64,000 nucleotides of DNA from Pseudovibrio sp. Ad37 (GTDB taxonomy: Bacteria; Pseudomonadota; Alphaproteobacteria; Rhizobiales; Stappiaceae): positions 1-64,000 of the forward strand of contig NZ_LMCF01000224.1 in NCBI RefSeq assembly GCF_001623075.1, read 5' to 3'. The notes beneath the pieces were generated by a model. That model worked only from the letters and a program-made list of their open reading frames with translations, was not told the origin of the DNA and did no database searches. Numbering within the stretch: position 1 is the stretch's first letter; every line of letters begins with the position of its first letter. Made by a program: the position numbers and the translations under genes. Positions 1 through 64,000 of the stretch are shown one piece after another.

Positions 1-138
1 GCGTTCTTCGTCAGTACGCCCACGTGGCAAACGCCGCTGTGTTGATCAATGTTGCCCCAGAACGCGGCAAACACACCGCTCAGAAACCTTGAACCGACTA
101 TGCACATGATCGATACAGGCCCACCTGCGTGAGGGGCT
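1..138 (-). pseudogene. IS3-family transposase OrfB, 5' fragment with in-frame TGA
   Basis: Reading down from 138 gives SPSRRWACIDHV...CRVLGQH, then TGA at 46-48, then STQRRLPRGRTDEER in the same frame. This is the usual N-terminal part of IS3 OrfB, in which QHRSTQR is normally continuous, so CGA has probably become TGA. The DDE catalytic part lies beyond the left edge. Together with the orfA frameshift this marks the element as decayed. Confidence 0.75.
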
Positions 139-418
139 TAGAAGTTTCCCGATGCCGCTTCCTTCAAGATCAGCTTGTCCAACGTAAGGTCTGAAACCGC
201 ACGCTGCAGGTGCTCGTTCTCTTTCTGTAACCGCTTCAGTTCCTTCAGCTGTTCTGTGCCCATCCCGCCGTACTTCTTCTTCCAGCGATAATAGGTTTGT
301 TCTGTCACACAGATCTGTCTGATCGCATCAATCCGGGCCATACCTTGCCCTATCAGAACTTCAACCTGCCGTAACTTCACGACAATCTCTTCTGGCTAGG
401 TCTCTTAATCGCCATCAT
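138..418 (-). pseudogene. IS3-family transposase OrfA, frameshifted near its 5' end
   Basis: The readable part (about 80 residues from 380 down to 138) matches the IS3 OrfA pattern: a helix-turn-helix with VTEQTYYRWKKKYGG, then a heptad-rich segment ending DKLILKEAASGNF. That ending is typical of this orfA subgroup just before orfB. The expected start is the ATG pair at 413-418 (MMAIKRP...). It is out of frame with the body: about one base is missing near 396-400, between the KR-rich start and PEEIVVKLRQVEV. The family assignment is strong. The frameshift is read directly from the sequence, although IS3 elements use programmed shifts only at the orfA/orfB junction, not here. Confidence 0.8.
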
Positions 419-508
419 TGGTCCTCCGCTTTCCTAACTATAAGGGCGGACCACTTCAAAGGGGGAGGCTCAATCCCCGTACGCCGTTATAACGACAGCT
501 TGAACCCA

Positions 509-541
509 TAAAAAAACTGCTCGGTTAACGATGAACCGAAC
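509..541 (-). terminator. Rho-independent terminator of the secreted-protein gene
   Basis: On the minus strand GTTCGGTT pairs with AACCGAGC (8 bp, one G-U) around a short loop, followed by a T-run. It lies about 30 bases past the stop of the gene at 571. Confidence 0.6.
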
Positions 542-570
542 GGTTGCTCATGCACCAGTGAAACTGACAG

Positions 571-954
571 CTACTTAATTTCGATCTCATATGTGTTCCC
601 ACCAGATATGACACGCCCTGCGGAATACATCCGAAATTTGGTCACGACCTTATCTGTGCCCCGAAAGTCTTTATCCGGCGAATAGTACATAATCAGATCG
701 TTCGTTTGTTTACCCGCACATTTGCCAGCTGTCTTTGGCAGTGCAGATCGGGACTGCACAAAACGAACAACACCATGCTCCGGCTTCTTAACGAAAGAGA
801 CTTTTGGTAAGGCCGCAGAGCTGCACGTTTCAGGAATGTAATAGCTATAAACGCTAAGTTTTGTAGTGCGGTTTGTTGCAACCTGAGATCTGATCAACTC
901 AGCATTTGCACTGAATGAGAACACCATAAACAGGAAGACCCAAATGCATTTCAT
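571..954 (-). CDS. Small secreted protein with Ig/cadherin-like fold signature
   Basis: This is a 127-residue protein with a clear Sec signal peptide at residues 1-18 (MKCIWVFLFMVFSFSANA, cleavage before ELI). The mature part contains a motif (KKPEHGVVRF, a YYSPDKDFRGTDK stretch, then a beta-rich tail) resembling the repeated beta-sandwich domains of bacterial Ig/cadherin-like proteins, which carry P-x-HG-x-V and Y-x-P-x-x-F-x-G-x-D. Only one domain is present. Two cysteines in the mature region could form a disulfide. I chose the ATG at 954 because GGAG precedes it and the signal peptide starts there; the open frame extends 22 codons further upstream. The function is unknown and a periplasmic location is inferred. 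Confidence 0.7.
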   Translation of the reverse strand: MKCIWVFLFMVFSFSANAELIRSQVATNRTTKLSVYSYYIPETCSSAALPKVSFVKKPEHGVVRFVQSRSALPKTAGKCAGKQTNDLIMYYSPDKDFRGTDKVVTKFRMYSAGRVISGGNTYEIEIK

Positions 955-1201
955 TGCAATTCTCCAAAAGTTTAAATCAAAATTATACAAACTGAAGAAT
1001 CGACAAACACAATCAAACACATGTAAAATTCATATTGAACACACAAGTAGATCTACTCTTTAATTTCGCACCTATCCCTTACGTAAATCTACATCAACGC
1101 AAATAATAGCAATAATATTTTATAATACAAAATATATTTTTACCTGCGATAACCCATAAACCATTGATTATGCAATGCTCATTCAGATATTTTCAGTACT
1201 T
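955..1201. other. AT-rich intergenic region, no gene seen
   Basis: This stretch is much richer in A and T than its surroundings. It holds no convincing open frame on either strand. It lies upstream of the secreted-protein gene and downstream of the broken kinase, and probably contains the promoter of the former. No clear -35/-10 pair can be fixed by eye. Confidence 0.5.
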
Positions 1202-1714
1202 TTAAACTAGGTCATCACGCTCTAATCTTCCATCAAGACGCAATACAGGCATTTTGCACTCTTTCAGCCAGACTTCATGCCTATACCGGCTCCTGCCAGA
1301 AAAATCCGGTTGCTCATACTGCGATGCCCACTAAAAAAAAGCCTCGTGCGTCTCAAACATGTCGCCACCTTCAAGAATGCGACCGCCAAAACGTTCCATT
1401 TCTCGTTTTTTCAATCGCTGCAGTCGCTCGTCCTGCGGCACACTGATGAAAACAATAAGCGAGCTTTGAGAGACCAACCCCTTCGCCCACCCTTCACAAG
1501 CTCCACTCAAAACCCAACCACCTTCACCCATCGCCGGTTTCATGAGCGCAACTCGCTCTTCTTCAGGCCGTTTTACTGAAAAGGGTGGCTCTGTTTGCTC
1601 CCAAAAGTAATCATCAGAATCCACATGAGGAACCGAAAGAGCCTGAGCAAGCCTATGGCCAAGCGTGGTCGAACCGGCGCAAGAAGCCCCAAAGACATAA
1701 ATACGTTTATGCAA
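1202..1714 (-). pseudogene. P-loop nucleotide kinase-like protein interrupted by one in-frame TAG
   Basis: The protein starts (TTG at 1714, AGAAAGG eight bases upstream) HKRIYVFGASCAG, a P-loop of the small adenylate/shikimate-kinase-like group in which the usual Lys is replaced by Ser. It runs to GGDMFETHEAFF and then meets TAG at 1331-1333. The same frame continues for 42 codons (WASQYEQPDFSG... to ...RLERDDLV, TAA at 1202-1204) with the RY...EVWL and P-x-LRLDG endings expected of this family. One codon therefore breaks an otherwise full-length gene of about 170 codons. An upstream GTG at 1756 is also open but lacks a ribosome site. The substrate is unknown. It could be a pseudogene or, less likely, be read through. 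Confidence 0.7.
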
Positions 1715-1752
1715 TGCAAAAACCTTTCTTGCTAAAACAATGAGGATGGAAC

Positions 1753-1935
1753 TCACGCGGCAAAATCACCGGCAACGCGCACAAGCCCCACTTTGAAACC
1801 CAAAGCCAGCCTTTTCCGCTATTCGTGCCATATGATTGCGCGCAGAATTGTAACTGATCTCTACTTTGTCAGCTGTCTTCCGCTTAGACAAGCCAGCAAC
1901 AAGACACTGTTCAGGAAGTACTACATCTGAACACC
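1753..1935 (-). pseudogene. LuxR-type HTH fragment, paralogous to the adjacent intact regulator
   Basis: The minus-strand translation reads ...PEQCLVAGLSKRKTAD, then KVEISYNSARNHMARIAEKAG, then after a one-base shift in a run of four C (1786-1789) SGLVRVAGDFAA and stop at 1753. The intact neighbour ends with LEISYNTARNHMARIADK and SELVRLVSDLAA, so this is a relic of a closely related LuxR output domain. The DNA similarity is also visible: 1821-1862 and 2047-2088 agree at most positions. Only the DNA-binding end survives. Either a tandem duplication decayed or a second gene was deleted. Confidence 0.75.
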
Positions 1936-1955
1936 AATCAAATCCTCAGAAACAG

Positions 1956-3101
1956 TCATCTCACGTTCTGTCGCGGCACCCTTGCAGCCAGGTCGCTTAC
2001 AAGTCGAACCAACTCACTTTGAGAATTTACAGAAACCTTGTCGGCAATTCGCGCCATATGATTGCGTGCAGTGTTGTAGCTGATCTCCAGAGCGTGAGAG
2101 GTCTCACCCACAGATGCCCCACGAACCAGATACTGGAGCAACTCAGCCTCACGTTTGGAAACCCCAAAATAACGTTGAAGGTTGTCCAACTCCGCCAAGG
2201 GTTGATCACCCGGATCCATTATCATGCAAAGGAGTGGCTGTGGCCCGCGTACAAAGGGCGCCAGATAAGCAGGCGTCTCTGAAAGCACATTGATAGGCAT
2301 CACAACAAAGAACGGATTGGGCGCCGCCTCACCATTCAGGACCAACGGTCCTAGAGGCTTACCAGAAGTCCGGCACCGTAAAATCGCATCCTCAAACAAC
2401 TTTCGATGCTCATTATGCCGTGAAGAAACCTCTCCACGACGATCAATAAAGAAACTCTGACTGGAACTGAAAAATACCTCCGCCTGCTTGTTGGCAAAAG
2501 CAACGTGATGCCCTTGATCCAGAATAAACGCTGCACTTGGAATACGATCCAGCCAGAAGGAATAGGCATCTGTCAAACCGCGTCTTTGTTCAAGATGCAA
2601 TGCAACCGAAAACGCATTTTGAAAATGAGGCCTGACTGTTTCAAGAGTTTTATCAAGCTGCATTGCATCAGGACCATCAAAATCAGATTGCACCGCTACA
2701 GAAACCATGGCCGCATCCATCCCCTGACGGTGGATCATAAAACCACGTAAGCGATCAAACACTCCATAATCGCTGAAGACCAGATCAAAAAAATCAGTAT
2801 CCCGGATTTCATCTTGGCTGATGAAATCCTCGGTATGAATTAAGGCATTTAATGGAGCAAATTTAGCGAACCGGGGCAATGGATTGCTCTGGCCCGCAGC
2901 AAGCATTTTTGCTTCCATATCCTCTTTTGTATTGAGGAAAGCCATATGCTGATATTCAAGTGAATTGAGTGAGACGATCTTGTAACAGAGCATGGTTTCA
3001 CTAAAGGACGATGCCATAGGCTCAAACGCCTGCCCAATATCCTTACCAAGAGCAATATTAGCATAAAGCCGCTGGACCATTTCATCGTGTACGCTTTGCA
3101 T
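1956..3101 (-). CDS. LuxR-family HTH transcriptional regulator with PAS-like N-terminus
   Basis: This 381-residue protein has a C-terminal LuxR helix-turn-helix in its last 65 residues (SKREAELLQYLVRGASVGET, EISYNTARNHMARI). The middle (about 195-240) looks PAS-like, with FILDQGHHVAFANKQAE. The N-terminal 180 residues show no recognised ligand domain and lack the conserved autoinducer-binding tryptophan/tyrosine pattern of LuxR/LasR. I take it as a PAS/LuxR regulator, not a quorum-sensing receptor. The ATG at 3101 is preferred over the TTG at 3122 because a GGGTGGGG stretch precedes it. It stands alone, with a decayed paralogous HTH fragment directly downstream. The target genes are unknown. 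Confidence 0.75.
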   Translation of the reverse strand: MQSVHDEMVQRLYANIALGKDIGQAFEPMASSFSETMLCYKIVSLNSLEYQHMAFLNTKEDMEAKMLAAGQSNPLPRFAKFAPLNALIHTEDFISQDEIRDTDFFDLVFSDYGVFDRLRGFMIHRQGMDAAMVSVAVQSDFDGPDAMQLDKTLETVRPHFQNAFSVALHLEQRRGLTDAYSFWLDRIPSAAFILDQGHHVAFANKQAEVFFSSSQSFFIDRRGEVSSRHNEHRKLFEDAILRCRTSGKPLGPLVLNGEAAPNPFFVVMPINVLSETPAYLAPFVRGPQPLLCMIMDPGDQPLAELDNLQRYFGVSKREAELLQYLVRGASVGETSHALEISYNTARNHMARIADKVSVNSQSELVRLVSDLAARVPRQNVR

Positions 3102-3287
3102 CACCCCACCCGAATCGGACAAACACCCCTTCTGTCTCTACGTAAATTAAATAGTAAAATTTTCAGATATCAATAAAATTGAAGAATATTTTCTTTGAAC
3201 CGCCATAAATGGAAGGTTCAAACCAGAAATACCCTTGGAATGTCATGAAGAATCTTAGTTATTCATGACAAATACAAATAATTGAAA

Positions 3288-4610
3288 CTACTCTCTACCA
3301 GTATCAGTGGGTCTCAAAACCAGACGCGTGATGATGGCATCCTGCTGTTCTTCAAGAGTAAAATCCCAACCCATCCGCCGTGCTATACGTTCGCAAAGTG
3401 AAAGACCGAAGCCGAAGCTTTCCTCATAAACAGAGGTGGCATCCGCTTTGGTGCCAGCTGAAACGGGGTTTTCAATCTCAAAGATCTCATTTTGATAACT
3501 AATTTTGATCTCACCCTTTTGGGCATGTTGAAACGCGTTACGGATCAGATTGCCAAACAGGATCAGCAAAGGTGCTTTAGGCAGCTCCGCCTCATCCTCA
3601 CTCAAATCCAGCACTTCCGTGAGCGGTTTATTGCCCTTCAGATAAGACAGTTCCTCAATGCACCCTACAATTAGCTTTGCTGGCACGAGCTTCTCAACTC
3701 GCGGCGGTGCAGAGCTTTCCCTGCCCAGCCAAAGCAAAGTCTCTACAATGATGCGCATGTTCAAATTAGCCCGCTGAATACGCTCCACGGGCACAGTATC
3801 CTCAGAACCACTTTCCTGGCTCTTCAGAAGCGCAATATTGCCGGCAATCACCGTAATCGGCGTCCGCAGCTCATGGCTCGCATAACGCAAGAACGTCTGT
3901 TCGCGTTCAACAAATTCAGAGATACGGGAAACGGTACGCGTGAGTTTCACAGCAAGATTATTCAGTTCGCGGAACCTGAAGTTGGGCGGTGTCTCACCCA
4001 CATTCTCAGCATTCAATGACTGCGCCCAATTTTCCAGATTCTGGATCGGTCGGATCAACCGCTTAGATAAAATGCGCGCACTCACAAAGGTGGCGAGTAG
4101 ATTGACGATCCCTACAATTGCAAAGGCAAGAAGGACCACCTGATCCTCTTCGGAGCCCTCTAGATACTCTTCTGTACTCTCAAGCGTAATGTAAAGGTTA
4201 CGGCCATCTTCCAGCGGATAGATGTACAGATAGAGATAATAGGTCTCCTTACAATTTCCCTCAGCATCACAGCCTCGATCTTCATCATCGTAATACAGCT
4301 CCAGCGGCTCCAATGGCTCCTCTTTAAAACGACGAGACATTTCAGCAGGCAGCGCTTCAAGCGAAAAGGCACTCAGAATAAGGTAGGTTTCTGGCAGCGG
4401 AGCATCAGGATTTGTTTTTACGGCCTCTTCGTAACTTTGCCCCAAATCCTCAAGTAGGTAGATGATGCTCTCATCCGAGCCAGCCACAAAGAAAATCGGC
4501 AGCAAAAACGTGTAGACCAGCAACAGCAGAATAACGCCCAGAAAGAAAGCGATACCAAGTTCACGAAATATGCTGCGTCCGCGCACTCTGGCAGCTTTCT
4601 TACTCACCAT
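3288..4610 (-). CDS. Two-component sensor histidine kinase
   Basis: This is a 440-residue inner-membrane kinase. Transmembrane segments lie at about 20-42 and 157-178 and enclose a periplasmic sensor of about 115 residues rich in acidic residues, with a cysteine pair (114 and 120) that could form a disulfide. A short linker follows, then HisKA with the phospho-accepting His246 in YASHELRTP, and HATPase with the N box NLIRNAFQHA near 354-363 and the G box FGFGLSLCERIA near 399-410. The gene overlaps the upstream response regulator by 11 bases, so the two are co-translated. The acidic sensor could bind metal or cationic peptide, as in PhoQ/QseC-like kinases, but this is inference. The stop codon is TAG. 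Confidence 0.9.
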   Translation of the reverse strand: MVSKKAARVRGRSIFRELGIAFFLGVILLLLVYTFLLPIFFVAGSDESIIYLLEDLGQSYEEAVKTNPDAPLPETYLILSAFSLEALPAEMSRRFKEEPLEPLELYYDDEDRGCDAEGNCKETYYLYLYIYPLEDGRNLYITLESTEEYLEGSEEDQVVLLAFAIVGIVNLLATFVSARILSKRLIRPIQNLENWAQSLNAENVGETPPNFRFRELNNLAVKLTRTVSRISEFVEREQTFLRYASHELRTPITVIAGNIALLKSQESGSEDTVPVERIQRANLNMRIIVETLLWLGRESSAPPRVEKLVPAKLIVGCIEELSYLKGNKPLTEVLDLSEDEAELPKAPLLILFGNLIRNAFQHAQKGEIKISYQNEIFEIENPVSAGTKADATSVYEESFGFGLSLCERIARRMGWDFTLEEQQDAIITRLVLRPTDTGRE

Positions 4611-5304
4611 CCACTTTCTCCCTCAGGCTGTATCCCCCGTTAGCATCTCGGCAAATAATTTCAGATTCGGCAGGGCGTTGGATTTGCTGACGAAGTTTGT
4701 ACAAATGCACATTCAGGCTGTTACTCTCCGGTGGTTCATCACCCCACAACCCACGCTCTAACTGCTCCCGGCTCACTGATGCTGGGCTATGCTTGCTTAG
4801 AATTCCCAGGATCTTCCAGGCCGTTGGCGAGAGACGCAAAACACGATCTCCGCGCTTTGCAATATTCCGCGCAAAATCCACCTGTAAGTCAGCAACCTCA
4901 AATATCTTCGCCTTCGCACTCCGCCGCCCGGAAAGCGCCCGCAGCCTCACAACCAATTCCTCAAACGCAAAGGGTTTGACCAGATAGTCGTCCGTTCCGG
5001 CTTCAAATCCAGCCAATTTGTCTGAAAGTTCATCGCGAGCAGTCAGCATCAAAACAGGGCGGTCAATGCCTTCCCGGCGCAGCGTTTCACAAACTGTAAG
5101 ACCATCCATCTTAGGCAACGTCAGATCCAGAATGATAACGTCAAAATATCCCTGCCGCGCAAATTCAAGCCCCGCCTCACCATTGTAAGCGTGATCACAG
5201 CTGATACCGTGGATTTTCAACACATCGGCAATCGTTCCAGCCAAATCCAGGTCATCTTCAATCAGCAGTGCAAGCAGGTTTTCAGTCTCATTTGTTGCCA
5301 TCAT
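4600..5304 (-). CDS. OmpR/PhoB-type response regulator
   Basis: The protein has 234 residues. A receiver domain has the acidic pocket (IEDD, residues 15-17 counted from the second Met), phospho-acceptor Asp59 in ILDLTLPKMDG and the conserved Lys in DYLVKPF. A winged-helix output domain of OmpR type follows (LSPTAWKILGIL, SREQLERGLWG, VHLYKLRQQI). Two adjacent ATGs at 5304 and 5301 both sit behind GGCAGG, and the choice changes one residue. It is the partner of the downstream kinase with which it overlaps. Downstream promoters are probably its targets, and PhoP/QseB-like roles are possible. Confidence 0.9.
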   Translation of the reverse strand: MMATNETENLLALLIEDDLDLAGTIADVLKIHGISCDHAYNGEAGLEFARQGYFDVIILDLTLPKMDGLTVCETLRREGIDRPVLMLTARDELSDKLAGFEAGTDDYLVKPFAFEELVVRLRALSGRRSAKAKIFEVADLQVDFARNIAKRGDRVLRLSPTAWKILGILSKHSPASVSREQLERGLWGDEPPESNSLNVHLYKLRQQIQRPAESEIICRDANGGYSLREKVDGE

Positions 5305-5539
5305 TCTACCTGCCAAACTCGCCAATCAATTCTGCTAATTGAACACATCCATACTGTAGCAGAATGTGCCTCACACCCGCCCACATTGTGTTTACAACAT
5401 ATTCCTGTAGAGCAAGCCCAATAACCAACGAGTGAACGCTGCTGTATTTTTCACCCATGCCGCATATTTACGTAAGCCGCGAGTTACTCGTATACATGCC
5501 AGACCAACTGCAAACTCCTAGAACTCTTGAGACATTAGT

Positions 5540-5950
5540 ATGCAGATAAAAATGAAACCCAAGTCCTATGGCCCATTGACGGTCGCTTCGTATTAGTATG
5601 GACAGTTCTGGGTGACCAATGAGTTCGGTCATCAATACTCGGCAGGCTACGGAGACTCCGATGAGTTCTCGGCCCCCTCAGACCTGATCATGTCTGCCCT
5701 TGGGTCCTGTATGGCTATCTCTTTGGAGATGGTAGCCAGGCAACAGAAGGTCTCACTCGGAAATGTCTACATCACCGTAAAGACTGAAAAAGCATCCACG
5801 CTGCCTCACCGCTTTGGCAGCTTCCATCTGGAATTCGCTCTCCCTGAGTTTGAAAACCGCGAGAAAGCAGAGATCCTGATCAAAGCCGCCAAAGAGATAT
5901 GTACGGTTTCCAACACACTAAACGCAAAGATCAGCTTCACGCTCATCTAA
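5540..5950 (+). pseudogene. OsmC-family peroxiredoxin-like protein interrupted by in-frame TAG at codon 19
   Basis: Translation from the ATG at 5540 gives MQIKMKPKSYGPLTVASY, TAG at 5594-5596, then YGQFWVTNEFGHQYSAGYGD and the whole OsmC/YhfA-like body (APSDLIMSALGSCMAISLEM with its cysteine near residue 56, a second cysteine in EICTVSN) in the same frame. The N-terminal KSYGP...TNE strand is usual for the family, so the frame is right on both sides of the stop. A GTG at 5612 could restart translation but would lose the first strands, and no ribosome site precedes it. OsmC proteins reduce organic hydroperoxides through a Cys pair. I take this as a nonsense-mutated copy, with readthrough as the alternative. 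Confidence 0.7.
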
Positions 5951-5965
5951 CTTTTTTCAGTAAGA

Positions 5966-5991
5966 AACCCGAGACAGATCTGCCTCGGGCT
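5966..5991 (-). terminator. Terminator of the phzF-like gene
   Basis: CCCGAG...CTCGGG with a self-complementary CAGATCTG centre is followed on the minus strand by TTTCTT. It lies between the convergent osmC and phzF-like genes and could serve both. Confidence 0.6.
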
Positions 5992-6020
5992 GAGAAACTC
6001 CAAATCAATCAATAAAAGCA

Positions 6021-6872
6021 TCAACCCATTCGCCGTGCAGTACCTGAAATGCGCACAGAAGCACCTGCTTCAGATGGAATATGAGCGGTAATAAAGGACT
6101 TCGATCCCATATCCTCGCCCTGCACGATGTGGATTTCACCGCCATGCGCCCAGCCAATATCCCGCAGATAACCGGAAAACGCCGCAGCAGCTGCACCCGT
6201 GGCAGGGTCTTCAAACACCCCAGCTGAGGCAAACGCATTGCGCACATCAAACTCTTGCAGTCCACGCACATAAACCAGCATGATCGTCACAAGCTCCTGT
6301 CCAAGCATAAACTGCTTCATAGCTTCCAGATCGTAAGCCATTCCAGCCAACTTGGCTCTGTCACTCAAAGCAAGCACCAAGTGATCTGCACCACCATGAA
6401 TGCGAGCTGGTGGGATACGAAGGTTCAGATCCCCTTCATTCAAGCCAAGTAGTTCAAGCAGCTCAGCTTTCACCTCGTCTTCCAAACCCACACTCTTGGT
6501 CTGCGGAGATTGCAGAGCGGCTTGCAGCTGCCCGTTCTCCTGCCAGCTTTCCACTGAGATCACAGCTTCATTTAGCTCAAGGCGATATGTTTTCCGGCCA
6601 TGCTGCTGAGCCAGAACCGCGCCCAGCGCAATGGTCGCATGCCCACAAAACGGCACTTCATTTTCTGGCGAAAAATACCGCACCCGATACCCATCTTCAC
6701 CTGCAAGAGGCACCGCAAACACGGTCTCGGAATACCCAAGATCAGCCGCAATAGACTGCATTTGCGCATCAGGAAGCATCGTCTCACCCACCAGCACACC
6801 TGCTGGGTTACCACCTTCGTCACCATGAGAAAATGCCGAGATATGTTGAAGCGCCAATAGATCTGTCTGCAT
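6021..6872 (-). CDS. PhzF-family isomerase/epimerase-like protein
   Basis: At 283 residues this is the usual size for the PhzF/YddE family, with its two alpha/beta halves. It opens with QHISAFSHGDEGGNPAGV and carries the proposed catalytic Glu49 in GYSETVF, then YFSPENEVPFCGHAT, and near the C-terminus EDPATGAAAAAFSGYL; these are family hallmarks. No phenazine genes are nearby, so it is more likely a general amino-acid-like isomerase than a phenazine enzyme. It is divergent from an Lrp/AsnC regulator about 115 bases away, which suggests control by that regulator. Confidence 0.85.
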   Translation of the reverse strand: MQTDLLALQHISAFSHGDEGGNPAGVLVGETMLPDAQMQSIAADLGYSETVFAVPLAGEDGYRVRYFSPENEVPFCGHATIALGAVLAQQHGRKTYRLELNEAVISVESWQENGQLQAALQSPQTKSVGLEDEVKAELLELLGLNEGDLNLRIPPARIHGGADHLVLALSDRAKLAGMAYDLEAMKQFMLGQELVTIMLVYVRGLQEFDVRNAFASAGVFEDPATGAAAAAFSGYLRDIGWAHGGEIHIVQGEDMGSKSFITAHIPSEAGASVRISGTARRMG

Positions 6873-6986
6873 GAGAACCTACAATCGTCATGACTGAAAA
6901 AATAGCCAGCAATGGCCTCATGCTATATAGAAAAAGAAAGGCAAATTACACGAAATACCCTCACATTTTAAAGCGAGCGAACAGAA

Positions 6987-7442
6987 GTGCCTAAAGAGAT
7001 AAAACAACTGGACGAAACCGCCTGCAAAATCCTAGAGATTCTGGAGCGCGACGCCCGCATATCCATCAGCGAGCTGGCGAGCCGCATCGGCCTCTCCGCC
7101 CCCAGCACCACAGAGCGTGTTCGCAAGCTGGAGCAGGACAGCATCATCACAGGCTTTACAGTCGAGATAAATCCTAAGGCACTCGGCTACACTCTGGAAG
7201 CAATCGTGCGCGTCAAACCAAGCCCTGGTAATCTGCATGTGGTGGAACAGCTCATCCTAAACGAGCCCCGCTTCACCTCCTGCGATAAAGTCACCGGAGA
7301 AGACTGCTTCGTCACCCGCATCTACCTAAAAGACGTCAGAGAACTCGACGACCTCCTCGACCCACTCCACGAAAAAGCAATGACCAACACGTCCATCGTC
7401 AAAGCTTCCCCGATCAAGAACCGCATGGTTCCGCTGCGGTGA
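6987..7442 (+). CDS. Lrp/AsnC-family transcriptional regulator
   Basis: This 151-residue protein has an N-terminal winged HTH (LDETACKILEILERDARISISELASRIGLSAPSTTERVRKLE split over residues 7-50) and a C-terminal RAM/AsnC ligand-binding domain with GEDCFVTRIYL near residue 105. The start is GTG at 6987. It is divergently placed to the PhzF-like gene, the usual arrangement for a local Lrp-type regulator of amino-acid-related enzymes. The effector is unknown. Confidence 0.88.
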   Translation: MPKEIKQLDETACKILEILERDARISISELASRIGLSAPSTTERVRKLEQDSIITGFTVEINPKALGYTLEAIVRVKPSPGNLHVVEQLILNEPRFTSCDKVTGEDCFVTRIYLKDVRELDDLLDPLHEKAMTNTSIVKASPIKNRMVPLR

Positions 7443-7454
7443 GCACAGCTAAGG

Positions 7455-8078
7455 CTAGAACCTCAGCTTATTCTCAGTACCGGAGAGCAGTCTGCCGATA
7501 TTCGCGCGGTGCTTGGCAACCACCATGGATGCCATCGCCAGTGCGAAGATCTGAAAGTAGATTGTGTGACCAAACATCGGGATGAAGGAAAGCACTACGA
7601 ACAGCAGCGTGGCGCAGATGGAACCCAGAGAAACATAGCGGGTCGCAGCAACAATGAGCACAAAAGACCCAAGGCAGCTTAGCGCGATAATCGGATCCAG
7701 CATAAACAGCACAGCAGCAGCCGTCAGCACACCTTTGCCGCCTCTGAAGCCCAAAAAGACCGGCCAGTTGTGGCCAACTATCGCCCCAGCCCCGGCAAGC
7801 AACATGCTCACACTGTCCACCGTAACACCTGAACCAGCGTATACACCCAGATACAGACCCACCAGACAAGCAACGATGCCTTTAAGGATATCTCCGAAAA
7901 GCACAAACAGCGCAGCAGGTTTGCCAAGCACGCGCAGTGTATTGGTGAGCCCGGCAGATTTACTCCCATGCTCGCGGATATCCTTGCCGTACATCTTCCC
8001 AACCAGCACTGCCGTGCTGATGCTGCCCAGCAAAAACCCCACCCCAAGAGCTGCAAAAAGCTTAATCAGATCAATCAC
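7455..8078 (-). CDS. plsY: Glycerol-3-phosphate acyltransferase PlsY
   Basis: This is a 207-residue integral membrane enzyme with about five hydrophobic helices. It carries the PlsY motifs GSISTAVLVGK near residue 18, GSKSAGLTNTLRVLGK near 38-53, and VGHNWPVFLGFRGGKGVLTA near 100-120. It transfers the acyl group from acyl-phosphate to glycerol 3-phosphate, the first step of phospholipid synthesis. It is convergent with lrp, with only 12 bases between the stops. It lies downstream of the TetR gene on the same strand (about 11 bases), but the two are probably functionally unrelated. Confidence 0.92.
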   Translation of the reverse strand: MIDLIKLFAALGVGFLLGSISTAVLVGKMYGKDIREHGSKSAGLTNTLRVLGKPAALFVLFGDILKGIVACLVGLYLGVYAGSGVTVDSVSMLLAGAGAIVGHNWPVFLGFRGGKGVLTAAAVLFMLDPIIALSCLGSFVLIVAATRYVSLGSICATLLFVVLSFIPMFGHTIYFQIFALAMASMVVAKHRANIGRLLSGTENKLRF

Positions 8079-8089
8079 AGGAATAGCCC

Positions 8090-8698
8090 CTAGCCCACAA
8101 CGCCCTGTAGCACCAGTTTCTGGTGCACCTCGATAATCTCATCGATACTAAGACGTCCGTCGGGACGATACCAGAAGCAAACACCGGTCAGCATGGCAAT
8201 GATGGCATAGGCAGTAACTTCCAGATCCACATTAGGGAACACTTCTGCTTTAACCCCATCGGACAAAATGTTCCGCAAATTGGCCTCGTACTGGCTGCGT
8301 TTGGTCACCACATCAGCACGATACTCTTCACCAAGAGAACGCAGCTCCAGATTCGCAATCACAACGTCCGCACGGCGCTCAATGTGGTAGCGAATGTGAA
8401 ACGCAACAAACGCCTTGAGACGGGAAACCGGGTCGTTACCCTTGCCCTCCAGCTTCTCCCAGTTTTCAATCAAGCTGATCATGTGCAGGTTCATCAGCGC
8501 CTGAAGCAGTTCGTCCTTACTCTCTACATAGCGATAGACTGACCCCGGCTGCACGCCCACCTCAGCTGCAAGCTGGCGAAGCGTCATCGCCTCAAAGCCC
8601 TTGGCTTCAATCAGCTTTTTTGCTGCTGCATAAATTGCAGTTTTTGTATCTGCGCCAACGGAGCCTTTGGTTCGTGCCACGATCTGAGCCTTTTTCAT
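8090..8698 (-). CDS. TetR-family regulator, probably of the leucine/isovalerate operon
   Basis: This 202-residue protein has the N-terminal TetR HTH (AMTLRQLAAEVGVQPGSVYRYVESKDELL, residues about 37-66) and an all-helical ligand domain. I start it at the ATG at 8698 because the longer open frame up to 8770 runs through a dispersed palindromic repeat and lacks a ribosome site. It is divergent from isovaleryl-CoA dehydrogenase, and a perfect 16-bp palindrome lies between them. By position it resembles LiuQ-type TetR repressors of branched-chain amino-acid degradation that respond to acyl-CoA. That link is inference from context. Confidence 0.85.
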   Translation of the reverse strand: MKKAQIVARTKGSVGADTKTAIYAAAKKLIEAKGFEAMTLRQLAAEVGVQPGSVYRYVESKDELLQALMNLHMISLIENWEKLEGKGNDPVSRLKAFVAFHIRYHIERRADVVIANLELRSLGEEYRADVVTKRSQYEANLRNILSDGVKAEVFPNVDLEVTAYAIIAMLTGVCFWYRPDGRLSIDEIIEVHQKLVLQGVVG

Positions 8699-8723
8699 TC
8701 TACATAAGAGACGCAGTGTTTCA

Positions 8724-8768
8724 GCGCGTGCCCGAGCGATGCCTAGCAGTTTTCGGGAAAGAATACGC
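8724..8768. repeat. Dispersed palindromic repeat, copy A
   Basis: GCGCGTGCCCGA...TTTTCGGG...GAATACGC folds into an imperfect hairpin with an inner CCCGA/TCGGG stem and an outer GCG/CGC end. Related copies lie at 40697, 42203 and 59816. All are intergenic. This kind of short palindrome with a core CCGAAAA...TTTTCGG is common in alphaproteobacterial genomes. Confidence 0.6.
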
Positions 8769-8819
8769 AACAGGAAATGCGCCCTAAGGGTTATTGCATA
8801 GTAGCTGAGCCCCTGCTAT

Positions 8820-8845
8820 TAATCAAACGAACGTTCGTTTAATTA
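8820..8845. promoter_or_regulatory. Palindromic TetR-type operator between tetR and ivd
   Basis: AAACGAACGTTCGTTT (8825-8840) is a perfect 16-bp palindrome. It extends to TAAT...ATTA with one mismatched pair, giving 26 bp of dyad symmetry. It sits in the divergent intergenic region between a TetR gene and the leucine operon. The placement and size fit a TetR dimer or dimer-pair operator acting on both genes. Confidence 0.75.
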
Positions 8846-8914
8846 ATTTACGATCCACTGGGAAGCTCGTTAAAGAGCGTGGATCGCAGAGCTTCGGTAG
8901 CAGGAGGAAGCGCC

Positions 8915-10078
8915 GTGTTTGACGCTGTAATGAATTTTGGTCTTGGTGAAGATATTGACGCTCTGCGCGAAACCATTCGCCGGTGGGCACAAGACAAGCT
9001 CGCACCGCGCGCCGCTGAGATCGACGAGACCAACGAGTTCCCCAATGATCTCTGGAAAGAGATGGGTGACCTTGGCGTGCTTGGCATGACAGCTGACCCG
9101 GAATACGGCGGAACCGGCATGGGCTACCTCGCCCACGTTGTTGTGGTCGAGGAAATCTCACGCGCCTCCGCATCTGTTGGCCTGTCCTACGGCGCGCACT
9201 CCAACCTGTGCGTGAACCAGATCAACCGTCATGGCACACCTGAGCAAAAGGCAAAGTATCTGCCAAAACTCTGCTCCGGTGAGCATGTCGGCTCTCTGGC
9301 CATGTCCGAGCCGGGCGCAGGCTCTGACGTTGTTTCCATGAAGCTGCGCGCTGAAAAGCGTAATGACCGCTACGTGCTCAACGGCAACAAAATGTGGATC
9401 ACAAACGGCCCTGACGCCTCCACTCTGGTGGTCTACGCAAAGACTGATCCAGATGCTGGCCCCAAAGGCATGACAGCTTTCATCATCGAAAAAGGCATGA
9501 AGGGCTTCTCTACAGCGCAAAAGCTGGACAAACTCGGCATGCGCGGCTCCAACACGTGTGAGCTGGTCTTTGAAGACTGCGAAGTCCCATATGAGAACGT
9601 CCTCGGTGAAGAAGGCCGCGGTGTAAACGTTCTGATGTCCGGTCTGGATTATGAGCGCGTTGTTCTCTCCGGTGGTCCACTGGGCATCATGGCAGCAGCT
9701 ATGGACATTGTGGTTCCTTACATCCACGAGCGCAAACAGTTCGGCAAAGCCATCGGCGAGTTCCAGCTGATGCAGGGCAAACTCGCTGACATGTACACCC
9801 TGATGAACGCCTCCCGTTCCTACGTGTACGCCGTCGCAAATGCGTGTGACCGCGGTGAAACCACCCGTAAGGATTCCGCTGGCTGTATCCTCTATTCCGC
9901 AGAAAACGCAACCAAACTGGCACTGGAAGCAATCCAGTCCCTCGGCGGTAATGGTTACATCAACGAGTACCCAACCGGCCGCCTGCTGCGTGACGCGAAA
10001 CTCTATGAAATCGGCGCAGGCACCTCAGAAATCCGCCGCATGCTGATTGGTCGTGAGCTCTTCCAGGAAACCAAGTAA
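8915..10078 (+). CDS. ivd: Isovaleryl-CoA dehydrogenase
   Basis: This is a 387-residue acyl-CoA dehydrogenase: flavin-dependent oxidation of isovaleryl-CoA to 3-methylcrotonyl-CoA in leucine breakdown. The family signatures [26 protein letters not shown] and [10 protein letters not shown] are present. The catalytic Glu sits in [14 protein letters not shown], the position typical of isovaleryl-CoA dehydrogenases as opposed to the C-terminal Glu of other acyl-CoA dehydrogenases. The GTG at 8915 is preferred, with AGGAGG seven bases upstream, giving [15 protein letters not shown]; the ATG at 8930 is an alternative. It is the first gene of the operon and its stop overlaps the next start by one base. 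Confidence 0.93.
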
Positions 10079-11685
10079 TGGCTGTCATCAAGTCTCAGGC
10101 TGCAACGGGTTCGGAAAGCTTTAAGAACAACCGCACCCTGCACCTCGCCGCAATGGATGAGGTCCGCGCCGCAAGCCAGCAAGCCCTTTTGGGCGGGGGC
10201 GAAGGCCCTCGCGAACGGCACGTGTCCCGTGGCAAGATCCTCCCGCGTGAGCGCGTTGCCCGCCTGATCGACCCGGGTTCTCCATTTCTGGAAGTTGGCC
10301 AGTTTGCCGCCCACAACATGTATGAGGGCGCCTCGCCTTCAGCTGGCATTGTCACCGGCATTGGCCGGGTCAACGGCATTGAGTGCATGATCGTGGCCAA
10401 CGATGCCACGGTAAAGGGCGGCACCTATTATCCGCTGACGGTCAAGAAGCACCTCCGCGCCCAAGAAATTGCCATGGAGAACAATCTCACATGCATTTAC
10501 TTGGTGGATTCTGGCGGCGCTAACCTGCCTCAGCAGGATGAGGTGTTCCCGGACAAAGAACACTTTGGCCGCATCTTCTACAATCAAGCCAACATGTCCG
10601 CAAAGGGCATTCCGCAAATCGCGGTGGTCATGGGCTCCTGTACCGCGGGTGGCGCATATGTGCCAGCCATGTGTGATGAGACCATCATCGTGAAAGAGCA
10701 AGGCACCATTTTCCTCGCCGGTCCTCCACTGGTGAAAGCCGCCACGGGCGAAGTGGTTTCTGCTGAAGACCTGGGCGGTGGGGATGTTCACACCCGCCTC
10801 TCTGGTGTGGCAGACCACTTGGCCCGTGACGATGCTCATGCGTTGGCACTGGCCCGTCAGGCCGTGTCCAATCTCAACCGCCGCAAGCCAGACCAACTTC
10901 TGCTGCAAACTCCAGAAGATCCGCTTTACGATCCTGAAGAAATCCTCGGCGTTGTCCCTGCGGACCTGAAAACACCATATGATGTGCGCGAAGTCATCGC
11001 CCGCGTGGTAGACGGCTCTCGCTTTGACGAATTCAAAGCCCGCTATGGCACCACCCTTGTCACCGGCTTTGCCCACATCCACGGCATGCCTGTCGGCATC
11101 ATCGCCAACAACGGCATATTGTTCTCGGAAGCTGCACTGAAAGGTGCTCACTTCGTTGAGCTGTGCTGTCAGCGCAAAATCCCGCTGGTCTTCCTGCAAA
11201 ACATCACCGGCTTCATGGTCGGGCAAAAGTATGAGGCAGGCGGCATCGCAAAAGACGGCGCTAAACTGGTAACAGCCGTAGCCTGCGCAAAAGTTCCAAA
11301 AATCACCATGCTCATTGGCGGTTCCTTCGGCGCTGGCAACTACGGCATGTGTGGCCGTGCTTACTCACCGCGCATGCTCTGGACATGGCCAAGCTCCCGC
11401 ATCTCCGTCATGGGTGGTCCTCAGGCTGCAGGCGTACTGGCAACCGTACGCCGTGACGGCATTGAGCGCAAAGGCGGCACTTGGTCAGCGGAAGAAGAAG
11501 CAACCTTCAAACAGCCGATCATTGATCAGTTTGAAGAGCAAGGACACCCGCTCTACGCCTCCGCACGCCTCTGGGATGACGGCATTGTCGACCCGCGCAA
11601 AACCCGTGACGTATTGGCACTGTCCATCGCAGCAAGCCTCAACGCACCAATCGAAGACACGCCATTCGGCGTCTTCCGCATGTAA
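10078..11685 (+). CDS. mccB: Methylcrotonyl-CoA carboxylase carboxyltransferase (beta) subunit
   Basis: This 535-residue carboxyltransferase of the biotin-dependent acyl-CoA carboxylase family moves CO2 from carboxybiotin to 3-methylcrotonyl-CoA. Visible family blocks are [18 protein letters not shown], the oxyanion-hole loops [13 protein letters not shown] and [16 protein letters not shown], and [14 protein letters not shown]. The last is the mccB-type sequence, as opposed to propionyl-CoA carboxylase. It is translationally coupled to ivd (TAATG overlap) and followed after 10 bases by the biotin-carrying subunit. Confidence 0.93.
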
Positions 11686-11695
11686 GGGGCTCGGT

Positions 11696-13684
11696 ATGTT
11701 CAAGAAAATCCTTATTGCGAACCGTGGTGAGATTGCTTGCCGTGTAGCAAAATCCGCCAAAGTCCTCGGCATCAAGGTGGTTGCCGTCTACTCAGATGCA
11801 GACCGCGATGCCCGCCACGTGCAGATGGCTGATGAGGCTTACCGCCTTGGCCCTGCGCCAGTGGCAGAGAGCTACCTCAACATTCCAGAGCTACTCAACG
11901 CTGCCAAAACCAGCGGCGCAGACGCCATCCATCCGGGCTACGGTTTCCTATCGGAAAACCCGGAGTTCGTGGAAGCTGTGGAAGCAGCTGGCCTTGTCTT
12001 CATTGGTCCACCTGCGGATGCAATTCGCGCCATGGGGCTGAAAGATGCTGCCAAAAAACTCATGGAAGAATCCGGCGTTCCAGTCGTGCCGGGCTATCAT
12101 GGCAGCAACCAGGACGCTGAGTTCCTGAAAAGTGAATCCGACAAGATCGGCTATCCGGTCCTCATCAAAGCCCGCGCAGGCGGCGGCGGCAAAGGCATGC
12201 GCCGTGTTGATGATCCGGCAGACTTCTTTGAAGCTCTGGAAGGCGCTCAGCGCGAAGGTCAGTCAAGCTTCGGCGACCCACGCGTCCTCATCGAGAAGTA
12301 CATCCTGTCACCGCGCCACATCGAGGTTCAGGTCTTCTGTGATGGTCATGGCAACGCGGTTCACTTGTTTGAGCGCGACTGCTCCCTGCAGCGTCGCCAC
12401 CAAAAGGTGATCGAGGAAGCCCCTGCCCCCGGTATGACCGAAGAGATGCGCAACGCCATGGGCGATGCTGCCGTCAAAGCAGCTCAAGCTGTGGGGTATG
12501 AAGGCGCTGGTACGGTTGAGTTCATTGTTGATGGCTCAGAAGGCCTCCGCTCTGACCGCTTCTGGTTCATGGAAATGAACACGCGCCTTCAGGTAGAACA
12601 TCCAGTCACAGAAGCCATCACCGGGCAAGATTTGGTCAACTGGCAGCTCTCCGTCGCTGCGGGCGGTGAATTGCCTCTGATGCAGGACGAGCTCACCATC
12701 TTCGGCCATGCATTCGAAGCGCGTATCTACGCTGAAGATGCTGAGGCAGGCTTCCTGCCAGCAACCGGAACTCTGAACGAGCTGAAACTGCCGGAATTGT
12801 TCGCCCGCATCGACAGCGGCGTACGCAAAGGCGATACAATCACCCCATACTACGATCCAATGATCGCAAAGGTGATCTGCCATGGCGAAACCCGTGAAGC
12901 TGCTCTGGCGAAAATGTCTCTGGCCTTGGAAAAGAGTCAGGCAGTTGGTTGCACCACCAACATCACTTTCCTGCATCGCCTGTGTAACCACGACGGCTTT
13001 GCAAAGGGTGAGATGGACACGGGCCTTATCGACCGTGAACTGGAAGCTCTCACTAAACCGACAGCTCCAACCAAGCACGCTTTCGCAATGGCTGCTCTCA
13101 TCGAGCTCGGCTTTGCAACTGAAACTGCATTGGTCCATAACGATCCGTGGGTGAGCCTCTCAGGTTGGCGTCATTGGACAGCAGCCCAGCAGATTGCGCA
13201 TCTGTCATGGCGCGATGAAGTCACCGAAGTTGTGGCAAACCGCCATCATGATGGTAGCCTGACCATTGCCATTGATGATGAAACCTTCAATTTGCAGATC
13301 CTCTCCGTAGACAACAACCACATGCGTGTGGATTTTGCCGGTCAAATCACCTCTGCTGATTTCTTCGCAGAAGACACCAGTCTCACCCTCTTCTCCGACG
13401 GTGTCACATGGCGTTTCGATCTGCCGGATCATCTGGCAGAGCAGGATGACAGTGCAGCCTCAGGCAACGCGATCACATCGCCAATGCCGGGCCTTGTGCG
13501 TGCTGTGAACTGTAAGCCGGGTGACGAGGTTTCTGAAGGCGATACGTTGATCGTGACCGAAGCCATGAAGATGGAACACTCTCTCAAAGCACCGCGTGAC
13601 GGCGTTGTGGCTGAAGTGATGGCATCTGCGGGTGACCAGGTGGAAGAAGGCGTTATACTCCTCACGCTTGAGGAGGAGGAATAA
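11696..13684 (+). CDS. mccA: Methylcrotonyl-CoA carboxylase biotin carboxylase/carrier (alpha) subunit
   Basis: The start is the ATG at 11696 (FKKILIANRGEIACRV); the frame is open further upstream but there it runs inside mccB. The 662 residues hold a biotin carboxylase domain (KARAGGGGKGMRRV, EKYILSPRHIEVQV, FMEMNTRLQVEHPVTE), a linker/BT region, and a C-terminal biotinyl domain with the biotin-accepting Lys625 in EAMKMEH. Together with mccB it carboxylates 3-methylcrotonyl-CoA to 3-methylglutaconyl-CoA. The length is typical of MccA. Confidence 0.93.
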   Translation: MFKKILIANRGEIACRVAKSAKVLGIKVVAVYSDADRDARHVQMADEAYRLGPAPVAESYLNIPELLNAAKTSGADAIHPGYGFLSENPEFVEAVEAAGLVFIGPPADAIRAMGLKDAAKKLMEESGVPVVPGYHGSNQDAEFLKSESDKIGYPVLIKARAGGGGKGMRRVDDPADFFEALEGAQREGQSSFGDPRVLIEKYILSPRHIEVQVFCDGHGNAVHLFERDCSLQRRHQKVIEEAPAPGMTEEMRNAMGDAAVKAAQAVGYEGAGTVEFIVDGSEGLRSDRFWFMEMNTRLQVEHPVTEAITGQDLVNWQLSVAAGGELPLMQDELTIFGHAFEARIYAEDAEAGFLPATGTLNELKLPELFARIDSGVRKGDTITPYYDPMIAKVICHGETREAALAKMSLALEKSQAVGCTTNITFLHRLCNHDGFAKGEMDTGLIDRELEALTKPTAPTKHAFAMAALIELGFATETALVHNDPWVSLSGWRHWTAAQQIAHLSWRDEVTEVVANRHHDGSLTIAIDDETFNLQILSVDNNHMRVDFAGQITSADFFAEDTSLTLFSDGVTWRFDLPDHLAEQDDSAASGNAITSPMPGLVRAVNCKPGDEVSEGDTLIVTEAMKMEHSLKAPRDGVVAEVMASAGDQVEEGVILLTLEEEE

Positions 13685-13687
13685 CCG

Positions 13688-15319
13688 TTGTTGCCATCTG
13701 CGAAATCTTACGAGGAGCTCCGAGAAAAGTTTCAGTGGGACATCCCGGAGTTCTTCAACATTGGTGTAGATATCTGTGACAAGTGGGCGGACAAAGACGC
13801 CGCCCGCGAAGCACTCATCTTCGCTGAAGAAGACGGGCCGACAACCACCTACACGTTTGGTGACTTGAAAAAGCTGAGTAACCAGCTGGCCAATCTGCTC
13901 CTATCTCAAGGCATCAGCCAAGGTGACCGCGTCGGCATCCTACTGCCACAGGCCCCTGAAACAGCCTTCTCCCATATTGCAATTCACAAGCTCGGTGGCA
14001 TCTCCATTCCGCTCTTCTCGCTGTTTGGCGAAGAAGCACTGGAATATCGGCTAGAGAACTCTGGTGCGAAAGCCCTCATCACCAACAATGCAGGCGCTGA
14101 GAAGCTGGCAAAGATCCGCGACAACCTGCCAGAGCTTGAACTGATCCTGAACATCGAAGGCACAGACTTCAGCACCCGCTCACTCCATGCTGAAATGGCA
14201 GGGCAGAGCGAATACTTCACACCAGTGAAGACCAAAGCCGAAGACCCCGCCATCATCATCTACACCTCCGGCACCACCGGCCAGCCCAAAGGTGCGCTCC
14301 ACGCGCACCGCACGCTGCTCGGTCACCTGCCTGGCGTGGAGATGCCGTACAACATGTTCCCGAAAGAAGGTGACCGCTTCTGGACACCTGCAGACTGGGC
14401 ATGGATCGGCGGTCTGATTGACGTTCTTCTTCCAAGTCTGCATCACGGCATTCCTGTCGTTGCTTGCCGTTTCAAGAAGTTCAGCGGCGAAGCAGCCTTC
14501 CAGCTGATGCAAGACCTGAAAGTCCGCAACGCCTTCATCCCGCCAACCGCGCTGAAAATGATGCGGCAGGTAGAGAACCCGAAGGACCGCTGGAACTATT
14601 CCCTCCGCTCCCTCGGCAGTGGCGGCGAAGCCCTTGGCGCAGAGCTGATCCAATGGGGTCAGGACACGTTTGGCCTGACAATCAGCGAGTTCTACGGCCA
14701 GACCGAGTGCAACCTCGTTGTCTCCACCTGCGCAGAACTGATGGAAACCCGCCCCGGCGTCACCGGCAAAGCTGTTCCGGGCTTTGATGTGCAGATCGTG
14801 GATGACAAAGGCACCGTTCTCGAAGCTGGTCAGCTTGGCAACATCGGCGTTCGTGCACCAAACCCTGTCATGTTCCTCCAATACTGGAACAATCCGGAAG
14901 CCACAAAAAAGAAATTCTCTGGCGACTTCCTCATCACCGGCGACAAAGGCGTGATGGATAAAGACGGCTGGATCCAGTTTGTTGGCCGCGATGATGATGT
15001 CATCACTTCATCCGGCTACCGCATCGGCCCCGGCGAGATTGAAGACTGCCTGCTGAAACACGACACAGTTGCCATGGCAGGTGTCATCGGCAAGCCAGAC
15101 AAGCTGCGCACTGAGATCGTCAAAGCCTACATTGTGCTGAAGGAAGGTGTTGAGCCATCCGACGAATTGGCCAAAGAACTTTCTGATTTTGTGAAACAGC
15201 GATTAGCTGCGCATGAATATCCACGTGAACTGGAATTTGTCGAAGCCCTGCCAATGACAACAACCGGAAAGGTTATCCGCAGAGAACTTCGTGCCCGCGC
15301 TATCGACGAGGAGGTTTGA
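13688..15319 (+). CDS. AMP-dependent acyl-CoA synthetase of the ACSM/acetyl-CoA synthetase-like group
   Basis: This 543-residue adenylate-forming enzyme has the A3 phosphate loop YTSGTTGQPKGAL near residue 195, the A5 motif EFYGQTECN, the hinge/A8 region GRDDDVITSSGYRIGPGEIE and the C-terminal catalytic Lys in TTGKVIRRELR. It lies inside the leucine operon, three bases after mccA (TTG start at 13688) and before HMG-CoA lyase, so activation of isovalerate, a related branched acid or acetoacetate is plausible. The sequence resembles medium-chain ACSM-type synthetases more than acetoacetyl-CoA synthetase. The substrate is not decided by sequence. Confidence 0.85.
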   Translation: MLPSAKSYEELREKFQWDIPEFFNIGVDICDKWADKDAAREALIFAEEDGPTTTYTFGDLKKLSNQLANLLLSQGISQGDRVGILLPQAPETAFSHIAIHKLGGISIPLFSLFGEEALEYRLENSGAKALITNNAGAEKLAKIRDNLPELELILNIEGTDFSTRSLHAEMAGQSEYFTPVKTKAEDPAIIIYTSGTTGQPKGALHAHRTLLGHLPGVEMPYNMFPKEGDRFWTPADWAWIGGLIDVLLPSLHHGIPVVACRFKKFSGEAAFQLMQDLKVRNAFIPPTALKMMRQVENPKDRWNYSLRSLGSGGEALGAELIQWGQDTFGLTISEFYGQTECNLVVSTCAELMETRPGVTGKAVPGFDVQIVDDKGTVLEAGQLGNIGVRAPNPVMFLQYWNNPEATKKKFSGDFLITGDKGVMDKDGWIQFVGRDDDVITSSGYRIGPGEIEDCLLKHDTVAMAGVIGKPDKLRTEIVKAYIVLKEGVEPSDELAKELSDFVKQRLAAHEYPRELEFVEALPMTTTGKVIRRELRARAIDEEV

Positions 15320-15325
15320 TAAGCG

Positions 15326-16189
15326 ATGAGCAAGAAACTAAACATTTTTGAGATGGGCCCACGCGACGGTCTGCAGAACGAAAAAACGCTGATCCCGACA
15401 GCAAACAAGATCGAACTGATCAACCTCCTTTCCGAGTGCGGGTTTGAGAAGATCGAAACTTCCAGCTTTGTCTCACCCAAATGGGTGCCGCAAATGGCAG
15501 ATGCTGCGGAAGTCTTTGCAGGCATCACGCGCAAACCCGGCGTTCGCTACACAGCGCTGACACCAAACATCAAAGGCTACGAGCGCGCCAAAGCATCCGG
15601 CGCGGATGAAGTTGCAATCTTCGCATCAGCATCTGAAGGCTTCTCTCAAAAGAACATCAACTGCTCGATTGAGGAAAGCTTCGAACGTTTCACTCCAATC
15701 GTGGAAGCTGCGAAAGCTGACGGCATTCCGGTCCGCGGATACGTCTCCTGCATCGTTGAGTGCCCATACGATGGCCCGACACCAGCCCAAAACGTAGCAA
15801 TGGTCTCAGAACGACTGCTGCAGATGGGCTGCTACGAGGTTTCCCTCGGCGACACCATTGGCGCAGCCACTCCGGAAACCACGGAAGCGATGCTGGATGC
15901 AGTCCTGAGCGTCATCCCGGCTGAGCAACTCGCCGGCCATTTCCACGACACCAAAGACCTGGCTCTGGCTAACATCATGTCCAGCATAAAAATGGGCCTG
16001 CGCACGTTCGATTCAGCCATCGGCGGTCTCGGCGGTTGTCCATATGCACCGGGTGCCAAAGGCAACGTCAGCACACTGGCCGTCGCAAAAATGGCAAAAT
16101 TGCTGGACTACGACACCGGCCTCGACATTGAGAAGCTGGCACAAACGCAAGAGTTTATTCTCTCCATCAAAGAGGCAGCGGCGGCATGA
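15326..16189 (+). CDS. mvaB: Hydroxymethylglutaryl-CoA lyase
   Basis: This 287-residue TIM-barrel lyase cleaves HMG-CoA to acetyl-CoA and acetoacetate, the last leucine-degradation step. Characteristic features are MGPRDGLQNEK at the N-terminus (metal/substrate Asp and Arg), SLGDTIGAATP, the metal-binding HFHDT motif and the catalytic-cysteine loop GLGGCPYAPGAKGN. It overlaps the next gene by four bases (ATGA). Confidence 0.93.
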   Translation: MSKKLNIFEMGPRDGLQNEKTLIPTANKIELINLLSECGFEKIETSSFVSPKWVPQMADAAEVFAGITRKPGVRYTALTPNIKGYERAKASGADEVAIFASASEGFSQKNINCSIEESFERFTPIVEAAKADGIPVRGYVSCIVECPYDGPTPAQNVAMVSERLLQMGCYEVSLGDTIGAATPETTEAMLDAVLSVIPAEQLAGHFHDTKDLALANIMSSIKMGLRTFDSAIGGLGGCPYAPGAKGNVSTLAVAKMAKLLDYDTGLDIEKLAQTQEFILSIKEAAAA

Positions 16190-16971
16190 CCTATCAGAAC
16201 CTTCGCATCGAAAAAGCAGACAACGGCATCACCACACTCTTGCTGGCACGCGCTGAAAAGCACAATGCTATGAATGCTGAGATGATGGATGAACTGATTG
16301 CAGCAGCTGAAGAGCTGGACAACTGTGAGCAGACCCGCGCAATCATTCTGGCAGCGGACGGCGAAACCTTCTGTGCTGGCGGCGATCTCAAGTGGATGCA
16401 GGCGCAGGCAGAGAAAGACCGCATCGGCAAAATGCAGGAAGCCAATCGTCTGGCAGGCATGCTCAAGCGCCTCGACAGCATGAAGAAGCCTTTGATTGCT
16501 CGTGTTCATGGTCCTGCTTACGGTGGCGGAGTTGGCATTCTCAGCGTCTGCGATCTGGTGGTTGCAGCTGACAACACCAAGTTCGCTCTGACTGAAACCC
16601 GCCTCGGTCTGATCCCGGCAACCATCGGCACTTATGTTGTACGTCGCCTGGGTGAAGGTCATGCCCGTCAGGTCTTCATGAATGCCCGCCCGTTTGGTGC
16701 GCAAAGAGCCCATCACCTCGGTCTCGTCTCATTGGTGACAACACCAGAGGACCTGCACGCAGTAACGCAAAAAGAAGCAGAAGCTTATTTGAATTGCGCA
16801 CCGGGTGCCGTAGCAGACGCAAAAGCTCTTTGTCAGAATTTAGCGCGTATGCCTGCAGAAGATCAGATTGACTACACAGCAAATGCCCTAGCGGACAGAT
16901 GGGAAACCACTGAAGCACAGGCCGGAATTTCTGCATTCTTTGCTAAAGAAACACCGCCGTGGCGTAAATAG
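16186..16971 (+). CDS. liuC: Methylglutaconyl-CoA hydratase (enoyl-CoA hydratase family)
   Basis: This 261-residue crotonase-fold protein has the oxyanion-hole segments FCAGGDLKWMQ and HGPAYGGGVGILSVCD and the catalytic-acid region ALTETRLGLIPATIGTYV, in which Glu is conserved. By operon position it hydrates 3-methylglutaconyl-CoA to HMG-CoA, completing the mcc-to-lyase route. It is the last gene of the operon. The stop is TAG, and no strong terminator is seen in the 100 bases that follow. Confidence 0.88.
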   Translation: MTYQNLRIEKADNGITTLLLARAEKHNAMNAEMMDELIAAAEELDNCEQTRAIILAADGETFCAGGDLKWMQAQAEKDRIGKMQEANRLAGMLKRLDSMKKPLIARVHGPAYGGGVGILSVCDLVVAADNTKFALTETRLGLIPATIGTYVVRRLGEGHARQVFMNARPFGAQRAHHLGLVSLVTTPEDLHAVTQKEAEAYLNCAPGAVADAKALCQNLARMPAEDQIDYTANALADRWETTEAQAGISAFFAKETPPWRK

Positions 16972-17078
16972 ATCTTCACCCTGTTTTTTTGACCTGCGGC
17001 ATATGCACAAATGCTGAGTTTTTTCTTTACTTGCTGGATCGCTTTGTTACATAGCATTTAGCGAAAAACGAGAAAAGA

Positions 17079-18323
17079 ATGCTGCTGGCACTACAATCCA
17101 TCAGGTCAAAACAGGACTTTCATACCCTTGTCTTCATTGCAGGGACTGTTTTGCTGAACGCGATTGGTGCCGGATTGATCATTCCGGTGACCCCGGCACT
17201 GGTCGCAGAACTCAGCCAAACCACCATCGCAGACGCAGCTCTCTGGGGCGGCTACATCGCAGCAAGTTACGCTGCTATGCAGTTCCTCTTCGGTCCCGCT
17301 GTTGGGGCGATATCTGACCGTTTTGGTCGACGCCCAATCCTCTTGATCTCCCTTGCTGTCCTGACAGTCGACTACCTGATCATGACCTTCGCAGGTTCGC
17401 TCTGGGTTCTGTTCATTGGCAGGCTCTTGGCCGGAGTTGCCAGCGCAACCTACGCCACCGCTTATGCCGCCGTCTCCGATATATCGCATAACGGCAAACG
17501 CGCCACCCGCTTCGGCATGGTTGGCGCGGCAATCGGGTTTGGCTTTGTCATCGGTCCGGTTATGGGTGGAACACTTGCCCTCTTCGGCGTTCGTGTACCC
17601 TTTTACATTTCCGCAGTTCTGATTGCGATGACCTTCGCTTACGGCTTGTTCTACATGCCGGAATCCCTACCAAAATCGGCGAGAAAGGCTATTCGCTGGC
17701 GCAGAGCAAACCCTGTTGGCGCAGCCATGGATATTGCCCAGTCTCCTGTTCTGGTGTGGCTCTTTATTGCGCTCTTCCTGTTTGAAATGGCAAACTTCGT
17801 GTATCCGGCAATTTGGCCGTACTACACAATTGAAGCCTTCCACTGGACTACAGCTCAGGTAGGTCTCTCACTCGCCATCGTCGGCATTGGTTTCTCCAGC
17901 GTCAAAGGCGGTCTTATCCGCTGGATTATTCCGCGCAAAGGCGAAGCGAAAACCGTGCTTTACGGCTTCTTCTTCGCCGTAATCGCATTGCTAGGCTTCG
18001 CATTCGCGCCAAACACACTCACAGTCATCTTGCTCCTGCCACCAGCAGCGCTTGGCGCGATGATTCCACCTGCCATGATCGCCCTGATGAGCCATCACGT
18101 CTCACAAGACAAGCAGGGCCGTCTGCAAGGTGCACTGACAAGCATCATCGGACTTACACTTGTGCTTTCCACCTTGATGATGACGCAGCTGTTCACCAGC
18201 TTCACAGCAGACAGTGCAGAGCTTTACTATCCGGGTGCACCATTCCTGCTGGCCGCATCATTCATGCTACTTGCCATTGGTCCATTCTGGATTGGTCTGA
18301 GAAAGATCAGTATCAGCGGCTGA
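17079..18323 (+). CDS. MFS transporter of the TetA-like (DHA1) drug exporter type
   Basis: This 414-residue protein has about 12 hydrophobic helices. Motif A GAISDRFGRRPILL follows helix 2 and a GRLLAGVASATYATAYA segment follows in helix 4, as in class TetA/TCR exporters. It probably exports small hydrophobic compounds by proton antiport. It is convergent with the isochorismatase array, with only nine bases between the stops. The substrate cannot be inferred, and tetracycline resistance should not be assumed. Confidence 0.82.
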   Translation: MLLALQSIRSKQDFHTLVFIAGTVLLNAIGAGLIIPVTPALVAELSQTTIADAALWGGYIAASYAAMQFLFGPAVGAISDRFGRRPILLISLAVLTVDYLIMTFAGSLWVLFIGRLLAGVASATYATAYAAVSDISHNGKRATRFGMVGAAIGFGFVIGPVMGGTLALFGVRVPFYISAVLIAMTFAYGLFYMPESLPKSARKAIRWRRANPVGAAMDIAQSPVLVWLFIALFLFEMANFVYPAIWPYYTIEAFHWTTAQVGLSLAIVGIGFSSVKGGLIRWIIPRKGEAKTVLYGFFFAVIALLGFAFAPNTLTVILLLPPAALGAMIPPAMIALMSHHVSQDKQGRLQGALTSIIGLTLVLSTLMMTQLFTSFTADSAELYYPGAPFLLAASFMLLAIGPFWIGLRKISISG

Positions 18324-18332
18324 TCACAAACC

Positions 18333-18893
18333 TTACGCCGGAGAGTGCCTCTGCAGATATTCATTTGTGGAGACAATATTGCTGCAAATGAACGACAGCG
18401 AAGCCATAATCGCTGCTTGCACAAACTCTTGCTGAGAAGACGTATCACAGGACCCCGGCTCCCGCGTCGCGCATGCATCGTAAATAATCGTAATCGGATA
18501 TCCAAGTTCTGTCGTCGCATGCGCTGCAGCTGCAATGCAATCCTTACTCATCGACCCACAGATAACCAGCTCCTCGACATTCTCATCATCCAGGATCTGC
18601 TTGAGGTTATTGTTGAGGAAGATGTTAGAGGTATACTTCGTCACGATTGGCTCGTGCGGCAACGGTTTCGCCATATCGTGGATTTCAGCACCAATCGTGC
18701 CTTCAACCGTAAACGGCGCATCTTTCTCTTTAAAATGATGTTGAATGTGAACGATGGTTTGATCCTGAACGCGCGCATTTGTCAGCAACATCTGAATGTT
18801 CCCCGCAGCCTCGAACTGCCCTTCCAACTCACATTTCCCACCGGGAAAGAAGTCGTTCTGACAGTCAATTATCAGCAACGCCGTTCTCGTCAT
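18333..18893 (-). CDS. Isochorismatase-family cysteine hydrolase, array copy 1
   Basis: The 186-residue single-domain hydrolase has the full catalytic triad of the family: Asp10 in IIDCQNDF, Lys86 in IVTKYTSN and Cys119 in GSMSKDCIA. Members hydrolyse amides, nicotinamide, isochorismate or related small molecules. The metal-site His residues of nicotinamidases are not obvious, so it is not clearly PncA. This is the most divergent intact copy near its C-terminus (CATREPGSCDTSS). It belongs to a run of five related loci on this strand. The substrate is unknown. Confidence 0.85.
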   Translation of the reverse strand: MTRTALLIIDCQNDFFPGGKCELEGQFEAAGNIQMLLTNARVQDQTIVHIQHHFKEKDAPFTVEGTIGAEIHDMAKPLPHEPIVTKYTSNIFLNNNLKQILDDENVEELVICGSMSKDCIAAAAHATTELGYPITIIYDACATREPGSCDTSSQQEFVQAAIMASLSFICSNIVSTNEYLQRHSPA

Positions 18894-19038
18894 CTTACGC
18901 TCAACACCTCACGTGACAGACCAACTGCGTAATAGTCTAATAGATATCGATTGACGGAACTCAGCTAGAAAAACCCGCATTTTTCATAAAACCTAGGAGT
19001 AAACACCAGACCTGATAAAGCTCGCACAGCATACTTGC

Positions 19039-19587
19039 TCAGTGACCCAGATATTCCTCAGTCGAAATAACCTTGCCATAGGCGAACGAAAGCGCTGCCA
19101 TAATCGCCCCTTGAACATATTTTGCTGGATCGATTTCGCCTTCAAACTCAAGATCACAGGTCGCACAGGCGTCGTAGATAACAGTGATGGGATAACCAAG
19201 ATCAACAGTCGCACGCGCCGCCGCATCAATGCACATATGAGACATGCCCCCGCAGATCACGATTTCCTCAACACCCACATCCTCTAAAATCTGCTGAAGG
19301 TTCGTGTTCAGGTAACTGTTAGCAGAATACTTGACCACCACATGCTCCCCCTCAGCGGGGCTACAACTATCATGCAGCTCTGCCCCGATGGTTCCCTCAA
19401 CAAGGAACGGAGCATACTTATCTTTAAAAAAATGCTGGATATGGACAATGCAATCATCGTTATCGCGAGCGCTCTTAAGCAAACGCTGAATGTTCGCAGC
19501 AGATTCAACCTGGCCCTCGAGTTCACACTTCCCCCCCGGGAAGAAGTCGTTCTGACAATCAATGATGATTAGGGCTTTTTTGGCCAT
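19039..19587 (-). CDS. Isochorismatase-family cysteine hydrolase, array copy 2
   Basis: This 182-residue paralog of the neighbours has an intact triad: Asp10 (IIIDCQNDF), Lys86 (VVVKYSAN) and Cys119 (GGMSHMCID). A GAGGGG ribosome site lies immediately before the ATG. The sequence FFPGGKCELEGQ is shared with copy 1. About 145 bases separate it from copy 1, while it follows copy 3 after about 35 bases, so copies 3 and 2 are probably cotranscribed. Confidence 0.87.
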   Translation of the reverse strand: MAKKALIIIDCQNDFFPGGKCELEGQVESAANIQRLLKSARDNDDCIVHIQHFFKDKYAPFLVEGTIGAELHDSCSPAEGEHVVVKYSANSYLNTNLQQILEDVGVEEIVICGGMSHMCIDAAARATVDLGYPITVIYDACATCDLEFEGEIDPAKYVQGAIMAALSFAYGKVISTEEYLGH

Positions 19588-19621
19588 ATCCCCTCAGGAG
19601 GTTGCTCATCCAAAACGTCGA

Positions 19622-20182
19622 TTACGCTCCATTCAACGAATGCAGGAATTCATCGGTAGAAATCACGTTGCTATGCGCAAATCTTAAAGACGCCATCATA
19701 GCAGTGTGAACATGATCCGCTGGGACGGTTACGCCATTGAACTCAAGATCCTCTGTGGCGCACGCATCGTAGATGATGGTCAGCGGATAACCCAGATCAA
19801 GGGTCTGACGCGCGGTCGCATTCACGCAGTTCTGGCTCATAGAACCACACATGACGATCTCATCAATACCAGCCTCAACAAGGATCTGCTGCAGGTTGGT
19901 GTCCTTATAGCCATTCATGTAGTTTTTAACGACAACGGGCTCCCCGTTCATGGGCCTTGCACACTCGTTAATCTCCACCCCTAGCGATCCCTCAACCAGA
20001 TAAGGCTCTGTTTTATCTTTGTACATGTGTTGAAGGTGGATGACGTTTTCGTCGTTGTCTCGCACCATCTCAAGAAGACGGGCAATATTTTTTCCTGCTT
20101 CCACCTGCCCTGCTAAAGGACAGCTACCACCGGGAAAATAATCGTTCTGGCAGTCGATAATGATCAGGGCCCTTTTAGGCAT
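19622..20182 (-). CDS. Isochorismatase-family cysteine hydrolase, array copy 3
   Basis: The 186-residue protein starts at the ATG at 20182 (GAGG seven bases upstream; a start at 20188 is less likely). The triad is Asp10 (IIIDCQNDY), Lys86 (VVVKNYMN) and Cys119 (GSMSQNCVN). It shares the YDACAT...EF...V-x-A-x-x-VH region with the other copies. Its role is unknown. The clustering suggests duplication with substrate diversification. Confidence 0.87.
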   Translation of the reverse strand: MPKRALIIIDCQNDYFPGGSCPLAGQVEAGKNIARLLEMVRDNDENVIHLQHMYKDKTEPYLVEGSLGVEINECARPMNGEPVVVKNYMNGYKDTNLQQILVEAGIDEIVMCGSMSQNCVNATARQTLDLGYPLTIIYDACATEDLEFNGVTVPADHVHTAMMASLRFAHSNVISTDEFLHSLNGA

Positions 20183-20340
20183 AAGCACACCTCAGTCCTA
20201 TTGGTCTTATTTGAGCAAACAATAAGGCCAACACGTTTAAGCATGCCGGATTTTAAAAAGCAGATTTTATAAAATCCCGAGCTATCCCTGATCAGAAGCC
20301 GGCCTCAGGAGCCGCCTTCTGAAAGCAGTAAAAGCCTGAG

Positions 20341-20673
20341 TTATGCAGCCAGATATTCATCTGTGCTGACAACTTTGCCATACGCAAAGGCCAGGGATGC
20401 CATAAACGCGCCATGCACGTATTTCGCAGGAATAGTCTCGCCGTTGTGTTCCATATCCAATGTCGCACAAGCATCACCAATAATGGTTGCTGTGTATCCC
20501 AAATCAACCGCGGCACGAACTGTCGCATCAATGCAGTTGTGAGACATAGAGCCAACGACGACCAGATGCTCAATGCCCTGCTCATCCAGCAATTCTTTCA
20601 GATTGGTTTCCAGAAAGCTATTTGCAAACTGCTTGGTTACGAGCGGCTCACCATCCTGAGGCAACACATCATC
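20341..20673 (-). pseudogene. Isochorismatase-family hydrolase, array copy 4, 5'-truncated
   Basis: The reading frame starts abruptly at DDVLPQDGEPLVTKQF, corresponding to about residue 73 of the intact paralogs. It keeps the Lys (LVTKQF) and Cys (SMSHNCID) of the triad but has lost the Asp-bearing strand. An in-frame TAG lies directly upstream. The break coincides with the 5' end of the divergent regulator gene, so a deletion between two head-to-head genes explains both truncations. It is unlikely to be active. Confidence 0.8.
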
Positions 20674-21584
20674 CTATCGGCATCCTGTCCTACACCGGCG
20701 CACAACTCTCAGCGGTTTATGGGCTAATCGATATGTTCCACGCTGCCAGCAAAAGCAATGCCAGCAGCATCGAAGCAACCGTGCTTCACGAAGATCAGAT
20801 CAGCTCAATCGGAGCCACTACCTTCTCGGCGATAATCCTGCCTCCCTGTCTGGTCGATGATCACCCGACCGTCTCACCAGCACTCGTCCAATGGCTCAAA
20901 CACCAGCATGAGCATGGCGCCATTCTCTGCTCAATCTGCGTCGGTGCAATGCTGCTCGCCGAAACGGGCATTCTTGACAACAGGCCCGCCACAACCCATT
21001 GGGCAATCACCGAGGATTTTGCGAAGAAGTACCCTTTGGTACAGCTCGATACTGATAAAATGATCGTCGACGAAGGTGACATCATCACCGCAGGCGGCAT
21101 CATGGCATGGACCGATCTGGGCCTCAGGCTGATTGACCACTTCATCGATCACACAACCATGCTCGAAGTCTCCCGCAGATTTCTCATCGACCCAGCCGGG
21201 AGAGAACAGAAAAACTACAGCCGTTTCTATCCCAACTACTCACACGGTGATCAGGCGATTTTGAAGGCCCAACATTGGCTTCAGACCACCTATAAGCAAA
21301 AACTGACAGTACCCGAAATGGCAGAGAAAGCCGGACTGACAGGTCGAACTTTCCAAAGACGGTTTGAAGTCGCCACAGGGCACACACCAAACACCTATTT
21401 ACAGCAACTCCGCATAACCGAAGCACGCCAGCAGTTGGAGCAGACCAAACGGTCTTTCAATGAGATCGCATGGGAAGTCGGCTATGAGGACCCAACAGCT
21501 TGCCGCCGCGTGTTCATCAAAACCACAGGCCTCAGCCCTGGTCAGTACCGACAAAAATTCGGATATCAAAGCGCTGCAGCTTAA
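20622..21584 (+). CDS. GlxA-type AraC regulator (DJ-1/PfpI domain plus AraC HTH), probably 5'-truncated
   Basis: From about 20673 the sequence is a complete GlxA-type regulator. The N-terminal DJ-1/PfpI domain begins PIGILSYTGAQLSAVYGL and has the nucleophile-elbow-like CSICVGAMLLA. The C-terminal AraC domain has two HTHs (LTVPEMAEKAGLTGRTFQRRF and FNEIAWEVGYEDPTACRRVF). No natural start is visible at the domain boundary. The only upstream option is a TTG at 20622, inside the antisense copy-4 fragment. The gene therefore seems to have lost its own start and promoter. GlxA-type proteins often control neighbouring isochorismatase-like hydrolases, which fits the array. Confidence 0.7.
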   Translation: MQTAWLRAAHHPEATHHPIGILSYTGAQLSAVYGLIDMFHAASKSNASSIEATVLHEDQISSIGATTFSAIILPPCLVDDHPTVSPALVQWLKHQHEHGAILCSICVGAMLLAETGILDNRPATTHWAITEDFAKKYPLVQLDTDKMIVDEGDIITAGGIMAWTDLGLRLIDHFIDHTTMLEVSRRFLIDPAGREQKNYSRFYPNYSHGDQAILKAQHWLQTTYKQKLTVPEMAEKAGLTGRTFQRRFEVATGHTPNTYLQQLRITEARQQLEQTKRSFNEIAWEVGYEDPTACRRVFIKTTGLSPGQYRQKFGYQSAAA

Positions 21585-22138
21585 TGAGGTTGGGTCAAAA
21601 ACTCATCCGTCGAAACAACAGCCGCATTGGAAAAGATGAGAGAAGCCATAATTGAGGCCTGTACATCATCCACGGACACTTCACGCCCACGGAACTCTAT
21701 GCAGCTCGCTGCGCAGGCATCGTACACAACAGTAACCGGGTAGCCGAGATCCAAAGTCGCCCGTGCTGTCTCAACAATGCAGTATTGTGTCATCGAACCG
21801 CAGATCACCAGATCATCTATCTTATGATCTGTCAGCAACTCCCGCAGGTTCGTCCCTTCTAGGGCATTGAAGTTATATTTTGTTACAACCGCCTCATCAG
21901 CTTTCGGCCAAACCATCTTGTTGATCTTAGCACCAAAAGACCCTTCTGTCATGTAAGGCGATTTTGGATCTTTGTAGACATGCTTGATGTGTATTACGAA
22001 CTCGTGGTGCTCTCTGGCGTCTTTCAAAATCTCAACAATATTCCCGACAGCTTCCATTTGCTTAGGCAATTCAAACTTGCCACCTGGAAAATGATCGTTC
22101 TGGCACGCGATGATGAGCAAAGCAGTGTTATGCGTCAT
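21581..22138 (-). CDS. Isochorismatase-family protein, array copy 5, catalytic Asp replaced by Ala
   Basis: The 185-residue paralog starts at the ATG at 22138 (GAGGG upstream), not at the longer 22159. It keeps Lys87 (VVTKYNFN) and Cys120 (GSMTQYCIV), but the N-terminal motif reads LLIIACQNDH where copies 1-3 read IIDCQND. Residue 11, the general-base Asp of the family, is therefore Ala (codon GCG). The fold is otherwise intact. It may be an inactive or altered-function member. It overlaps the convergent regulator by four bases. Confidence 0.83.
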   Translation of the reverse strand: MTHNTALLIIACQNDHFPGGKFELPKQMEAVGNIVEILKDAREHHEFVIHIKHVYKDPKSPYMTEGSFGAKINKMVWPKADEAVVTKYNFNALEGTNLRELLTDHKIDDLVICGSMTQYCIVETARATLDLGYPVTVVYDACAASCIEFRGREVSVDDVQASIMASLIFSNAAVVSTDEFLTQPH

Positions 22139-22333
22139 ACCCAACCCTCTACAGCGCATCCCTGCTGGACTGGTTCAGCTTCACATGGGAAACGCCTATA
22201 AAGCCTTAGAGTCTGCTGCGTAGGAACTCTTGAACAGAGCAGACTCTAGGAAAAATTTACCAGCTGCATACTAGGAGCCAAAGTATTTAATCGACGCGCA
22301 CACAAACAGTCGGATTTTAGAAAACTCGGAGGG

Positions 22334-22831
22334 TTAGCTTATACTCTCGGCTTCTTCTACCCGAACAAACTTCAGCACCAACCAGGTAGAAATGCGGAGT
22401 GCCAGCCATCGCAAAAGCATCGCAATAAACAAAGTAAACAAAAACATCAGTATGGCAACAATTGCTATGGCATCTGAGTTATCTATTGCGCCCCATTGAG
22501 CCATAACCTCTGAAAAGCTCGCTTCAGATGGATACATTATGATCGCGATTAACCAGTAAAAAGGTATTTCTAAGAGGGTGCTTATAACAGCGAGATTATA
22601 CAATTGGTTCTCTGAGAAGACCTGACCATACTTCTTCACAGTGAAGACGACAACACAGATCGCAGCGAACATCCCAGGTATGATCACATCAAGTGCACCG
22701 ATCACTATCAGAAACTGAATTGAGTCACTCAAAGAGTTCAAGTTAGAAAATACATTGTGGGCTATAAATCCAATAAGAATATACAAGAGGGCCATCCCCA
22801 AGACCCACTGCGAGCTAACATTCTTCGTCAC
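22334..22831 (-). CDS. Membrane protein of unknown function
   Basis: I do not recognise this 165-residue protein. It has about four hydrophobic segments (roughly residues 8-26, 38-64, 82-102 and 120-145) and ends with a short charged tail (VRVEEAESIS). Codon use and base content are AT-richer than in the neighbouring operons, as for the next three genes, suggesting a shared origin. No partner gene gives a clue to function. Confidence 0.6.
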   Translation of the reverse strand: MTKNVSSQWVLGMALLYILIGFIAHNVFSNLNSLSDSIQFLIVIGALDVIIPGMFAAICVVVFTVKKYGQVFSENQLYNLAVISTLLEIPFYWLIAIIMYPSEASFSEVMAQWGAIDNSDAIAIVAILMFLFTLFIAMLLRWLALRISTWLVLKFVRVEEAESIS

Positions 22832-23011
22832 TATTTTAATCTCCCTAACACAATTGATTATAGCTTGAGCCTATTAAGTCACCAATCCGTATGCTTCACT
22901 TTTTCCGATTCATGAAAGCCTTCTGCAGGTCGTTAAATGGCAAGTACTTCAACAACTAAGCGGACGGTATAAACCGCAGATTTTGATTGGGTTAATTTCT
23001 CAAAGAACACA

Positions 23012-23350
23012 CTAAACAGCTCTGTGTGTGCCTTGATGATAAATCATGGACCACTGCCCACCTTCGAGTTTCCAGATGGAAGTCCGCTGCGTCTCATTCT
23101 CGACAATGCTGTAAAACACCTGAACGAGTTCCTCACTCAACTTACGCAAGCGAAAATTCTCAATTGTTCTGACCGGATAATCCGCCGCCTCGCTCGGAAG
23201 CTCAGCGAGGACCTGCGCTCGATCATATGTCCGGCCACTTGCACCAATCTCAATGAAGTCTGCGTGAAGTAACAACTCAAGTTGTCTCTTATCTCCTCGA
23301 GTAGCAGGCCTCAAAAGCTGTTGCTCTAAGAAAAGAAATTGTTCCTGCAT
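23012..23350 (-). CDS. DUF4440 / NTF2-like small protein
   Basis: This 112-residue protein has the SnoaL/NTF2-like pattern: an N-terminal helix (LEQQLLRP...LELLLHADFIEIGASGRTYDRAQVL) then beta strands ending SIWKLEGGQWSMIYHQGT. This is typical of DUF4440 proteins, which form small barrels binding hydrophobic ligands, some enzymatic. It starts three bases after the stop of the upstream membrane-protein gene, so they are cotranscribed. Confidence 0.75.
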   Translation of the reverse strand: MQEQFLFLEQQLLRPATRGDKRQLELLLHADFIEIGASGRTYDRAQVLAELPSEAADYPVRTIENFRLRKLSEELVQVFYSIVENETQRTSIWKLEGGQWSMIYHQGTHRAV

Positions 23351-23353
23351 AGG

Positions 23354-23821
23354 TTATCCAATAGCCTTGAGTACTCTTTTGTACGCCTTCTTCTCAGCTC
23401 TTTTGCATCCAAGTTTAAGCCCTAACCAAATTGTCCCAAACTTGAAGAAAGCAAAAAATAACACCGCAAAAAATAGCGTATTCACGTCATTTAAGATTTG
23501 CCCTTTGCTAGGATCTCCAAACACAATGATAGTTGTAATAACTCCCTCTAAAATGAGCGCTCCAACTAAGCATAGTCCAGTAAGTTTGAGTAAGATAAAT
23601 CCTTCAAGATATACATCGTGCCGGTTATAGATAGTTTTACCCACCCAATATCCTGCAAACATAGCAATCATGTAAGAAACATACCCAATCGAAAGCTCCA
23701 GCCCCAAGAAAGTAGCACTCAATAACCCTAAAACGGGGAGTCCGATTGTCAGCAATGCCAAAAGAGCCGTAAACCGGCCTGCATACTTCAACAAACTAAT
23801 TTGCGAACCATCCATAATCAC
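23354..23821 (-). CDS. Small polytopic membrane protein, possibly ABZJ_00895-like
   Basis: This 155-residue protein has about four transmembrane helices (near 13-37, 43-60, 75-98 and 112-135) and a basic C-terminus (CKRAEKKAYKRVLK). The segment YVSYMIAMFAGYWVGKT followed by a charged stretch reminds me of the ABZJ_00895 membrane family, but I cannot confirm this. Start is GTG 23821 or ATG 23815. It is coupled to the downstream DUF4440 gene. Confidence 0.55.
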   Translation of the reverse strand: MIMDGSQISLLKYAGRFTALLALLTIGLPVLGLLSATFLGLELSIGYVSYMIAMFAGYWVGKTIYNRHDVYLEGFILLKLTGLCLVGALILEGVITTIIVFGDPSKGQILNDVNTLFFAVLFFAFFKFGTIWLGLKLGCKRAEKKAYKRVLKAIG

Positions 23822-23846
23822 TAGTCAAATATCCTCAATCAAAAAG

Positions 23847-24461
23847 CTAACTTATCGTTTTTATACGCTTTTCAGCAAACCACTGGCCTACCACCAACCC
23901 CAAAGCGGCACAAAATGCCATGCCTAAAAAATGAAGCAGTAGCAATAACATCAACCCAAAAGAGACAGATAAATCAATCCCAAATCCAGAAAACAGTACG
24001 GCAACCAAACCAAATATAAAACGCGCCATGAAGTCCAAAGGGGTTTGACTAAGAGGACTAACGATCAATAGTTCTCGCTCAAATCCCGCGAAATCAAAGC
24101 CATTTCCAACAAGACCACTATTACTTACATACTGCTCAATAATATGAAGAAGAATGGTACTGTCGGTAGCTTCCTTAAAAACTAGAACAGACAAGTAAGC
24201 ACATGCTGAACAAGCTAATGCCAACTTACACAAGTCCTTAGTTTTGATTTTTTGATGGTTTGAACGAAACAGATCAAATCCGATAATAATACCTGAAATC
24301 ACCAACAAAATCGTAGGAAGGCTATTAGCTCTGATTGCAACACCAAACAGCTTTTGAGTGTAATGTAAAGCCAGCCAAATGCTCAAATAGAGCAAGATAT
24401 ACACGATCCCATATGTGACTGCCGTTTTTTCAATTCGCCACAAAGGCCTAGCACTTGGCAT
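23847..24461 (-). CDS. Membrane protein of unknown function
   Basis: I do not recognise this protein of about 204 residues. I prefer the ATG at 24461 (MPSARPLWRIEKTAV, GAGG nine bases upstream) over the open extension to 24506. Hydrophobic helices lie near residues 13-35, 45-62, 74-90 and in the last third, where two strong ones occur. The loop between contains HIIEQYVSNSGLVGNG. It is the first gene of a short minus-strand run with 23354 and 23012. Confidence 0.55.
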   Translation of the reverse strand: MPSARPLWRIEKTAVTYGIVYILLYLSIWLALHYTQKLFGVAIRANSLPTILLVISGIIIGFDLFRSNHQKIKTKDLCKLALACSACAYLSVLVFKEATDSTILLHIIEQYVSNSGLVGNGFDFAGFERELLIVSPLSQTPLDFMARFIFGLVAVLFSGFGIDLSVSFGLMLLLLLHFLGMAFCAALGLVVGQWFAEKRIKTIS

Positions 24462-24599
24462 GCATAAATTCCTCACTCTGAAAACAGTGCGCATAAACAC
24501 ATGCAATTTTAGGTTTAGTCAAGTGAACACTAAATGCACTTTGTAAATGAGCCTTTTCTAGGCCTCTATAAGTCTGACATCATTAAGTTCCATGAGAAT

Positions 24600-24630
24600 A
24601 AAAAAAACCCGGCGCCTCTCGACACCGGGT
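24600..24630 (-). terminator. Terminator of the nqr operon
   Basis: ACCCGG...CCGGGT with a 12-base loop is followed on the minus strand by eight T. It lies 29 bases past the nqrF stop. Confidence 0.85.
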
Positions 24631-24658
24631 CTCTCAATTCTTGCAATGCTCTCAGCGT

Positions 24659-25882
24659 TTAGCCGCCGAAGTCGTCCAGCATGATGTCTTCACGTTCCAC
24701 GCCCATATCAACCAGCATGTTGATCACGGATTGGTTCATGATTGGAGGACCACACATGTAGTACTCGCAGTCTTCTGGCGCAGCGTGGTCCTTCAGGTAC
24801 TCGTTGTAGAGCACGTTGTGAATGAACCCGGTGTAACCGTCCCAGTCATCATCTGGCTGCGGATCAGAAAGCGCCACATGCCATGTGAAGTTCGGGAATT
24901 CTTTCGCCAGCTGGTCGAAGTCCTCAACAAAGAACATCTCTTTCTTGGAACGTGCACCGTACCAGAAAGTGATCTTACGATCGCGGTTCTCAAGACGCTT
25001 CAACTGATCGAAGATGTGCGAGCGCATAGGCGCCATACCAGCACCACCACCGATGAACACCATTTCCTTGTCGGTTTCGCGAGCAAAGAACTCACCAAAC
25101 GGACCGGAAATCGTCACCTTGTCACCCGGCTTCAGGTTGAAGATGAAGGAGGACATCTTACCGGCAGGAATACCCTGAGTGCCCGGAGGAGGCGACGCCA
25201 CACGAACGTTCAGCATGATCATGCCTTTTTCGTCCGGGTAGTTGGCCATGGAGTAAGCGCGTTCAACTGGCTCATCCACGATGGACTCATACTGCCAGAG
25301 ATTGAACTTATCCCAGTCTCCGCGGTACTGCTCTTCAATATGGAAGTCAGTGTACTTCAGCTTGTGCGCAGGGGCTTCAATCTGAATGTAACCACCAGCA
25401 CGGAAGTTCACGTCTTCGCCTTCAGGCAGGTCCAGAACCAGCGACTTAATGAAGGTTGCAACGTTCTCGTTGGAGCGAACAGTACACTCCCACTTTTTCA
25501 CGCCGAACACTTCTTCAGGCACTTCGATCTTCATGTCCTGCTTCACAGCAACCTGACAGGAAAGACGGTCACCGCAGCGTGCTTCACGCTTGGTGATATG
25601 GCTTTCTTCAGTCGCCAGAATAGAACCACCACCCTCGTGCACTTTCACGCGGCACTGGGCACAGGTACCACCGCCACCACAGGCGGAAGGAACGAAGATT
25701 TTCTGATCGGCCAGAACGTTGAGAAGCTTGCCACCCGCAGGAACGGAGAGCGTCTTCTCACCATTGATACTGATCTGAACATCACCGGATGCAACCAGCT
25801 TGCTGCGTGCCATCAAAATGACGATCACCAGCGCAAGCACGATCAGAGTGAAGAGCGTAATGCCCCAGGTAAAGTCTTGCAT
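24659..25882 (-). CDS. nqrF: Na+-translocating NADH:quinone reductase subunit F
   Basis: This 407-residue electron-entry subunit has an N-terminal transmembrane helix (residues about 6-26). A 2Fe-2S ferredoxin domain follows with Cys68, Cys74, Cys77 and Cys109 ([10 protein letters not shown]...C), then an FAD-binding domain (RAYSMANYP) and an NADH-binding domain ([12 protein letters not shown], ending FGG). It oxidises NADH and passes electrons through FAD and the 2Fe-2S centre to the membrane subunits. It is last in the operon, 12 bases after nqrE. Confidence 0.96.
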
Positions 25883-25894
25883 CTACTCGTCCCC

Positions 25895-26503
25895 TTACAG
25901 CTTCACGCCTGAGAAAGCCATGAAACCCATAGCCATCAGACCAGCAGTGATGAAGGTGATGCCAAGACCCTGTAGTCCATCAGGAACATCAGAGTATTTC
26001 AGCTTTTCACGCACACCAGCCATTGCAGTAATCGCCAGCGCCCAACCGATACCGGAGGACACACCGTAAACGGATGCTTCACCCAGATTGTAATCACGCT
26101 CCACCATGAACAAAGAACCACCCATAATCGCGCAGTTCACTGTGATCAGCGGCAGGAAGATACCCAGCGCGTTGTAAAGCGCAGGAACGTAGCGATCGAG
26201 GAACATCTCGAGGATCTGCACCACAGCAGCGATAACGCCGATGTAGGAGATCAAGCCCAGAAAGCGCAGATCAGTGCCTTCAAGCCCAGCCCATGCCAAC
26301 GCATTGTCATTGAGCAGTGTGGTGTAAAGCACGTTGTTGATTGGCACAGTCAGCGCCTGCACAACAACAACGGAGATACCCAGACCCAGCGCAGTCTCAA
26401 CCTTCTTGGAAACCGCAAGGAACGTACACATTCCAAGGAAGAAGGAGAGCGCGAGGTTCTCGATAAAGATCGCCTTAACGGCGAGGGAAAGAAGCCCTTC
26501 CAT
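25895..26503 (-). CDS. nqrE: Na+-translocating NADH:quinone reductase subunit E
   Basis: This 202-residue protein has six transmembrane helices. The inverted-repeat half-motifs with cysteines are typical of NqrE/RnfA ([11 protein letters not shown] near 24 and [11 protein letters not shown] near 115). With NqrD it binds the intramembrane iron/2Fe-2S site between the two cysteine-bearing half-helices. It is two bases from nqrD. Confidence 0.95.
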
Positions 26504-26505
26504 AA

Positions 26506-27162
26506 TCAGTGAGCTCCCTCAGTTTCCATGATTTTATAGTCGCGCTTCTCAACCTGCGCAGGCTTCCAGGTACGGAAACCCCAGATCAGCAGACCGATCA
26601 CGAAGAACGCGGACGGAGGCAGCAGCAGCAGGCCGTTTGGCACATACCAGCCACCGTTGTTCACGGTCTCAAGGATCTGCACACCAAACAGGGAACCTGA
26701 GCCAAGCAGCTCACGCACAACACCAACCAGCAACAGGATCAGGGAGTAGCCCAGACCATTACCGATACCATCAAGGAAAGATGGGATTGGCGGGTTCTTC
26801 ATAGCGTACGCTTCCGCGCGGCCCATAACGATACAGTTAGTGATGATCAGACCAACAAACACGGAGAGTGTCTTAGAAATCTCGTAGAGATACGCCTTCA
26901 GAACCTGATCAACCAGAATAACGAGAGACGCAATAATCACCATCTGCACGATAATGCGGATAGAAGATGGGATCTGGTTACGCAGAAGGGAGATGAAGAA
27001 GTTGGAGAACGCTGTCACAAGCGTCACCGCGATCGCCATCACCAGCGCAACCTTCAAAGAAGAGGTTACCGCAAGCGCGGAACAGATGCCAAGAACCTGA
27101 AGCGTGATCGGGTTGTTATCGACCATCGGGTCCTTGAGCATGGACAAGTCTTTGCCAGCCAT
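26506..27162 (-). CDS. nqrD: Na+-translocating NADH:quinone reductase subunit D
   Basis: This 218-residue polytopic subunit is homologous to NqrE in its symmetric halves. It has [13 protein letters not shown] near residue 24 and [15 protein letters not shown] near 108, each with the conserved cysteine of the intramembrane iron site. The start ATG overlaps the stop of nqrC by one base. Confidence 0.95.
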
Positions 27163-27983
27163 TACGCCTCTCCTTTTTTCAGATTGTCGAGGAAGGTCTT
27201 GAAGCCCTGCTCGCCCATCCAGAATTTGACGAGGTTGTCGACACCACGAGATGTCAGCGTTGCACCTGCAATCGCATCAATGTGGTGTTTGGAGCCATCA
27301 ATACCCGCTGGAGCCGCTTTGCCAACACCGATGTCCACGGACCCGTTATCGCCATAAACCAGCTTGCCCGGCCATTGAGCCATCCATTTTGGATTGTCTA
27401 CTTCCGCACCAAGACCCGGGGTCTCACCGTGGGAGTAAAAACGCAGGCCATACACTTCATTGCCATCAGCGTTGAGTGCGATGAAACCATAAAGCGTGGA
27501 CCACAGACCGTAGCCGTGCACTGGCAGAATGATACGCTCAATCTTGCCTGCATCATCGCGCAGCAGATAAACTGAAGCCAGTTTAGCCTGACGTTTGATG
27601 GATGCTGGATCATTATCCAAAGCAACGGAAAGAACCGGATCTTTCGCAGCAGCGCGCTGGTCATAGGTCGCAGCGTCTGCCGCATCAGAGAACTTGCCAG
27701 TTGCAACATCAACAAGCCGCGGCTCAAAGGCACCAAATGCCTTCTCAACGTCGACACCAGCCTCGAAAAGACCAGCAACCTTGAGGATGTTGGTTTTCTT
27801 ATCCAGCGTTTTGTTGATTTCCTGCTGAGGCTTAAGCAGCACCGCAGCGCCGGAAACAATCATCGAACAGATCAGACACAGAACCACAGCAACGGTAATC
27901 GTACGCGGAGCTGAGTCCAGAGGCATCGCGTTGAAGCGCGCCCAAAGACCTGTAGGAGCTGTTGTGTTTTCAGCATTAGGCAT
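27162..27983 (-). CDS. nqrC: Na+-translocating NADH:quinone reductase subunit C (FMN-bearing)
   Basis: The 273-residue subunit has one N-terminal transmembrane helix (about 28-50) and a periplasmic domain with the flavinylation motif [10 protein letters not shown], in which Thr242 should carry covalent FMN. The FMN is attached by ApbE, whose gene is divergently encoded across the operon promoter region. It overlaps nqrB by eight bases. Confidence 0.95.
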
Positions 27984-29184
27984 GGCGCTTCATCCTCCGT
28001 GTGATGTTCGCCTTCACAACGAAGTAGTCGATCAGCGGAGAAAAGATATTGCCGAACAGGATTGCCAACATCATACCTTCTGGGAAGGCCGGGTTGATGA
28101 CACGGATCAGAATGCACATCACACCAATCAGTGCAGCGTAGATGTAACGGCCCGGATTTGTCATCGCAGCAGTCACAGGCTCAGTCACCATGAACACCAG
28201 GCCAAACATGAAGCCGCCAGTGACAAGGTGCCAGTACCAAGGCATTGCAAACATCGGGTTAGTCTCAGAACCAATCAGATTCAGCAACAGACTGAAACCA
28301 ATCATGCCCGCCAGACAACCAAGGATGAGACGATAGTTTGCGATACCCGTGGTCACCAGGAACACACCGCCAAGAGCAATAGCAATTGTGGAGGTTTCAC
28401 CGAAGGAACCCTGAATGGTACCAACGAAAGAGCTCATCCATGTGATGCCGTTTGCTGCCAGTCCCTGCATGCCGTCAGAGGCAGCAACACCCAGTGCAGT
28501 CGCACCAGAGAAGCCATCAACTGGCGTCCACACTGCATCACCAGACATAGCTGCCGGATAAGCAAAGTAGAGGAATGCACGGCCAACAAGCGCCGGGTTC
28601 AGGAAGTTTTTGCCTGTACCACCAAACACTTCCTTGCCGATCACCACACCAAACGCGATACCAAGACCAACCTGCCAAAGTGGCGTAGAAGCTGGAAGGA
28701 TCAGCGTGTAGAGCATGGAGGAAACAAAGAAGCCTTCGTTCACTTCGTGCCCACGCACAATGGCAAAGAGCACTTCGAAGAGGCCGCCAACACCGAGCGT
28801 TACGATGTAAATCGGCAAGAAGTACAGCGCACCATGCGCCATGTTGGCGAAGATGCTGTCCGGGTTAAAACCGATACCCAGTAGAGAGAGGATAAACGCT
28901 CTCCAGCCAGCAGGCTCAGTAATGCCCATTGCGGCCAGTGCTGAGTTTGTCTGCAGGCCAGTGTTGTACATGCCAAACAGGATCGCAGGGATCGTCGCCA
29001 GCACAACATACGTCATGACACGCTTCAGATCAGCGTGGTCACGAGCGTGCGGCGCAACGCTGGTCACTGTTTTTGGAGTGTAGATGAAGGTATCCACCAT
29101 CTCATAGACGGCGTAAAACTTCTCGTACTTGCCACCCTTTTCAAAGAGCGGCGCAATACGATCAAAACTATCGCGCAAGCTCAC
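27976..29184 (-). CDS. nqrB: Na+-translocating NADH:quinone reductase subunit B (FMN-bearing)
   Basis: The 402-residue polytopic subunit forms the Na+ channel and binds riboflavin and quinone. The covalent FMN site is Thr229 in DGFSGATALG. Family segments GHEVNEGFFVSSMLYTLILP and GGTGKNFLNPALVGRAFLYF are clear. It starts three bases after the nqrA stop. Confidence 0.95.
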   Translation of the reverse strand: MSLRDSFDRIAPLFEKGGKYEKFYAVYEMVDTFIYTPKTVTSVAPHARDHADLKRVMTYVVLATIPAILFGMYNTGLQTNSALAAMGITEPAGWRAFILSLLGIGFNPDSIFANMAHGALYFLPIYIVTLGVGGLFEVLFAIVRGHEVNEGFFVSSMLYTLILPASTPLWQVGLGIAFGVVIGKEVFGGTGKNFLNPALVGRAFLYFAYPAAMSGDAVWTPVDGFSGATALGVAASDGMQGLAANGITWMSSFVGTIQGSFGETSTIAIALGGVFLVTTGIANYRLILGCLAGMIGFSLLLNLIGSETNPMFAMPWYWHLVTGGFMFGLVFMVTEPVTAAMTNPGRYIYAALIGVMCILIRVINPAFPEGMMLAILFGNIFSPLIDYFVVKANITRRMKRHA

Positions 29185-29187
29185 GGG

Positions 29188-30540
29188 TTAGCCCTCTTTC
29201 TCGATTTTATCAAGATTTGCACGCAGCGCAGCTCCGTATTCATTCTTGGAATGGCAGATGAAGGTGCATAGCGCCAAGTCTTCTTCGTCCAACTCCAGAG
29301 CGCCAAGTTTTTGCGCCATATCAGTGTCCAGCACCATTAGGGAGCGGAGCAGCTGAGTTGGAAGAACGTCGAGCGGCATGACCTTTTCATAGGTACCCAA
29401 TGGAACGATTGCCCGGATGGAGCCGTTCTTGTTTGTACCAAATGGGAACTGCAGCTTGGTGCGGAAGAACCCGGAAGGATGCACATTAAGGTTGGACCAC
29501 TTCGTCATGAATGGGCGAACCCAGCCAACAACGTCTTGTTTGTGGTCTTCTTCCATCAGCGTCACCTGAGTGTGGTAACGGCCAAGGAAGGCAAACTGGT
29601 CGGCAGCAATAGTGCCGGAAAGGACGGACCCGGAAACGACACGAGCTGGAATGCCCGGTAGTGTTTCACCAGCCAGCAGATCATTCAGATCCGCACCAAT
29701 GCGAGTTGCTACGAGGCGCGGCTTGGAAGCCAGCGGACCTGCAACAGAAACAATACAGGAGACATCCAGTTCACCTGTCAGGAACAGGTTACCGATTGCG
29801 ATGACATCCTGATAACCGATGGTCCAGACTGTCTTGCTTTCATTAACCGGATCGAGGAAGTGAATGTGAGTACCCGCATTACCTGCTGGGTGCTTACCTT
29901 CAAAACTTTCCATCTGCACACCAGCAACGCTTGCACCCGGAAGGTTATCCTTCGGGCTGTGGCATACGAATGTGCGGCCATCGGTTAGTTTAGAGACAAT
30001 CTGAAGCCCAGCTTCAAACGCGCCAGCATTCGCATTGATGATAACACCAGCATCCGCAGCAAGCGGGTTGGTGTCCATCGCAGTTACGAAAATGGAACGC
30101 GGCTGCGTTTCAAAAACCGGAACCTTGGAGTATGGGCGGGTACGGAAGCTTGTCCAAAGACCAGACTTGGCGAGTTGCTCACGAACGACAGATGCGTCCA
30201 GAGTTGCCAAAGCGCTGTTTTCAAACTTTGAGAAAGCGATCTGTTCTTCGTTACCATCATCCAGTTTGATGACGATGGTTTCCAGAACGCGACGTGCACC
30301 ACGATTGACTGCTTCAATAACGCCAGCACCCGGAGCAACATAGTTGATTTCAGGAGAGCGTTTGTCATTGAAAAGAGGCTGACCCTTTACGACGCGATCG
30401 CCTTCAGCAACCAACATACGCGGCTTCAACCCGTTGTAATCCCCGCCATTCACTGCAACACGGCGAACCTCTGGACCCTTGTGGATCTCTTGGTTCGGAG
30501 CACCGGTGATCGGCAGATCCAATCCTTTTGTAATCTTCAT
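29188..30540 (-). CDS. nqrA: Na+-translocating NADH:quinone reductase subunit A
   Basis: At 450 residues this is the full family length. It is a soluble, peripheral subunit beginning MKITKGLDLPITGAP, with GLKPRMLVAEGDRVVKGQPLF (a biotinyl/lipoyl-like hammerhead) near 38-58 and the NqrA-specific VNESKTVWTIGYQDV and ALRANLDKIEKEG end. It is first in the operon, preceded by AGGGTAAGGG at the start, with a TATAAG element about 25 bases further upstream as a candidate -10. Confidence 0.95.
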   Translation of the reverse strand: MKITKGLDLPITGAPNQEIHKGPEVRRVAVNGGDYNGLKPRMLVAEGDRVVKGQPLFNDKRSPEINYVAPGAGVIEAVNRGARRVLETIVIKLDDGNEEQIAFSKFENSALATLDASVVREQLAKSGLWTSFRTRPYSKVPVFETQPRSIFVTAMDTNPLAADAGVIINANAGAFEAGLQIVSKLTDGRTFVCHSPKDNLPGASVAGVQMESFEGKHPAGNAGTHIHFLDPVNESKTVWTIGYQDVIAIGNLFLTGELDVSCIVSVAGPLASKPRLVATRIGADLNDLLAGETLPGIPARVVSGSVLSGTIAADQFAFLGRYHTQVTLMEEDHKQDVVGWVRPFMTKWSNLNVHPSGFFRTKLQFPFGTNKNGSIRAIVPLGTYEKVMPLDVLPTQLLRSLMVLDTDMAQKLGALELDEEDLALCTFICHSKNEYGAALRANLDKIEKEG

Positions 30541-31014
30541 CCCTTACCCTGTCAGGCTTCTTATAGGGCAAACCACTAGATGTTCACGGGAGTATCTACG
30601 GGTAAATGATGCTAAGTCATTCTGCTAGTTACAAAATGCCGCGCATGCGGATTATTGACTTTGACAAGTCGAACCGAGATAAATCCCCCCACGGACCGCA
30701 ATTTCAGCAACAAAGCCCGAGCATTGCTGAACGTCACTCATCCATGGCTCCGGTTAGGAGTAACCGCCCGCATACCATTAAAGTGCGTTGCGGTCAGCTA
30801 TTCCTACGGATTTATGCGGGCCAATACCCTGATATACCGCAAATTTCAATAGGGATTCGTGACATTGACGTAACGGCAACAAGGCTGTTTCGCGAAAATT
30901 TTATCTCAAATAAGTTTTCCCCTATGTTTTCACGTGCACGTAGTACCACCTACCAATTTCTTCACCATCATCTATTGCTGATCTTTGCGACAGCAGTATC
31001 AAACCCTATTTAAC
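30541..31014. other. Divergent nqrA / apbE regulatory region
   Basis: About 530 bases separate the two divergent starts. No gene is convincing; the plus-strand open frame at 30606-31013 lacks coding character and a ribosome site. The length exceeds what two simple promoters need. The nqrA side has TATAAG near 30563, and the apbE side has a TTGACA promoter at 31015. No clean operator palindrome was found by eye. Confidence 0.5.
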
Positions 31015-31043
31015 TTGACAGAAAACCAGAATAAGCCGATTAC
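31015..31043 (+). promoter_or_regulatory. Candidate sigma-70 promoter of apbE-nqrM
   Basis: A perfect TTGACA (31015-31020) is followed after exactly 17 bases by a weak -10 (GATTAC, 31038-31043), 31 bases before the apbE ATG. GAGG precedes the start. Confidence 0.5.
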
Positions 31044-31073
31044 GCGGGGAAATTAACAAACTCTGAGGCCTAA

Positions 31074-32102
31074 ATGCGCTTCCTCATTACAGCTCTCGTA
31101 CTCATCTTTGTCACAGCATGTGTACCCAATGAGAAAAGTCGCGAAGAAATCATACTTCACGGCAAAACCATGGGCACTACATTCAATGTCAAAGCGATCA
31201 AAGGGTCGTCTTCTGTAACCAAACAGGAACTGCAGCAGCAGGTTGACGAGGCTCTGGTTGGCGTCAACAAGGCCATGTCCAACTGGGACAAAAACTCCGA
31301 GATCAGCCGCTTTAACCGCTCCACCAGCACCGAATGGACGCCAATCTCTCGCGATTTCAGCATCGTGATGCAAGAGTCGTTGCGCATTCATAACCTGACA
31401 GCCGGTTATTTTGATGTAACGCTGGCACCACTCATTGAGCTATGGGGCTTTGGTACCAAGCAGGACACCCCTCCCCAGCCAAGCCCGCGCGAAATCCGCA
31501 ACGCTCTTGAGTCTGTCGGCATGAGCACCATGCTAGAGTTTGAGACCGATCCCCCGGCACTGCGTAAGGTCAACACGGATACCACCGTCAATCTCTCCGC
31601 AATCGCAAAAGGCTTTGGCATTGACAAAGTTGCCTCTGTTCTGGAGCAAAACGGCATTGACGAATACCTCGTCGAAATCGGTGGCGATCTGGTCACCAAA
31701 GGTAAAAATTCAAAAGACGAGCCATGGGTCGTCGGCATCGAAAAGCCAGACTCCGCAACGCGTACAGTTCAGCAAATCGTACGAGTGAGCAACAAAGGCA
31801 TGGCGACGTCTGGCGATTATCGCATATACAAGGAAGTGGGCGGCAAACGCTTCTCACACATTATTGATGCTGCATCCGGGCGCCCGGTAACGCATAAACT
31901 TGCATCGGTAACTATAATTGCTGACAATGCGATGCGCGCTGACGGTCTGGCAACAGCCCTCCTTGCAATGGGAGACAAGCGCGGCATGGCTCTGGCAGAG
32001 CGTGAAGGGATTGCCGCATTCTTCATCGTTCGTGAAGGCGACCACTTTATCACCCGGTCTTCCAGCGCGTTCAGAAAATTCGAGCAGTCTGCAGAGAAAT
32101 AA
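31074..32102 (+). CDS. apbE: FAD:protein FMN transferase ApbE (lipoprotein)
   Basis: The 342-residue protein has a lipoprotein signal (LIFVTAC, lipidated Cys16). The ApbE fold carries the motifs GKTMGTTFNVK near residue 27, NLSAIAKGFGIDKVA and VEIGGDLVTKG, and the C-terminal SGDYRIY...SHIIDAASGRPV with metal-binding residues. It attaches FMN through a phosphoester to Thr in NqrB and NqrC on the periplasmic side. Being adjacent to, but divergent from, nqrA-F, it is surely dedicated to this complex. It is followed by nqrM after 12 bases. Confidence 0.94.
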   Translation: MRFLITALVLIFVTACVPNEKSREEIILHGKTMGTTFNVKAIKGSSSVTKQELQQQVDEALVGVNKAMSNWDKNSEISRFNRSTSTEWTPISRDFSIVMQESLRIHNLTAGYFDVTLAPLIELWGFGTKQDTPPQPSPREIRNALESVGMSTMLEFETDPPALRKVNTDTTVNLSAIAKGFGIDKVASVLEQNGIDEYLVEIGGDLVTKGKNSKDEPWVVGIEKPDSATRTVQQIVRVSNKGMATSGDYRIYKEVGGKRFSHIIDAASGRPVTHKLASVTIIADNAMRADGLATALLAMGDKRGMALAEREGIAAFFIVREGDHFITRSSSAFRKFEQSAEK

Positions 32103-32114
32103 CGGAATATCGAA

Positions 32115-32348
32115 ATGGCAACTTTCATCATCGCGTTTATCGTGCTGGTCCTGGTCGTAGCAGGAATGGCTATTGGCGCCGTTTTCAGAAACAAGCCGAT
32201 CACTGGCAGCTGCGGCGGCTTGAACGCCATAGAAGGCGCGGACCACTGCATCGTCTGCAAGCGCGAAGTTGACCCGAACAGCCCGCTTCGTGAAAAGCTG
32301 CAGCCGTGTAAGCGCAAGCAAGCGATGGAAGAGCAGAGCGCAGCTTAA
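32115..32348 (+). CDS. nqrM: NqrM, iron-site maturation factor for Na+-NQR
   Basis: The 77-residue protein has one N-terminal transmembrane helix and four cysteines (GSCGGL, HCIVCK, QPCKR), the signature of NqrM (former DUF539). NqrM is needed to deliver iron to the Cys site between NqrD and NqrE. Its pairing with apbE here gives both maturation factors in one small operon. Confidence 0.93.
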   Translation: MATFIIAFIVLVLVVAGMAIGAVFRNKPITGSCGGLNAIEGADHCIVCKREVDPNSPLREKLQPCKRKQAMEEQSAA

Positions 32349-32373
32349 TCATCATCCATTTCAAAACGTTCGA

Positions 32374-32393
32374 GGGGCCGAAAGGCCCCTTTT
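32374..32393 (+). terminator. Terminator after nqrM
   Basis: GGGGCC-GAAA-GGCCCC is followed by TTTT. The stable GNRA-type loop and T-run lie 26 bases past the nqrM stop. Confidence 0.85.
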
Positions 32394-32402
32394 GCATGCC
32401 TG

Positions 32403-32852
32403 CTATTTGCTGTCGGTATAATCTCGCGCAACGTCCGGACCTTCACCGCCAATCAGCTTGGCAAAGAACCCGGCAACAATCCCGAAGCCGACACCAATGG
32501 CTACAAAGCCAATACCAAGAAACAGACTACCCAGCGTCGGAAACAGCCCCTGCCCGATCGATGTCAGACTATCCCCGCCAATGAGCCAGAGCAGCAAGTT
32601 CATCCATCCGCAAATGAAACCGCCAGAGAACCAGCTCGGCATGATGGACTTCAGCAAGGGTAGATAGTTGATGACCCCGATCAACGCCACCAGGCCACCA
32701 AGCGTAATGCACCACAGGATCAGGCCGAACTGAACCACAAACGAAACATTCAGGTTAAGCAACGCGATAAGGTAGAGGCACAGGAGCCCAAAAGCCAGGC
32801 CAAACAACTTGGCTGTAATACCGCGTCTGATCAATGATGGCTTCGAAAACAT
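32403..32852 (-). CDS. Conserved-looking membrane protein of unknown function
   Basis: I do not recognise the family of this 149-residue protein. It is glycine-rich and hydrophobic, with four or so helices (about 12-34, 38-60, 70-90 and 108-130). I chose the ATG at 32852 (FSKPSLIRRG) with GGAG eight bases upstream; the frame is open to 32915. It is convergent with nqrM. Confidence 0.6.
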   Translation of the reverse strand: MFSKPSLIRRGITAKLFGLAFGLLCLYLIALLNLNVSFVVQFGLILWCITLGGLVALIGVINYLPLLKSIMPSWFSGGFICGWMNLLLWLIGGDSLTSIGQGLFPTLGSLFLGIGFVAIGVGFGIVAGFFAKLIGGEGPDVARDYTDSK

Positions 32853-32948
32853 ACTCTTGGCTCCAATAGGTTTCTCGCGGCAGACCTCTGCCATTTGAGA
32901 GCTATCATATACCAAGGCTCTTAAAACTAGTTTTCTGCAACCAGAAAG

Positions 32949-33164
32949 TTATCTGCTCGCCCAGCCAAAATCAAAAACGCCGAACACCAGCAACAGAAAG
33001 CTCGACAAGGCAAGCAACCCGAAAACCCAGCACCGCAGTTTCCATCTGGCGCCTTGAAGCTTCCAGGCGTCTCTGAACAGACGGCCACTCAGAATGAACA
33101 CAACAAGCAGGACCACTCCAACCCATGAGGGCATTGCACCAAAGAAGTTTGAGAGCTGATCCAT
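32949..33164 (-). CDS. Small membrane protein of unknown function
   Basis: The protein has 71 residues and two hydrophobic helices (about 14-28 and 46-64) separated by a basic, tryptophan-containing loop (RDAWKLQGARWKLRCW). The start at 33164 is supported by GGAGGCGAA directly upstream. It could form an operon with the membrane-protein gene at 32403, about 100 bases downstream. No family is recognised. Confidence 0.6.
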   Translation of the reverse strand: MDQLSNFFGAMPSWVGVVLLVVFILSGRLFRDAWKLQGARWKLRCWVFGLLALSSFLLLVFGVFDFGWASR

Positions 33165-33601
33165 TTCGCCTCCGTGTGTTAATCGCCTCTCTTTAGTTCT
33201 GCCCCACGAAAAAGGCAAATAGTCTTAGCGTAAAGCTGAAACCACCGTTCAGTTCAAAAATCAAAGCATCCAATTCCTCAACAGCACTTAGGTGGCAAAC
33301 CCGCGATTTATCTATCACAATCGCCGGTGATACTGCTCTCCCGGACCTTGTATTCTAGCCGTTTCCTCGAAGCTTAGGACCTCCGAACCACGGCAAACTT
33401 ACATGTACCTTTCATATCTATTTTTTATATCTCATTGACCTTTTCACGAAGTCAGACTACAAGGCCCACGAAGAAAAGAGCTCGCTTGCCATTTGCCGCC
33501 TCATGGTCCCCCGTTATGGTTTCATGAGTGAGCGGAAGCGATGGGTAGGGCAACAAAGCTCTTGCTTTATAGATAATGACCCTCCTCGAAAGAAATACTA
33601 A
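33165..33601. other. Intergenic region upstream of the DEAD-box helicase
   Basis: About 440 bases without a convincing gene. It must hold the divergent promoters of the small membrane protein and the helicase. The unusually long leader before the helicase is consistent with a structured 5' UTR, as seen for cold-inducible helicase genes elsewhere, but no conserved element was identified. Confidence 0.4.
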
Positions 33602-35446
33602 ATGACGATACCTGAAGGGGTTGCCCCAGCGCTTTCTACCGCACTAGAAAAGCGCGAATACACGTCTCTAACCCCGGTCCAGACAGCCGTTCTTGATGAA
33701 AAACTGAAAGGCAAAGACCTTTTGGTTTCTGCTCAGACAGGCTCTGGTAAAACAGTTGCATTCGGCATCGCTATTGCGCCGGAACTGCTGGGTGATGAAG
33801 AGCGTATGGGCCGTGCGAACGAACCTCTTGCATTGTGTGTTGCGCCAACCCGTGAGCTGGCTATCCAGGTTTCTAAAGAACTGGAATGGCTCTACGGCGA
33901 AGCCGGTGCTCGTATCACCACTTGTGTTGGTGGTATGGATATGCGCCGTGAACGCCGCAATCTGTCTGCAGGCGCACACATCGTAGTCGGCACCCCAGGC
34001 CGCCTGCGTGACCATATTGAACGTGGTTCCTTTGATACTTCCTCACTTCGCACAGTTGTACTGGACGAAGCAGATGAAATGCTGGACCTTGGCTTCCGTG
34101 AAGACCTCGAATTCATTCTTGGTGCTGCACCACAAGAACGCCGCACCCTGCTGTTCTCCGCGACTGTTCCTCAGCAGATTGAAAGCCTCGCAAAACGCTT
34201 CCAGCGTGATGCACAGCGCATTTCAACAGTAAGCAACCGCGAACAGCATGCTGATATTGAATATCGCGCAATGCAGGTCGCACCAAACGACCGTGAAAAC
34301 GCGATCATCAACGTCCTGCGTTTCTATGAAGCTCAGAACACCATCATCTTCTGCGGCACCCGCGAAATGGTGAAGCACCTCTCTGCACGCCTCGGCAACC
34401 GTGGTTTCGCAGTGGTTGCTCTCTCCGGTGAGCTGAGCCAGGCTGAACGTAACCACGCTCTTGGCGCTATGCGTAATGGCCGGGCCCGCGTTTGTGTGGC
34501 AACCGATGTTGCTGCACGCGGCATTGACTTGCCAAATCTGGATCTTGTGATCCACGCTGACCTGCCAAACAACGCTGACACCCTGCTGCACCGCTCTGGC
34601 CGTACTGGTCGTGCAGGCCGTAAGGGCGTTTGTACTCTGGTTGTCCCACACACCCGCCGTCGCACTGCAACGCGCCTTCTCAGCTTTGCAAAAGTGAAAG
34701 CGGAATGGGCTCCAGCGCCAACAGCACAGCAAATTCGCGACAAAGACCGTGAGCGCATCCTTGCGTCCTCCGATCTGCAGGAAGCACCAAGCGAAGAAGA
34801 TTTGCCAATGGTGAAGGAACTTCTTGAGAAGTTCACCGCTGAGCAAATTGCAGCTGCTTACATGCGCCAGATCCATCAGGGTCTGCCTGCACCGGAAGAA
34901 CTGCTGGCTTCAAGCTCCAATTACAAAGAAGAGCATGAGCGCAAGCCACGCAAAGACTTCGACAACGGTGTTTGGTTCCGCCTCAACGTCGGTCGCAAAC
35001 ACAACGCTGAACCGCGTTGGTTGCTGCCAATGATCTGCCGCGCAGGTCACATCACCAAAAATGACATCGGCTCCATCCGCATCTTTGATGCAGACGCCCG
35101 TTTCGAACTCGACGCAAAACTTGCTGACAAGTTCCTGGAAACTGTCAAAGAAAACGGCACTGGTGAAAAATCAATCACCATCACCCGTATCGAAGGCAAT
35201 CCAGAACGCAGCAGCAGTGGTCGCCCAGGTGGCAATCGCAACAACCGCGGTGGCGGTGGTGGCGGCGGTTACCGTGGTGAAGGCGGACGCGGCGGTGAAG
35301 GCCGTGGTCGTGGTCGTCGTGAAGGCGGCGGTGGCGGTGGCTACCGTGGTGGCGAAGGTCGTGGCCGTGGTGGTGAAGGCCGTGGTCGTGGCGAAGGCAA
35401 GCCAGGTGGCGGCAAAAGCTTCCGCGATAACCGCGGCGGCGAATAA
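33602..35446 (+). CDS. deaD: DEAD-box ATP-dependent RNA helicase with RGG-rich tail
   Basis: This 614-residue RecA-fold helicase has the Q motif (LTPVQTAVL), motif I AQTGSGKT near residue 46, motif II DEAD in VLDEADEMLDLGF, motif III SAT and motif VI HRSGRTGRAG. After the core comes a DbpA/CsdA-type RNA-binding domain (WFRLNVGRKHNAEPRWLLP, residues about 460-535). An arginine/glycine-rich tail of about 80 residues built of GGGYRGGEGRGRG repeats follows and should bind RNA nonspecifically. The likely roles are ribosome assembly, mRNA decay and cold adaptation. A terminator follows the stop by 25 bases. Confidence 0.92.
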   Translation: MTIPEGVAPALSTALEKREYTSLTPVQTAVLDEKLKGKDLLVSAQTGSGKTVAFGIAIAPELLGDEERMGRANEPLALCVAPTRELAIQVSKELEWLYGEAGARITTCVGGMDMRRERRNLSAGAHIVVGTPGRLRDHIERGSFDTSSLRTVVLDEADEMLDLGFREDLEFILGAAPQERRTLLFSATVPQQIESLAKRFQRDAQRISTVSNREQHADIEYRAMQVAPNDRENAIINVLRFYEAQNTIIFCGTREMVKHLSARLGNRGFAVVALSGELSQAERNHALGAMRNGRARVCVATDVAARGIDLPNLDLVIHADLPNNADTLLHRSGRTGRAGRKGVCTLVVPHTRRRTATRLLSFAKVKAEWAPAPTAQQIRDKDRERILASSDLQEAPSEEDLPMVKELLEKFTAEQIAAAYMRQIHQGLPAPEELLASSSNYKEEHERKPRKDFDNGVWFRLNVGRKHNAEPRWLLPMICRAGHITKNDIGSIRIFDADARFELDAKLADKFLETVKENGTGEKSITITRIEGNPERSSSGRPGGNRNNRGGGGGGGYRGEGGRGGEGRGRGRREGGGGGGYRGGEGRGRGGEGRGRGEGKPGGGKSFRDNRGGE

Positions 35447-35470
35447 GCATCACATTCCAAGTTTTGAAAA

Positions 35471-35496
35471 ACGGGCCTTCGGGTCCGTTTTTTTAT
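35471..35496 (+). terminator. Terminator of deaD
   Basis: ACGGGCC-TTCG-GGTCCGT is followed by seven T. Most of this hairpin, apart from its outer 5' arm, recurs at 36517 as part of a 60-bp direct repeat. Confidence 0.85.
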
Positions 35497-35533
35497 GCCT
35501 GATGTCTACCTCTCCCCCCAAACACCAATAGCA
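35474..35533. repeat. 60-bp direct repeat, left copy
   Basis: This is identical at 59 of 60 positions to 36517-36576. It starts GGCCTTCGGGTCCG, runs through the deaD terminator T-run, and ends CACCAATAGCA. The two copies bracket about 980 bases that contain one membrane-protein gene. Confidence 0.9.
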
Positions 35534-35640
35534 ATATATGCCACGTTTTAATGAGCAACTAATCTGCACTGAATACAGTTTGACGTTAGCAATCAGGGCT
35601 ACTTTGCAGTTACCGCACTCATGCATCGAGATTGTCTGAT

Positions 35641-36450
35641 ATGGGAAGCACTACAAACAAACAAAATCTTAGCAAGGCGGCTTTGCATTATCAGCACATG
35701 TCAGAAGGAGATAAGTCCTGCCTCGTGGCCATGCTTTTGAACTCAGGAGCACAACAAGCAACATCAATAGGAAGCGCTCACGACAAGTTTTACGAGGAGT
35801 TGTCTAAACTAGGATTTGCTACTCAGGCTGGAATACCTTCTAGCGCCGGACAGCTTACCTCCATTCGCTCTTGGTGCCTTACCCCAGTAGGAGTAGCAAG
35901 TATGCCAACACTTTTACTTGCACTAGACACAACAGTTCTACGTAACGGTTTACAAAATAATTGCTTTAATGAGTGCGCGAAATTTGGATTGAAACTGTCA
36001 GTCGTGTACACATTTTGTCAGCTGCTGGCGTTTGCATTCGGATACCTTATCAAGCATTTGGAGATCAGTGTGTCTCTAATTAGAAAAGAACTCTCAGTTG
36101 CTGTAGTCTTCTTTTCTCTGATGGTATCCCTTTATCTCGCTACAAAAATCTGGCGGCATAAAAACAAACTAGAAGAGCGGGTCAAAAATATTGCCTATAG
36201 CGAGTTTCTTATGGCAAATACCAAATCGCTCTCGGTAGTAATCGCGCTATTGATAATAACAATTCACCTGCTGTTTGAGTTCATAGGCACTTATTGGGGC
36301 TGGCTAAGCACTCCCAAAAGTATCGTTAAGCTACTATTTCAAACTGCTGTTCTAGGTGGTGTTACTGGGTGGATCAGTCTGATTTTCTTCCCAGGCATTC
36401 TGCGAAGCCATCACAAAAAGCAATTTCGTGCAAAGAAATCTAAAACATAG
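35641..36450 (+). CDS. Membrane protein of unknown function inside the direct-repeat segment
   Basis: This 269-residue protein has a soluble N-terminal part of about 110 residues (SKAALHYQHMSEGDKSCLVA..., with a Cys-containing helix-rich look) followed by four transmembrane helices (about 123-143, 150-172, 198-220 and 230-252) and a basic tail (KKQFRAKKSKT). It is AT-richer than deaD. I do not recognise a family. The soluble-plus-four-helix layout and the insertion-like context are compatible with a cargo or defence-type membrane effector, but nothing in the sequence proves this. The start is the ATG at 35641; the TTG at 35632 is an alternative. Confidence 0.6.
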   Translation: MGSTTNKQNLSKAALHYQHMSEGDKSCLVAMLLNSGAQQATSIGSAHDKFYEELSKLGFATQAGIPSSAGQLTSIRSWCLTPVGVASMPTLLLALDTTVLRNGLQNNCFNECAKFGLKLSVVYTFCQLLAFAFGYLIKHLEISVSLIRKELSVAVVFFSLMVSLYLATKIWRHKNKLEERVKNIAYSEFLMANTKSLSVVIALLIITIHLLFEFIGTYWGWLSTPKSIVKLLFQTAVLGGVTGWISLIFFPGILRSHHKKQFRAKKSKT

Positions 36451-36516
36451 TCAGATACTCATGACAGTAAGCGATAATGGAAGAGTTCCTGCACTATACC
36501 ACCATGCCAAAACGCT

Positions 36517-36576
36517 GGCCTTCGGGTCCGTTTTTTTATGCCTGATGTCTACCTCTCCCCACAAACACCAATAGCA
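36517..36576. repeat. 60-bp direct repeat, right copy
   Basis: This is the second copy of 35474-35533 with one C-to-A difference. The bases just upstream (AAAACGCT) differ from the left copy, so its hairpin is weaker. Duplication during insertion, or a shared attachment core, would both produce this. Confidence 0.9.
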
Positions 36577-37050
36577 CCACATGGCCATCCATGCAGTGGT
36601 GAAGCTTTGGTCCCCGTTAAACGGGTGGAGCAAGGCGAGCAGGCGTTGCCTGCGCTACTTGTTAAATTAGTTTCTTCGGCATCAGCTCCTCGCCTCGCCC
36701 GGGCCTTTTATCATGAGCACGCGGGCTCCCTCTCGGACAGACGTGAATGACACGTTCACGTGTCACTGGCACGTTTCCGTACCATTGGCAGTTTCCTGCC
36801 ACCACCGGACGCCCTCCGGAACGACCCCAAACTCCCTACTACCACTGTGGTCTCAATAGGGTATGGCGCTTCACCGGACCTCCTGACACGATACGTTACC
36901 TCGTACCAGCAGCCCAACCCCACCCACGCCGCGGAATGGACGGTCCACTCCTGCCCGATTGCGTGGGCACAAAACTAAGATAAATCTAGAAACAGCAAGG
37001 GGAATAAGTTTTTGCTCAACCACAGCCTCCAGCCATTAAGTGCGCCTTTC
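36577..37050. other. GC-rich accessory intergenic region, no gene assigned
   Basis: The composition differs from the AT-rich gene to the left. Several short open frames exist on the plus strand but none has a ribosome site or recognisable sequence. A palindrome TGACACG-TTCA-CGTGTCA lies at 36748-36765. The stretch looks like the remains of an element. Confidence 0.4.
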
Positions 37051-37079
37051 TTGACTCGTACGCACATATGACGTACAAA
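37051..37079 (+). promoter_or_regulatory. Promoter with overlapping operator of the toxin-antitoxin pair
   Basis: TTGACT (37051-37056) lies 17 bases from TACAAA (37074-37079). The spacer contains the inverted repeat GTACG...CGTAC (37058-37062 and 37072-37076). A ribbon-helix-helix antitoxin bound here would block the polymerase, the usual autoregulation of such pairs. Confidence 0.6.
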
Positions 37080-37114
37080 AATACAAAGGCGACACAGGCC
37101 AAAGGAGGCACGCG

Positions 37115-37423
37115 ATGCTTGGATTCAACGATGAAACCGAAGAGATCAAAGGCCGCAACACGGAGCGGATGAACTTCCGCACCAAGGCCCCCATCAAGGC
37201 GGCTATACAGCATGCTGCAGCATTGTCGGGCGTGGACGACTCCACCTTTACGATGAGCGCCGCCCTGCGAGAAGCAGAACGCGTGATTGAAGCCCATGAG
37301 CACACCCGCCTCGAAGCCGTCGATCATGCTGCCTTCACTGCTGCTCTGGAAACACCACCAGATCCAAATGAAGCACTCGTCACCGCAGCAAAACGCTACA
37401 AGACACGAGTGACCAGCCGTTGA
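37115..37423 (+). CDS. DUF1778 (TacA-like) ribbon-helix-helix antitoxin
   Basis: The 102-residue protein has the DUF1778 N-terminal RHH pattern (RMNFRTKAPIKAAIQHAAALSG, TMSAALREAERVIEAHE) and a C-terminal toxin-binding tail (FTAALETPPDPNEALVTAAKRY), in which the ALE-x-PP motif is typical. A strong AAAGGAGG precedes the ATG. It overlaps the acetyltransferase gene by four bases. It should neutralise the toxin and repress the operon. Confidence 0.85.
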   Translation: MLGFNDETEEIKGRNTERMNFRTKAPIKAAIQHAAALSGVDDSTFTMSAALREAERVIEAHEHTRLEAVDHAAFTAALETPPDPNEALVTAAKRYKTRVTSR

Positions 37424-38010
37424 CGGACGTAAGCGTTCAGGAAAAGTCATCATCTGCGGATGGGGCTGAACCGCAGTTTTTTATTGAAGCTTTCGATCCT
37501 GAGAAGCATGACAGAGCGAACTTTTCTTGCGGCGTTGAACAGGTCGACAACTATTTTAAAAAGACAGCTAATAAACTCAGGAATGCGGGCAACACGTCAA
37601 TATACGTGATGGTCAGCTCCAATGGAGACACAGCAGGTTTCTATGCCATGAATGCCCATGCAGTTCATTATCAGGACCTTCCGGGCAAATATAAACGGAC
37701 AGCGCCGCGTCATGGTTCAATTCCTGCCGTGTATATCTCGATGATCGGCAGAGACATCCGCTACCGGGGGCAAAAGATTGGAGAAGACCTTCTGATCGAT
37801 GCCTTATGCCGTGCTTCTCGCGCATCGCAATCTGGCTATGCTGCTGCTGTAATCATGCTTGATGTACTCGACTGCGGAAACCCGGAGAAGGTCGCCAGCA
37901 GAAAAGCAATCTATGAGAGACTTCAGTTTCAAAGCCTCCCATCTAACCCCCTGCGCATGTTCATGCCCATGAAAACTGCAGATATCCTCCGTCAAGAACT
38001 TGGTGGCTAA
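37420..38010 (+). CDS. GNAT-family (TacT-like) acetyltransferase toxin
   Basis: This 196-residue protein has the TacT/AtaT-type layout: FDPEKHDRANFSCGVEQVDNYF, a VMVSSNGDTAGFYAM strand, the acetyl-CoA loop RYRGQKIGEDLL near residue 120, and a C-terminal IYERLQF where TacT toxins have their catalytic Tyr. Such toxins acetylate the amino acid on charged tRNAs and stop translation. The N-terminal 20 residues (SVQEKSSSADG) are an unusual extension. It is translationally coupled to the antitoxin, with a TTG start. Confidence 0.85.
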   Translation: MTDVSVQEKSSSADGAEPQFFIEAFDPEKHDRANFSCGVEQVDNYFKKTANKLRNAGNTSIYVMVSSNGDTAGFYAMNAHAVHYQDLPGKYKRTAPRHGSIPAVYISMIGRDIRYRGQKIGEDLLIDALCRASRASQSGYAAAVIMLDVLDCGNPEKVASRKAIYERLQFQSLPSNPLRMFMPMKTADILRQELGG

Positions 38011-38035
38011 AGCATATCACTGGAAAACAGCCACA

Positions 38036-38083
38036 CAAAAACGCTGGCCTGCGGGCACACTTCGCCCGGCCGCAGACCAGCAG
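38036..38083 (-). terminator. Terminator of the 38147 gene
   Basis: GCTGG..CTGCGG..GGGC pairs with GCCC..CCGCAG..CCAGC (38043-38081). On the minus strand the stem is followed by GCGTTTTTG, so it terminates transcription coming from the 113-codon gene. Confidence 0.6.
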
Positions 38084-38146
38084 GACACTCATGAAGGGCT
38101 GAGCAAGGGTAGTTGAGGCAGCCCTTGGAGTGCCGTTCACAGTGAT

Positions 38147-38473
38147 CTAATCAAGAGACACAATATTGGTTTTGACCGGTGGTGGAGAGGCGACGCTGCG
38201 TGTCGCGTGACCGGAAAATCCTTTAGGGAAGGACGTGCCGGACAACGCATCGGTTAAAATTCCGCAGGTCTTATCAAGTGCCTCTAGGCGGTTACATAAA
38301 GCGTAGTGCAAAGTGAATAAAACGTCACGTTCGCAACTGTTCTTCATCCGCTCGCTCAGCACCATATGCTGCACATAAGCAAGGTTCTGAAGATCAGAAA
38401 CAGCAACGTTTATTTCGTCAAATTCATTCTGAAGAGTATTTGTGGCGCCACAGGCGCATGCAGTGTCGTCCAT
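38147..38473 (-). CDS. Small hypothetical protein, possibly element-derived
   Basis: The 108-residue protein begins MDDTACACGATNTLQNEFDEINVAVSDLQNLAY and has a helical middle with several cysteines and a proline-rich end (ASPPPVKTNIVSLD). The ATG at 38473 has GAGGG eight bases upstream. The style is that of small genes in phage satellites and integrative elements, and a structured inverted repeat lies just upstream. I recognise no family. Confidence 0.5.
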   Translation of the reverse strand: MDDTACACGATNTLQNEFDEINVAVSDLQNLAYVQHMVLSERMKNSCERDVLFTLHYALCNRLEALDKTCGILTDALSGTSFPKGFSGHATRSVASPPPVKTNIVSLD

Positions 38474-38542
38474 AATCAAAGCCCTCACGTGGTTGGCTGT
38501 TGAATGAACCGCACGACACTGGGCTTTCTACGGCCCACTGGC

Positions 38543-38624
38543 GAGCGGGAGGGTAGAAACCTGACCACGGCAGGCGGGTTTATTCCCCTCCGAAGAGGGT
38601 ATTGTATTCACCGCCCTCCCGCTC
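38543..38624. repeat. Long inverted repeat with internal hairpin
   Basis: GAGCGGGAGGG (38543-38553) and CCCTCCCGCTC (38614-38624) are perfect 11-bp complements enclosing 60 bases, inside which CCCTCCGAAGAGGG forms a second hairpin. It lies directly upstream of the minus-strand gene at 38473. It could be a structured leader or regulatory RNA, or an element landmark. Confidence 0.6.
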
Positions 38625-38863
38625 ATAGCAAAGGGTTCGCGCCTTCAGAAAAAAGGCACAAAAAATCCGCTAGTTACGGGTGCGGCTACCGCGTGGAAAG
38701 GAGGTTTCTACGCCTCACATATGAATGTGGAATGGAACCGCCCACCTGTCAACGAAAAGTTGCAACAACCCCGCACCTGTTGCCCTAAGGATACGCTCAG
38801 CCAAAGCTCCCCCTGTCTGGCATAACGGCAGTAGCATCGGAGGCAAGACATCAATCGCTTCCC

Positions 38864-38973
38864 CTCCTTCGTCTTCCCGCATTTAATGCGGGATCCAGAG
38901 CCACACCCACCAACACCAGCACCTTTTGCACTGGATACCGGATCTCCGCTCCGCTCGTCCGGCATGACGGCGG
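38864..38973. repeat. Compound intergenic palindromic repeat
   Basis: It contains CCCGCATTTAATGCGGG (38876-38892) and CCGGATCTCCGCTCC...CGTCCGG (38938-38962). The text, CCCGCAT..ATGCGGGATCCAG and CCGGAT...CCGGCATGACGG, is the kind found many times in intergenic DNA of alphaproteobacteria. The rest of 38625-39006 holds no gene I can support. Confidence 0.55.
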
Positions 38974-39006
38974 AGGCATCTGGCACACGAGCTCTACGCC
39001 GAGCCA

Positions 39007-40074
39007 CTATTCAAAACAGCTCAGAACATCTCTCTCAAAATACGGTTCCTGATTGACCCAGAACATGTAGTCCACCTTCATAAAATCCTGCGCAAAAGCA
39101 TGAAGTAGCGGCACGATATTCTGATCATTTTCAATCACTTCAGTTGTGCCCGTCCGCCCCGTATAATTGCCATCCTGAATAGCAATTCCGAGAGGCGCGG
39201 AGTACGCCCGCTCATGCATCATCGCGATGGTATGGTTCAGCTGACCACGACGCTTGAACATTAGGTCCGGCGCGCCCAACCCAACACCAATGCTTTCACC
39301 ATACTCATAGATTGAATTCAGATAGCCCTCATCTTCGAAGGGAAGCCACTCACCCGGCATAAAGTTCGCATACTGCATCGTAACCGATGTCGGAAACGCC
39401 GCCTTCATCGCGGACATATTGCCTTTCAGCGCTTCAGAATATCTGGCCGGACTGAACTGCTCATCATCCTCAGCGGACACCCCAATGGCAGACTCTTGCA
39501 GATTGATCCCCTCAATCCGCCCGTCAAAGGCTTGCCCCAGCGCCTGAAGAAGCTTGGCAAACCGCTCCTGCACCTTGCTGTTCCACCGCTTAGCGACCCA
39601 ACCTTCCGGCTCGTTGTTATCGTTAAACTGATAAACAGCACCGCCTGCATACTCATCAGAAAGAATGTAGTCAGGAACAGGGACATAGTCAGGATTAAAC
39701 GAAGCATCCTGAAGCTGGACGAACAGCTTCTTGCCTTTGGACTCCAGATACGCCAGATCCGCTTCAATCAGAGAGAAATCATAGGTCCCCTCGGAAGTTT
39801 CAAGCGCACGCCACGGATACATGATCTGCGCGCCTGCAAACCGGGAGCTCTCCAAGAACGGATGCTCCTCAATCGCCTCGCGGTCTCTGGCAAAATAAAC
39901 AAAGTGTTTGATGCTATCTGGAGCAATGGGGCAAGCAGCCCCCAGATACTCTTTGTAAGCCTCTGCATACCGATCTGCAGGGTTCTTCCACTTGGCGAAT
40001 GCAGATGGAGACGAAAAAGAAAAAAGCGCAACAAGGCCTAAGGCAACACAATTGCGCACGCTGATAACTGGCAT
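39007..40074 (-). CDS. Secreted TIM-barrel glycoside-hydrolase-like protein
   Basis: The 355-residue protein has a signal peptide (residues 1-27, ending SPSAFA). The mature part has the features of a beta/alpha-barrel hydrolase related to GH42/GH14-like clans: QIMYPWRALETSEGTYDFSLIE (a loop common after strand 2), LFVQLQDASFN, INLQESAIG with a candidate acid/base Glu, and near the end YMFWVNQEPYF with a candidate nucleophile Glu. Two cysteines (near residue 48 and the C-terminus) may form a disulfide. I cannot name the substrate. The gene stands alone. Confidence 0.6.
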   Translation of the reverse strand: MPVISVRNCVALGLVALFSFSSPSAFAKWKNPADRYAEAYKEYLGAACPIAPDSIKHFVYFARDREAIEEHPFLESSRFAGAQIMYPWRALETSEGTYDFSLIEADLAYLESKGKKLFVQLQDASFNPDYVPVPDYILSDEYAGGAVYQFNDNNEPEGWVAKRWNSKVQERFAKLLQALGQAFDGRIEGINLQESAIGVSAEDDEQFSPARYSEALKGNMSAMKAAFPTSVTMQYANFMPGEWLPFEDEGYLNSIYEYGESIGVGLGAPDLMFKRRGQLNHTIAMMHERAYSAPLGIAIQDGNYTGRTGTTEVIENDQNIVPLLHAFAQDFMKVDYMFWVNQEPYFERDVLSCFE

Positions 40075-40196
40075 AGGGAAACGACCTGACGTCTATCGAG
40101 AGTAGAGCCCCAGAAAAGCGCTCAACTTTGTCGACAAAGAGGCCTACAGCACATCATCGTCAGTTTTCACAGAGCTTAATGGCAAACACCACCCCG

Positions 40197-40673
40197 CTAT
40201 ACCGAAAACCCCTGACGCTTCAGCTGCTGAATAATCTGATCGATCTTTTGCAAAAACTGAGATCGGTCTTTCGGCGAGAACGGGCGCGGCCCGCCTGTCT
40301 GCTCCCCAAAACTGCGCAGATCTTCCATCAGGTTACGTGTTGCCAGCGCCATGCCAATGGAAGCTTCATCAAACACTTTTCCTTTTGGGGAAAGCGCAAG
40401 CGCACCAGCCTTCACCACACGGTCAGCCAGCGGAATATCCTGCGTCACAACAATATCACCCGGAACGGCCCGCTCAGCAATCCAGTCATCCGCTACATCA
40501 GGCCCATCAGGCACGATCACCCGTTCCACGTCCATGTCACGAGGCGTGTTGATGAAACTGTTGGCAACAACAAACACCTTCAGACGATACCGGTCAGCAA
40601 CCTTGTAAATCTCGTCTTTGACGGGGCATGCATCCGCATCAATGTAAATAAGTATCTTTTTAGCGCTGGTCAC
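40197..40673 (-). CDS. YaiI/YqxD family protein (UPF0178, DUF188)
   Basis: This 158-residue protein has the PIN-like NYN/DUF188 signatures [18 protein letters not shown] at residues 9-26, [23 protein letters not shown] and [15 protein letters not shown]. These acidic residues suggest a nuclease-like metal site, but the cellular role is unproven. It is monocistronic, with a dispersed palindrome just upstream. Confidence 0.88.
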
Positions 40674-40696
40674 AGCAGCTCTTCTCCTGCATCGCA

Positions 40697-40740
40697 GCGT
40701 ATTCCCGAAAAGTGGTTCCGGTTTTCGGAGAGGAACACGC
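40697..40740. repeat. Dispersed palindromic repeat, copy B
   Basis: GCGTATTCCCGAAAA...GGTTTTCGGAGAGGAACACGC is the most regular copy of the family at 8724, 42203 and 59816. It lies between yaiI and the amidase gene. Confidence 0.65.
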
Positions 40741-40745
40741 TCAAA

Positions 40746-42080
40746 TCAGCCCTTTAGTCGCGCAGGAGCGATCACTTTGTCAATCAAACTTGCCATTTCA
40801 AGCACATGCCAATCACGTCCAGCCCGCTCAATCAACATCAAACCCGTCCCCGGCGTGCCATGCAGGTTCATGGGAATAGTCGCAGCACACCCATCAACCC
40901 AGTTCACAGCACGCGTATTCTGCGAAAGCTGTGAGCCAAATTTCTCCGGATTACTGTCAACATCCTCAAGCAGCGGCGCAACAATCGGTACCGTCGGCGC
41001 AATCAGAATATCAAACTTGCCCGCCATCTCTTTAAAGGCACGAATAGCTTCCACCCGCTTTGAGCGCGCCTCTTCCATCTCTTTGCTCGTCACCTCAGTC
41101 GACTTGAGGATTCGCTGCACTACATAAGGATCACCAGTCTCTTTGAGACCTTCCAGATACCCGCCAACCAAAGCAGTGGTCTCGTAACTGCAGATCGTCC
41201 CAAGAAACGTCGCGCTATGACACAAGACAGGCTCAGAAACCGGAGCAATGATAGCACCCGCATCCCGGATCGCCTGCATCGAGCGGTCAAAATCAGCACT
41301 TACCTGCGTATCCAGCCCCTCAGCCAACGGCGAAGCCACAAGCCCCACATGCAATCCATCAAGGCTCTTTATCCTGCGCGGAGCAAGACACTGCCCCGAA
41401 TGCACAGCATGCAAACGGGTACACATATGTATTGATCGCGCAATAAAACCGACCGTATCAAAGGAAGGACAAACAGAGAAAAGACCCTTGGTCGAAATCG
41501 CCGCCCGCGTCGGCTTAAACCCGTAAAGCCCATTAAGCGCTGCCGGAATTCGCACAGACCCGCCAGTATCGGTTCCCAGAGCTGCATCACACAGCCCCAG
41601 CCCCACACTTGCAACAGCCCCCGAGGATGAACCTCCGGGAATGCGTGCAGGATCAATCACATTTGCAGGGGACCCAAAACAGGGATTAAGCCCAAGCCCC
41701 GTAAAACCCAACTCACTCATATTGGTACGGCCACAGGTAAACGCCCCTGCAGCTTTCAGGGCAGACACCACCTTGGCATCTTCACAAGCCGGAGCCCGCT
41801 TGCGCAGGAACGGCGAGCCGGCACTGGTGACAATGCCGGTTTCATCAAACAGGTCTTTGAGAGAAACAGCCACGCCATGCAAAGGCAACGAGTCATGCGC
41901 TTCTTTCTGCCGCTGATCCGCAGCTTCAGCCGCGCGCATAATTCTCTCGGCATCAAACTCCAGAAACACACGCTCTACACATCCATCAGGCAGGTCCATT
42001 GCCCGATCAATATATCGGCGCGCTACATCTACCGCTCTGAAATGTATACGAGGATCTGTCGACAAGTTATCTCCACTCAT
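40746..42080 (-). CDS. Amidase-signature family hydrolase
   Basis: This 444-residue protein has the Ser-cisSer-Lys triad of the amidase signature family: the Lys in VSLKDLFDE, the cis-Ser in the glycine/serine loop GGSSSGAVASV, and the nucleophile in GTDTGGSVRIP. It hydrolyses carboxamides. It lacks the gatCAB context, so it is a catabolic amidase or an AtzF/allophanate-hydrolase-like enzyme, not GatA. Start is ATG 42080, with an adjacent GTG at 42083; no good ribosome site is visible. Confidence 0.87.
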   Translation of the reverse strand: MSGDNLSTDPRIHFRAVDVARRYIDRAMDLPDGCVERVFLEFDAERIMRAAEAADQRQKEAHDSLPLHGVAVSLKDLFDETGIVTSAGSPFLRKRAPACEDAKVVSALKAAGAFTCGRTNMSELGFTGLGLNPCFGSPANVIDPARIPGGSSSGAVASVGLGLCDAALGTDTGGSVRIPAALNGLYGFKPTRAAISTKGLFSVCPSFDTVGFIARSIHMCTRLHAVHSGQCLAPRRIKSLDGLHVGLVASPLAEGLDTQVSADFDRSMQAIRDAGAIIAPVSEPVLCHSATFLGTICSYETTALVGGYLEGLKETGDPYVVQRILKSTEVTSKEMEEARSKRVEAIRAFKEMAGKFDILIAPTVPIVAPLLEDVDSNPEKFGSQLSQNTRAVNWVDGCAATIPMNLHGTPGTGLMLIERAGRDWHVLEMASLIDKVIAPARLKG

Positions 42081-42202
42081 CACGCATGCATATTTATCGC
42101 ACTTTGATGGTTGTCGCCTGTTTTCCTCGTCAGTTCAATCATCTCCAAACAAAAGAGATACCAGTCTATTAATCTGCCACGGCGTAGCGCGGCAAAACTA
42201 CA

Positions 42203-42247
42203 GTGTATCGCCGAAAAATGGGAACTGGTTTTCGGACAAAGACACGC
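42203..42247. repeat. Dispersed palindromic repeat, copy C
   Basis: GTGTATCGCCGAAAA...GGTTTTCGGACAAAGACACGC is a more diverged member of the same family, in the gap between the amidase and chaperone-like genes. Confidence 0.5.
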
Positions 42248-42258
42248 AAAAACAAAGG

Positions 42259-42302
42259 CTAAAGCAGTTCAGATGCTTCAACTCAAATGCGAACTGCTTT
42301 AG
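42259..42302 (-). terminator. Perfect 12-bp inverted repeat overlapping the stop of the chaperone-like gene
   Basis: CTAAAGCAGTTC (42259-42270) and GAACTGCTTTAG (42291-42302) are exact complements around 20 bases. The stop codon of the gene at 42299 lies in the stem. No T-run follows on the minus strand, so it is a processing or attenuation hairpin, or part of the dispersed repeat. Confidence 0.45.
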
Positions 42303-42682
42303 TTCTGTGCTGTAATGGATGAAGCAGCAGAACCAAGCGCCTCAACACTTTCCAGCAAATCCGGCAGAGACAATCCACTCAGCGAAATGCGAGACCACAA
42401 CACAACAGAGCCATCATCCCCCTGCCCGACAATAATCGGATGGCCTGACTGATCAGGCAGGTTCAGCTTCAGCATACTGCTATCACTCAAGCTCTCATGA
42501 ATGGCCTCACGCTCAACCCGCACCAGCAGCTTGAAATAGTCCCTCTCATTGCCCACGAAATACATGCTGAGCGAGCCATCAACATCCACTTGGTAGACCT
42601 CATTCTCCTCATACTCGTTGATCAGGTACTGCCTCATGAGGTCTTTCATCAGGTGGTGGAAGTTCACATTATTAGAAACCAT
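42299..42682 (-). CDS. CesT-like type III secretion chaperone (tentative)
   Basis: The 127-residue acidic protein has the length and strand order of CesT/SycH-type class I chaperones: an N-terminal helix (HHLMKDLMRQYLINEYE), YQVDVDGSLSMYFVG, an LLVRV strand, MLKLNLPD...GDDGSVVLWSRI and a C-terminal helix (LPDLLESVEALGSAAS). Such chaperones bind one effector's N-terminus before secretion. It overlaps by 11 bases the end of a cysteine-protease-like gene, the arrangement of effector/chaperone pairs. The identity rests on pattern only. Confidence 0.5.
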   Translation of the reverse strand: MVSNNVNFHHLMKDLMRQYLINEYEENEVYQVDVDGSLSMYFVGNERDYFKLLVRVEREAIHESLSDSSMLKLNLPDQSGHPIIVGQGDDGSVVLWSRISLSGLSLPDLLESVEALGSAASSITAQN

Positions 42683-43514
42683 GCTTTTTCCCAGCCTTCA
42701 GCCCCTCGAACTTCTCATGGAAGTACTTCCCGGGAATCTCATCCGCCTGCACAGTCTCTGAGGTCCAATCAGTCACGTAGGTAGTCGCAGGATTTTCCAT
42801 GGTGCTCAGGCTTGAAAACATAAATTTGGACCTGGCATTCTGTTCAACAATAAAATTCTCAAGCTTCTTTCCCGGAACATTGGGAACATCCAGAGACTTA
42901 AAGAAGCCCTGAATTTCCTCAAAAGGAACTGGCTTTAACCCCTCAATATCCAGAGATAAAGCAGGCTTTGGCCCGGCACGTGTCCACGACACCACGGTTG
43001 GCGCTTCACCCATGATACTCTGTTTCCCATCCTCAAGACGGAAAGCCCCTGGAAACGTCGGCCACGCATCAACAATAACGGCCTCTTGTGTAGGGTCTCT
43101 GGGATCACCAATCATGCAAAACGCATGATCAACCATTAAAGAGGAAACGCGAGCCACTGGACGGTCTGTTTCTGATGCCGCAAGTAGCTTGTAGCTCACT
43201 TCCGCATGTCCGGAGCAGTTGCCGGCCTGCACACGAACAGAGCTTTCAGCCAACCCACCATGCCGCGGAGCTTTCGCCAGCCCATAGTTGGCTCGCAGAT
43301 AACTCTCACCGCGCGAAGCAAACACCTCCGGTGTCAAATTACCCGCACCGTATGGAAGCAACTGCTTAGTCTGCCAGATGACTTTCTGCGCAACCTTCAG
43401 GTCTTCAAAGGCCTGCGCGGAAACGCGAACCTCCTTCCCCTGAAACTCACCTATGTACTTTTGCGCATTTTTTACGGTCGTGAAGTTAACAGTATCAGGC
43501 GTCTCTGTAGTATT
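42672..43514 (-). pseudogene. Cysteine-protease-like effector candidate, 5'-truncated
   Basis: Counted from the TTG at 43361, a papain-like Cys49 (GNCSGH), His79 (VDHAFC) and Asp98 (IVDAWPT) triad is visible, as in C58-type or related bacterial effectors. The open frame extends 51 codons further upstream (TVNFTTVKNAQKYIGEFQGK...) with coding character, then meets TAA at 43515-43517. No ATG is present in it. The native start and the N-terminal secretion region therefore appear lost. It overlaps the chaperone-like gene. It could be translated from a TTG, but I favour a truncated gene. Confidence 0.55.
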
Positions 43515-43790
43515 TTAACGAAGACAATGAACAAGTGAAGCAAATGACGGCACTGAAATCTCCCATTACACAACCTAAGATAGACAATTCATCTCAAAAT
43601 CAACAGTATCAATGAGAGAAATTCTAACTGTTAGATTTAGCACAGGAGTACGATTACATTAATTTGAGAATGCCTTGATAGGAAAAATATAATTACTACA
43701 ACACTATGATTCTAAAAAGCTTTACCAATTCTACAGATCTGATCGAACAGATATAAAAATAAATATTATTTAAAATACGAATCTTTCTAC
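43515..43790. other. AT-rich intergenic region, no gene seen
   Basis: Strongly A/T-biased sequence lies between the truncated effector-like gene and the tex terminator. No coding-looking frame continues the effector upstream of 43515, so the missing N-terminus is not simply frameshifted. Confidence 0.5.
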
Positions 43791-43821
43791 AAAAAAGAGC
43801 CCGCCAGCAGAACCGGCGGAC
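43791..43821 (-). terminator. Terminator of tex
   Basis: GTCCGCCGG and CTGGCGGGC pair (9 bp with two G-U) around five bases, followed by TCTTTTTTG on the minus strand. Confidence 0.85.
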
Positions 43822-43848
43822 TCCCTGAAATATTGAATGGAAGCAGAC

Positions 43849-46302
43849 TTAACGCTTCGGCTTGTTAAACGCAGCTGCCAATGCTGCCGCCATGGCATTG
43901 TTGCTGCCGCCGCCATTATCAGCTGGCTTGTTGCCACCACGATCACCGCCGCGAAGCCCACCACCACGGTTGCCGCCATTCGGGCGATTACCACCACCTG
44001 GACGACCTCCACCCTGGTTACGGTTGCCAACCCGGTCAGCCTGTCGTTCCTGCGCATTCTCACGTGCATCCGCACTGTCCTTACGCATGGTCAGGCCGAT
44101 GCGTTTGCGGGCAATATCCACCTCAACAACACGTGCCTTCACAATATCACCCGCCTTCACAACCGTATGCGGATCATCCACGAAACGGTCTGCCAGCTGA
44201 GACACATGCACAAGACCATCCTGATGCACACCAATATCAACAAAGGCACCAAAGTTGGTCACGTTGGTAACAGTCCCTTCCAGCATCATGCCTGGCTTGA
44301 GATCCTGCATGGTCTCAACACCATCCTGGAAGGAGGCAGTTTTAAACTCAGGGCGCGGATCACGACCCGGCTTTTCAAGCTCGGCGAAGATGTCTTTTAC
44401 AGTCGGCAGACCAAACTTTTCGTCCGTAAATTCTTTCGGGTCCAAAGAGCCAAGCGTGTTGGAGCCCATGATCTCACGAATATCACGGCCACAGGCTTTG
44501 ATGATCTTCTGCGCCAGCGGATAAGCTTCCGGGTGAACGGAAGATGCATCCAGCGGATTGGTTCCACCCATAATCCGCAGAAATCCTGCGCATTGCTCAT
44601 AAGCTTTCGGCCCAAGGCGAGCCACCTTCAACAGCTCACGGCGGTTTTTAAAGGCACCAACCGTATCCCGGTAATCAACAACAGCCTTCGCCAAACTATC
44701 AGAAAGGCCGGAGATATGCGCCAGCAGCGGAGCAGACGCCGTGTTGAGATCAACCCCAACCGCGTTCACCGCATCTTCCACCACACCATCCAGCGAGCGC
44801 GCCAGCTTGGTCTGGTTCACGTCGTGCTGATACTGCCCAACACCAATGGACTTCGGCTCAATCTTCACCAGTTCCGCAAGCGGGTCCTGCAAACGGCGAC
44901 CAATAGAAGCCGCCCCGCGCAAAGACACATCCACATCCGGCATCTCTTTCGCAGCCAAAGCCGAGGCGGAATAAACCGAAGCCCCTGCCTCGTTCACCAT
45001 CACCTTGGTTGGACGATGTTCTGCCGGAATATCCTTCAACAAATCTGCCGCCAAACGATCCGTCTCGCGGCTGGCAGTCCCGTTACCAATCGCAATCAGG
45101 CTCACGCCATGCTTGGCAACCAATGCCCGTAAGGTGGCAAGTGAGCCCTGAATGTCATTGCGTGGCTGGAACGGGTAGATCGTGGCGGTATCAATCAGCT
45201 TGCCTGTCGCATCAACAACAGCAACTTTCACGCCAGTCCGAATACCCGGATCAAGCCCCAGCGTCGCACGCGGCCCAGCGGGCGCTGCCAACAACAAGTC
45301 CTTCAGGTTACGGGCAAAAACCTTGATCGCTTCTTCTTCTGCCTTGTCGCGCAGCTCGCTCATCAGGTCCAGCTCAACATGAAGGCCAATCTTCACCTTC
45401 CACGTCCAGCGACACACATCAGAAAGCCACTTATCAGCAGGGCGGCCGTTGTTCACGATGCCCGCCGCATCAGCAATCATCTGCTCCACTGGTTTCACAG
45501 CGGAAACATCATCCTCATCCACCTTCAGGTCCAACGCCAGAATACCCTCATTGCGACCACGCAAAAGCGCCAGTGCCCGGTGGCTCGGAATACTCTTCCA
45601 ATTCTCAGAATAGCCAAAGTAGTCCGAGAACTTCGCACCTTCCTGCTCTTTGCCAGCAACAACTTCTGCCTTCACAGCACCCTGACGCGCCACATAGTTA
45701 CGCAGTTTACCAACCAACTGAGCGTTCTCAGAAAAGCGCTCCATCAGGATCTGACGCGCGCCATCCAGCACCGCCTTGGTGTCCGCAAAGCCCTTCTCCG
45801 CATCAACGAAGCTGCCTGCCTCACTCTCGGGGGTCTTGTTCGGGTCGCTCAGCAGCAAATCTGCCAACGGCTCAATGCCAGCCTCACGGGCGATCTGCGC
45901 TTTGGTGCGACGCTTCTTTTTGTAAGGGAGGTAAAGGTCTTCCAGAGTGGCTTTGTTGTCTGCACCAGCAATCTGCTTTGCCAGTTCGTCGGTGAGCTTG
46001 CCCTGTTCTTCGATGGATTTCACAATCGCTTTGCGACGATCTTCCATCTCACGCATATAAATCAGGCGCTCTTCCAACGTACGCAGCTGCGTATCATCCA
46101 ATCCACCTGTCGCCTCTTTACGGTAACGCGCAATAAACGGAACCGTAGACCCTTCATCCAACAATTGCACCGCAGAATTCACCTGCCCCGGCGCACAGCC
46201 AATTTCACCCGAAATACGCTGAGAAATCCGCAAAGCAATATCAGCAGAAAGCTTACCCGCTTTGGCAGGAGAAGAAGAAGCAACAGACGTCAGATCAGAC
46301 AT
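43849..46302 (-). CDS. tex: Tex-family RNA-binding transcriptional accessory protein with Gly-rich tail
   Basis: The 817-residue protein has the Tex order: an N-terminal helical domain, a YqgF/RuvX-like nuclease-fold domain ([35 protein letters not shown]), helix-hairpin-helix repeats ([19 protein letters not shown]) and an S1 domain ([29 protein letters not shown]). About 70 residues at the C-terminus are Gly/Asn/Arg-rich ([15 protein letters not shown]), longer than in typical Tex, with an alanine-rich end. It affects transcription and RNA handling. Confidence 0.93.
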
Positions 46303-46448
46303 TCAAATCTCGCAGGCTTATTAAAAACAGATGCCCACCCTAGGTCCCCAATGCGGGCAAAACTAGGTACGAGAGACGAATACGCACAGGGAAAGAAGAT
46401 GTAGTTTTATTTAAATTAACGTCCCTCTCTTCGGTCACTCAATCAGCG

Positions 46449-46898
46449 CTAAACTTCCAACGCTTCAATCATCTCCACTCGCATCGCATGTCGCCCACCC
46501 TCGAACTGGGCGGCAAGGAATGCATCCACGATATCGAGTGCAACTCCTTCGCCAATCACGCGGACCCCCATAGAAAGCATGTTGGCATTGTTGTGCTCGC
46601 GGATCATACGAGCAGAGAATGTGTCGCTACAAACCCCGCAACGGATGCCTTTAACCTTATTCGCAGCCATCATGATCCCTTGGCCAGTACCGCACAACAC
46701 AATCCCAAACCTGCAATCACCAGAAGCAACAAGTTGCGCAGCCGCTTCCCCATGCTTTGGATAGGGTGTGCTTTCAGGCGTTGTCGGCCCGATATCGACA
46801 ACTTCCCACCCCTTCGCAGCGATATGAGCCGCCACAACTTGCCGAAGCTGAATGCCTGAGTGGTCGCTTGAAAGAACGATGCGTTTGTTGGTTGTCAT
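46449..46898 (-). CDS. rpiB: Ribose-5-phosphate isomerase B
   Basis: This 149-residue RpiB/LacAB fold protein begins RIVLSSDHSGIQLRQ, with catalytic Cys69 in GIVLCGTGQGIMMAANK and the phosphate/substrate segment FSARMIREHNNANMLSMG. It interconverts ribose 5-phosphate and ribulose 5-phosphate; allose or erythritol-phosphate variants are possible. The ATG at 46898 is preferred because it begins the conserved fold; the open frame upstream runs into the helicase gene. Confidence 0.9.
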   Translation of the reverse strand: MTTNKRIVLSSDHSGIQLRQVVAAHIAAKGWEVVDIGPTTPESTPYPKHGEAAAQLVASGDCRFGIVLCGTGQGIMMAANKVKGIRCGVCSDTFSARMIREHNNANMLSMGVRVIGEGVALDIVDAFLAAQFEGGRHAMRVEMIEALEV

Positions 46899-46944
46899 GA
46901 AATAGCTTTCCCGTTTAGCAAGGCACTTTGGCGGCAAAGGGCGG

Positions 46945-48054
46945 TTATCGCACCACCGTAATCTTCTGCGCAGCACGGGTCACAGCCGTATAAAGCCAGC
47001 GCGTTTTGTGCTCACGAAACGCCCAACTCTCGTCAAACAGCACCACATCATCCCACTGAGAACCCTGGGATTTGTGCACGGTCAGGGCGTAGCCGTAGTC
47101 GAACTCGTCGGCGCGGCGGCGGATGGCATAAGGGAGCTGTTCGCTGCCTTCCTCAAACATCGCGGGAAGCACTTTCACTCTAATCGCCTTCTTGGAGAGG
47201 TCATCTTCTGACGTCACATCAAAGCGCAGTGTGTTTCCGCGTGGAGGACGCAGGCGGGAGACTTCCCAGAGGCCACCATTCAGCAGACCTTTGGTCTTGT
47301 CATTTCGCAGGCACACCAGCTTGTCACCAACGGACGGCATCTGCGTTGTGATACCCTTGAGGTCACGAATCCGGCCGTTATACAGCCTGCGCGTCTTGTT
47401 GGTGCCCACCAGCACCTGATCGGAGCCAAGAATCCGCTCCTTGTCGATATTCCGGCGCGAAATCACAGAACTGTCGCCATACTGGCCAAAGTCCAGCTCT
47501 TGCCCATCGCGAATATCCATGGACATGCGCACAATCGGGTTGTCTTTCGCCTGACGATGAACCTCGGTGAGCATGATATCTGGCTCCACCTCAGTGAAGT
47601 AGCCACCACCGCGCACAGGCGGCAGCTGCGCCGGATCACCCAGCACCAGCACTTTTTTGCCAAAAGAGAGCAGATCGCGCCCGAGCTCCTCATCCACCAT
47701 GGAACACTCATCAATGATGATCAGGTCCACTTTAGCAGCAGGGCTGTCGCGGTTGATGGCGAACTGAGGGCTCTCATCCTCATCGTCATCGTCCTTTTTG
47801 GTACCCTTGGGGCGATAAATCAGGGAGTGAATGGTGGAAGCATCTTCACACCCCTTCTGGCGCAGCACATGCGCGGCCTTACCGGTGAAAGCACCAAAGG
47901 CCACCTCTCCATCAAGCCCTTCAGCCAGATGGCGAGCCAAAGTGGTCTTGCCGGTACCGGCATACCCGAACAAGCGAAACACCTGGGGCCCGTGCGAACG
48001 GGACCAGCGCGCCACTTCAGTAAGTGCATCATCTTGTTGCGGAGACCAATCCAT
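46945..48054 (-). CDS. Dda/RecD2-like SF1B DNA helicase
   Basis: At 369 residues it is about the size of the T4 Dda helicase core and much smaller than RecD. It has motif I GYAGTGKTTLA (residues 29-39), FTGKAAHVLRQKG, motif II IIIDECSMVDEEL, LGDPAQLPPV, a VHRQ motif, and near the end LTVHKSQGSQWDDVV and YTAVTRAAQKITVV. An acidic insert (KKDDDDEDES) near residue 105 is unusual. It probably unwinds DNA 5' to 3' in replication restart or repair. Confidence 0.87.
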   Translation of the reverse strand: MDWSPQQDDALTEVARWSRSHGPQVFRLFGYAGTGKTTLARHLAEGLDGEVAFGAFTGKAAHVLRQKGCEDASTIHSLIYRPKGTKKDDDDEDESPQFAINRDSPAAKVDLIIIDECSMVDEELGRDLLSFGKKVLVLGDPAQLPPVRGGGYFTEVEPDIMLTEVHRQAKDNPIVRMSMDIRDGQELDFGQYGDSSVISRRNIDKERILGSDQVLVGTNKTRRLYNGRIRDLKGITTQMPSVGDKLVCLRNDKTKGLLNGGLWEVSRLRPPRGNTLRFDVTSEDDLSKKAIRVKVLPAMFEEGSEQLPYAIRRRADEFDYGYALTVHKSQGSQWDDVVLFDESWAFREHKTRWLYTAVTRAAQKITVVR

Positions 48055-48233
48055 TCCAGACCACCTGTAATAACTTTCTCAAACCAGAATGAGTAATAAA
48101 CGAAGCTGACCTGAAACGCCCTCGTTTTCTGAAAAAGGTCAACAGGACACTCCAAATTGAACCTGTGAAACTTACGTCGCCTTCAGTCACTGACGCTAGG
48201 GTTGCATCAGCAAATCATTTTCGGAGCAACCTC

Positions 48234-49595
48234 ATGCCATTGTGGACGACAAGTGCCAGCGAAAGTCCAGACATTTACGCCACGGCCCGCGCAGTTGAAG
48301 GACTTGCTAAAGAGCGCATTCCAGAAACAGGAATGAGCCCGGAAGAGGCCTACAACCTTGTCCGCGACGAGCTCTATCTGGACGGTAATGCACGGCAAAA
48401 CCTCGCCACTTTCTGCACCACATGGGTGGAAGACGAAGTCCACAAACTCATGGCCGATTGCATCGACAAGGATGAGTATCCGCAAACTGCAGAGGTTGAA
48501 GCCCGCTGTGTTCATATCATCGCCAGCCTCTGGAACTCCCCGGAAGCGGAAGAAACAATCGGTTGCTCAACCACAGGCTCCTCTGAAGCCGCCATGCTGG
48601 GCGGCCTCGCCCTCAAATGGGCATGGAGAGATCGCCGCAAGAAAGAAGGCAAATCCTAGGACAAACCCAACATAGTGTGTGGTCCGGTTCAGGTCTGCTG
48701 GCACAAGTTTGCCAAGTACTTTGACGTGGAGCTCCGCCAGATCCCCCTCAGCGAAGGGTCTCTCCATATGAGGCCTGAACAGTTGAAGGACTACGTGGAC
48801 GAAAACACCATCTGCGTCGTTCCAACCCTTGGTGTCACCTTCACCGGTGTCTATGAACCAGTAAGCGAAATTTGCAAAGAGTTGGACAAGATCCAGGACC
48901 AGACAGGTCTGGACATTCCGGTTCACGTAGACGCCGCTTCCGGCGGCTTCGTCGCTCCCTTCCTACATCCGGAGCTGCTGTGGGATTTCCGCCTCGATCG
49001 CGTGAAGTCCATCAACGCCTCAGGCCACAAGTTCGGTCTCGCACCGCTTGGCGTTGGTTGGGTGATCTGGCGCGATCAGAAAGAGCTGCCGTCTGATCTG
49101 GTGTTCAACGTTGATTATCTGGGTGGCAACATGCCCACCTTCGCACTGAACTTTTCACGCCCCGGTGGTCAGATCGTCATCCAGTATTACAACTTCATGA
49201 GACTAGGCTGGGTAGGTTACAGAGGCATCCAGTCAGCTTGCGCTGAGAACGCTCAGTATCTCGCCGAAAAGCTGGCGGGGCTACCGGAGCTCGACATTCT
49301 ATATGACGGCAATGGCGCCCTGCCCTGTGTGTGCTATCGCCTCAAACACCCGGAAAAGGCCCACTACTCGCTCTACGATCTTTCAGAACGGGTGCGCATG
49401 AGCGGATGGCAAATCGCCTCCTACCCGCTACCGGCAGACATGCACGATACAGTCGTCCAGCGCATCATGGTACGCCATGGCGTCTCTCATGACGCAGTCG
49501 ACCAACTCTTTCTGGATATCCGTAAGGCACTGAACTATCTGGACAAAAATAACATTAAATGGTCAGAGGCAGGGCCAAGCTTCTCTCACGGGTAG
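48234..49595 (+). pseudogene. gadB: Glutamate decarboxylase interrupted by a single in-frame TAG
   Basis: From the ATG at 48234 (GGAG upstream) the frame reads 141 residues of a GadB-type PLP decarboxylase ([40 protein letters not shown]), meets TAG at 48657-48659, and continues in the same frame with DKPNIVCGPVQVCWHKFAKY to a normal C-terminus at 49595. The PLP-binding Lys is in SINASGHKFG. Both halves are fully conserved, so one nonsense codon is the only lesion. The product would remove protons by converting glutamate to GABA in acid stress. No gadC antiporter is adjacent. Confidence 0.85.
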
Positions 49596-49615
49596 AGCAT
49601 ATCACCGTGAGAGAA
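49581..49615. repeat. 11-bp perfect inverted repeat at the gadB end
   Basis: TTCTCTCACGG and CCGTGAGAGAA enclose GTAGAGCATATCA. The left arm includes the last gadB codons. There is no T-run on either strand, so a protein-independent terminator is doubtful; mRNA end protection is possible. Confidence 0.5.
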
Positions 49616-49627
49616 ACCGCCTAAAGA

Positions 49628-50581
49628 TCAGGCCAGCTGCTCAAGCAGCTGCGCCAGATACTCAGGTTCATCCAGATGGTTCTCAACCATCAGCTCAAAC
49701 TCTTTGTAAGTAGCCACATATTGTACAGCTGCCATAAGCGCCCGTATTTCGCTTTCGCGCCTTGCAAGCGGATGAGATGAGCCTTTCAATCCTGTGAAAT
49801 AAGCATCAACAAACGCCTCACCAAGAGATTTATCGATCTCGCACAGGAATGGATAAACGCCAGCAACATCATATACTGGCAGGTCCCACCGGCATTCATC
49901 CCAGTCAAGCACACCGACCAACTCGCCAGAATTCTCGCTGATGAGCGTGTTGGGCGGTCCAAAATCACCATGGATCAGGTGCTTTGTCTCATTCAGGTTT
50001 CCAAGTTTACCCAGCGCTTCATCAAGCCCCGTCTCCATATCTGCCCAATAAGCAGAGCTCAGATACTTGGCATCGATGTTCTTGGAAGCTTCCAACTCAG
50101 AAAGCGCGGCCAACAAGGCAGCTCCTGATTTCAACGTCTCTTTGCTAACACCCGGACGTTCTTGTTCCGCAAATCGAAACGCATCTCGCTCCTCCCAAAG
50201 CTTGATGTGCAGATTTGCCAAGGCCTGACCACTTTGACTGCAGGTCTCTACCTTATCCAGTGGCGGCGTCTCACCTTCGATCAACTCAAAGACTGAGTAG
50301 TAAGCACCCTCAACCTCGGTCAAACGCTCCTGATTAACGCCATAAAGCGCCTTCGGAACCTCATATCCGATTATATCGTGCAGCAAATCCAGACATTTGA
50401 ATTCTGAAAGGATCTGCTCTTCAGTTCTATTTGGATTGTGACGACGAAGAACAACAGGCTCCTCCCCGTCTATTTCTCCCAACCAGGTTTCATTGGCATG
50501 GCCCTCTCCAAATGAGGACCACCTGGTATTTTCTGGCAAGGCAAAAGCTTCATCAAGGAGCTTGATTTCCTGCTTATTCAT
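49628..50581 (-). CDS. Aminoglycoside phosphotransferase / choline-kinase-like protein
   Basis: The 317-residue kinase fold has a nucleotide-binding N-lobe (FGEGHANETWLGEI, VVLRRHNPN), the catalytic loop HLIHGDFGPPNTLI with Asp and Asn, and the metal-binding DWDE motif in GVLDWDECRWD. It phosphorylates a small hydroxyl compound. The substrate may be a homoserine- or choline-like molecule and not necessarily an antibiotic. It overlaps the upstream peptidase gene by eight bases, so the two form an operon. Confidence 0.82.
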   Translation of the reverse strand: MNKQEIKLLDEAFALPENTRWSSFGEGHANETWLGEIDGEEPVVLRRHNPNRTEEQILSEFKCLDLLHDIIGYEVPKALYGVNQERLTEVEGAYYSVFELIEGETPPLDKVETCSQSGQALANLHIKLWEERDAFRFAEQERPGVSKETLKSGAALLAALSELEASKNIDAKYLSSAYWADMETGLDEALGKLGNLNETKHLIHGDFGPPNTLISENSGELVGVLDWDECRWDLPVYDVAGVYPFLCEIDKSLGEAFVDAYFTGLKGSSHPLARRESEIRALMAAVQYVATYKEFELMVENHLDEPEYLAQLLEQLA

Positions 50582-51617
50582 TTGCTTCCCCCATTAACTC
50601 GCCAAAATCTCCCAATGCATAGCGCGTATTGCCATCACGGCCCGTTACTCGTTCTGCATTCAACATTGAATTGACGATAGCTTCCTCTGTAACTTCTGCA
50701 GTCGCTCTAAACACCCTGTCAATTCGCCGCTCATCCACTTGTTCCACCGAATGCGTGCGTTTTCTGCTCTTTGTGTCCACTGGATCCGCAGTTGTGAATG
50801 CTAAAGCTATATCGCCACTTCCATGACCAAGAAATGAACCAGTTCGTGCAAGTCCTACAGAAGTTCTCTTGGCAACCCGCTTCAGTTGACGCTCGCTAAG
50901 CGGAAGATCCGTTCCGATGATCATGATGATAGACCCTTTTTCAGGTCCGCTCTCATCACGTGCCAGCTTCTCTTCAATCTGCGGGCCAATATGTTGTCCA
51001 GCCAATGTAAAGTCTGGCATCCGCCCCATATTGGAAAGCACCAGAGCACCCAGATGGTACTCTTTGTTGCCAAGCTTCACCTGACGAGAAGCACTTCCGA
51101 TGCCCCCCTTCAGGCCGTAACAGGACATCCCACGCCCCGCACCAACCGCACCTTGCTCAAACTCTTCAGAGACCGCTCCAATCGCGTCCAGAGCATGCTG
51201 TGGGCGTACATACAACGCACTGATCTTGTTCAGGAAAGCATCATTACATTCAAACACCACTGGATTGATCGTACCCATCACGAAGTCAATATCCGGCGTT
51301 TCTGCCAGTGTATGCTGGATCAAACCTTCACTCACCGCACCAACGCTTAGCGTGTTCGTCAAAAGGATTGGTGTTTCCAGCTCTCCCAGCTCTTCAACCT
51401 GCACCAACCCAACACTCTTGCCAAAACCATTAAACACATGAGAAGCCGCACGCGTTCTCAGATTAAAGGCATTCTCATTATGAGTGGTAATCGCGGTCAC
51501 GCCAGTCTGACAATCACCATCAGTCAGTGTCGCATGCCCGACTTTGACACCCGGAACATCACAAATTGTATTCCGCTGCCCCTTTGGCAAAGACCCAATA
51601 TTGATTTTCTGAAACAT
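50574..51617 (-). CDS. P1-family (DmpA/L-aminopeptidase-like) N-terminal nucleophile hydrolase
   Basis: This 347-residue protein has ICDVPGVKVGHATL near the start, VTAITTHN, LTNTLSVGAVSEGL, the GGIGSASRQV cleavage/nucleophile site in which the Ser becomes the N-terminal nucleophile after self-cleavage, and GTDLPLSERQLKRVAKRTSVGLARTGS. It releases D- or beta-amino-acid residues from peptides. I start it at the ATG at 51617, with GAGG five bases before, instead of 51632. It is first in a two-gene operon with the phosphotransferase. Confidence 0.88.
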   Translation of the reverse strand: MFQKINIGSLPKGQRNTICDVPGVKVGHATLTDGDCQTGVTAITTHNENAFNLRTRAASHVFNGFGKSVGLVQVEELGELETPILLTNTLSVGAVSEGLIQHTLAETPDIDFVMGTINPVVFECNDAFLNKISALYVRPQHALDAIGAVSEEFEQGAVGAGRGMSCYGLKGGIGSASRQVKLGNKEYHLGALVLSNMGRMPDFTLAGQHIGPQIEEKLARDESGPEKGSIIMIIGTDLPLSERQLKRVAKRTSVGLARTGSFLGHGSGDIALAFTTADPVDTKSRKRTHSVEQVDERRIDRVFRATAEVTEEAIVNSMLNAERVTGRDGNTRYALGDFGELMGEANE

Positions 51618-52020
51618 TCCAACCTCTGGCACAAATAGTATTCCACTCAGATGATACCAGTCCTATTTCATAGTTAAAAAGCAAACAACGCCACTAAAAG
51701 ATTTACCAGCTCATTACAGAGAAGGTCTGCGGCGATATTGGCCGACCAATTTAATCATCAAAGCGGCGCCTCTTTGTAAATTGAATAATTTCCCATATTT
51801 AGTTCATCAAGAATTTCAATAAAATCAACGAAAATAAGTGTAAGCAGCTAATTGCAAAATACCCTAAAATATCGGAAAATGGTCTACCAATTAGCTGCCA
51901 CAAAACTCCCAGCATCAGAATCTTTCCTGCATCATAGCAACCGCTCCTCTTGCAGGGAACTGAAAGGACTGGCCAAAAGTGACGCATGCTGCCTGATACA
52001 CTTTGAACAATGAGGACAAA
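51618..52020. other. Intergenic region between divergent dmpA-like and kdgK
   Basis: About 400 AT-rich bases. A 62-codon minus-strand open frame (51799-51987) is hydrophobic but has no ribosome site and I do not accept it. Promoters for both flanking genes should be here; none is clear enough to place. Confidence 0.45.
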
Positions 52021-52956
52021 ATGACCGCAGAAATCATCAGCTTTGGGGAGCCATTGTTCGAGTTCAATCAGGTCAAGGAATACAGCGGAGAAGGCCCAGA
52101 CTACCTGTCAGGCTTCGGGGGCGATGCCTCCAACTTCGCATGCTGTGCAGCACGTCAGGGTGCAAACGTCGCCATCCTGACCCATCTGGGCGATGATGTC
52201 TTCGGCAACAAGTTCATTGGTCTATGGGAGAAGGAGGGCGTTAAAACGCACCTTGTCGAACGCAATCCGATTGCTCCGACAGGCATCTATTTCATCTCCC
52301 ATGACAAGCAAGGCCATCATTTCAGTTTCGCCCGCAAAGGCTCTGCAGCCTCGCAGATCACACCAGACCAGCTGCCAGCTGATGCCATTCGTGCGGCCAA
52401 ACTCTTCCACGTCACAGCCATCACGCAGGCCATTTCCACCAGCTCATGCGACAGTGTTTTCAAAGGCATCGAGATCGCCAAAGAAGGTGGCACACTCACC
52501 TCCTTTGACACCAACCTGCGCCTGAAGCTCTGGGATCTGAACCGCGCTCGCGGCATCATTCACGAAACCGCCCGCCTCGTTGACTTCATCATGCCAAGCG
52601 TCGATGAAGCTGAAGTCCTGACTGGCCTCTCCGATCCGGACAAAATCTGCGACTTCTACCTCAATCTGGGTTCAAAGAACGTCATTCTCAAGCTTGGCAA
52701 AAAGGGCGCGATGTACGCAACAGCCTCTGAGAGAAAGCGCGTTGCAGGCAATCCGGTAGAAGCCATTGATGCCACTGGTGCTGGTGACTGCTTCTCGGGC
52801 TCTTTCTTCACCAATGTGGTGGCTGGCAAGTCGCTGGAAGACAGCCTCAAATACGCCAACGCAGCCGCAGCACTCACAACGCAAGGCTATGGCGCAGTCG
52901 CACCAATCCCGACACGCGATCAGGTCGAAGCCTTCATGCAGGCCCGCAGTATTTGA
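52021..52956 (+). CDS. kdgK: 2-keto-3-deoxygluconate kinase-like PfkB sugar kinase
   Basis: This 311-residue PfkB-fold kinase opens with IISFGEPLFEFNQ and GFGGDASNFACCAARQGANVA, has SFDTNLRLKLWD mid-protein, and the C-terminal signature IDATGAGDCFSGSF with the catalytic Asp. The sequence style and the adjacent GntR regulator favour 2-keto-3-deoxygluconate as substrate, but fructose or another keto-sugar cannot be excluded. The ATG at 52021 has GAGG upstream and is preferred to the TTG at 52003. It is convergent with gntR through a shared terminator. Confidence 0.82.
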   Translation: MTAEIISFGEPLFEFNQVKEYSGEGPDYLSGFGGDASNFACCAARQGANVAILTHLGDDVFGNKFIGLWEKEGVKTHLVERNPIAPTGIYFISHDKQGHHFSFARKGSAASQITPDQLPADAIRAAKLFHVTAITQAISTSSCDSVFKGIEIAKEGGTLTSFDTNLRLKLWDLNRARGIIHETARLVDFIMPSVDEAEVLTGLSDPDKICDFYLNLGSKNVILKLGKKGAMYATASERKRVAGNPVEAIDATGAGDCFSGSFFTNVVAGKSLEDSLKYANAAAALTTQGYGAVAPIPTRDQVEAFMQARSI

Positions 52957-52973
52957 TAGTGAGATTGTGAGAG

Positions 52974-52999
52974 GGCTCGCAACAATTAAAGCGAGCCTT
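52974..52999. terminator. Bidirectional terminator between kdgK and gntR
   Basis: GGCTCGC (52974-52980) and GCGAGCC (52991-52997) enclose ten AT-rich bases and are followed by TTTTCTATTT on the plus strand. The two convergent stops lie on either side. Confidence 0.8.
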
Positions 53000-53001
53000 T
53001 T

Positions 53002-53697
53002 CTATTTGAACTGATCACCAAAGAAGCCAATGTGATTTCGCATCTCACGGCGTGCACCTTCAACATCACGCGCTCTGATCGCGTCCAGAATAGCCTTATG
53101 CTCTTCGATCCCGTGCCGACGCGCAAACTCGGGCAGCAACGGGTACAGCCCCTTGCTCATGTTCATACCAACAAGGATTTGCGGCTTCATGACTTCATAA
53201 ACAGCTGCTGCATATTCATTCTTGGCAGCTTTCACCACCGCAGAATGAAAACGCATGTCACCATCAATGGTGCCGACAGAGTCCAACCCATCGCTGTGGA
53301 TCTGCGCCAACGCAGCATCCAACTCTGCCATCTCTTCATCAGTCCAGCGCTCAGCAGCCAACGCTGCCATCTCGCCTTCAAAGGCCATTCGGGTTTCCTG
53401 GCATTGAATAACATCACCAATGCCGGAAATCGCAAATTCTCCGAGCGTGGGCGCAAAAGGCGTTGGAGTGACGTGCTCCTTGATGACAAAGCTGCCAGAG
53501 CCACGCACAGTCTTGATGTAGCCCTCCTTACGCAGACGCTCCATCGCACCGCGTACAACAGGACGTGAGACGCCATACCGCTCGCACAGCGCATTTTCTG
53601 TCGGAAGCTTAAGACCTTCCGGAAATTCTCCGGAGTCGACAGCATCTTTCATCTTGTCGTAAACCGCATTCGAGAGGTTTGCTGGACGGGCCACCAC
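53002..53697 (-). CDS. GntR/FadR-family regulator (FCD domain)
   Basis: The 231-residue protein has an N-terminal winged HTH (GEFPEGLKLPTENALCERYGVSRPVVRGAMERLRKEGYI) and a helical FCD domain with metal-binding Asp/His positions (DGDMRFHSAVVKAAKN, RHGIEEHKAILDAI). FCD regulators respond to sugar acids and other carboxylates, which fits the neighbouring kdgK. The GTG start has GGAG six bases upstream. Confidence 0.88.
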   Translation of the reverse strand: MVARPANLSNAVYDKMKDAVDSGEFPEGLKLPTENALCERYGVSRPVVRGAMERLRKEGYIKTVRGSGSFVIKEHVTPTPFAPTLGEFAISGIGDVIQCQETRMAFEGEMAALAAERWTDEEMAELDAALAQIHSDGLDSVGTIDGDMRFHSAVVKAAKNEYAAAVYEVMKPQILVGMNMSKGLYPLLPEFARRHGIEEHKAILDAIRARDVEGARREMRNHIGFFGDQFK

Positions 53698-54244
53698 TCA
53701 CACTCCAATTATTCTTGTTTTTTAAGCTGTTTGCAGCCTTGGAAGTTTATTAATTTACAACAGCCGCCCTAAGCTAACAAGCTTGCCACCCTAAACCGGC
53801 CCCTTTGATGCAAAGCCTCTTAAGACGAATAAAATAATTAATAAAATCAACTAGATATAAGAATTCTAAAGGCCACTCCATAAGCGAACAACCATGTTCT
53901 CTAACCAGACTGCGACATTATGTAGTCTACTTATTTACAGCGCATCTTTCTAATATATCTGAGAGAGATTGTGGGGTCTCTCCAAGGTTGGGGGTGTTAT
54001 TATGCGTCGACTTCCTTTTAAGACTGTTCGGTGTGCGGCAACTGACTTCTGTGGCACCGTCGCTGTAACGAGTATTCTGGTAGGCATTCTCTATCTGATT
54101 TTCACGTTCACATGAGTCCGGCGGGTTTCCTGACATGTTGAAACGCAGGCATCTGTGGGGCAGTCGACACTCCCCACTGGCGAACGTCTGCAACTTGATG
54201 CATTCTTGACTTTGATGCTCAAGTAATCTTCAGATGACTGTCTT
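53698..54244. other. Long intergenic region between gntR and the hydroxyacid dehydrogenase
   Basis: About 550 bases. No gene is assigned apart from a weak small open frame at 54002. A minus-strand open frame of 88 codons (53927-54193) has no ribosome site and odd composition. The region may hold remains of a deleted transporter locus, since sugar-acid regulators usually face one. Confidence 0.4.
54002..54115 (+). CDS. Possible 37-residue single-helix membrane peptide
   Basis: MRRLPFKTVRC... ends in a hydrophobic helix (VAVTSILVGILYLIFTFT). GGGGGTG lies five bases before the ATG. The basic start, single helix and clear ribosome site are typical of small membrane proteins, but chance is a real alternative at this length. 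Confidence 0.25.
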   Translation: MRRLPFKTVRCAATDFCGTVAVTSILVGILYLIFTFT

Positions 54245-55189
54245 ATGATCGATGTTCTTCAACTAAGCCCTTATGCGCCCAATGAAATCAACGAGGAGCT
54301 GGAAAAATGCGCCCCGCTTGCTCGCTATTGGGAACTTCAACAAGACGAAGAGCTGAGAGCTCGGACCTTGCCGAACATCCGCATCGTCGCAACCAAGGGT
54401 GATGTTGGCCTCTCCAGTGAGCTGATGGCAGAAATGCCCAACCTTGAGCTTATTGCGATCTATGGCGCAGGTTACGACAAAGTTGATCTGAAACAGGCCC
54501 GCGACCGAAACATCATCATCACAACCACACCAGACGCCTTGACCGAAGCCGTGGCCGATCATGTCGTGGCCCTTGCTCTGGCATCCTCTCGCCGAATTGC
54601 AGAGGGAGACCGCTTTATCCGCAATGGGGACTGGCTCAATGGCAAATTAGGTATCGGCTACAGCCTGCGAGGTAAAACACTCGGCATCTTTGGATATGGC
54701 CGCATTGGCAGAAAAGCCGCCAAAATTTTAGGCGGCACATTTGGTATGCAAATTTTGTACTGTGATCGCAACGCAGACCCGAAACAAGATAAACAATGCC
54801 GGTCCTCTCCGTTGGAACTGGCAAGCGAATCCGACGTGCTTGTCATTGCTGCATCTGGCAGCCCGGACACAAAAAATATTATAGATATTAATATATTAGA
54901 AGCTCTGGGCCCGAGCGGGCTTTTGATCAATATCGCCCGTGGTTCATTAGTAAACACTCAACATTTGATCACTGCACTTGAGAACAGAACACTCGGGGCA
55001 GCAGCCTTGGATGTATTTCCGGATGAGCCTAATGTTCCCAATGAGCTGATCGCGTCCCCCTACACAACCCTAACCCCTCACCTCGCGAGTGCCACACTCG
55101 AAACCAGACGAGAAATGGGGTGCCAAGTGATTGAAAATATTTCATCTTACAGGAAAAATGGAGAAGTATTTAACCGGCTAATTTTCTAA
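54245..55189 (+). CDS. D-2-hydroxyacid dehydrogenase (glyoxylate/hydroxypyruvate reductase-like)
   Basis: This 314-residue NAD(P)-dependent enzyme has the Rossmann motif GIFGYGRIGRKAA near residue 149, the catalytic Arg in INIARGSLVN, the Glu in DVFPDEPNVP and the His in LTPHLASAT. It reduces 2-ketoacids such as hydroxypyruvate or glyoxylate. Cofactor choice is suggested by YCDRNAD after the motif: an Asp followed by Arg is mixed evidence. It lies upstream of a LacI gene on the same strand. Confidence 0.85.
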   Translation: MIDVLQLSPYAPNEINEELEKCAPLARYWELQQDEELRARTLPNIRIVATKGDVGLSSELMAEMPNLELIAIYGAGYDKVDLKQARDRNIIITTTPDALTEAVADHVVALALASSRRIAEGDRFIRNGDWLNGKLGIGYSLRGKTLGIFGYGRIGRKAAKILGGTFGMQILYCDRNADPKQDKQCRSSPLELASESDVLVIAASGSPDTKNIIDINILEALGPSGLLINIARGSLVNTQHLITALENRTLGAAALDVFPDEPNVPNELIASPYTTLTPHLASATLETRREMGCQVIENISSYRKNGEVFNRLIF

Positions 55190-55307
55190 TCTATACGTAA
55201 TCCAAATAACATTTACATAGAAAAAACAAAAATATAGCTCACACGCACACGATTCAGGTGTTATTGTCGCCTGATAATTCAACTTACTTTATAAATAAAG
55301 CAAATTC

Positions 55308-56330
55308 ATGCCTTTAAAAAAATCCAAAGTTACTGTGTCCGATATTGCGAAAGCAGCGGGAGTATCCGTTGCGACTGTCTCGAATACCATAAATGACACA
55401 GGCCGAATGACCGATGAAACCAAAGCTCGCGTAAAGAAAGCTATGCAAGAGCTGGGGTTTGTCAGAGATTACAACGCCGCCAAACTCCGGTCTGGCCGTT
55501 CGCGATTGGTCGGCGTTCTCGTGCCGGATATTTCAATTCCATTTTACGCTGAGTTCTGCACGTCATTGGAAGCAGCTCTCTCAGAGCACGGCTACCTGCC
55601 CGTTATCGCCAATGTCGGCGAAGACACCAAGCGCCAGCAAACCATGCTTGAAGAAGTCATCGGCCACGGCGTCGCAGGCATAGCAATCAGCCCGAGCGCA
55701 GGCACGAAAAGAAGTGACTTCGAGATCGCCAACACGCGCAGAATTCCCGTGGTCACCTTCTGCCGGGAAATTGAAGGTCTGGCGATGGACTACATTGGCT
55801 CAAACAATTATCAGGCTGCCCAGCTGGCCACAAAGCATCTGCTTGAGCAAGGCCATCGCAAGTTCGCAATGATTGCAGGTCTGCAGGAAACCATGCCGGG
55901 TCGAGAACGCAAACGCGGCTTCTACGACGCCTTAAAAGCAGCGGGCATTCCTGAATCTGACATCCATGTTGAAGTATGCGGCTTTGACCGCGAATGCGGA
56001 CGCATAAAAGCGCAGCAGCTCGTCTCAAACAAGGCTGAGTTCACCGCCCTGCTCTGCCATAATGATCTTGTCTCAGTCGGCGCAGCTGCAGAACTCAAGA
56101 AAGCAGGTCGGAACATCGGTGAAGACCTGGCCGTAGTTGGCTTCGACAACCTGCCAGAAGGTGAAGCATGGACTCCAGCACTGACCTCGGTTGAAAGCTA
56201 CCCGCGCACCATCGGCAAGGACGTCGCCAACTTACTCATCAAACGCCTTGATGGAGAACCGACACCAACCACGACAGAACGGGTGGAGCCGCATTTATTG
56301 GTACGCGACTCCTCCAGTTTTAAGATTTAA
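55308..56330 (+). CDS. LacI-family transcriptional regulator
   Basis: The 340-residue protein has an N-terminal HTH/hinge (KVTVSDIAKAAGVSVATVSNTIND, GFVRDYNAAKLRSGRS) and a periplasmic-binding-protein-like effector domain (VLVPDISIPFYAEF, AVVGFDNLPEGEAWTPALTSV). It should sense a sugar or sugar acid and control a nearby catabolic or transport operon. It is convergent with the aldo/keto reductase, with six bases between the stops. Confidence 0.9.
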   Translation: MPLKKSKVTVSDIAKAAGVSVATVSNTINDTGRMTDETKARVKKAMQELGFVRDYNAAKLRSGRSRLVGVLVPDISIPFYAEFCTSLEAALSEHGYLPVIANVGEDTKRQQTMLEEVIGHGVAGIAISPSAGTKRSDFEIANTRRIPVVTFCREIEGLAMDYIGSNNYQAAQLATKHLLEQGHRKFAMIAGLQETMPGRERKRGFYDALKAAGIPESDIHVEVCGFDRECGRIKAQQLVSNKAEFTALLCHNDLVSVGAAAELKKAGRNIGEDLAVVGFDNLPEGEAWTPALTSVESYPRTIGKDVANLLIKRLDGEPTPTTTERVEPHLLVRDSSSFKI

Positions 56331-56336
56331 GACCCC

Positions 56337-57302
56337 TTATTCAGGACGCGGCTCGTCCCAAAGGTTTTCCCAGGTGTACGGGCTGCCGGACAAGAAGTAC
56401 TCATCGCCTGGAATAAAGCGATGGTTCTTGTCCAGATGCGCGATGCGGGACATGTCATGCTCATCAAGATCGCACTCAAGCGCTGCCAGGTTTTGCGCCA
56501 GACGTTCAGGATTACCTGACTTTGGCACAACGATAACACCGTTCTGGATCGCCCATTTCAGCACCACCTGAGATGTCGTCGCGCCATACTTCCCAGCAAT
56601 CTCTTCAATAACAGGGTGAGCAAGAACAACATCCTGCTTTTGCGCATCCGTCAGATCCGCTGGAACACCACGTCCAAGCGGAGAGTATGCGGTCAGCGCA
56701 ATGTTGTTGTGCAGGCAATACGAGCGAAGATCATTCTGCTGAAGGAAAGGATGCAACTCCACCTGATTAACAGCCGGAACAACTCGCGCTTCCATAATCA
56801 AATCTTCCAGCTTTTGCGTGCTGAAGTTGGAAACACCGATCGTGTTCGCTAGACCATCATCAAAGCACTCTTCCAGCGCCCGCCATGTATCCATCAGCGG
56901 CACATCTTCAAGCGAATAATAGTCTTCCGAGCTGGTAGGCTTCTTCACGCCCGTCTTCAGCGCCACAGGCCAGTGCATGAGGTAAAGATCAAGGTAGTCC
57001 AGCCGAAGGTCCGCAAGCGTCTTTTCCAGCGCGCCTCTCACATCTTCAGGCTTATGAAAGCTGTTCCATAGCTTGGAGGTGATGAAGAGTTCGCTGCGCT
57101 TGATGCCCTCTTCCTTCACGGCATCAGCAATCGCCTGCCCAATCTCAGCTTCATTGTCGTACATCATCGCACAATCGATGTGGCGATACCCAGCAGTCAA
57201 CGCCGCACGAAGTGCAGGATAGGTCTTACCCTCTCCAAAGTTCACCGTACCAAGGCCCAGCATTGGCATCTTGTAACCGGTAGAAAGTGTCTTGGATCGC
57301 AT
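56337..57302 (-). CDS. Aldo/keto reductase
   Basis: This 321-residue NADPH-dependent TIM-barrel reductase has the tetrad Asp (in HIDCAMMYDNEAEIG with catalytic Tyr), Lys (FITSKLWN) and His (YLMHWPVAL). The cofactor-binding end is VVPKSGNPERLAQNL. It is of the AKR type that reduces sugars and aldehydes; its place beside LacI and hydroxyacid dehydrogenase genes suggests sugar-derived substrates. The ATG at 57302 is preceded by GGAGGGGGC. Confidence 0.9.
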   Translation of the reverse strand: MRSKTLSTGYKMPMLGLGTVNFGEGKTYPALRAALTAGYRHIDCAMMYDNEAEIGQAIADAVKEEGIKRSELFITSKLWNSFHKPEDVRGALEKTLADLRLDYLDLYLMHWPVALKTGVKKPTSSEDYYSLEDVPLMDTWRALEECFDDGLANTIGVSNFSTQKLEDLIMEARVVPAVNQVELHPFLQQNDLRSYCLHNNIALTAYSPLGRGVPADLTDAQKQDVVLAHPVIEEIAGKYGATTSQVVLKWAIQNGVIVVPKSGNPERLAQNLAALECDLDEHDMSRIAHLDKNHRFIPGDEYFLSGSPYTWENLWDEPRPE

Positions 57303-57309
57303 GATGCCC

Positions 57310-57348
57310 CCTCCAAAAAAGAAAACCTGCCAGCAAACGCCAGCAGGT
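57310..57348 (-). terminator. Terminator after the HEAT-repeat gene
   Basis: CCTGC..GC-GTTT-GC..GCAGG (two internal mismatches) is followed on the minus strand by TTTTCTTTTTT. It lies between the HEAT-repeat gene stop and the aldo/keto reductase start. Confidence 0.6.
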
Positions 57349-57429
57349 TTCCTTACAACGTATTCCGCACCAGATAAATACCGATGCCCATCACGAGATT
57401 TGGTTTCGCCTCATTTGAGAGCAGAAACC

Positions 57430-59796
57430 TCAAGCCACGTATTTGTTCAGCACTTCAAGAGCCGCTAGCTTGCGGGAAAGATCTCCATCCAGCCACTGCT
57501 CCATAGCACCAAGAACGTTCTCCTGAGCATAGCAACGCAAACACGTTGCGGCTCCGGGAATAAGAACGCCATTTTCCATCCGCGCAGCTTCGAAAATCTC
57601 ATCCAGATTACTAGTATCTGAGTTTGCACTCACAAGCTCCAGCGCAGTCACTCGCAGGCGACGACGAGGGCTTTTGAGATAGCTACGCACATCAATGTTA
57701 GTGTCAGGTTTTCCGGCCAAAACTTTCAGCGCTGAAGCAGAAACAGCGTCGGTTTTGTCCTTCAGCGCTGCCGTCACAACCTTCTCAGCTTCTGGATTTG
57801 AGGAGGTGCCAAGCAGCTCAACACGCATCGCACGCACAGCAACATCATTCTCTGGCGGCAAAGCAAGGATACGCTCGATAGCTTCCTCAGAAAGCTCAAG
57901 CCCATTCTCAACCAGATGAACGAGGCTCTGACTAGCCGCAAACCGAACCTGCATCTGACGATCAGACAAAGCAGACACCAGCGCATCAATCAGTTCAGGA
58001 CGCTTCGCATCACCACAAATGCGCAAGGCCAGCAAGCGAATATCCAAAGCAGGATCATCCGGACGACCCGGCACAACGCGCTTCTTCTCAATCAGCTCAT
58101 TCGCAAGCTCAAGGAAGTGCATGTCTTTCTTGCCAAGATCGACAGGCTCTTCAGCCAGCTTCTCAATCTCGTCTTCAGTGTTCAAGATCGCACCGAGTGT
58201 TGAGCCCGGGAAGGCAACAACATTGTCAGGAAGGTCTTCCACACGCTCAATAGCGCCCTCTGGCACATCTTCAGCAACCACTGGATCAGCACCGGCAGTG
58301 ACCTTCGCAACCAGCTCTTCGGCGGAAGGCTCTTCGGCAACAACCTCTTCCTCAGCGACCACTTCATTTGGCGCCTGAGGCTCAATCACATTGCCTTCAC
58401 GATCAATCTGAATGCGCGGCTGCTTGCCGTCACCCTTGCCATTGCTACCCAGATCAGACGGGTCTTTTTCTTTTGCACTATCGAGAATATCCTGATCATG
58501 CGCTTCAGGCATCAGCTTGCCAGAAACCGCCCAAACCAATTGTACAGCAGCATTGTCCGCAAAATCACCTTCACCTTCAGCCAGCTTGGCCAGAGAGTTC
58601 AGGGCAGCAAGACGGATTTCCTGTTCTGCACTTGTCACCTGCTCCTGCAAAACAGCAAGTCCATCAACGCTCGGCTTCTCGCCGTGAAGCACGATAAACG
58701 CTTTCAACACTGCTTCTTCCTGACGATGGACAGCAATCTCACTCAACAGAGCGGTCGCAGCTTCACTCTCAACCTTCGCAAGGACAGGCACAAGCGCGGC
58801 AACAAAAGCATCACTCGCACTACGCAAAGAGCGTTCAATCCGCTCGATCAGCGCATCCGGCTTGGTGATTTCAGAGGAAGCCATCCGACCAAGCGCCATA
58901 ATACGCAGGGTCTCCTCCTCGTCTTCAAAAGCAACCTTTTCAAGCTTTGAGTAGGAGAGTTTACCAGATGCTTTCAGTGCCAGACGACGCATTTGCGGTT
59001 CACTATCAGCCAACAGTACAGCCAGATCAGCTTCCTCACCACGAGCCATCAGCACTTCAGCCGCAGCAACCCGCACATCAGGGTCAGCATCTGCAAACAG
59101 CACACGCAGGATCTCACCAACCCGCTCATCATTCGCAGAGGAGAGCGCACGCGCCGTATGCTCACGCACACGAGCAGACGCATCCGTCGCCAGTGAGGCC
59201 AGTTCAAGCAACCCGGCAACGCCCATCTCAGAAAGCGCCATAGTTACTTCCGGCCAAACTTCCTGACCAAATGGGTCGCGGGCAGCTTCCAACAAAGCAG
59301 CAGCAGATGCTTCACATTTCAACGTGCCCAGCGCCAGAATGGACTTGCGCTGCACATCCAGCCAATCATCCCATTCAGCACCGTAACCGTCCCATGCAAC
59401 ATCATCTTCGCAACGGTCTTTAGCCAGCTTTGTCAGCCATTCTTCCGCAACTGTCCCGCCAACAATTGCAAGTCCGTCAATGGCAGAAAGCTTCACTTCC
59501 AACACTGGATCGTTCTGCAAACTCCACAGCAGAACATCAGCATCCAGGCCTTTGCCTGCGCTGATCAGAGCTTCAACCGCATCACTGCGGACGTCTTCAT
59601 CTTCGTCTCGCAGCGCTTCAGCAAGCGCAGCATGAGCCGTCGAAGTGCCAAATTTTCCAAGAATTTGAGCGGACAGACACTTTTCGCGCTCTTCGCCGTT
59701 TGCAAGCAACTCACACAAGATTTTCACGAGCTTATCAGTAGCTTCGGTCTGCTCCACTGCAAAATCCTGATCTAAATGCCTGATGGAAACCGTCAT
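57430..59796 (-). CDS. Large HEAT-repeat protein next to the Aio/Idr-type oxidoreductase genes
   Basis: The 788 residues are built almost wholly of HEAT/PBS-lyase-type repeats of about 30 residues (ALAEALRDEDEDVRSDAVEALI, FADADPDVRVAAAEVLMA, ALSDRQMQVRFAASQSLVHL). The two arrays are split by an acidic, low-complexity segment (about 455-550, with EVVAEEEVVAEEPSAEELV). There is no signal peptide, so it is cytoplasmic, and no enzymatic domain. Its position directly downstream of the molybdoenzyme genes suggests a scaffold or chaperone for cofactor loading or Tat quality control, but a terminator separates it from them. The function is inference. Confidence 0.75.
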   Translation of the reverse strand: MTVSIRHLDQDFAVEQTEATDKLVKILCELLANGEEREKCLSAQILGKFGTSTAHAALAEALRDEDEDVRSDAVEALISAGKGLDADVLLWSLQNDPVLEVKLSAIDGLAIVGGTVAEEWLTKLAKDRCEDDVAWDGYGAEWDDWLDVQRKSILALGTLKCEASAAALLEAARDPFGQEVWPEVTMALSEMGVAGLLELASLATDASARVREHTARALSSANDERVGEILRVLFADADPDVRVAAAEVLMARGEEADLAVLLADSEPQMRRLALKASGKLSYSKLEKVAFEDEEETLRIMALGRMASSEITKPDALIERIERSLRSASDAFVAALVPVLAKVESEAATALLSEIAVHRQEEAVLKAFIVLHGEKPSVDGLAVLQEQVTSAEQEIRLAALNSLAKLAEGEGDFADNAAVQLVWAVSGKLMPEAHDQDILDSAKEKDPSDLGSNGKGDGKQPRIQIDREGNVIEPQAPNEVVAEEEVVAEEPSAEELVAKVTAGADPVVAEDVPEGAIERVEDLPDNVVAFPGSTLGAILNTEDEIEKLAEEPVDLGKKDMHFLELANELIEKKRVVPGRPDDPALDIRLLALRICGDAKRPELIDALVSALSDRQMQVRFAASQSLVHLVENGLELSEEAIERILALPPENDVAVRAMRVELLGTSSNPEAEKVVTAALKDKTDAVSASALKVLAGKPDTNIDVRSYLKSPRRRLRVTALELVSANSDTSNLDEIFEAARMENGVLIPGAATCLRCYAQENVLGAMEQWLDGDLSRKLAALEVLNKYVA

Positions 59797-59815
59797 GATT
59801 GGCTTTTCTCCTCAA

Positions 59816-59860
59816 GCGTATTCCCGAGTAGTGGACTCCGGTGTTCGGGCAAGAATACGC
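59816..59860. repeat. Dispersed palindromic repeat, copy D
   Basis: GCGTATTCCCGAGTAG...GTGTTCGGGCAAGAATACGC has the same outer GCGTATT/AATACGC arms as copies A and B. It lies between the HEAT-repeat gene and the molybdoenzyme terminator. Confidence 0.65.
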
Positions 59861-59949
59861 AAAACAAAAACTTAAAGCAGGTTGAAAACAAACTGACTTA
59901 AGGCCCACTTCTGCAAAAAGGCTCAAACTTGCGAGCCCCTTGGCACAAG

Positions 59950-59981
59950 CGGAAAAAGAACTGGCGGGATAGCCCCGCCAG
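59950..59981 (-). terminator. Terminator after the molybdoenzyme large-subunit gene
   Basis: CTGGCGGG and CCCGCCAG pair perfectly (8 bp, five-base loop), followed on the minus strand by TTCTTTTTCC. It implies that the HEAT-repeat gene has its own promoter or depends on readthrough. Confidence 0.8.
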
Positions 59982-59992
59982 CTCCTGATTTC

Positions 59993-62668
59993 TTATGCAA
60001 TATCGCGACGTGCGAAAGACATAGACCGGAAACTATCCTTGTATGGGCTTGTGCCGATCTTTTTGATGCGACCAACACCCATCTTGTAGTTGTAGTTACC
60101 GCTGATCCAGTCCACCACCCGGCCAGACAGAGCATTTGCTGGCTGTGCAGTGTGCAGGAAGTCCATGTAAAGCATGCCCTTCTTCAGCGCTGGGGTAACA
60201 ATAGCTACCGCAGTAATAGCGCCTTCAGTCAGCTCGATATGGCCTTCATCCATCAGTTTGGTAAAGGTGAAGTCATCGCCTTCAATGCCCACTGTGGTGT
60301 CTGTCTGAACCGGAATACGGTCAGAGAAGAGCATCACGTAGTCACCGTTCTCGATACCGCGCTCTTTCGCATCATCTGGGTGGATTTCAACCCAGTTTTC
60401 AGGCCAGCGCTGCACGATGTAAGGACGACGGCGATCATCATAACCAGACTGCCAACGCTCGTTGATACGACCGGAAGTCACCCAAAGCTCATCATCCTTC
60501 GGCTTCATCCATGCCCAGTAATCGGAGAACAGGCTCCATGGGCTCTTCTGGATATTGCACTTACCAGTTTGAGAGTTGAAGTGAGTGAGCTTCTTGTTGT
60601 AGCGGTTGGAACCGGTTGGACCAGTCGCTGACAGTTCACGGGTTGTATCATGCAAGCGTTGGGTACCCTGAAGGGTTCCGTCTTCAAGCATCACAACTGG
60701 GCCCTGAATACCGTCAGTACCGAACTCAGCAAACTTCTCGTGAAGAGTCTTGCCTTCCTTCTGAGCAGCAACCTTCAACATAAAGAAGTCTTTACGGCTG
60801 CCACGTGAGAAGCGGGCTGCTTCTTCAAGCACTTCGTTGGAGTCTTTCCAATCGTAGCCTTTGAAGCCCATTTTCTTCGCGAGGTTCGCAACAATCCACC
60901 AGTCAGGTTTCGCTTCACCCGGTGCATCGTAGAATTTTGGATACAGACGCAGACGACGCTCACCGTTTGCACGGGTGAATGTGTCTTCACCCCAACCAGC
61001 AGCTGGGAAGACGATGTCTGCGAAACGTGCACCAATTGGATCTACGAGGTAGATATCCTGGTTCACAACAACCATGCCACCGCTATCTACACGCTTTTTC
61101 AGAGTGTCGATGATGGTCTGCTTGTCGTAAGAGCGCACCTGATTTGGGTTCTGAACAGTCAGCTCTTCAAACTTTGCAGCAAGAGACTGGGAACCACACA
61201 TGGACTGAATCCAGGTGTTGCCAATCACGTGAGCAAAGCGGGTGTGACCACTCATCAAATACCGGTCGGTATCCATTGCGCGACGACGACGGCCTGGCAG
61301 TTTCTCAGGAGACTTGTTGCGTGGGTAAGACCCACCCTTCAAACCACCACGCTGGTGACCACCAGCACGGCCAATGACCTGCCCCGGACGACCGCCACAA
61401 CCCGTGATAATACCAAGAGACGAAATCGCATTGGTGTTACCGGTGTTGTTGGACCAGTAGAAGCCCTTTTCGATCATAATGGACGTCTTAGGACGGGAGC
61501 CATCATCACGAGGTTTAGCCATCCACTCAGCAGCCTTGTAGATTTTCTCTACATCGATCTGAGCGGTTTCAGCAGCTGCAGTTGGTTCAAACTCATCCTG
61601 AGCCATCAGCCACTTAACAAAGTCGTCGTAACCTTTGGTCTGGAATTTGCCCCAGGTCGTACGCCACTGCCATGGAGTGTTACGAGTACCCTGACCGAAG
61701 CCTGATGAACTCTCCCACTTGTTGTTGACCCAATCGCGGATCCATTCAGCGTCTTGCCAACCGTTTTCGATGATCACACGAGCAATCGCGTTCACAACAA
61801 GAAGGTCAGTACCTGGCTGGATGTCGAGCCACAGACCACCATTCTTCTCCGCATAAGCCACACCAGCAGTACGGCGTGGGATCATGAAGATTGTCTTTTG
61901 ACCGTTCTGGATGGCTGGCATAATCCAGTCAGTAAACAGAATGGTCTTGGACTCGTATGGGTCGGTACCGCAGATCATCAGAGTCTCGGCATCTTTCCAG
62001 TCCTGATAAGAAGGACCGAAGTTGTCGAAACCAGCATCACGGAAGCCCGGAGTGGACGTCACATCAGATGGAGTGTCGTGGAATGTGAAGTTCGCAGTGC
62101 TAACAGAGCGAAGAGCATACTTGGAAATCGCGTAGGTGTTTTCCATGTAGCCGTAGGAGAATGTTTTCACGCAGAAAGCGTTCTCGCCGTGCTTCTTGAT
62201 AGTGTGCTTACCAACTTCCGCTGCAATTTCCAACGCCAGATCCCAGGTGACCGGCATCAAAGTGCCGAACATGCGGATCATAGGAGACTTCAGACGATCA
62301 CGAGTTGGGGTCTGAGGGTTGTAAACCTTCTTCGCCAGCGCACCACCACGGATGGAAGAGTTACCATTGATGTTTACATGCTTGGTATCTTTATCCGGAA
62401 TGATGATCACATGGTGAGGTTCGCCCTTGTGCAGCACAACGTTGTACTGGTTCGGAGCAACCCATGGGCCTAGCGGATCAACCGGGAAATCGACGCCAAA
62501 GGCGTTTTCAGCGGCTTTTTCACCACCTACTTTTCCGGCCTTAACAGGCCAGCGATAGATCTTATAACCACACGCTACGATGCAATAATCACAAGCAGTG
62601 GAAAGAACATCAGCATCTACCGGAGGCAGCGGAATGTTTGTTCCAGGAATGTAGTAGGGAGTTGGCAT
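59993..62668 (-). CDS. Aio/Idr-type molybdopterin oxidoreductase large subunit
   Basis: The 891-residue DMSO-reductase-superfamily protein carries a 3Fe-4S-type motif Cys26-x2-Cys29-x3-Cys33 (CDYCIVACGYKIYRW), with Ser near residue 104 (GNSSIRGG) where a fourth ligand would be Cys in 4Fe-4S enzymes. This is the signature of arsenite oxidase AioA and iodate reductase IdrA. It is somewhat longer than AioA, which is near 820-850. Molybdopterin segments (ICGTDPYESKTILFTDWIMP, GCGGRPGQVIGRAGGH) are clear. It has no Tat signal of its own and should be exported with the Rieske subunit. The substrate, arsenite or iodate, is not decided by these motifs. A peroxidase-like partner favours iodate. Confidence 0.85.
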   Translation of the reverse strand: MPTPYYIPGTNIPLPPVDADVLSTACDYCIVACGYKIYRWPVKAGKVGGEKAAENAFGVDFPVDPLGPWVAPNQYNVVLHKGEPHHVIIIPDKDTKHVNINGNSSIRGGALAKKVYNPQTPTRDRLKSPMIRMFGTLMPVTWDLALEIAAEVGKHTIKKHGENAFCVKTFSYGYMENTYAISKYALRSVSTANFTFHDTPSDVTSTPGFRDAGFDNFGPSYQDWKDAETLMICGTDPYESKTILFTDWIMPAIQNGQKTIFMIPRRTAGVAYAEKNGGLWLDIQPGTDLLVVNAIARVIIENGWQDAEWIRDWVNNKWESSSGFGQGTRNTPWQWRTTWGKFQTKGYDDFVKWLMAQDEFEPTAAAETAQIDVEKIYKAAEWMAKPRDDGSRPKTSIMIEKGFYWSNNTGNTNAISSLGIITGCGGRPGQVIGRAGGHQRGGLKGGSYPRNKSPEKLPGRRRRAMDTDRYLMSGHTRFAHVIGNTWIQSMCGSQSLAAKFEELTVQNPNQVRSYDKQTIIDTLKKRVDSGGMVVVNQDIYLVDPIGARFADIVFPAAGWGEDTFTRANGERRLRLYPKFYDAPGEAKPDWWIVANLAKKMGFKGYDWKDSNEVLEEAARFSRGSRKDFFMLKVAAQKEGKTLHEKFAEFGTDGIQGPVVMLEDGTLQGTQRLHDTTRELSATGPTGSNRYNKKLTHFNSQTGKCNIQKSPWSLFSDYWAWMKPKDDELWVTSGRINERWQSGYDDRRRPYIVQRWPENWVEIHPDDAKERGIENGDYVMLFSDRIPVQTDTTVGIEGDDFTFTKLMDEGHIELTEGAITAVAIVTPALKKGMLYMDFLHTAQPANALSGRVVDWISGNYNYKMGVGRIKKIGTSPYKDSFRSMSFARRDIA

Positions 62669-62678
62669 GATTTACTCC

Positions 62679-63275
62679 TCACCCTTTGAGATTGTCGTAG
62701 CGGCCATAGATCAGCCCGAACATACCAACAGCGTAAACATCGTCGCCGTCCAGCTCGAGAAGAACCTGAGGCAAGCTCTGGTAAGCCTGGCCGGAGATGA
62801 AGATACCGTGACGGGTTAGGTCAAAGGTGGTCAAATGCAGTGGGCATGGACCCAGAGCCTTATCACCTTTCTGATAGGTACCCTGCAGCGGACCACCCTG
62901 GTGAGTACAGGTGTAGTTGAACGCTACAATGTCCTTGTCAGAGCCAATACCGCCACCAGCTTCCTTGCCCAACTTAACAATCATGGACTCGCAATAAGCG
63001 CCTTCGTCCGGATAGTTAAAGTCGAGCGGTTCGTCTTCTTTCAGCTCAGAAAGCTTACAAATGAACTTGCGCTCATAAGTGGAGACCATCGCAGGCACCT
63101 TCGCAGAGGAAGGACCAGACCTGAGAGCCACCATAACGGTGAAGGTAGAAATACCGGAAGTCAGCAGGAACTGACGGCGTGTCATCACACAACGCTTGCC
63201 AGTTTTTGCAATTTCCTCAGGGCCGTTCACGACCTCAATCATCTCAGGAGAGACGGACTTAGGTTGATGTGTCAT
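62679..63275 (-). CDS. Aio/Idr-type Rieske small subunit with Tat signal
   Basis: The protein has 198 residues. A twin-arginine signal (MTRRQFLLTSGISTFTVMVAL, RR at 33-34 after a long N-region) takes the folded complex to the periplasm. The Rieske 2Fe-2S site is Cys123-x-His125 and Cys144-x2-His147 (CTHQGG, CPLH); the extra cysteine pair forming the usual Rieske disulfide is absent. It passes electrons between the molybdenum subunit and a c-type cytochrome. I prefer the ATG at 63275, which AGGAG precedes at better spacing than 63281. It starts ten bases before the large-subunit gene. Confidence 0.88.
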   Translation of the reverse strand: MTHQPKSVSPEMIEVVNGPEEIAKTGKRCVMTRRQFLLTSGISTFTVMVALRSGPSSAKVPAMVSTYERKFICKLSELKEDEPLDFNYPDEGAYCESMIVKLGKEAGGGIGSDKDIVAFNYTCTHQGGPLQGTYQKGDKALGPCPLHLTTFDLTRHGIFISGQAYQSLPQVLLELDGDDVYAVGMFGLIYGRYDNLKG

Positions 63276-63287
63276 CTCCATCTCCTC

Positions 63288-64000
63288 TTAATTCGTTACA
63301 GCCGGAAGCGGTTCATACTCAGGAAGATCAGGTGTTTCCATGAGAAGACGCTCGCCAGTGAAGCTTTCTACGAAGGCCACCAGATCAGCTTTCTCTTTGT
63401 CGGTCAGACCGAGAGGCTTAATCAAGTCGGTTTTCGTTGCAGCCCAGTCGTTAGTGCCACCACCCTGGTTGTAGAATTCTACGACGTCTTCCAGAGTTTC
63501 CAGCATGCCGTTGTGCATGTAAGGAGCGGTGTACTTGGTGTAACGCAGAGAAGGCACACGGAACTTGCCGAGGTCAGCATTCTGCTTGGTCACGAAGTAA
63601 AGGCCCGGATCGTCCTTCCACTTGCGGTATTTCTCTTCCGTGGAGCCTTTTGCAAAAAGCTCGAAGCGGAAGGTGATTTGCGCAAGTTCATCGTCTTCCC
63701 AACCGTCATAAGCTGGAACGCCGAGGTTGTAGTACTTCTGGTTGGAGATCAGAGCACCATCATGACAGGTAGAACAACCAGCCTTACCGGTGAACAGTTC
63801 CATACCGCGCTTCTGCTTATCACTCAGAGCATCATCATCGCCGAGCATGTACAGATCAAACGGAGTATCACGCTGAACGATTGACCGCTCAAATGCAGCA
63901 ATCGCCATATAAGCGTCACGCATCAGAGGGTATTCAGTACCGAACACATCGTTGAAGCGCTCACGATACTCAGGAATAAACGCAAGGCGCGCTTCCATCA
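63288..64000 (-). CDS. MauG/diheme cytochrome c peroxidase-like protein, 5' part beyond the window
   Basis: The C-terminal 238 residues are visible and the frame runs off the right edge. A c-type heme motif CSTCH (Cys75, Cys78, His79 counted from the Met at 63998) and the downstream TAPYMHNGMLETLEDVVEFYNQGG with a likely distal Met are typical of the C-terminal heme domain of diheme peroxidases/MauG. The N-terminal heme should lie outside. It is 12 bases upstream of the Rieske gene, hence one operon. In iodate-reducing bacteria IdrP1/P2 are proteins of this type next to IdrAB and are thought to remove peroxide. Confidence 0.82.
   Translation of the reverse strand, partial: MEARLAFIPEYRERFNDVFGTEYPLMRDAYMAIAAFERSIVQRDTPFDLYMLGDDDALSDKQKRGMELFTGKAGCSTCHDGALISNQKYYNLGVPAYDGWEDDELAQITFRFELFAKGSTEEKYRKWKDDPGLYFVTKQNADLGKFRVPSLRYTKYTAPYMHNGMLETLEDVVEFYNQGGGTNDWAATKTDLIKPLGLTDKEKADLVAFVESFTGERLLMETPDLPEYEPLPAVTN

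Follow-up and report, generated by a model that had tools for sequence, protein, structure and literature searches.

A locus within the 64,000-nucleotide stretch of Pseudovibrio DNA analysed here (the window, forming the left portion of a contig of 102 kb) very probably constitutes, as judged from its sequence, a complete marine-type iodate reductase operon, consisting of idrP2-idrP1-idrB-idrA and a HEAT-repeat gene. The iodate reductase cluster itself is an already known family. According to the ORF listing of window and contig the four idr genes follow each other in this order, all on the minus strand (Table 1). Contig numbering is the same as window numbering, and features past position 64000 were found by extending the sequence beyond the window edge. 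The preliminary description had presented positions 57430 to 64000 as a candidate iodate reductase locus, and this candidate is backed by gene set, gene order, tree, pocket residue and neighbourhood. The range does hold idr genes, but the HEAT-repeat gene inside it had been overlooked as a part of the system.

Table 1. Features of the putative iodate reductase locus of Pseudovibrio
Feature	Position	Strand	Characteristics
HEAT-repeat gene	57430..59796	-	788 aa, downstream of idrA
idrA	59993..62668	-	molybdopterin catalytic subunit, 891 aa, 3Fe-4S site C26/C29/C33/S104
idrB	62679..63281	-	Rieske [2Fe-2S] small subunit, 200 aa, twin-arginine leader
idrP1 (PerA)	63288-64430	-	380 aa, CCP_MauG 136.1 bits, CXXCH at 74 and 219
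idrP2 (PerB)	contig 64443-65516, outside window	-	357 aa, CXXCH at 55 and 194
Putative FNR/FixK-type box, perfect TTGAT-N4-ATCAA	contig 65718-65731, outside window		upstream of idrP2
Crp/Fnr-type regulator gene	contig 65790-66557, outside window	+ (divergent)	255 aa

The product of idrP1 belongs to the diheme cytochrome c peroxidase/MauG family, and di-haem enzymes were its nearest solved chains. Only the C-terminal part of the gene lies in the window (63288..64000; ORF frame 63288-63998), and its earlier recognition as a MauG-like diheme peroxidase was borne out by the family score and the two CXXCH motifs. The second diheme peroxidase that had been predicted past position 64000 is present directly upstream as idrP2. 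IdrP1 and IdrP2 were about 38% alike (tblastn against near-identical loci), and 37% is the published figure for two idr peroxidases (PMC8801600). IdrB scored above the TIGR02694 cut-off (115.3 versus 95.65 bits) and has a twin-arginine motif TRRQFL at residue 34 and the Rieske motif CTH...CPLH at residue 125, in agreement with the earlier assignment of the small subunit as a Tat-type Rieske protein. IdrA reached 426.8 bits with TIGR02693 (cut-off 359.05), gave Pfam matches to Rieske_3, Molybdopterin and Molydop_binding, and was the sole protein of the genome to exceed the TIGR02693 cut-off, giving one Aio/Idr-type large subunit in this genome. Its cysteines and serine, already noted in the preliminary description as a 3Fe-4S pattern, match the motif CX2CX3CX70S given for IdrA of strain DN11 (PMC10149662). 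Leaders were judged by motif and inspection, which indicated a Sec-type leader for IdrP1 and no leader of its own for IdrA.

Both subunits are named 'arsenate reductase (azurin)' by NCBIfam above cut-off, and window's locus and AioAB have these family models and the subunit plan in common. Additionally, the window's IdrA keeps the positions of H195, R419 and H423, which, together with Glu203, we take to be the substrate-pocket residues of AioA (A. faecalis numbering). These features would fit an arsenite oxidase (AioAB) with peroxidases as chance neighbours, a reading that we consider very improbable and that was rejected because of the tree, the pocket residue and the neighbouring genes. The identity of the window's IdrA to AioA was 27-30%. 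The tree and alignment comprised 15 AioA rows and 26 Idr rows, the latter from homologues other than the experimentally tested IdrA sequences (WP_093034476.1, AYH44092.1), and the Idr clade was putatively identified as IdrA by synteny and published accessory genes. All 26 Idr rows formed one side of a branch with 100/100 support, the stem length being 1.59 changes per column, with the 15 AioA rows outside, and the large subunit was placed in the IdrA clade, as the earlier reading implied. The pocket Glu was found in 15/15 AioA rows (the Bosea AioA row is poorly aligned there) and in 0/26 Idr rows. At the Glu203 position the window's IdrA has Ser205, and the Arg of HNRP is also replaced; the Idr rows have Ser (23 rows), Ala (the Vibrio row) or Asp (the Azonexus and Thiothrix rows).

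In line with the earlier observation that arsenic-resistance genes are not visible in the window, no aioX, aioS, aioR or ars genes were recognised by ORF inspection of window positions 40000-64000 and contig positions 63200-77000, ORFs down to 75-80 aa being included only in 54000-64000 and 65500-73000, nor by Pfam scans of nine genes. In contrast, ars-type or ArsR genes were annotated in eight of ten control AioA or AioA-like plasmid loci and aioX/aioR in a ninth, and none of the ten listed a peroxidase product. As the idr genes of Azonexus have an ArsR/SmtB-family regulator at a distance of about 8 kb, ars-type neighbours alone cannot separate the Aio and Idr families.

The closest known clusters are the idrABP1P2 clusters of Denitromonas sp. 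IR-12, Pseudomonas sp. SCT, Aromatoleum/Azoarcus and Roseovarius azorensis, which likewise have two diheme peroxidases, then a Tat-type Rieske protein and then a 3Fe-4S molybdopterin subunit, with equal order and strand. The P2-P1-B-A order is described as characteristic of iodate reductases (PMC10989891). Homologues with 65-100% identity to the window's IdrA were found in marine Alpha- and Gammaproteobacteria, among them an Aliiroseovarius MAG (L038, 79%), and an Aliiroseovarius species has been reported to reduce iodate (PMC11445184). The IdrA of the culturable strain P. ascidiaceicola DSM 16392 deviates from the window's at only about 3 of its 891 positions. Genetic proof, obtained by deletion of idrA, comes from Denitromonas. 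The two-component system, cytochrome c and moaA that make up the accessory set of the confirmed iodate reducers' clade (PMC8801600) were found next to ccp-ccp-B-A in an Azonexus plasmid relative (51.5% identity). However, the relatives with such matching accessory genes (Azonexus, Thiothrix) have only about 51% identity and Asp instead of Ser in the pocket. The window's locus differs from the proven clade in that no adjoining two-component system, cytochrome c or moaA was recognised; it has in their place a Crp/Fnr regulator gene in divergent orientation, the FNR-type box and the HEAT-repeat gene. The variation of the pocket residue between subclades (Ser/Ala versus Asp) and the different accessory genes would be compatible with an IdrA-clade enzyme that uses another oxidant in Pseudovibrio, be it an organic oxide or a halogen oxyanion other than iodate, or with a substrate shift of the marine subclade as a whole. 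We regard this as improbable, as the idr synteny is unbroken and, in the marine alphaproteobacterium Roseovarius azorensis, the iodate-reductase-active gel band had an IdrA homologue as its top protein and the idr genes were iodate-induced (PMC11445184).

FNR-type boxes with at most one mismatch were found in 21 of 65 idrP2 upstream regions, compared to 2.6% of 3250 control stretches, and the upstream neighbour of the window's operon is the divergent Crp/Fnr-type regulator. The nearest upstream ORFs were grouped by blastp and ten representatives were scanned with Pfam. In a group of 18, the three scanned were all PAS hybrid histidine kinases; in a group of 11, the one scanned and the window's own were both Crp/Fnr; in a group of eight, both of the two scanned were multi-haem cytochromes with an ethylbenzene-dehydrogenase-like domain; and in a group of four, the one scanned was of the BTAD type. 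No report of an FNR box at idr operons was found in the running text searched in open articles, and where FNR is named there beside iodate reductase it concerns nitrate reductase. The boxes may be a mechanism behind the published low-oxygen induction of idr.

We propose that an FNR/FixK-type regulator probably acts at the box upstream of idrP2 as a low-oxygen transcription switch, and that IdrA, with Mo cofactor and 3Fe-4S cluster, would travel leaderless via the Tat pathway together with IdrB, its Rieske partner. In keeping with the iodate chemistry of the models published for Denitromonas and Pseudomonas SCT, periplasmic IdrAB would receive electrons from a c-type cytochrome and reduce iodate to hypoiodous acid, which would disproportionate to iodide and iodate, while the two exported diheme peroxidases may clear by-product oxidants such as H2O2.

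The HEAT-repeat protein is predicted to have two alpha-solenoids (about residues 12-443 and 580-788) and a largely disordered linker carrying a conserved S-T-L-x-x-I motif. Also conserved are W135 and W142-D-x-W-x-D-x-Q149. Above cut-off only HEAT-type domains were matched in Pfam and NCBIfam scans, with no NCBIfam family at cut-off and no TorD/NarJ family match, and no leader was recognisable by inspection. Foldseek with the HEAT model returned generic long HEAT/ARM solenoids (query-length TM at most 0.40 among the 50 matches listed), a result uninformative on function. The HEAT profile matched alphaReps and phycocyanobilin lyase subunit alpha, and HEAT_2 repeats are common to the CpcE/CpcF bilin lyases, alphaRep and this protein.

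The HEAT gene follows idrA in 72 of the 73 closest non-gammaproteobacterial loci with sequence at that place; a profile search recovered it in six loci, and as a stub in L025, where phmmer had overlooked it. Among 387 alphaproteobacterial genomes it was present in 13 of the 14 that have idrA and in none of the 373 without. It was not found in the subclade with about 51% identity (the genomes G578 and G427 together with the plasmid records W02 and W03), and a strong match was absent from G063, G403 (L082), G409 (L089), G421, G427, G578 and W01-W03. The idea that every idr holder has the gene was therefore rejected, some gammaproteobacterial and deep-branching holders being without a match, and because it was not found in the 51% subclade and some gammaproteobacterial holders, the HEAT gene cannot be needed for iodate reduction as such. 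These absences, together with HEAT distances that correlate with those of the idr genes, as expected for any linked gene, would suit a passenger linked by shared inheritance only. Such a passenger is unlikely given the presence and absence pattern among the alphaproteobacterial genomes, the retention of the gene in G257 though about 13.5 kb away, its dN/dS of 0.06-0.11, and the invariance of W142, D143, Q149 and S532 in 25 aligned HEAT proteins that are otherwise fast-evolving (21-33% identity to the window's protein). A chance neighbour was rejected on class-wide and phylum-wide presence and absence.

As upstream regulators vary while the HEAT gene stays, we tentatively propose, at close to but short of an even chance, that the HEAT protein is an assembly or export chaperone of IdrAB. 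Its site of action would be the cytoplasm, where it would serve as a dedicated factor for assembly or proofreading before Tat export. That regulators swap is seen in L022 (hybrid kinase), L015 (Crp/Fnr), L078 (sigma-54) and L048 (BTAD), all of which also carry the HEAT gene. This, and the matching of HEAT-type domains alone, makes a role of the protein as regulator or sensor adaptor, and not as assembly factor, rather unlikely. A regulator role would agree with the lack of a recognisable leader, with the position of the gene in L083 and L085, where it stands divergently upstream of idrP2 at the place that regulators occupy in other loci, and with the two-component system of the Azonexus and Thiothrix loci, from the subclade in which no HEAT gene was found. 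Membership of a regulator module was made less likely by the variation of the gene before idrP2.

HEAT/PBS-lyase-type solenoids, including MMS19, provide precedent as client-binding scaffolds for cofactor and metal proteins; compared to these, the idr protein has two solenoids, a motif-bearing disordered linker and a tie to idr. TorD/NarJ/DmsD-type proteins are redox-enzyme maturation chaperones, and the proposed role is alike, namely that of a cytoplasmic, operon-encoded partner of a Tat-exported Mo enzyme, whereas the architecture differs in being a HEAT solenoid. It is further conceivable, though with the balance of probability against it, that five genes make up the marine iodate reductase system, in which an idr-specific HEAT protein gates cofactor loading of IdrA/IdrB and Tat export. 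The cytoplasmic protein would then bind IdrA/IdrB via WDxWxDxQ and the linker STLxxI. If true, the HEAT protein would be a molybdoenzyme maturation chaperone unrelated to TorD/NarJ and would stand in place of the freshwater subclade's other accessory genes. No report of a HEAT-repeat chaperone for molybdoenzymes was found in the open literature searched, nor one of a HEAT-repeat partner of iodate reductase in the running text searched there. For Pseudovibrio together with iodate, that literature yielded a single conference volume.

Marine-type idr operons may gain a second marker in the HEAT gene, which is possibly also a missing part for producing active IdrAB in other hosts. In published work, no significant activity was measurable in crude extract, and iodide in surface seawater is described as a main ozone sink and as a source of atmospheric iodine (PMC11445184). 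The producers of marine iodide from iodate are still being worked out. Pseudovibrio lives with sponges, corals and ascidians, and idrA was present in 13 of the 16 Pseudovibrio genomes examined, so that host-associated iodate reduction is testable in culturable strains.

On sequence grounds, the locus is a predicted iodate reductase operon of a kind already known. The contig (C224, 102,103 bp, of which the window is bases 1-64000) belongs to a 5.9-Mb genome, and past position 64000 it carries the second diheme peroxidase gene that the preliminary description had predicted. The five minus-strand genes are transcribed from right to left, with spacers of 6 to 196 bp between neighbours. A consensus scan for terminator-like sites in 57200-64000 gave none, a result that weighs little as shuffled sequences yielded 7.3 on average. 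A second HEAT-like protein, with a weak DNA_alkylation match, is encoded about 1 kb past the Crp/Fnr-type gene (L009:10550-11755, contig 67550-68755).

Genes of the idr locus on contig C224
Gene	Position	Strand	Remark
HEAT-repeat protein	57430-59796	-	
Molybdopterin large subunit (idrA)	59993-62668	-	
Rieske subunit (idrB)	62679-63281	-	
Diheme peroxidase (idrP1)	63288-64430	-	complete gene
Second diheme peroxidase (idrP2)	64443-65516	-	past window edge
Crp/Fnr-type regulator	65790-66557		divergent; past window edge

Earlier studies give the idrABP1P2 synteny as a mark of the IdrA clade and AioA neighbourhoods as being without the peroxidases (PMC8692401), and the gene order idrP2, P1, B, A as characteristic (PMC10989891). 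Among 83 idr loci compared (L011-L092 and L095), a P1 homologue was present in all 76 with at least 1 kb before idrA, the other seven ending too soon; 65 loci have 350 bp of sequence before a P2 homologue that is at least 50% identical. Arsenite oxidase operons had been described as usually lacking such a peroxidase, and none is listed among the products of ten AioA or AioA-like plasmid loci, eight of which list ars-type or ArsR genes, in gene tables that are incomplete. A plasmid relative from Azonexus (51.5%) has the full ccp-ccp-B-A set together with a two-component system, cytochrome c and moaA, an accessory set like that of the clade of confirmed iodate reducers in PMC8801600; an ArsR/SmtB gene is found there too, about 8 kb away.

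The large subunit shares 99.7-99.8% identity with its counterparts in Pseudovibrio sp. Alg231-02 and P. ascidiaceicola DSM 16392, whose loci also carry the labels L097 and L098, and this makes the organism a Pseudovibrio. Both subunits score above the cut-off of the NCBIfam arsenite-oxidase models, which do not tell Idr and Aio apart. A maximum-likelihood tree built on 43 rows (26 Idr, 15 AioA or AioA-like, 2 outgroup) placed the large subunit with Idr and apart from AioA, as had been proposed: a 100/100 branch, whose stem measures 1.59 changes per column, separates the Idr rows from all others. The AioA group required two changes because the long-branch rows of Cytobacillus and Bosea were placed outside it. 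Identity between the window's IdrA and AioA is about 27-30%. At the position of the AioA pocket glutamate (Glu203, A. faecalis numbering), located from a solved AioA and the alignment, all 15 AioA rows have Glu, the Bosea row aligning poorly there, whereas none of the 26 Idr rows does (23 Ser, 1 Ala, 2 Asp). C26, C29, C33 and S104 of the window's IdrA satisfy the CX2CX3CX70S motif; in our alignment, the S104 column has His instead of Ser in the Azonexus, Thiothrix, L112 and L113 Idr rows. Four genomes (G009, G143, G257, G345) encode IdrA plus a separate AioA-like protein whose identity with the IdrA of the window is 30-35%, which shows that one genome can carry the two enzymes.

Earlier work showed that Denitromonas needs idrA to respire iodate (PMC8692401), that static cultures of three marine aerobic Alphaproteobacteria carrying idr clusters reduce iodate, and that iodate and static growth induce the idr genes of Roseovarius azorensis (PMC11445184). 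By analogy, we infer that the window's Pseudovibrio would likewise reduce iodate; no earlier report for this genus turned up in the open literature searched.

The 273-bp region before idrP2 contains one perfect TTGAT-N4-ATCAA box and a second with one mismatch. These are two of the three matches (at most one mismatch) in the 20-kb locus, where 0.74 were expected and 5 of 200 shuffles reached three. Such a box lies within 350 bp of idrP2 in 21 of the 65 idr loci, among which related ones are not independent, as against 2.6% of 3250 random stretches from the same loci; the other 44 have no box as good within that distance. The divergent regulator resembles FixK/FnrL, below the cut-off, and its four cysteines all lie near the N-terminus (20, 25, 32, 34). 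Among five relatives shown, this cysteine-rich N-terminus is similar in L015, L016 and L020 and the cluster is absent in L029 and L067; that the cysteines hold an Fe-S cluster is our guess. Elsewhere, the ORF before idrP2 belongs to one family in 18 loci (L021, L022, L030, L032-L035, L037, L039, L046, L049-L052, L056, L057, L087, L090), mostly of about 750 aa; the three members scanned are each a PAS hybrid histidine kinase that includes a receiver domain, and they are candidates for iodate sensing. Another group of eight upstream ORFs (L043:2663-4966, L088:2280-4730 and six related) was scanned for two members, each a multi-haem cytochrome c that has an ethylbenzene-dehydrogenase-like domain and may be a dedicated electron donor.

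As far as the texts searched go, this FNR-type control and the HEAT gene following idrA are undescribed, although gene-neighbourhood figures or supplements of the key papers may depict them. The relatives surveyed for the HEAT gene were the best 80 of at least 592 loci by likeness to the window's IdrA, so the counts after idrA describe close relatives. By profile search, 72 of the 73 non-gamma loci with at least 200 bp downstream have the protein after idrA and on its strand. One of these is a stub of 73 residues where the contig ends (L025), and L087, which ends inside idrA, is set aside; the sole miss was L089, a MAG labelled Deltaproteobacteria. Within the genus (16 genomes), it is present in 13/13 genomes with idrA and 0/3 without. 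Among 387 alphaproteobacterial genomes (E up to 1e-20, IdrA counted at ≥55% identity; two candidates scored per genome in class searches, two or three in phylum searches), it was found in 13 of 14 with IdrA, in none of the 3 that have AioA alone and in none of the 370 that lack both. In the exception, G063, a contig end truncates idrA, and a direct search did not find the gene either. It adjoins idrA in 11 of the 13 holders, being separated by contig ends in G251 and about 13.5 kb away in G257; the match in G122 is fragmented and, at 8e-24, weak. Across 348 genomes of the phylum, strong matches (≥388 bits) came from G000 and G659, both with marine-type idrA, and the partial ones (57-72 bits) in six others are likely ordinary HEAT proteins. 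G421 (66% IdrA) gave a 45-bit piece only, and searches of G578 and G427 (51-52% IdrA) found nothing. Five gamma holders have the gene, namely the genomes of L081, L083, L084, L085 and L088; it was not found in that of L082, or in a Vibrio for which the plasmid record alone was searched. Since G578 is an alphaproteobacterium, presence seems to track IdrA subclade more than host. The gene is two overlapping ORFs in L017:10769-13146 and has one in-frame TGA in G298:C16:10986-13253, reflecting either assembly error or recent decay.

The predicted model of the HEAT protein (mean pLDDT 83.3, pTM 0.72) suggests two confident alpha-solenoids and, between them, a linker some 135 residues long and mostly of low confidence, inside which the STLxxI motif starts. 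W142, D143, Q149, R270, R395 and S532 are among the residues invariant across 25 aligned sequences; of 65 sequences, 60 carry WD-x-[WR]-x-[DE]-x-Q and 59 carry S[TS][LMW]xxI. The protein is about three times as divergent as IdrA (mean uncorrected distance 0.70 vs 0.21, 55 loci), and comparison with two further Pseudovibrio loci gives dN/dS values of 0.06 and 0.11. Its distances correlate with those of the idr genes (r 0.73-0.85, 0/500 permutations), although common descent by itself would give the same outcome in this test. By inspection it has no recognisable N-terminal leader, and it is probably cytoplasmic. The protein may possibly be a regulator adaptor; as it is constant with IdrAB while the regulators vary, and is probably cytoplasmic, an assembly or export chaperone of IdrAB fits best, a role we put forward tentatively.

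Compared with the Pseudovibrio loci L013 and L014, dS for window 57430-64000 is 0.22-0.32 over idrP2-P1-B-A and 0.52-0.89, about two to four times the core's, in the HEAT gene, the Crp/Fnr gene and a flanking aldo-keto reductase. The step is abrupt at the borders of the four-gene core and may reflect recombination of these four genes or a strong constraint on their codons.
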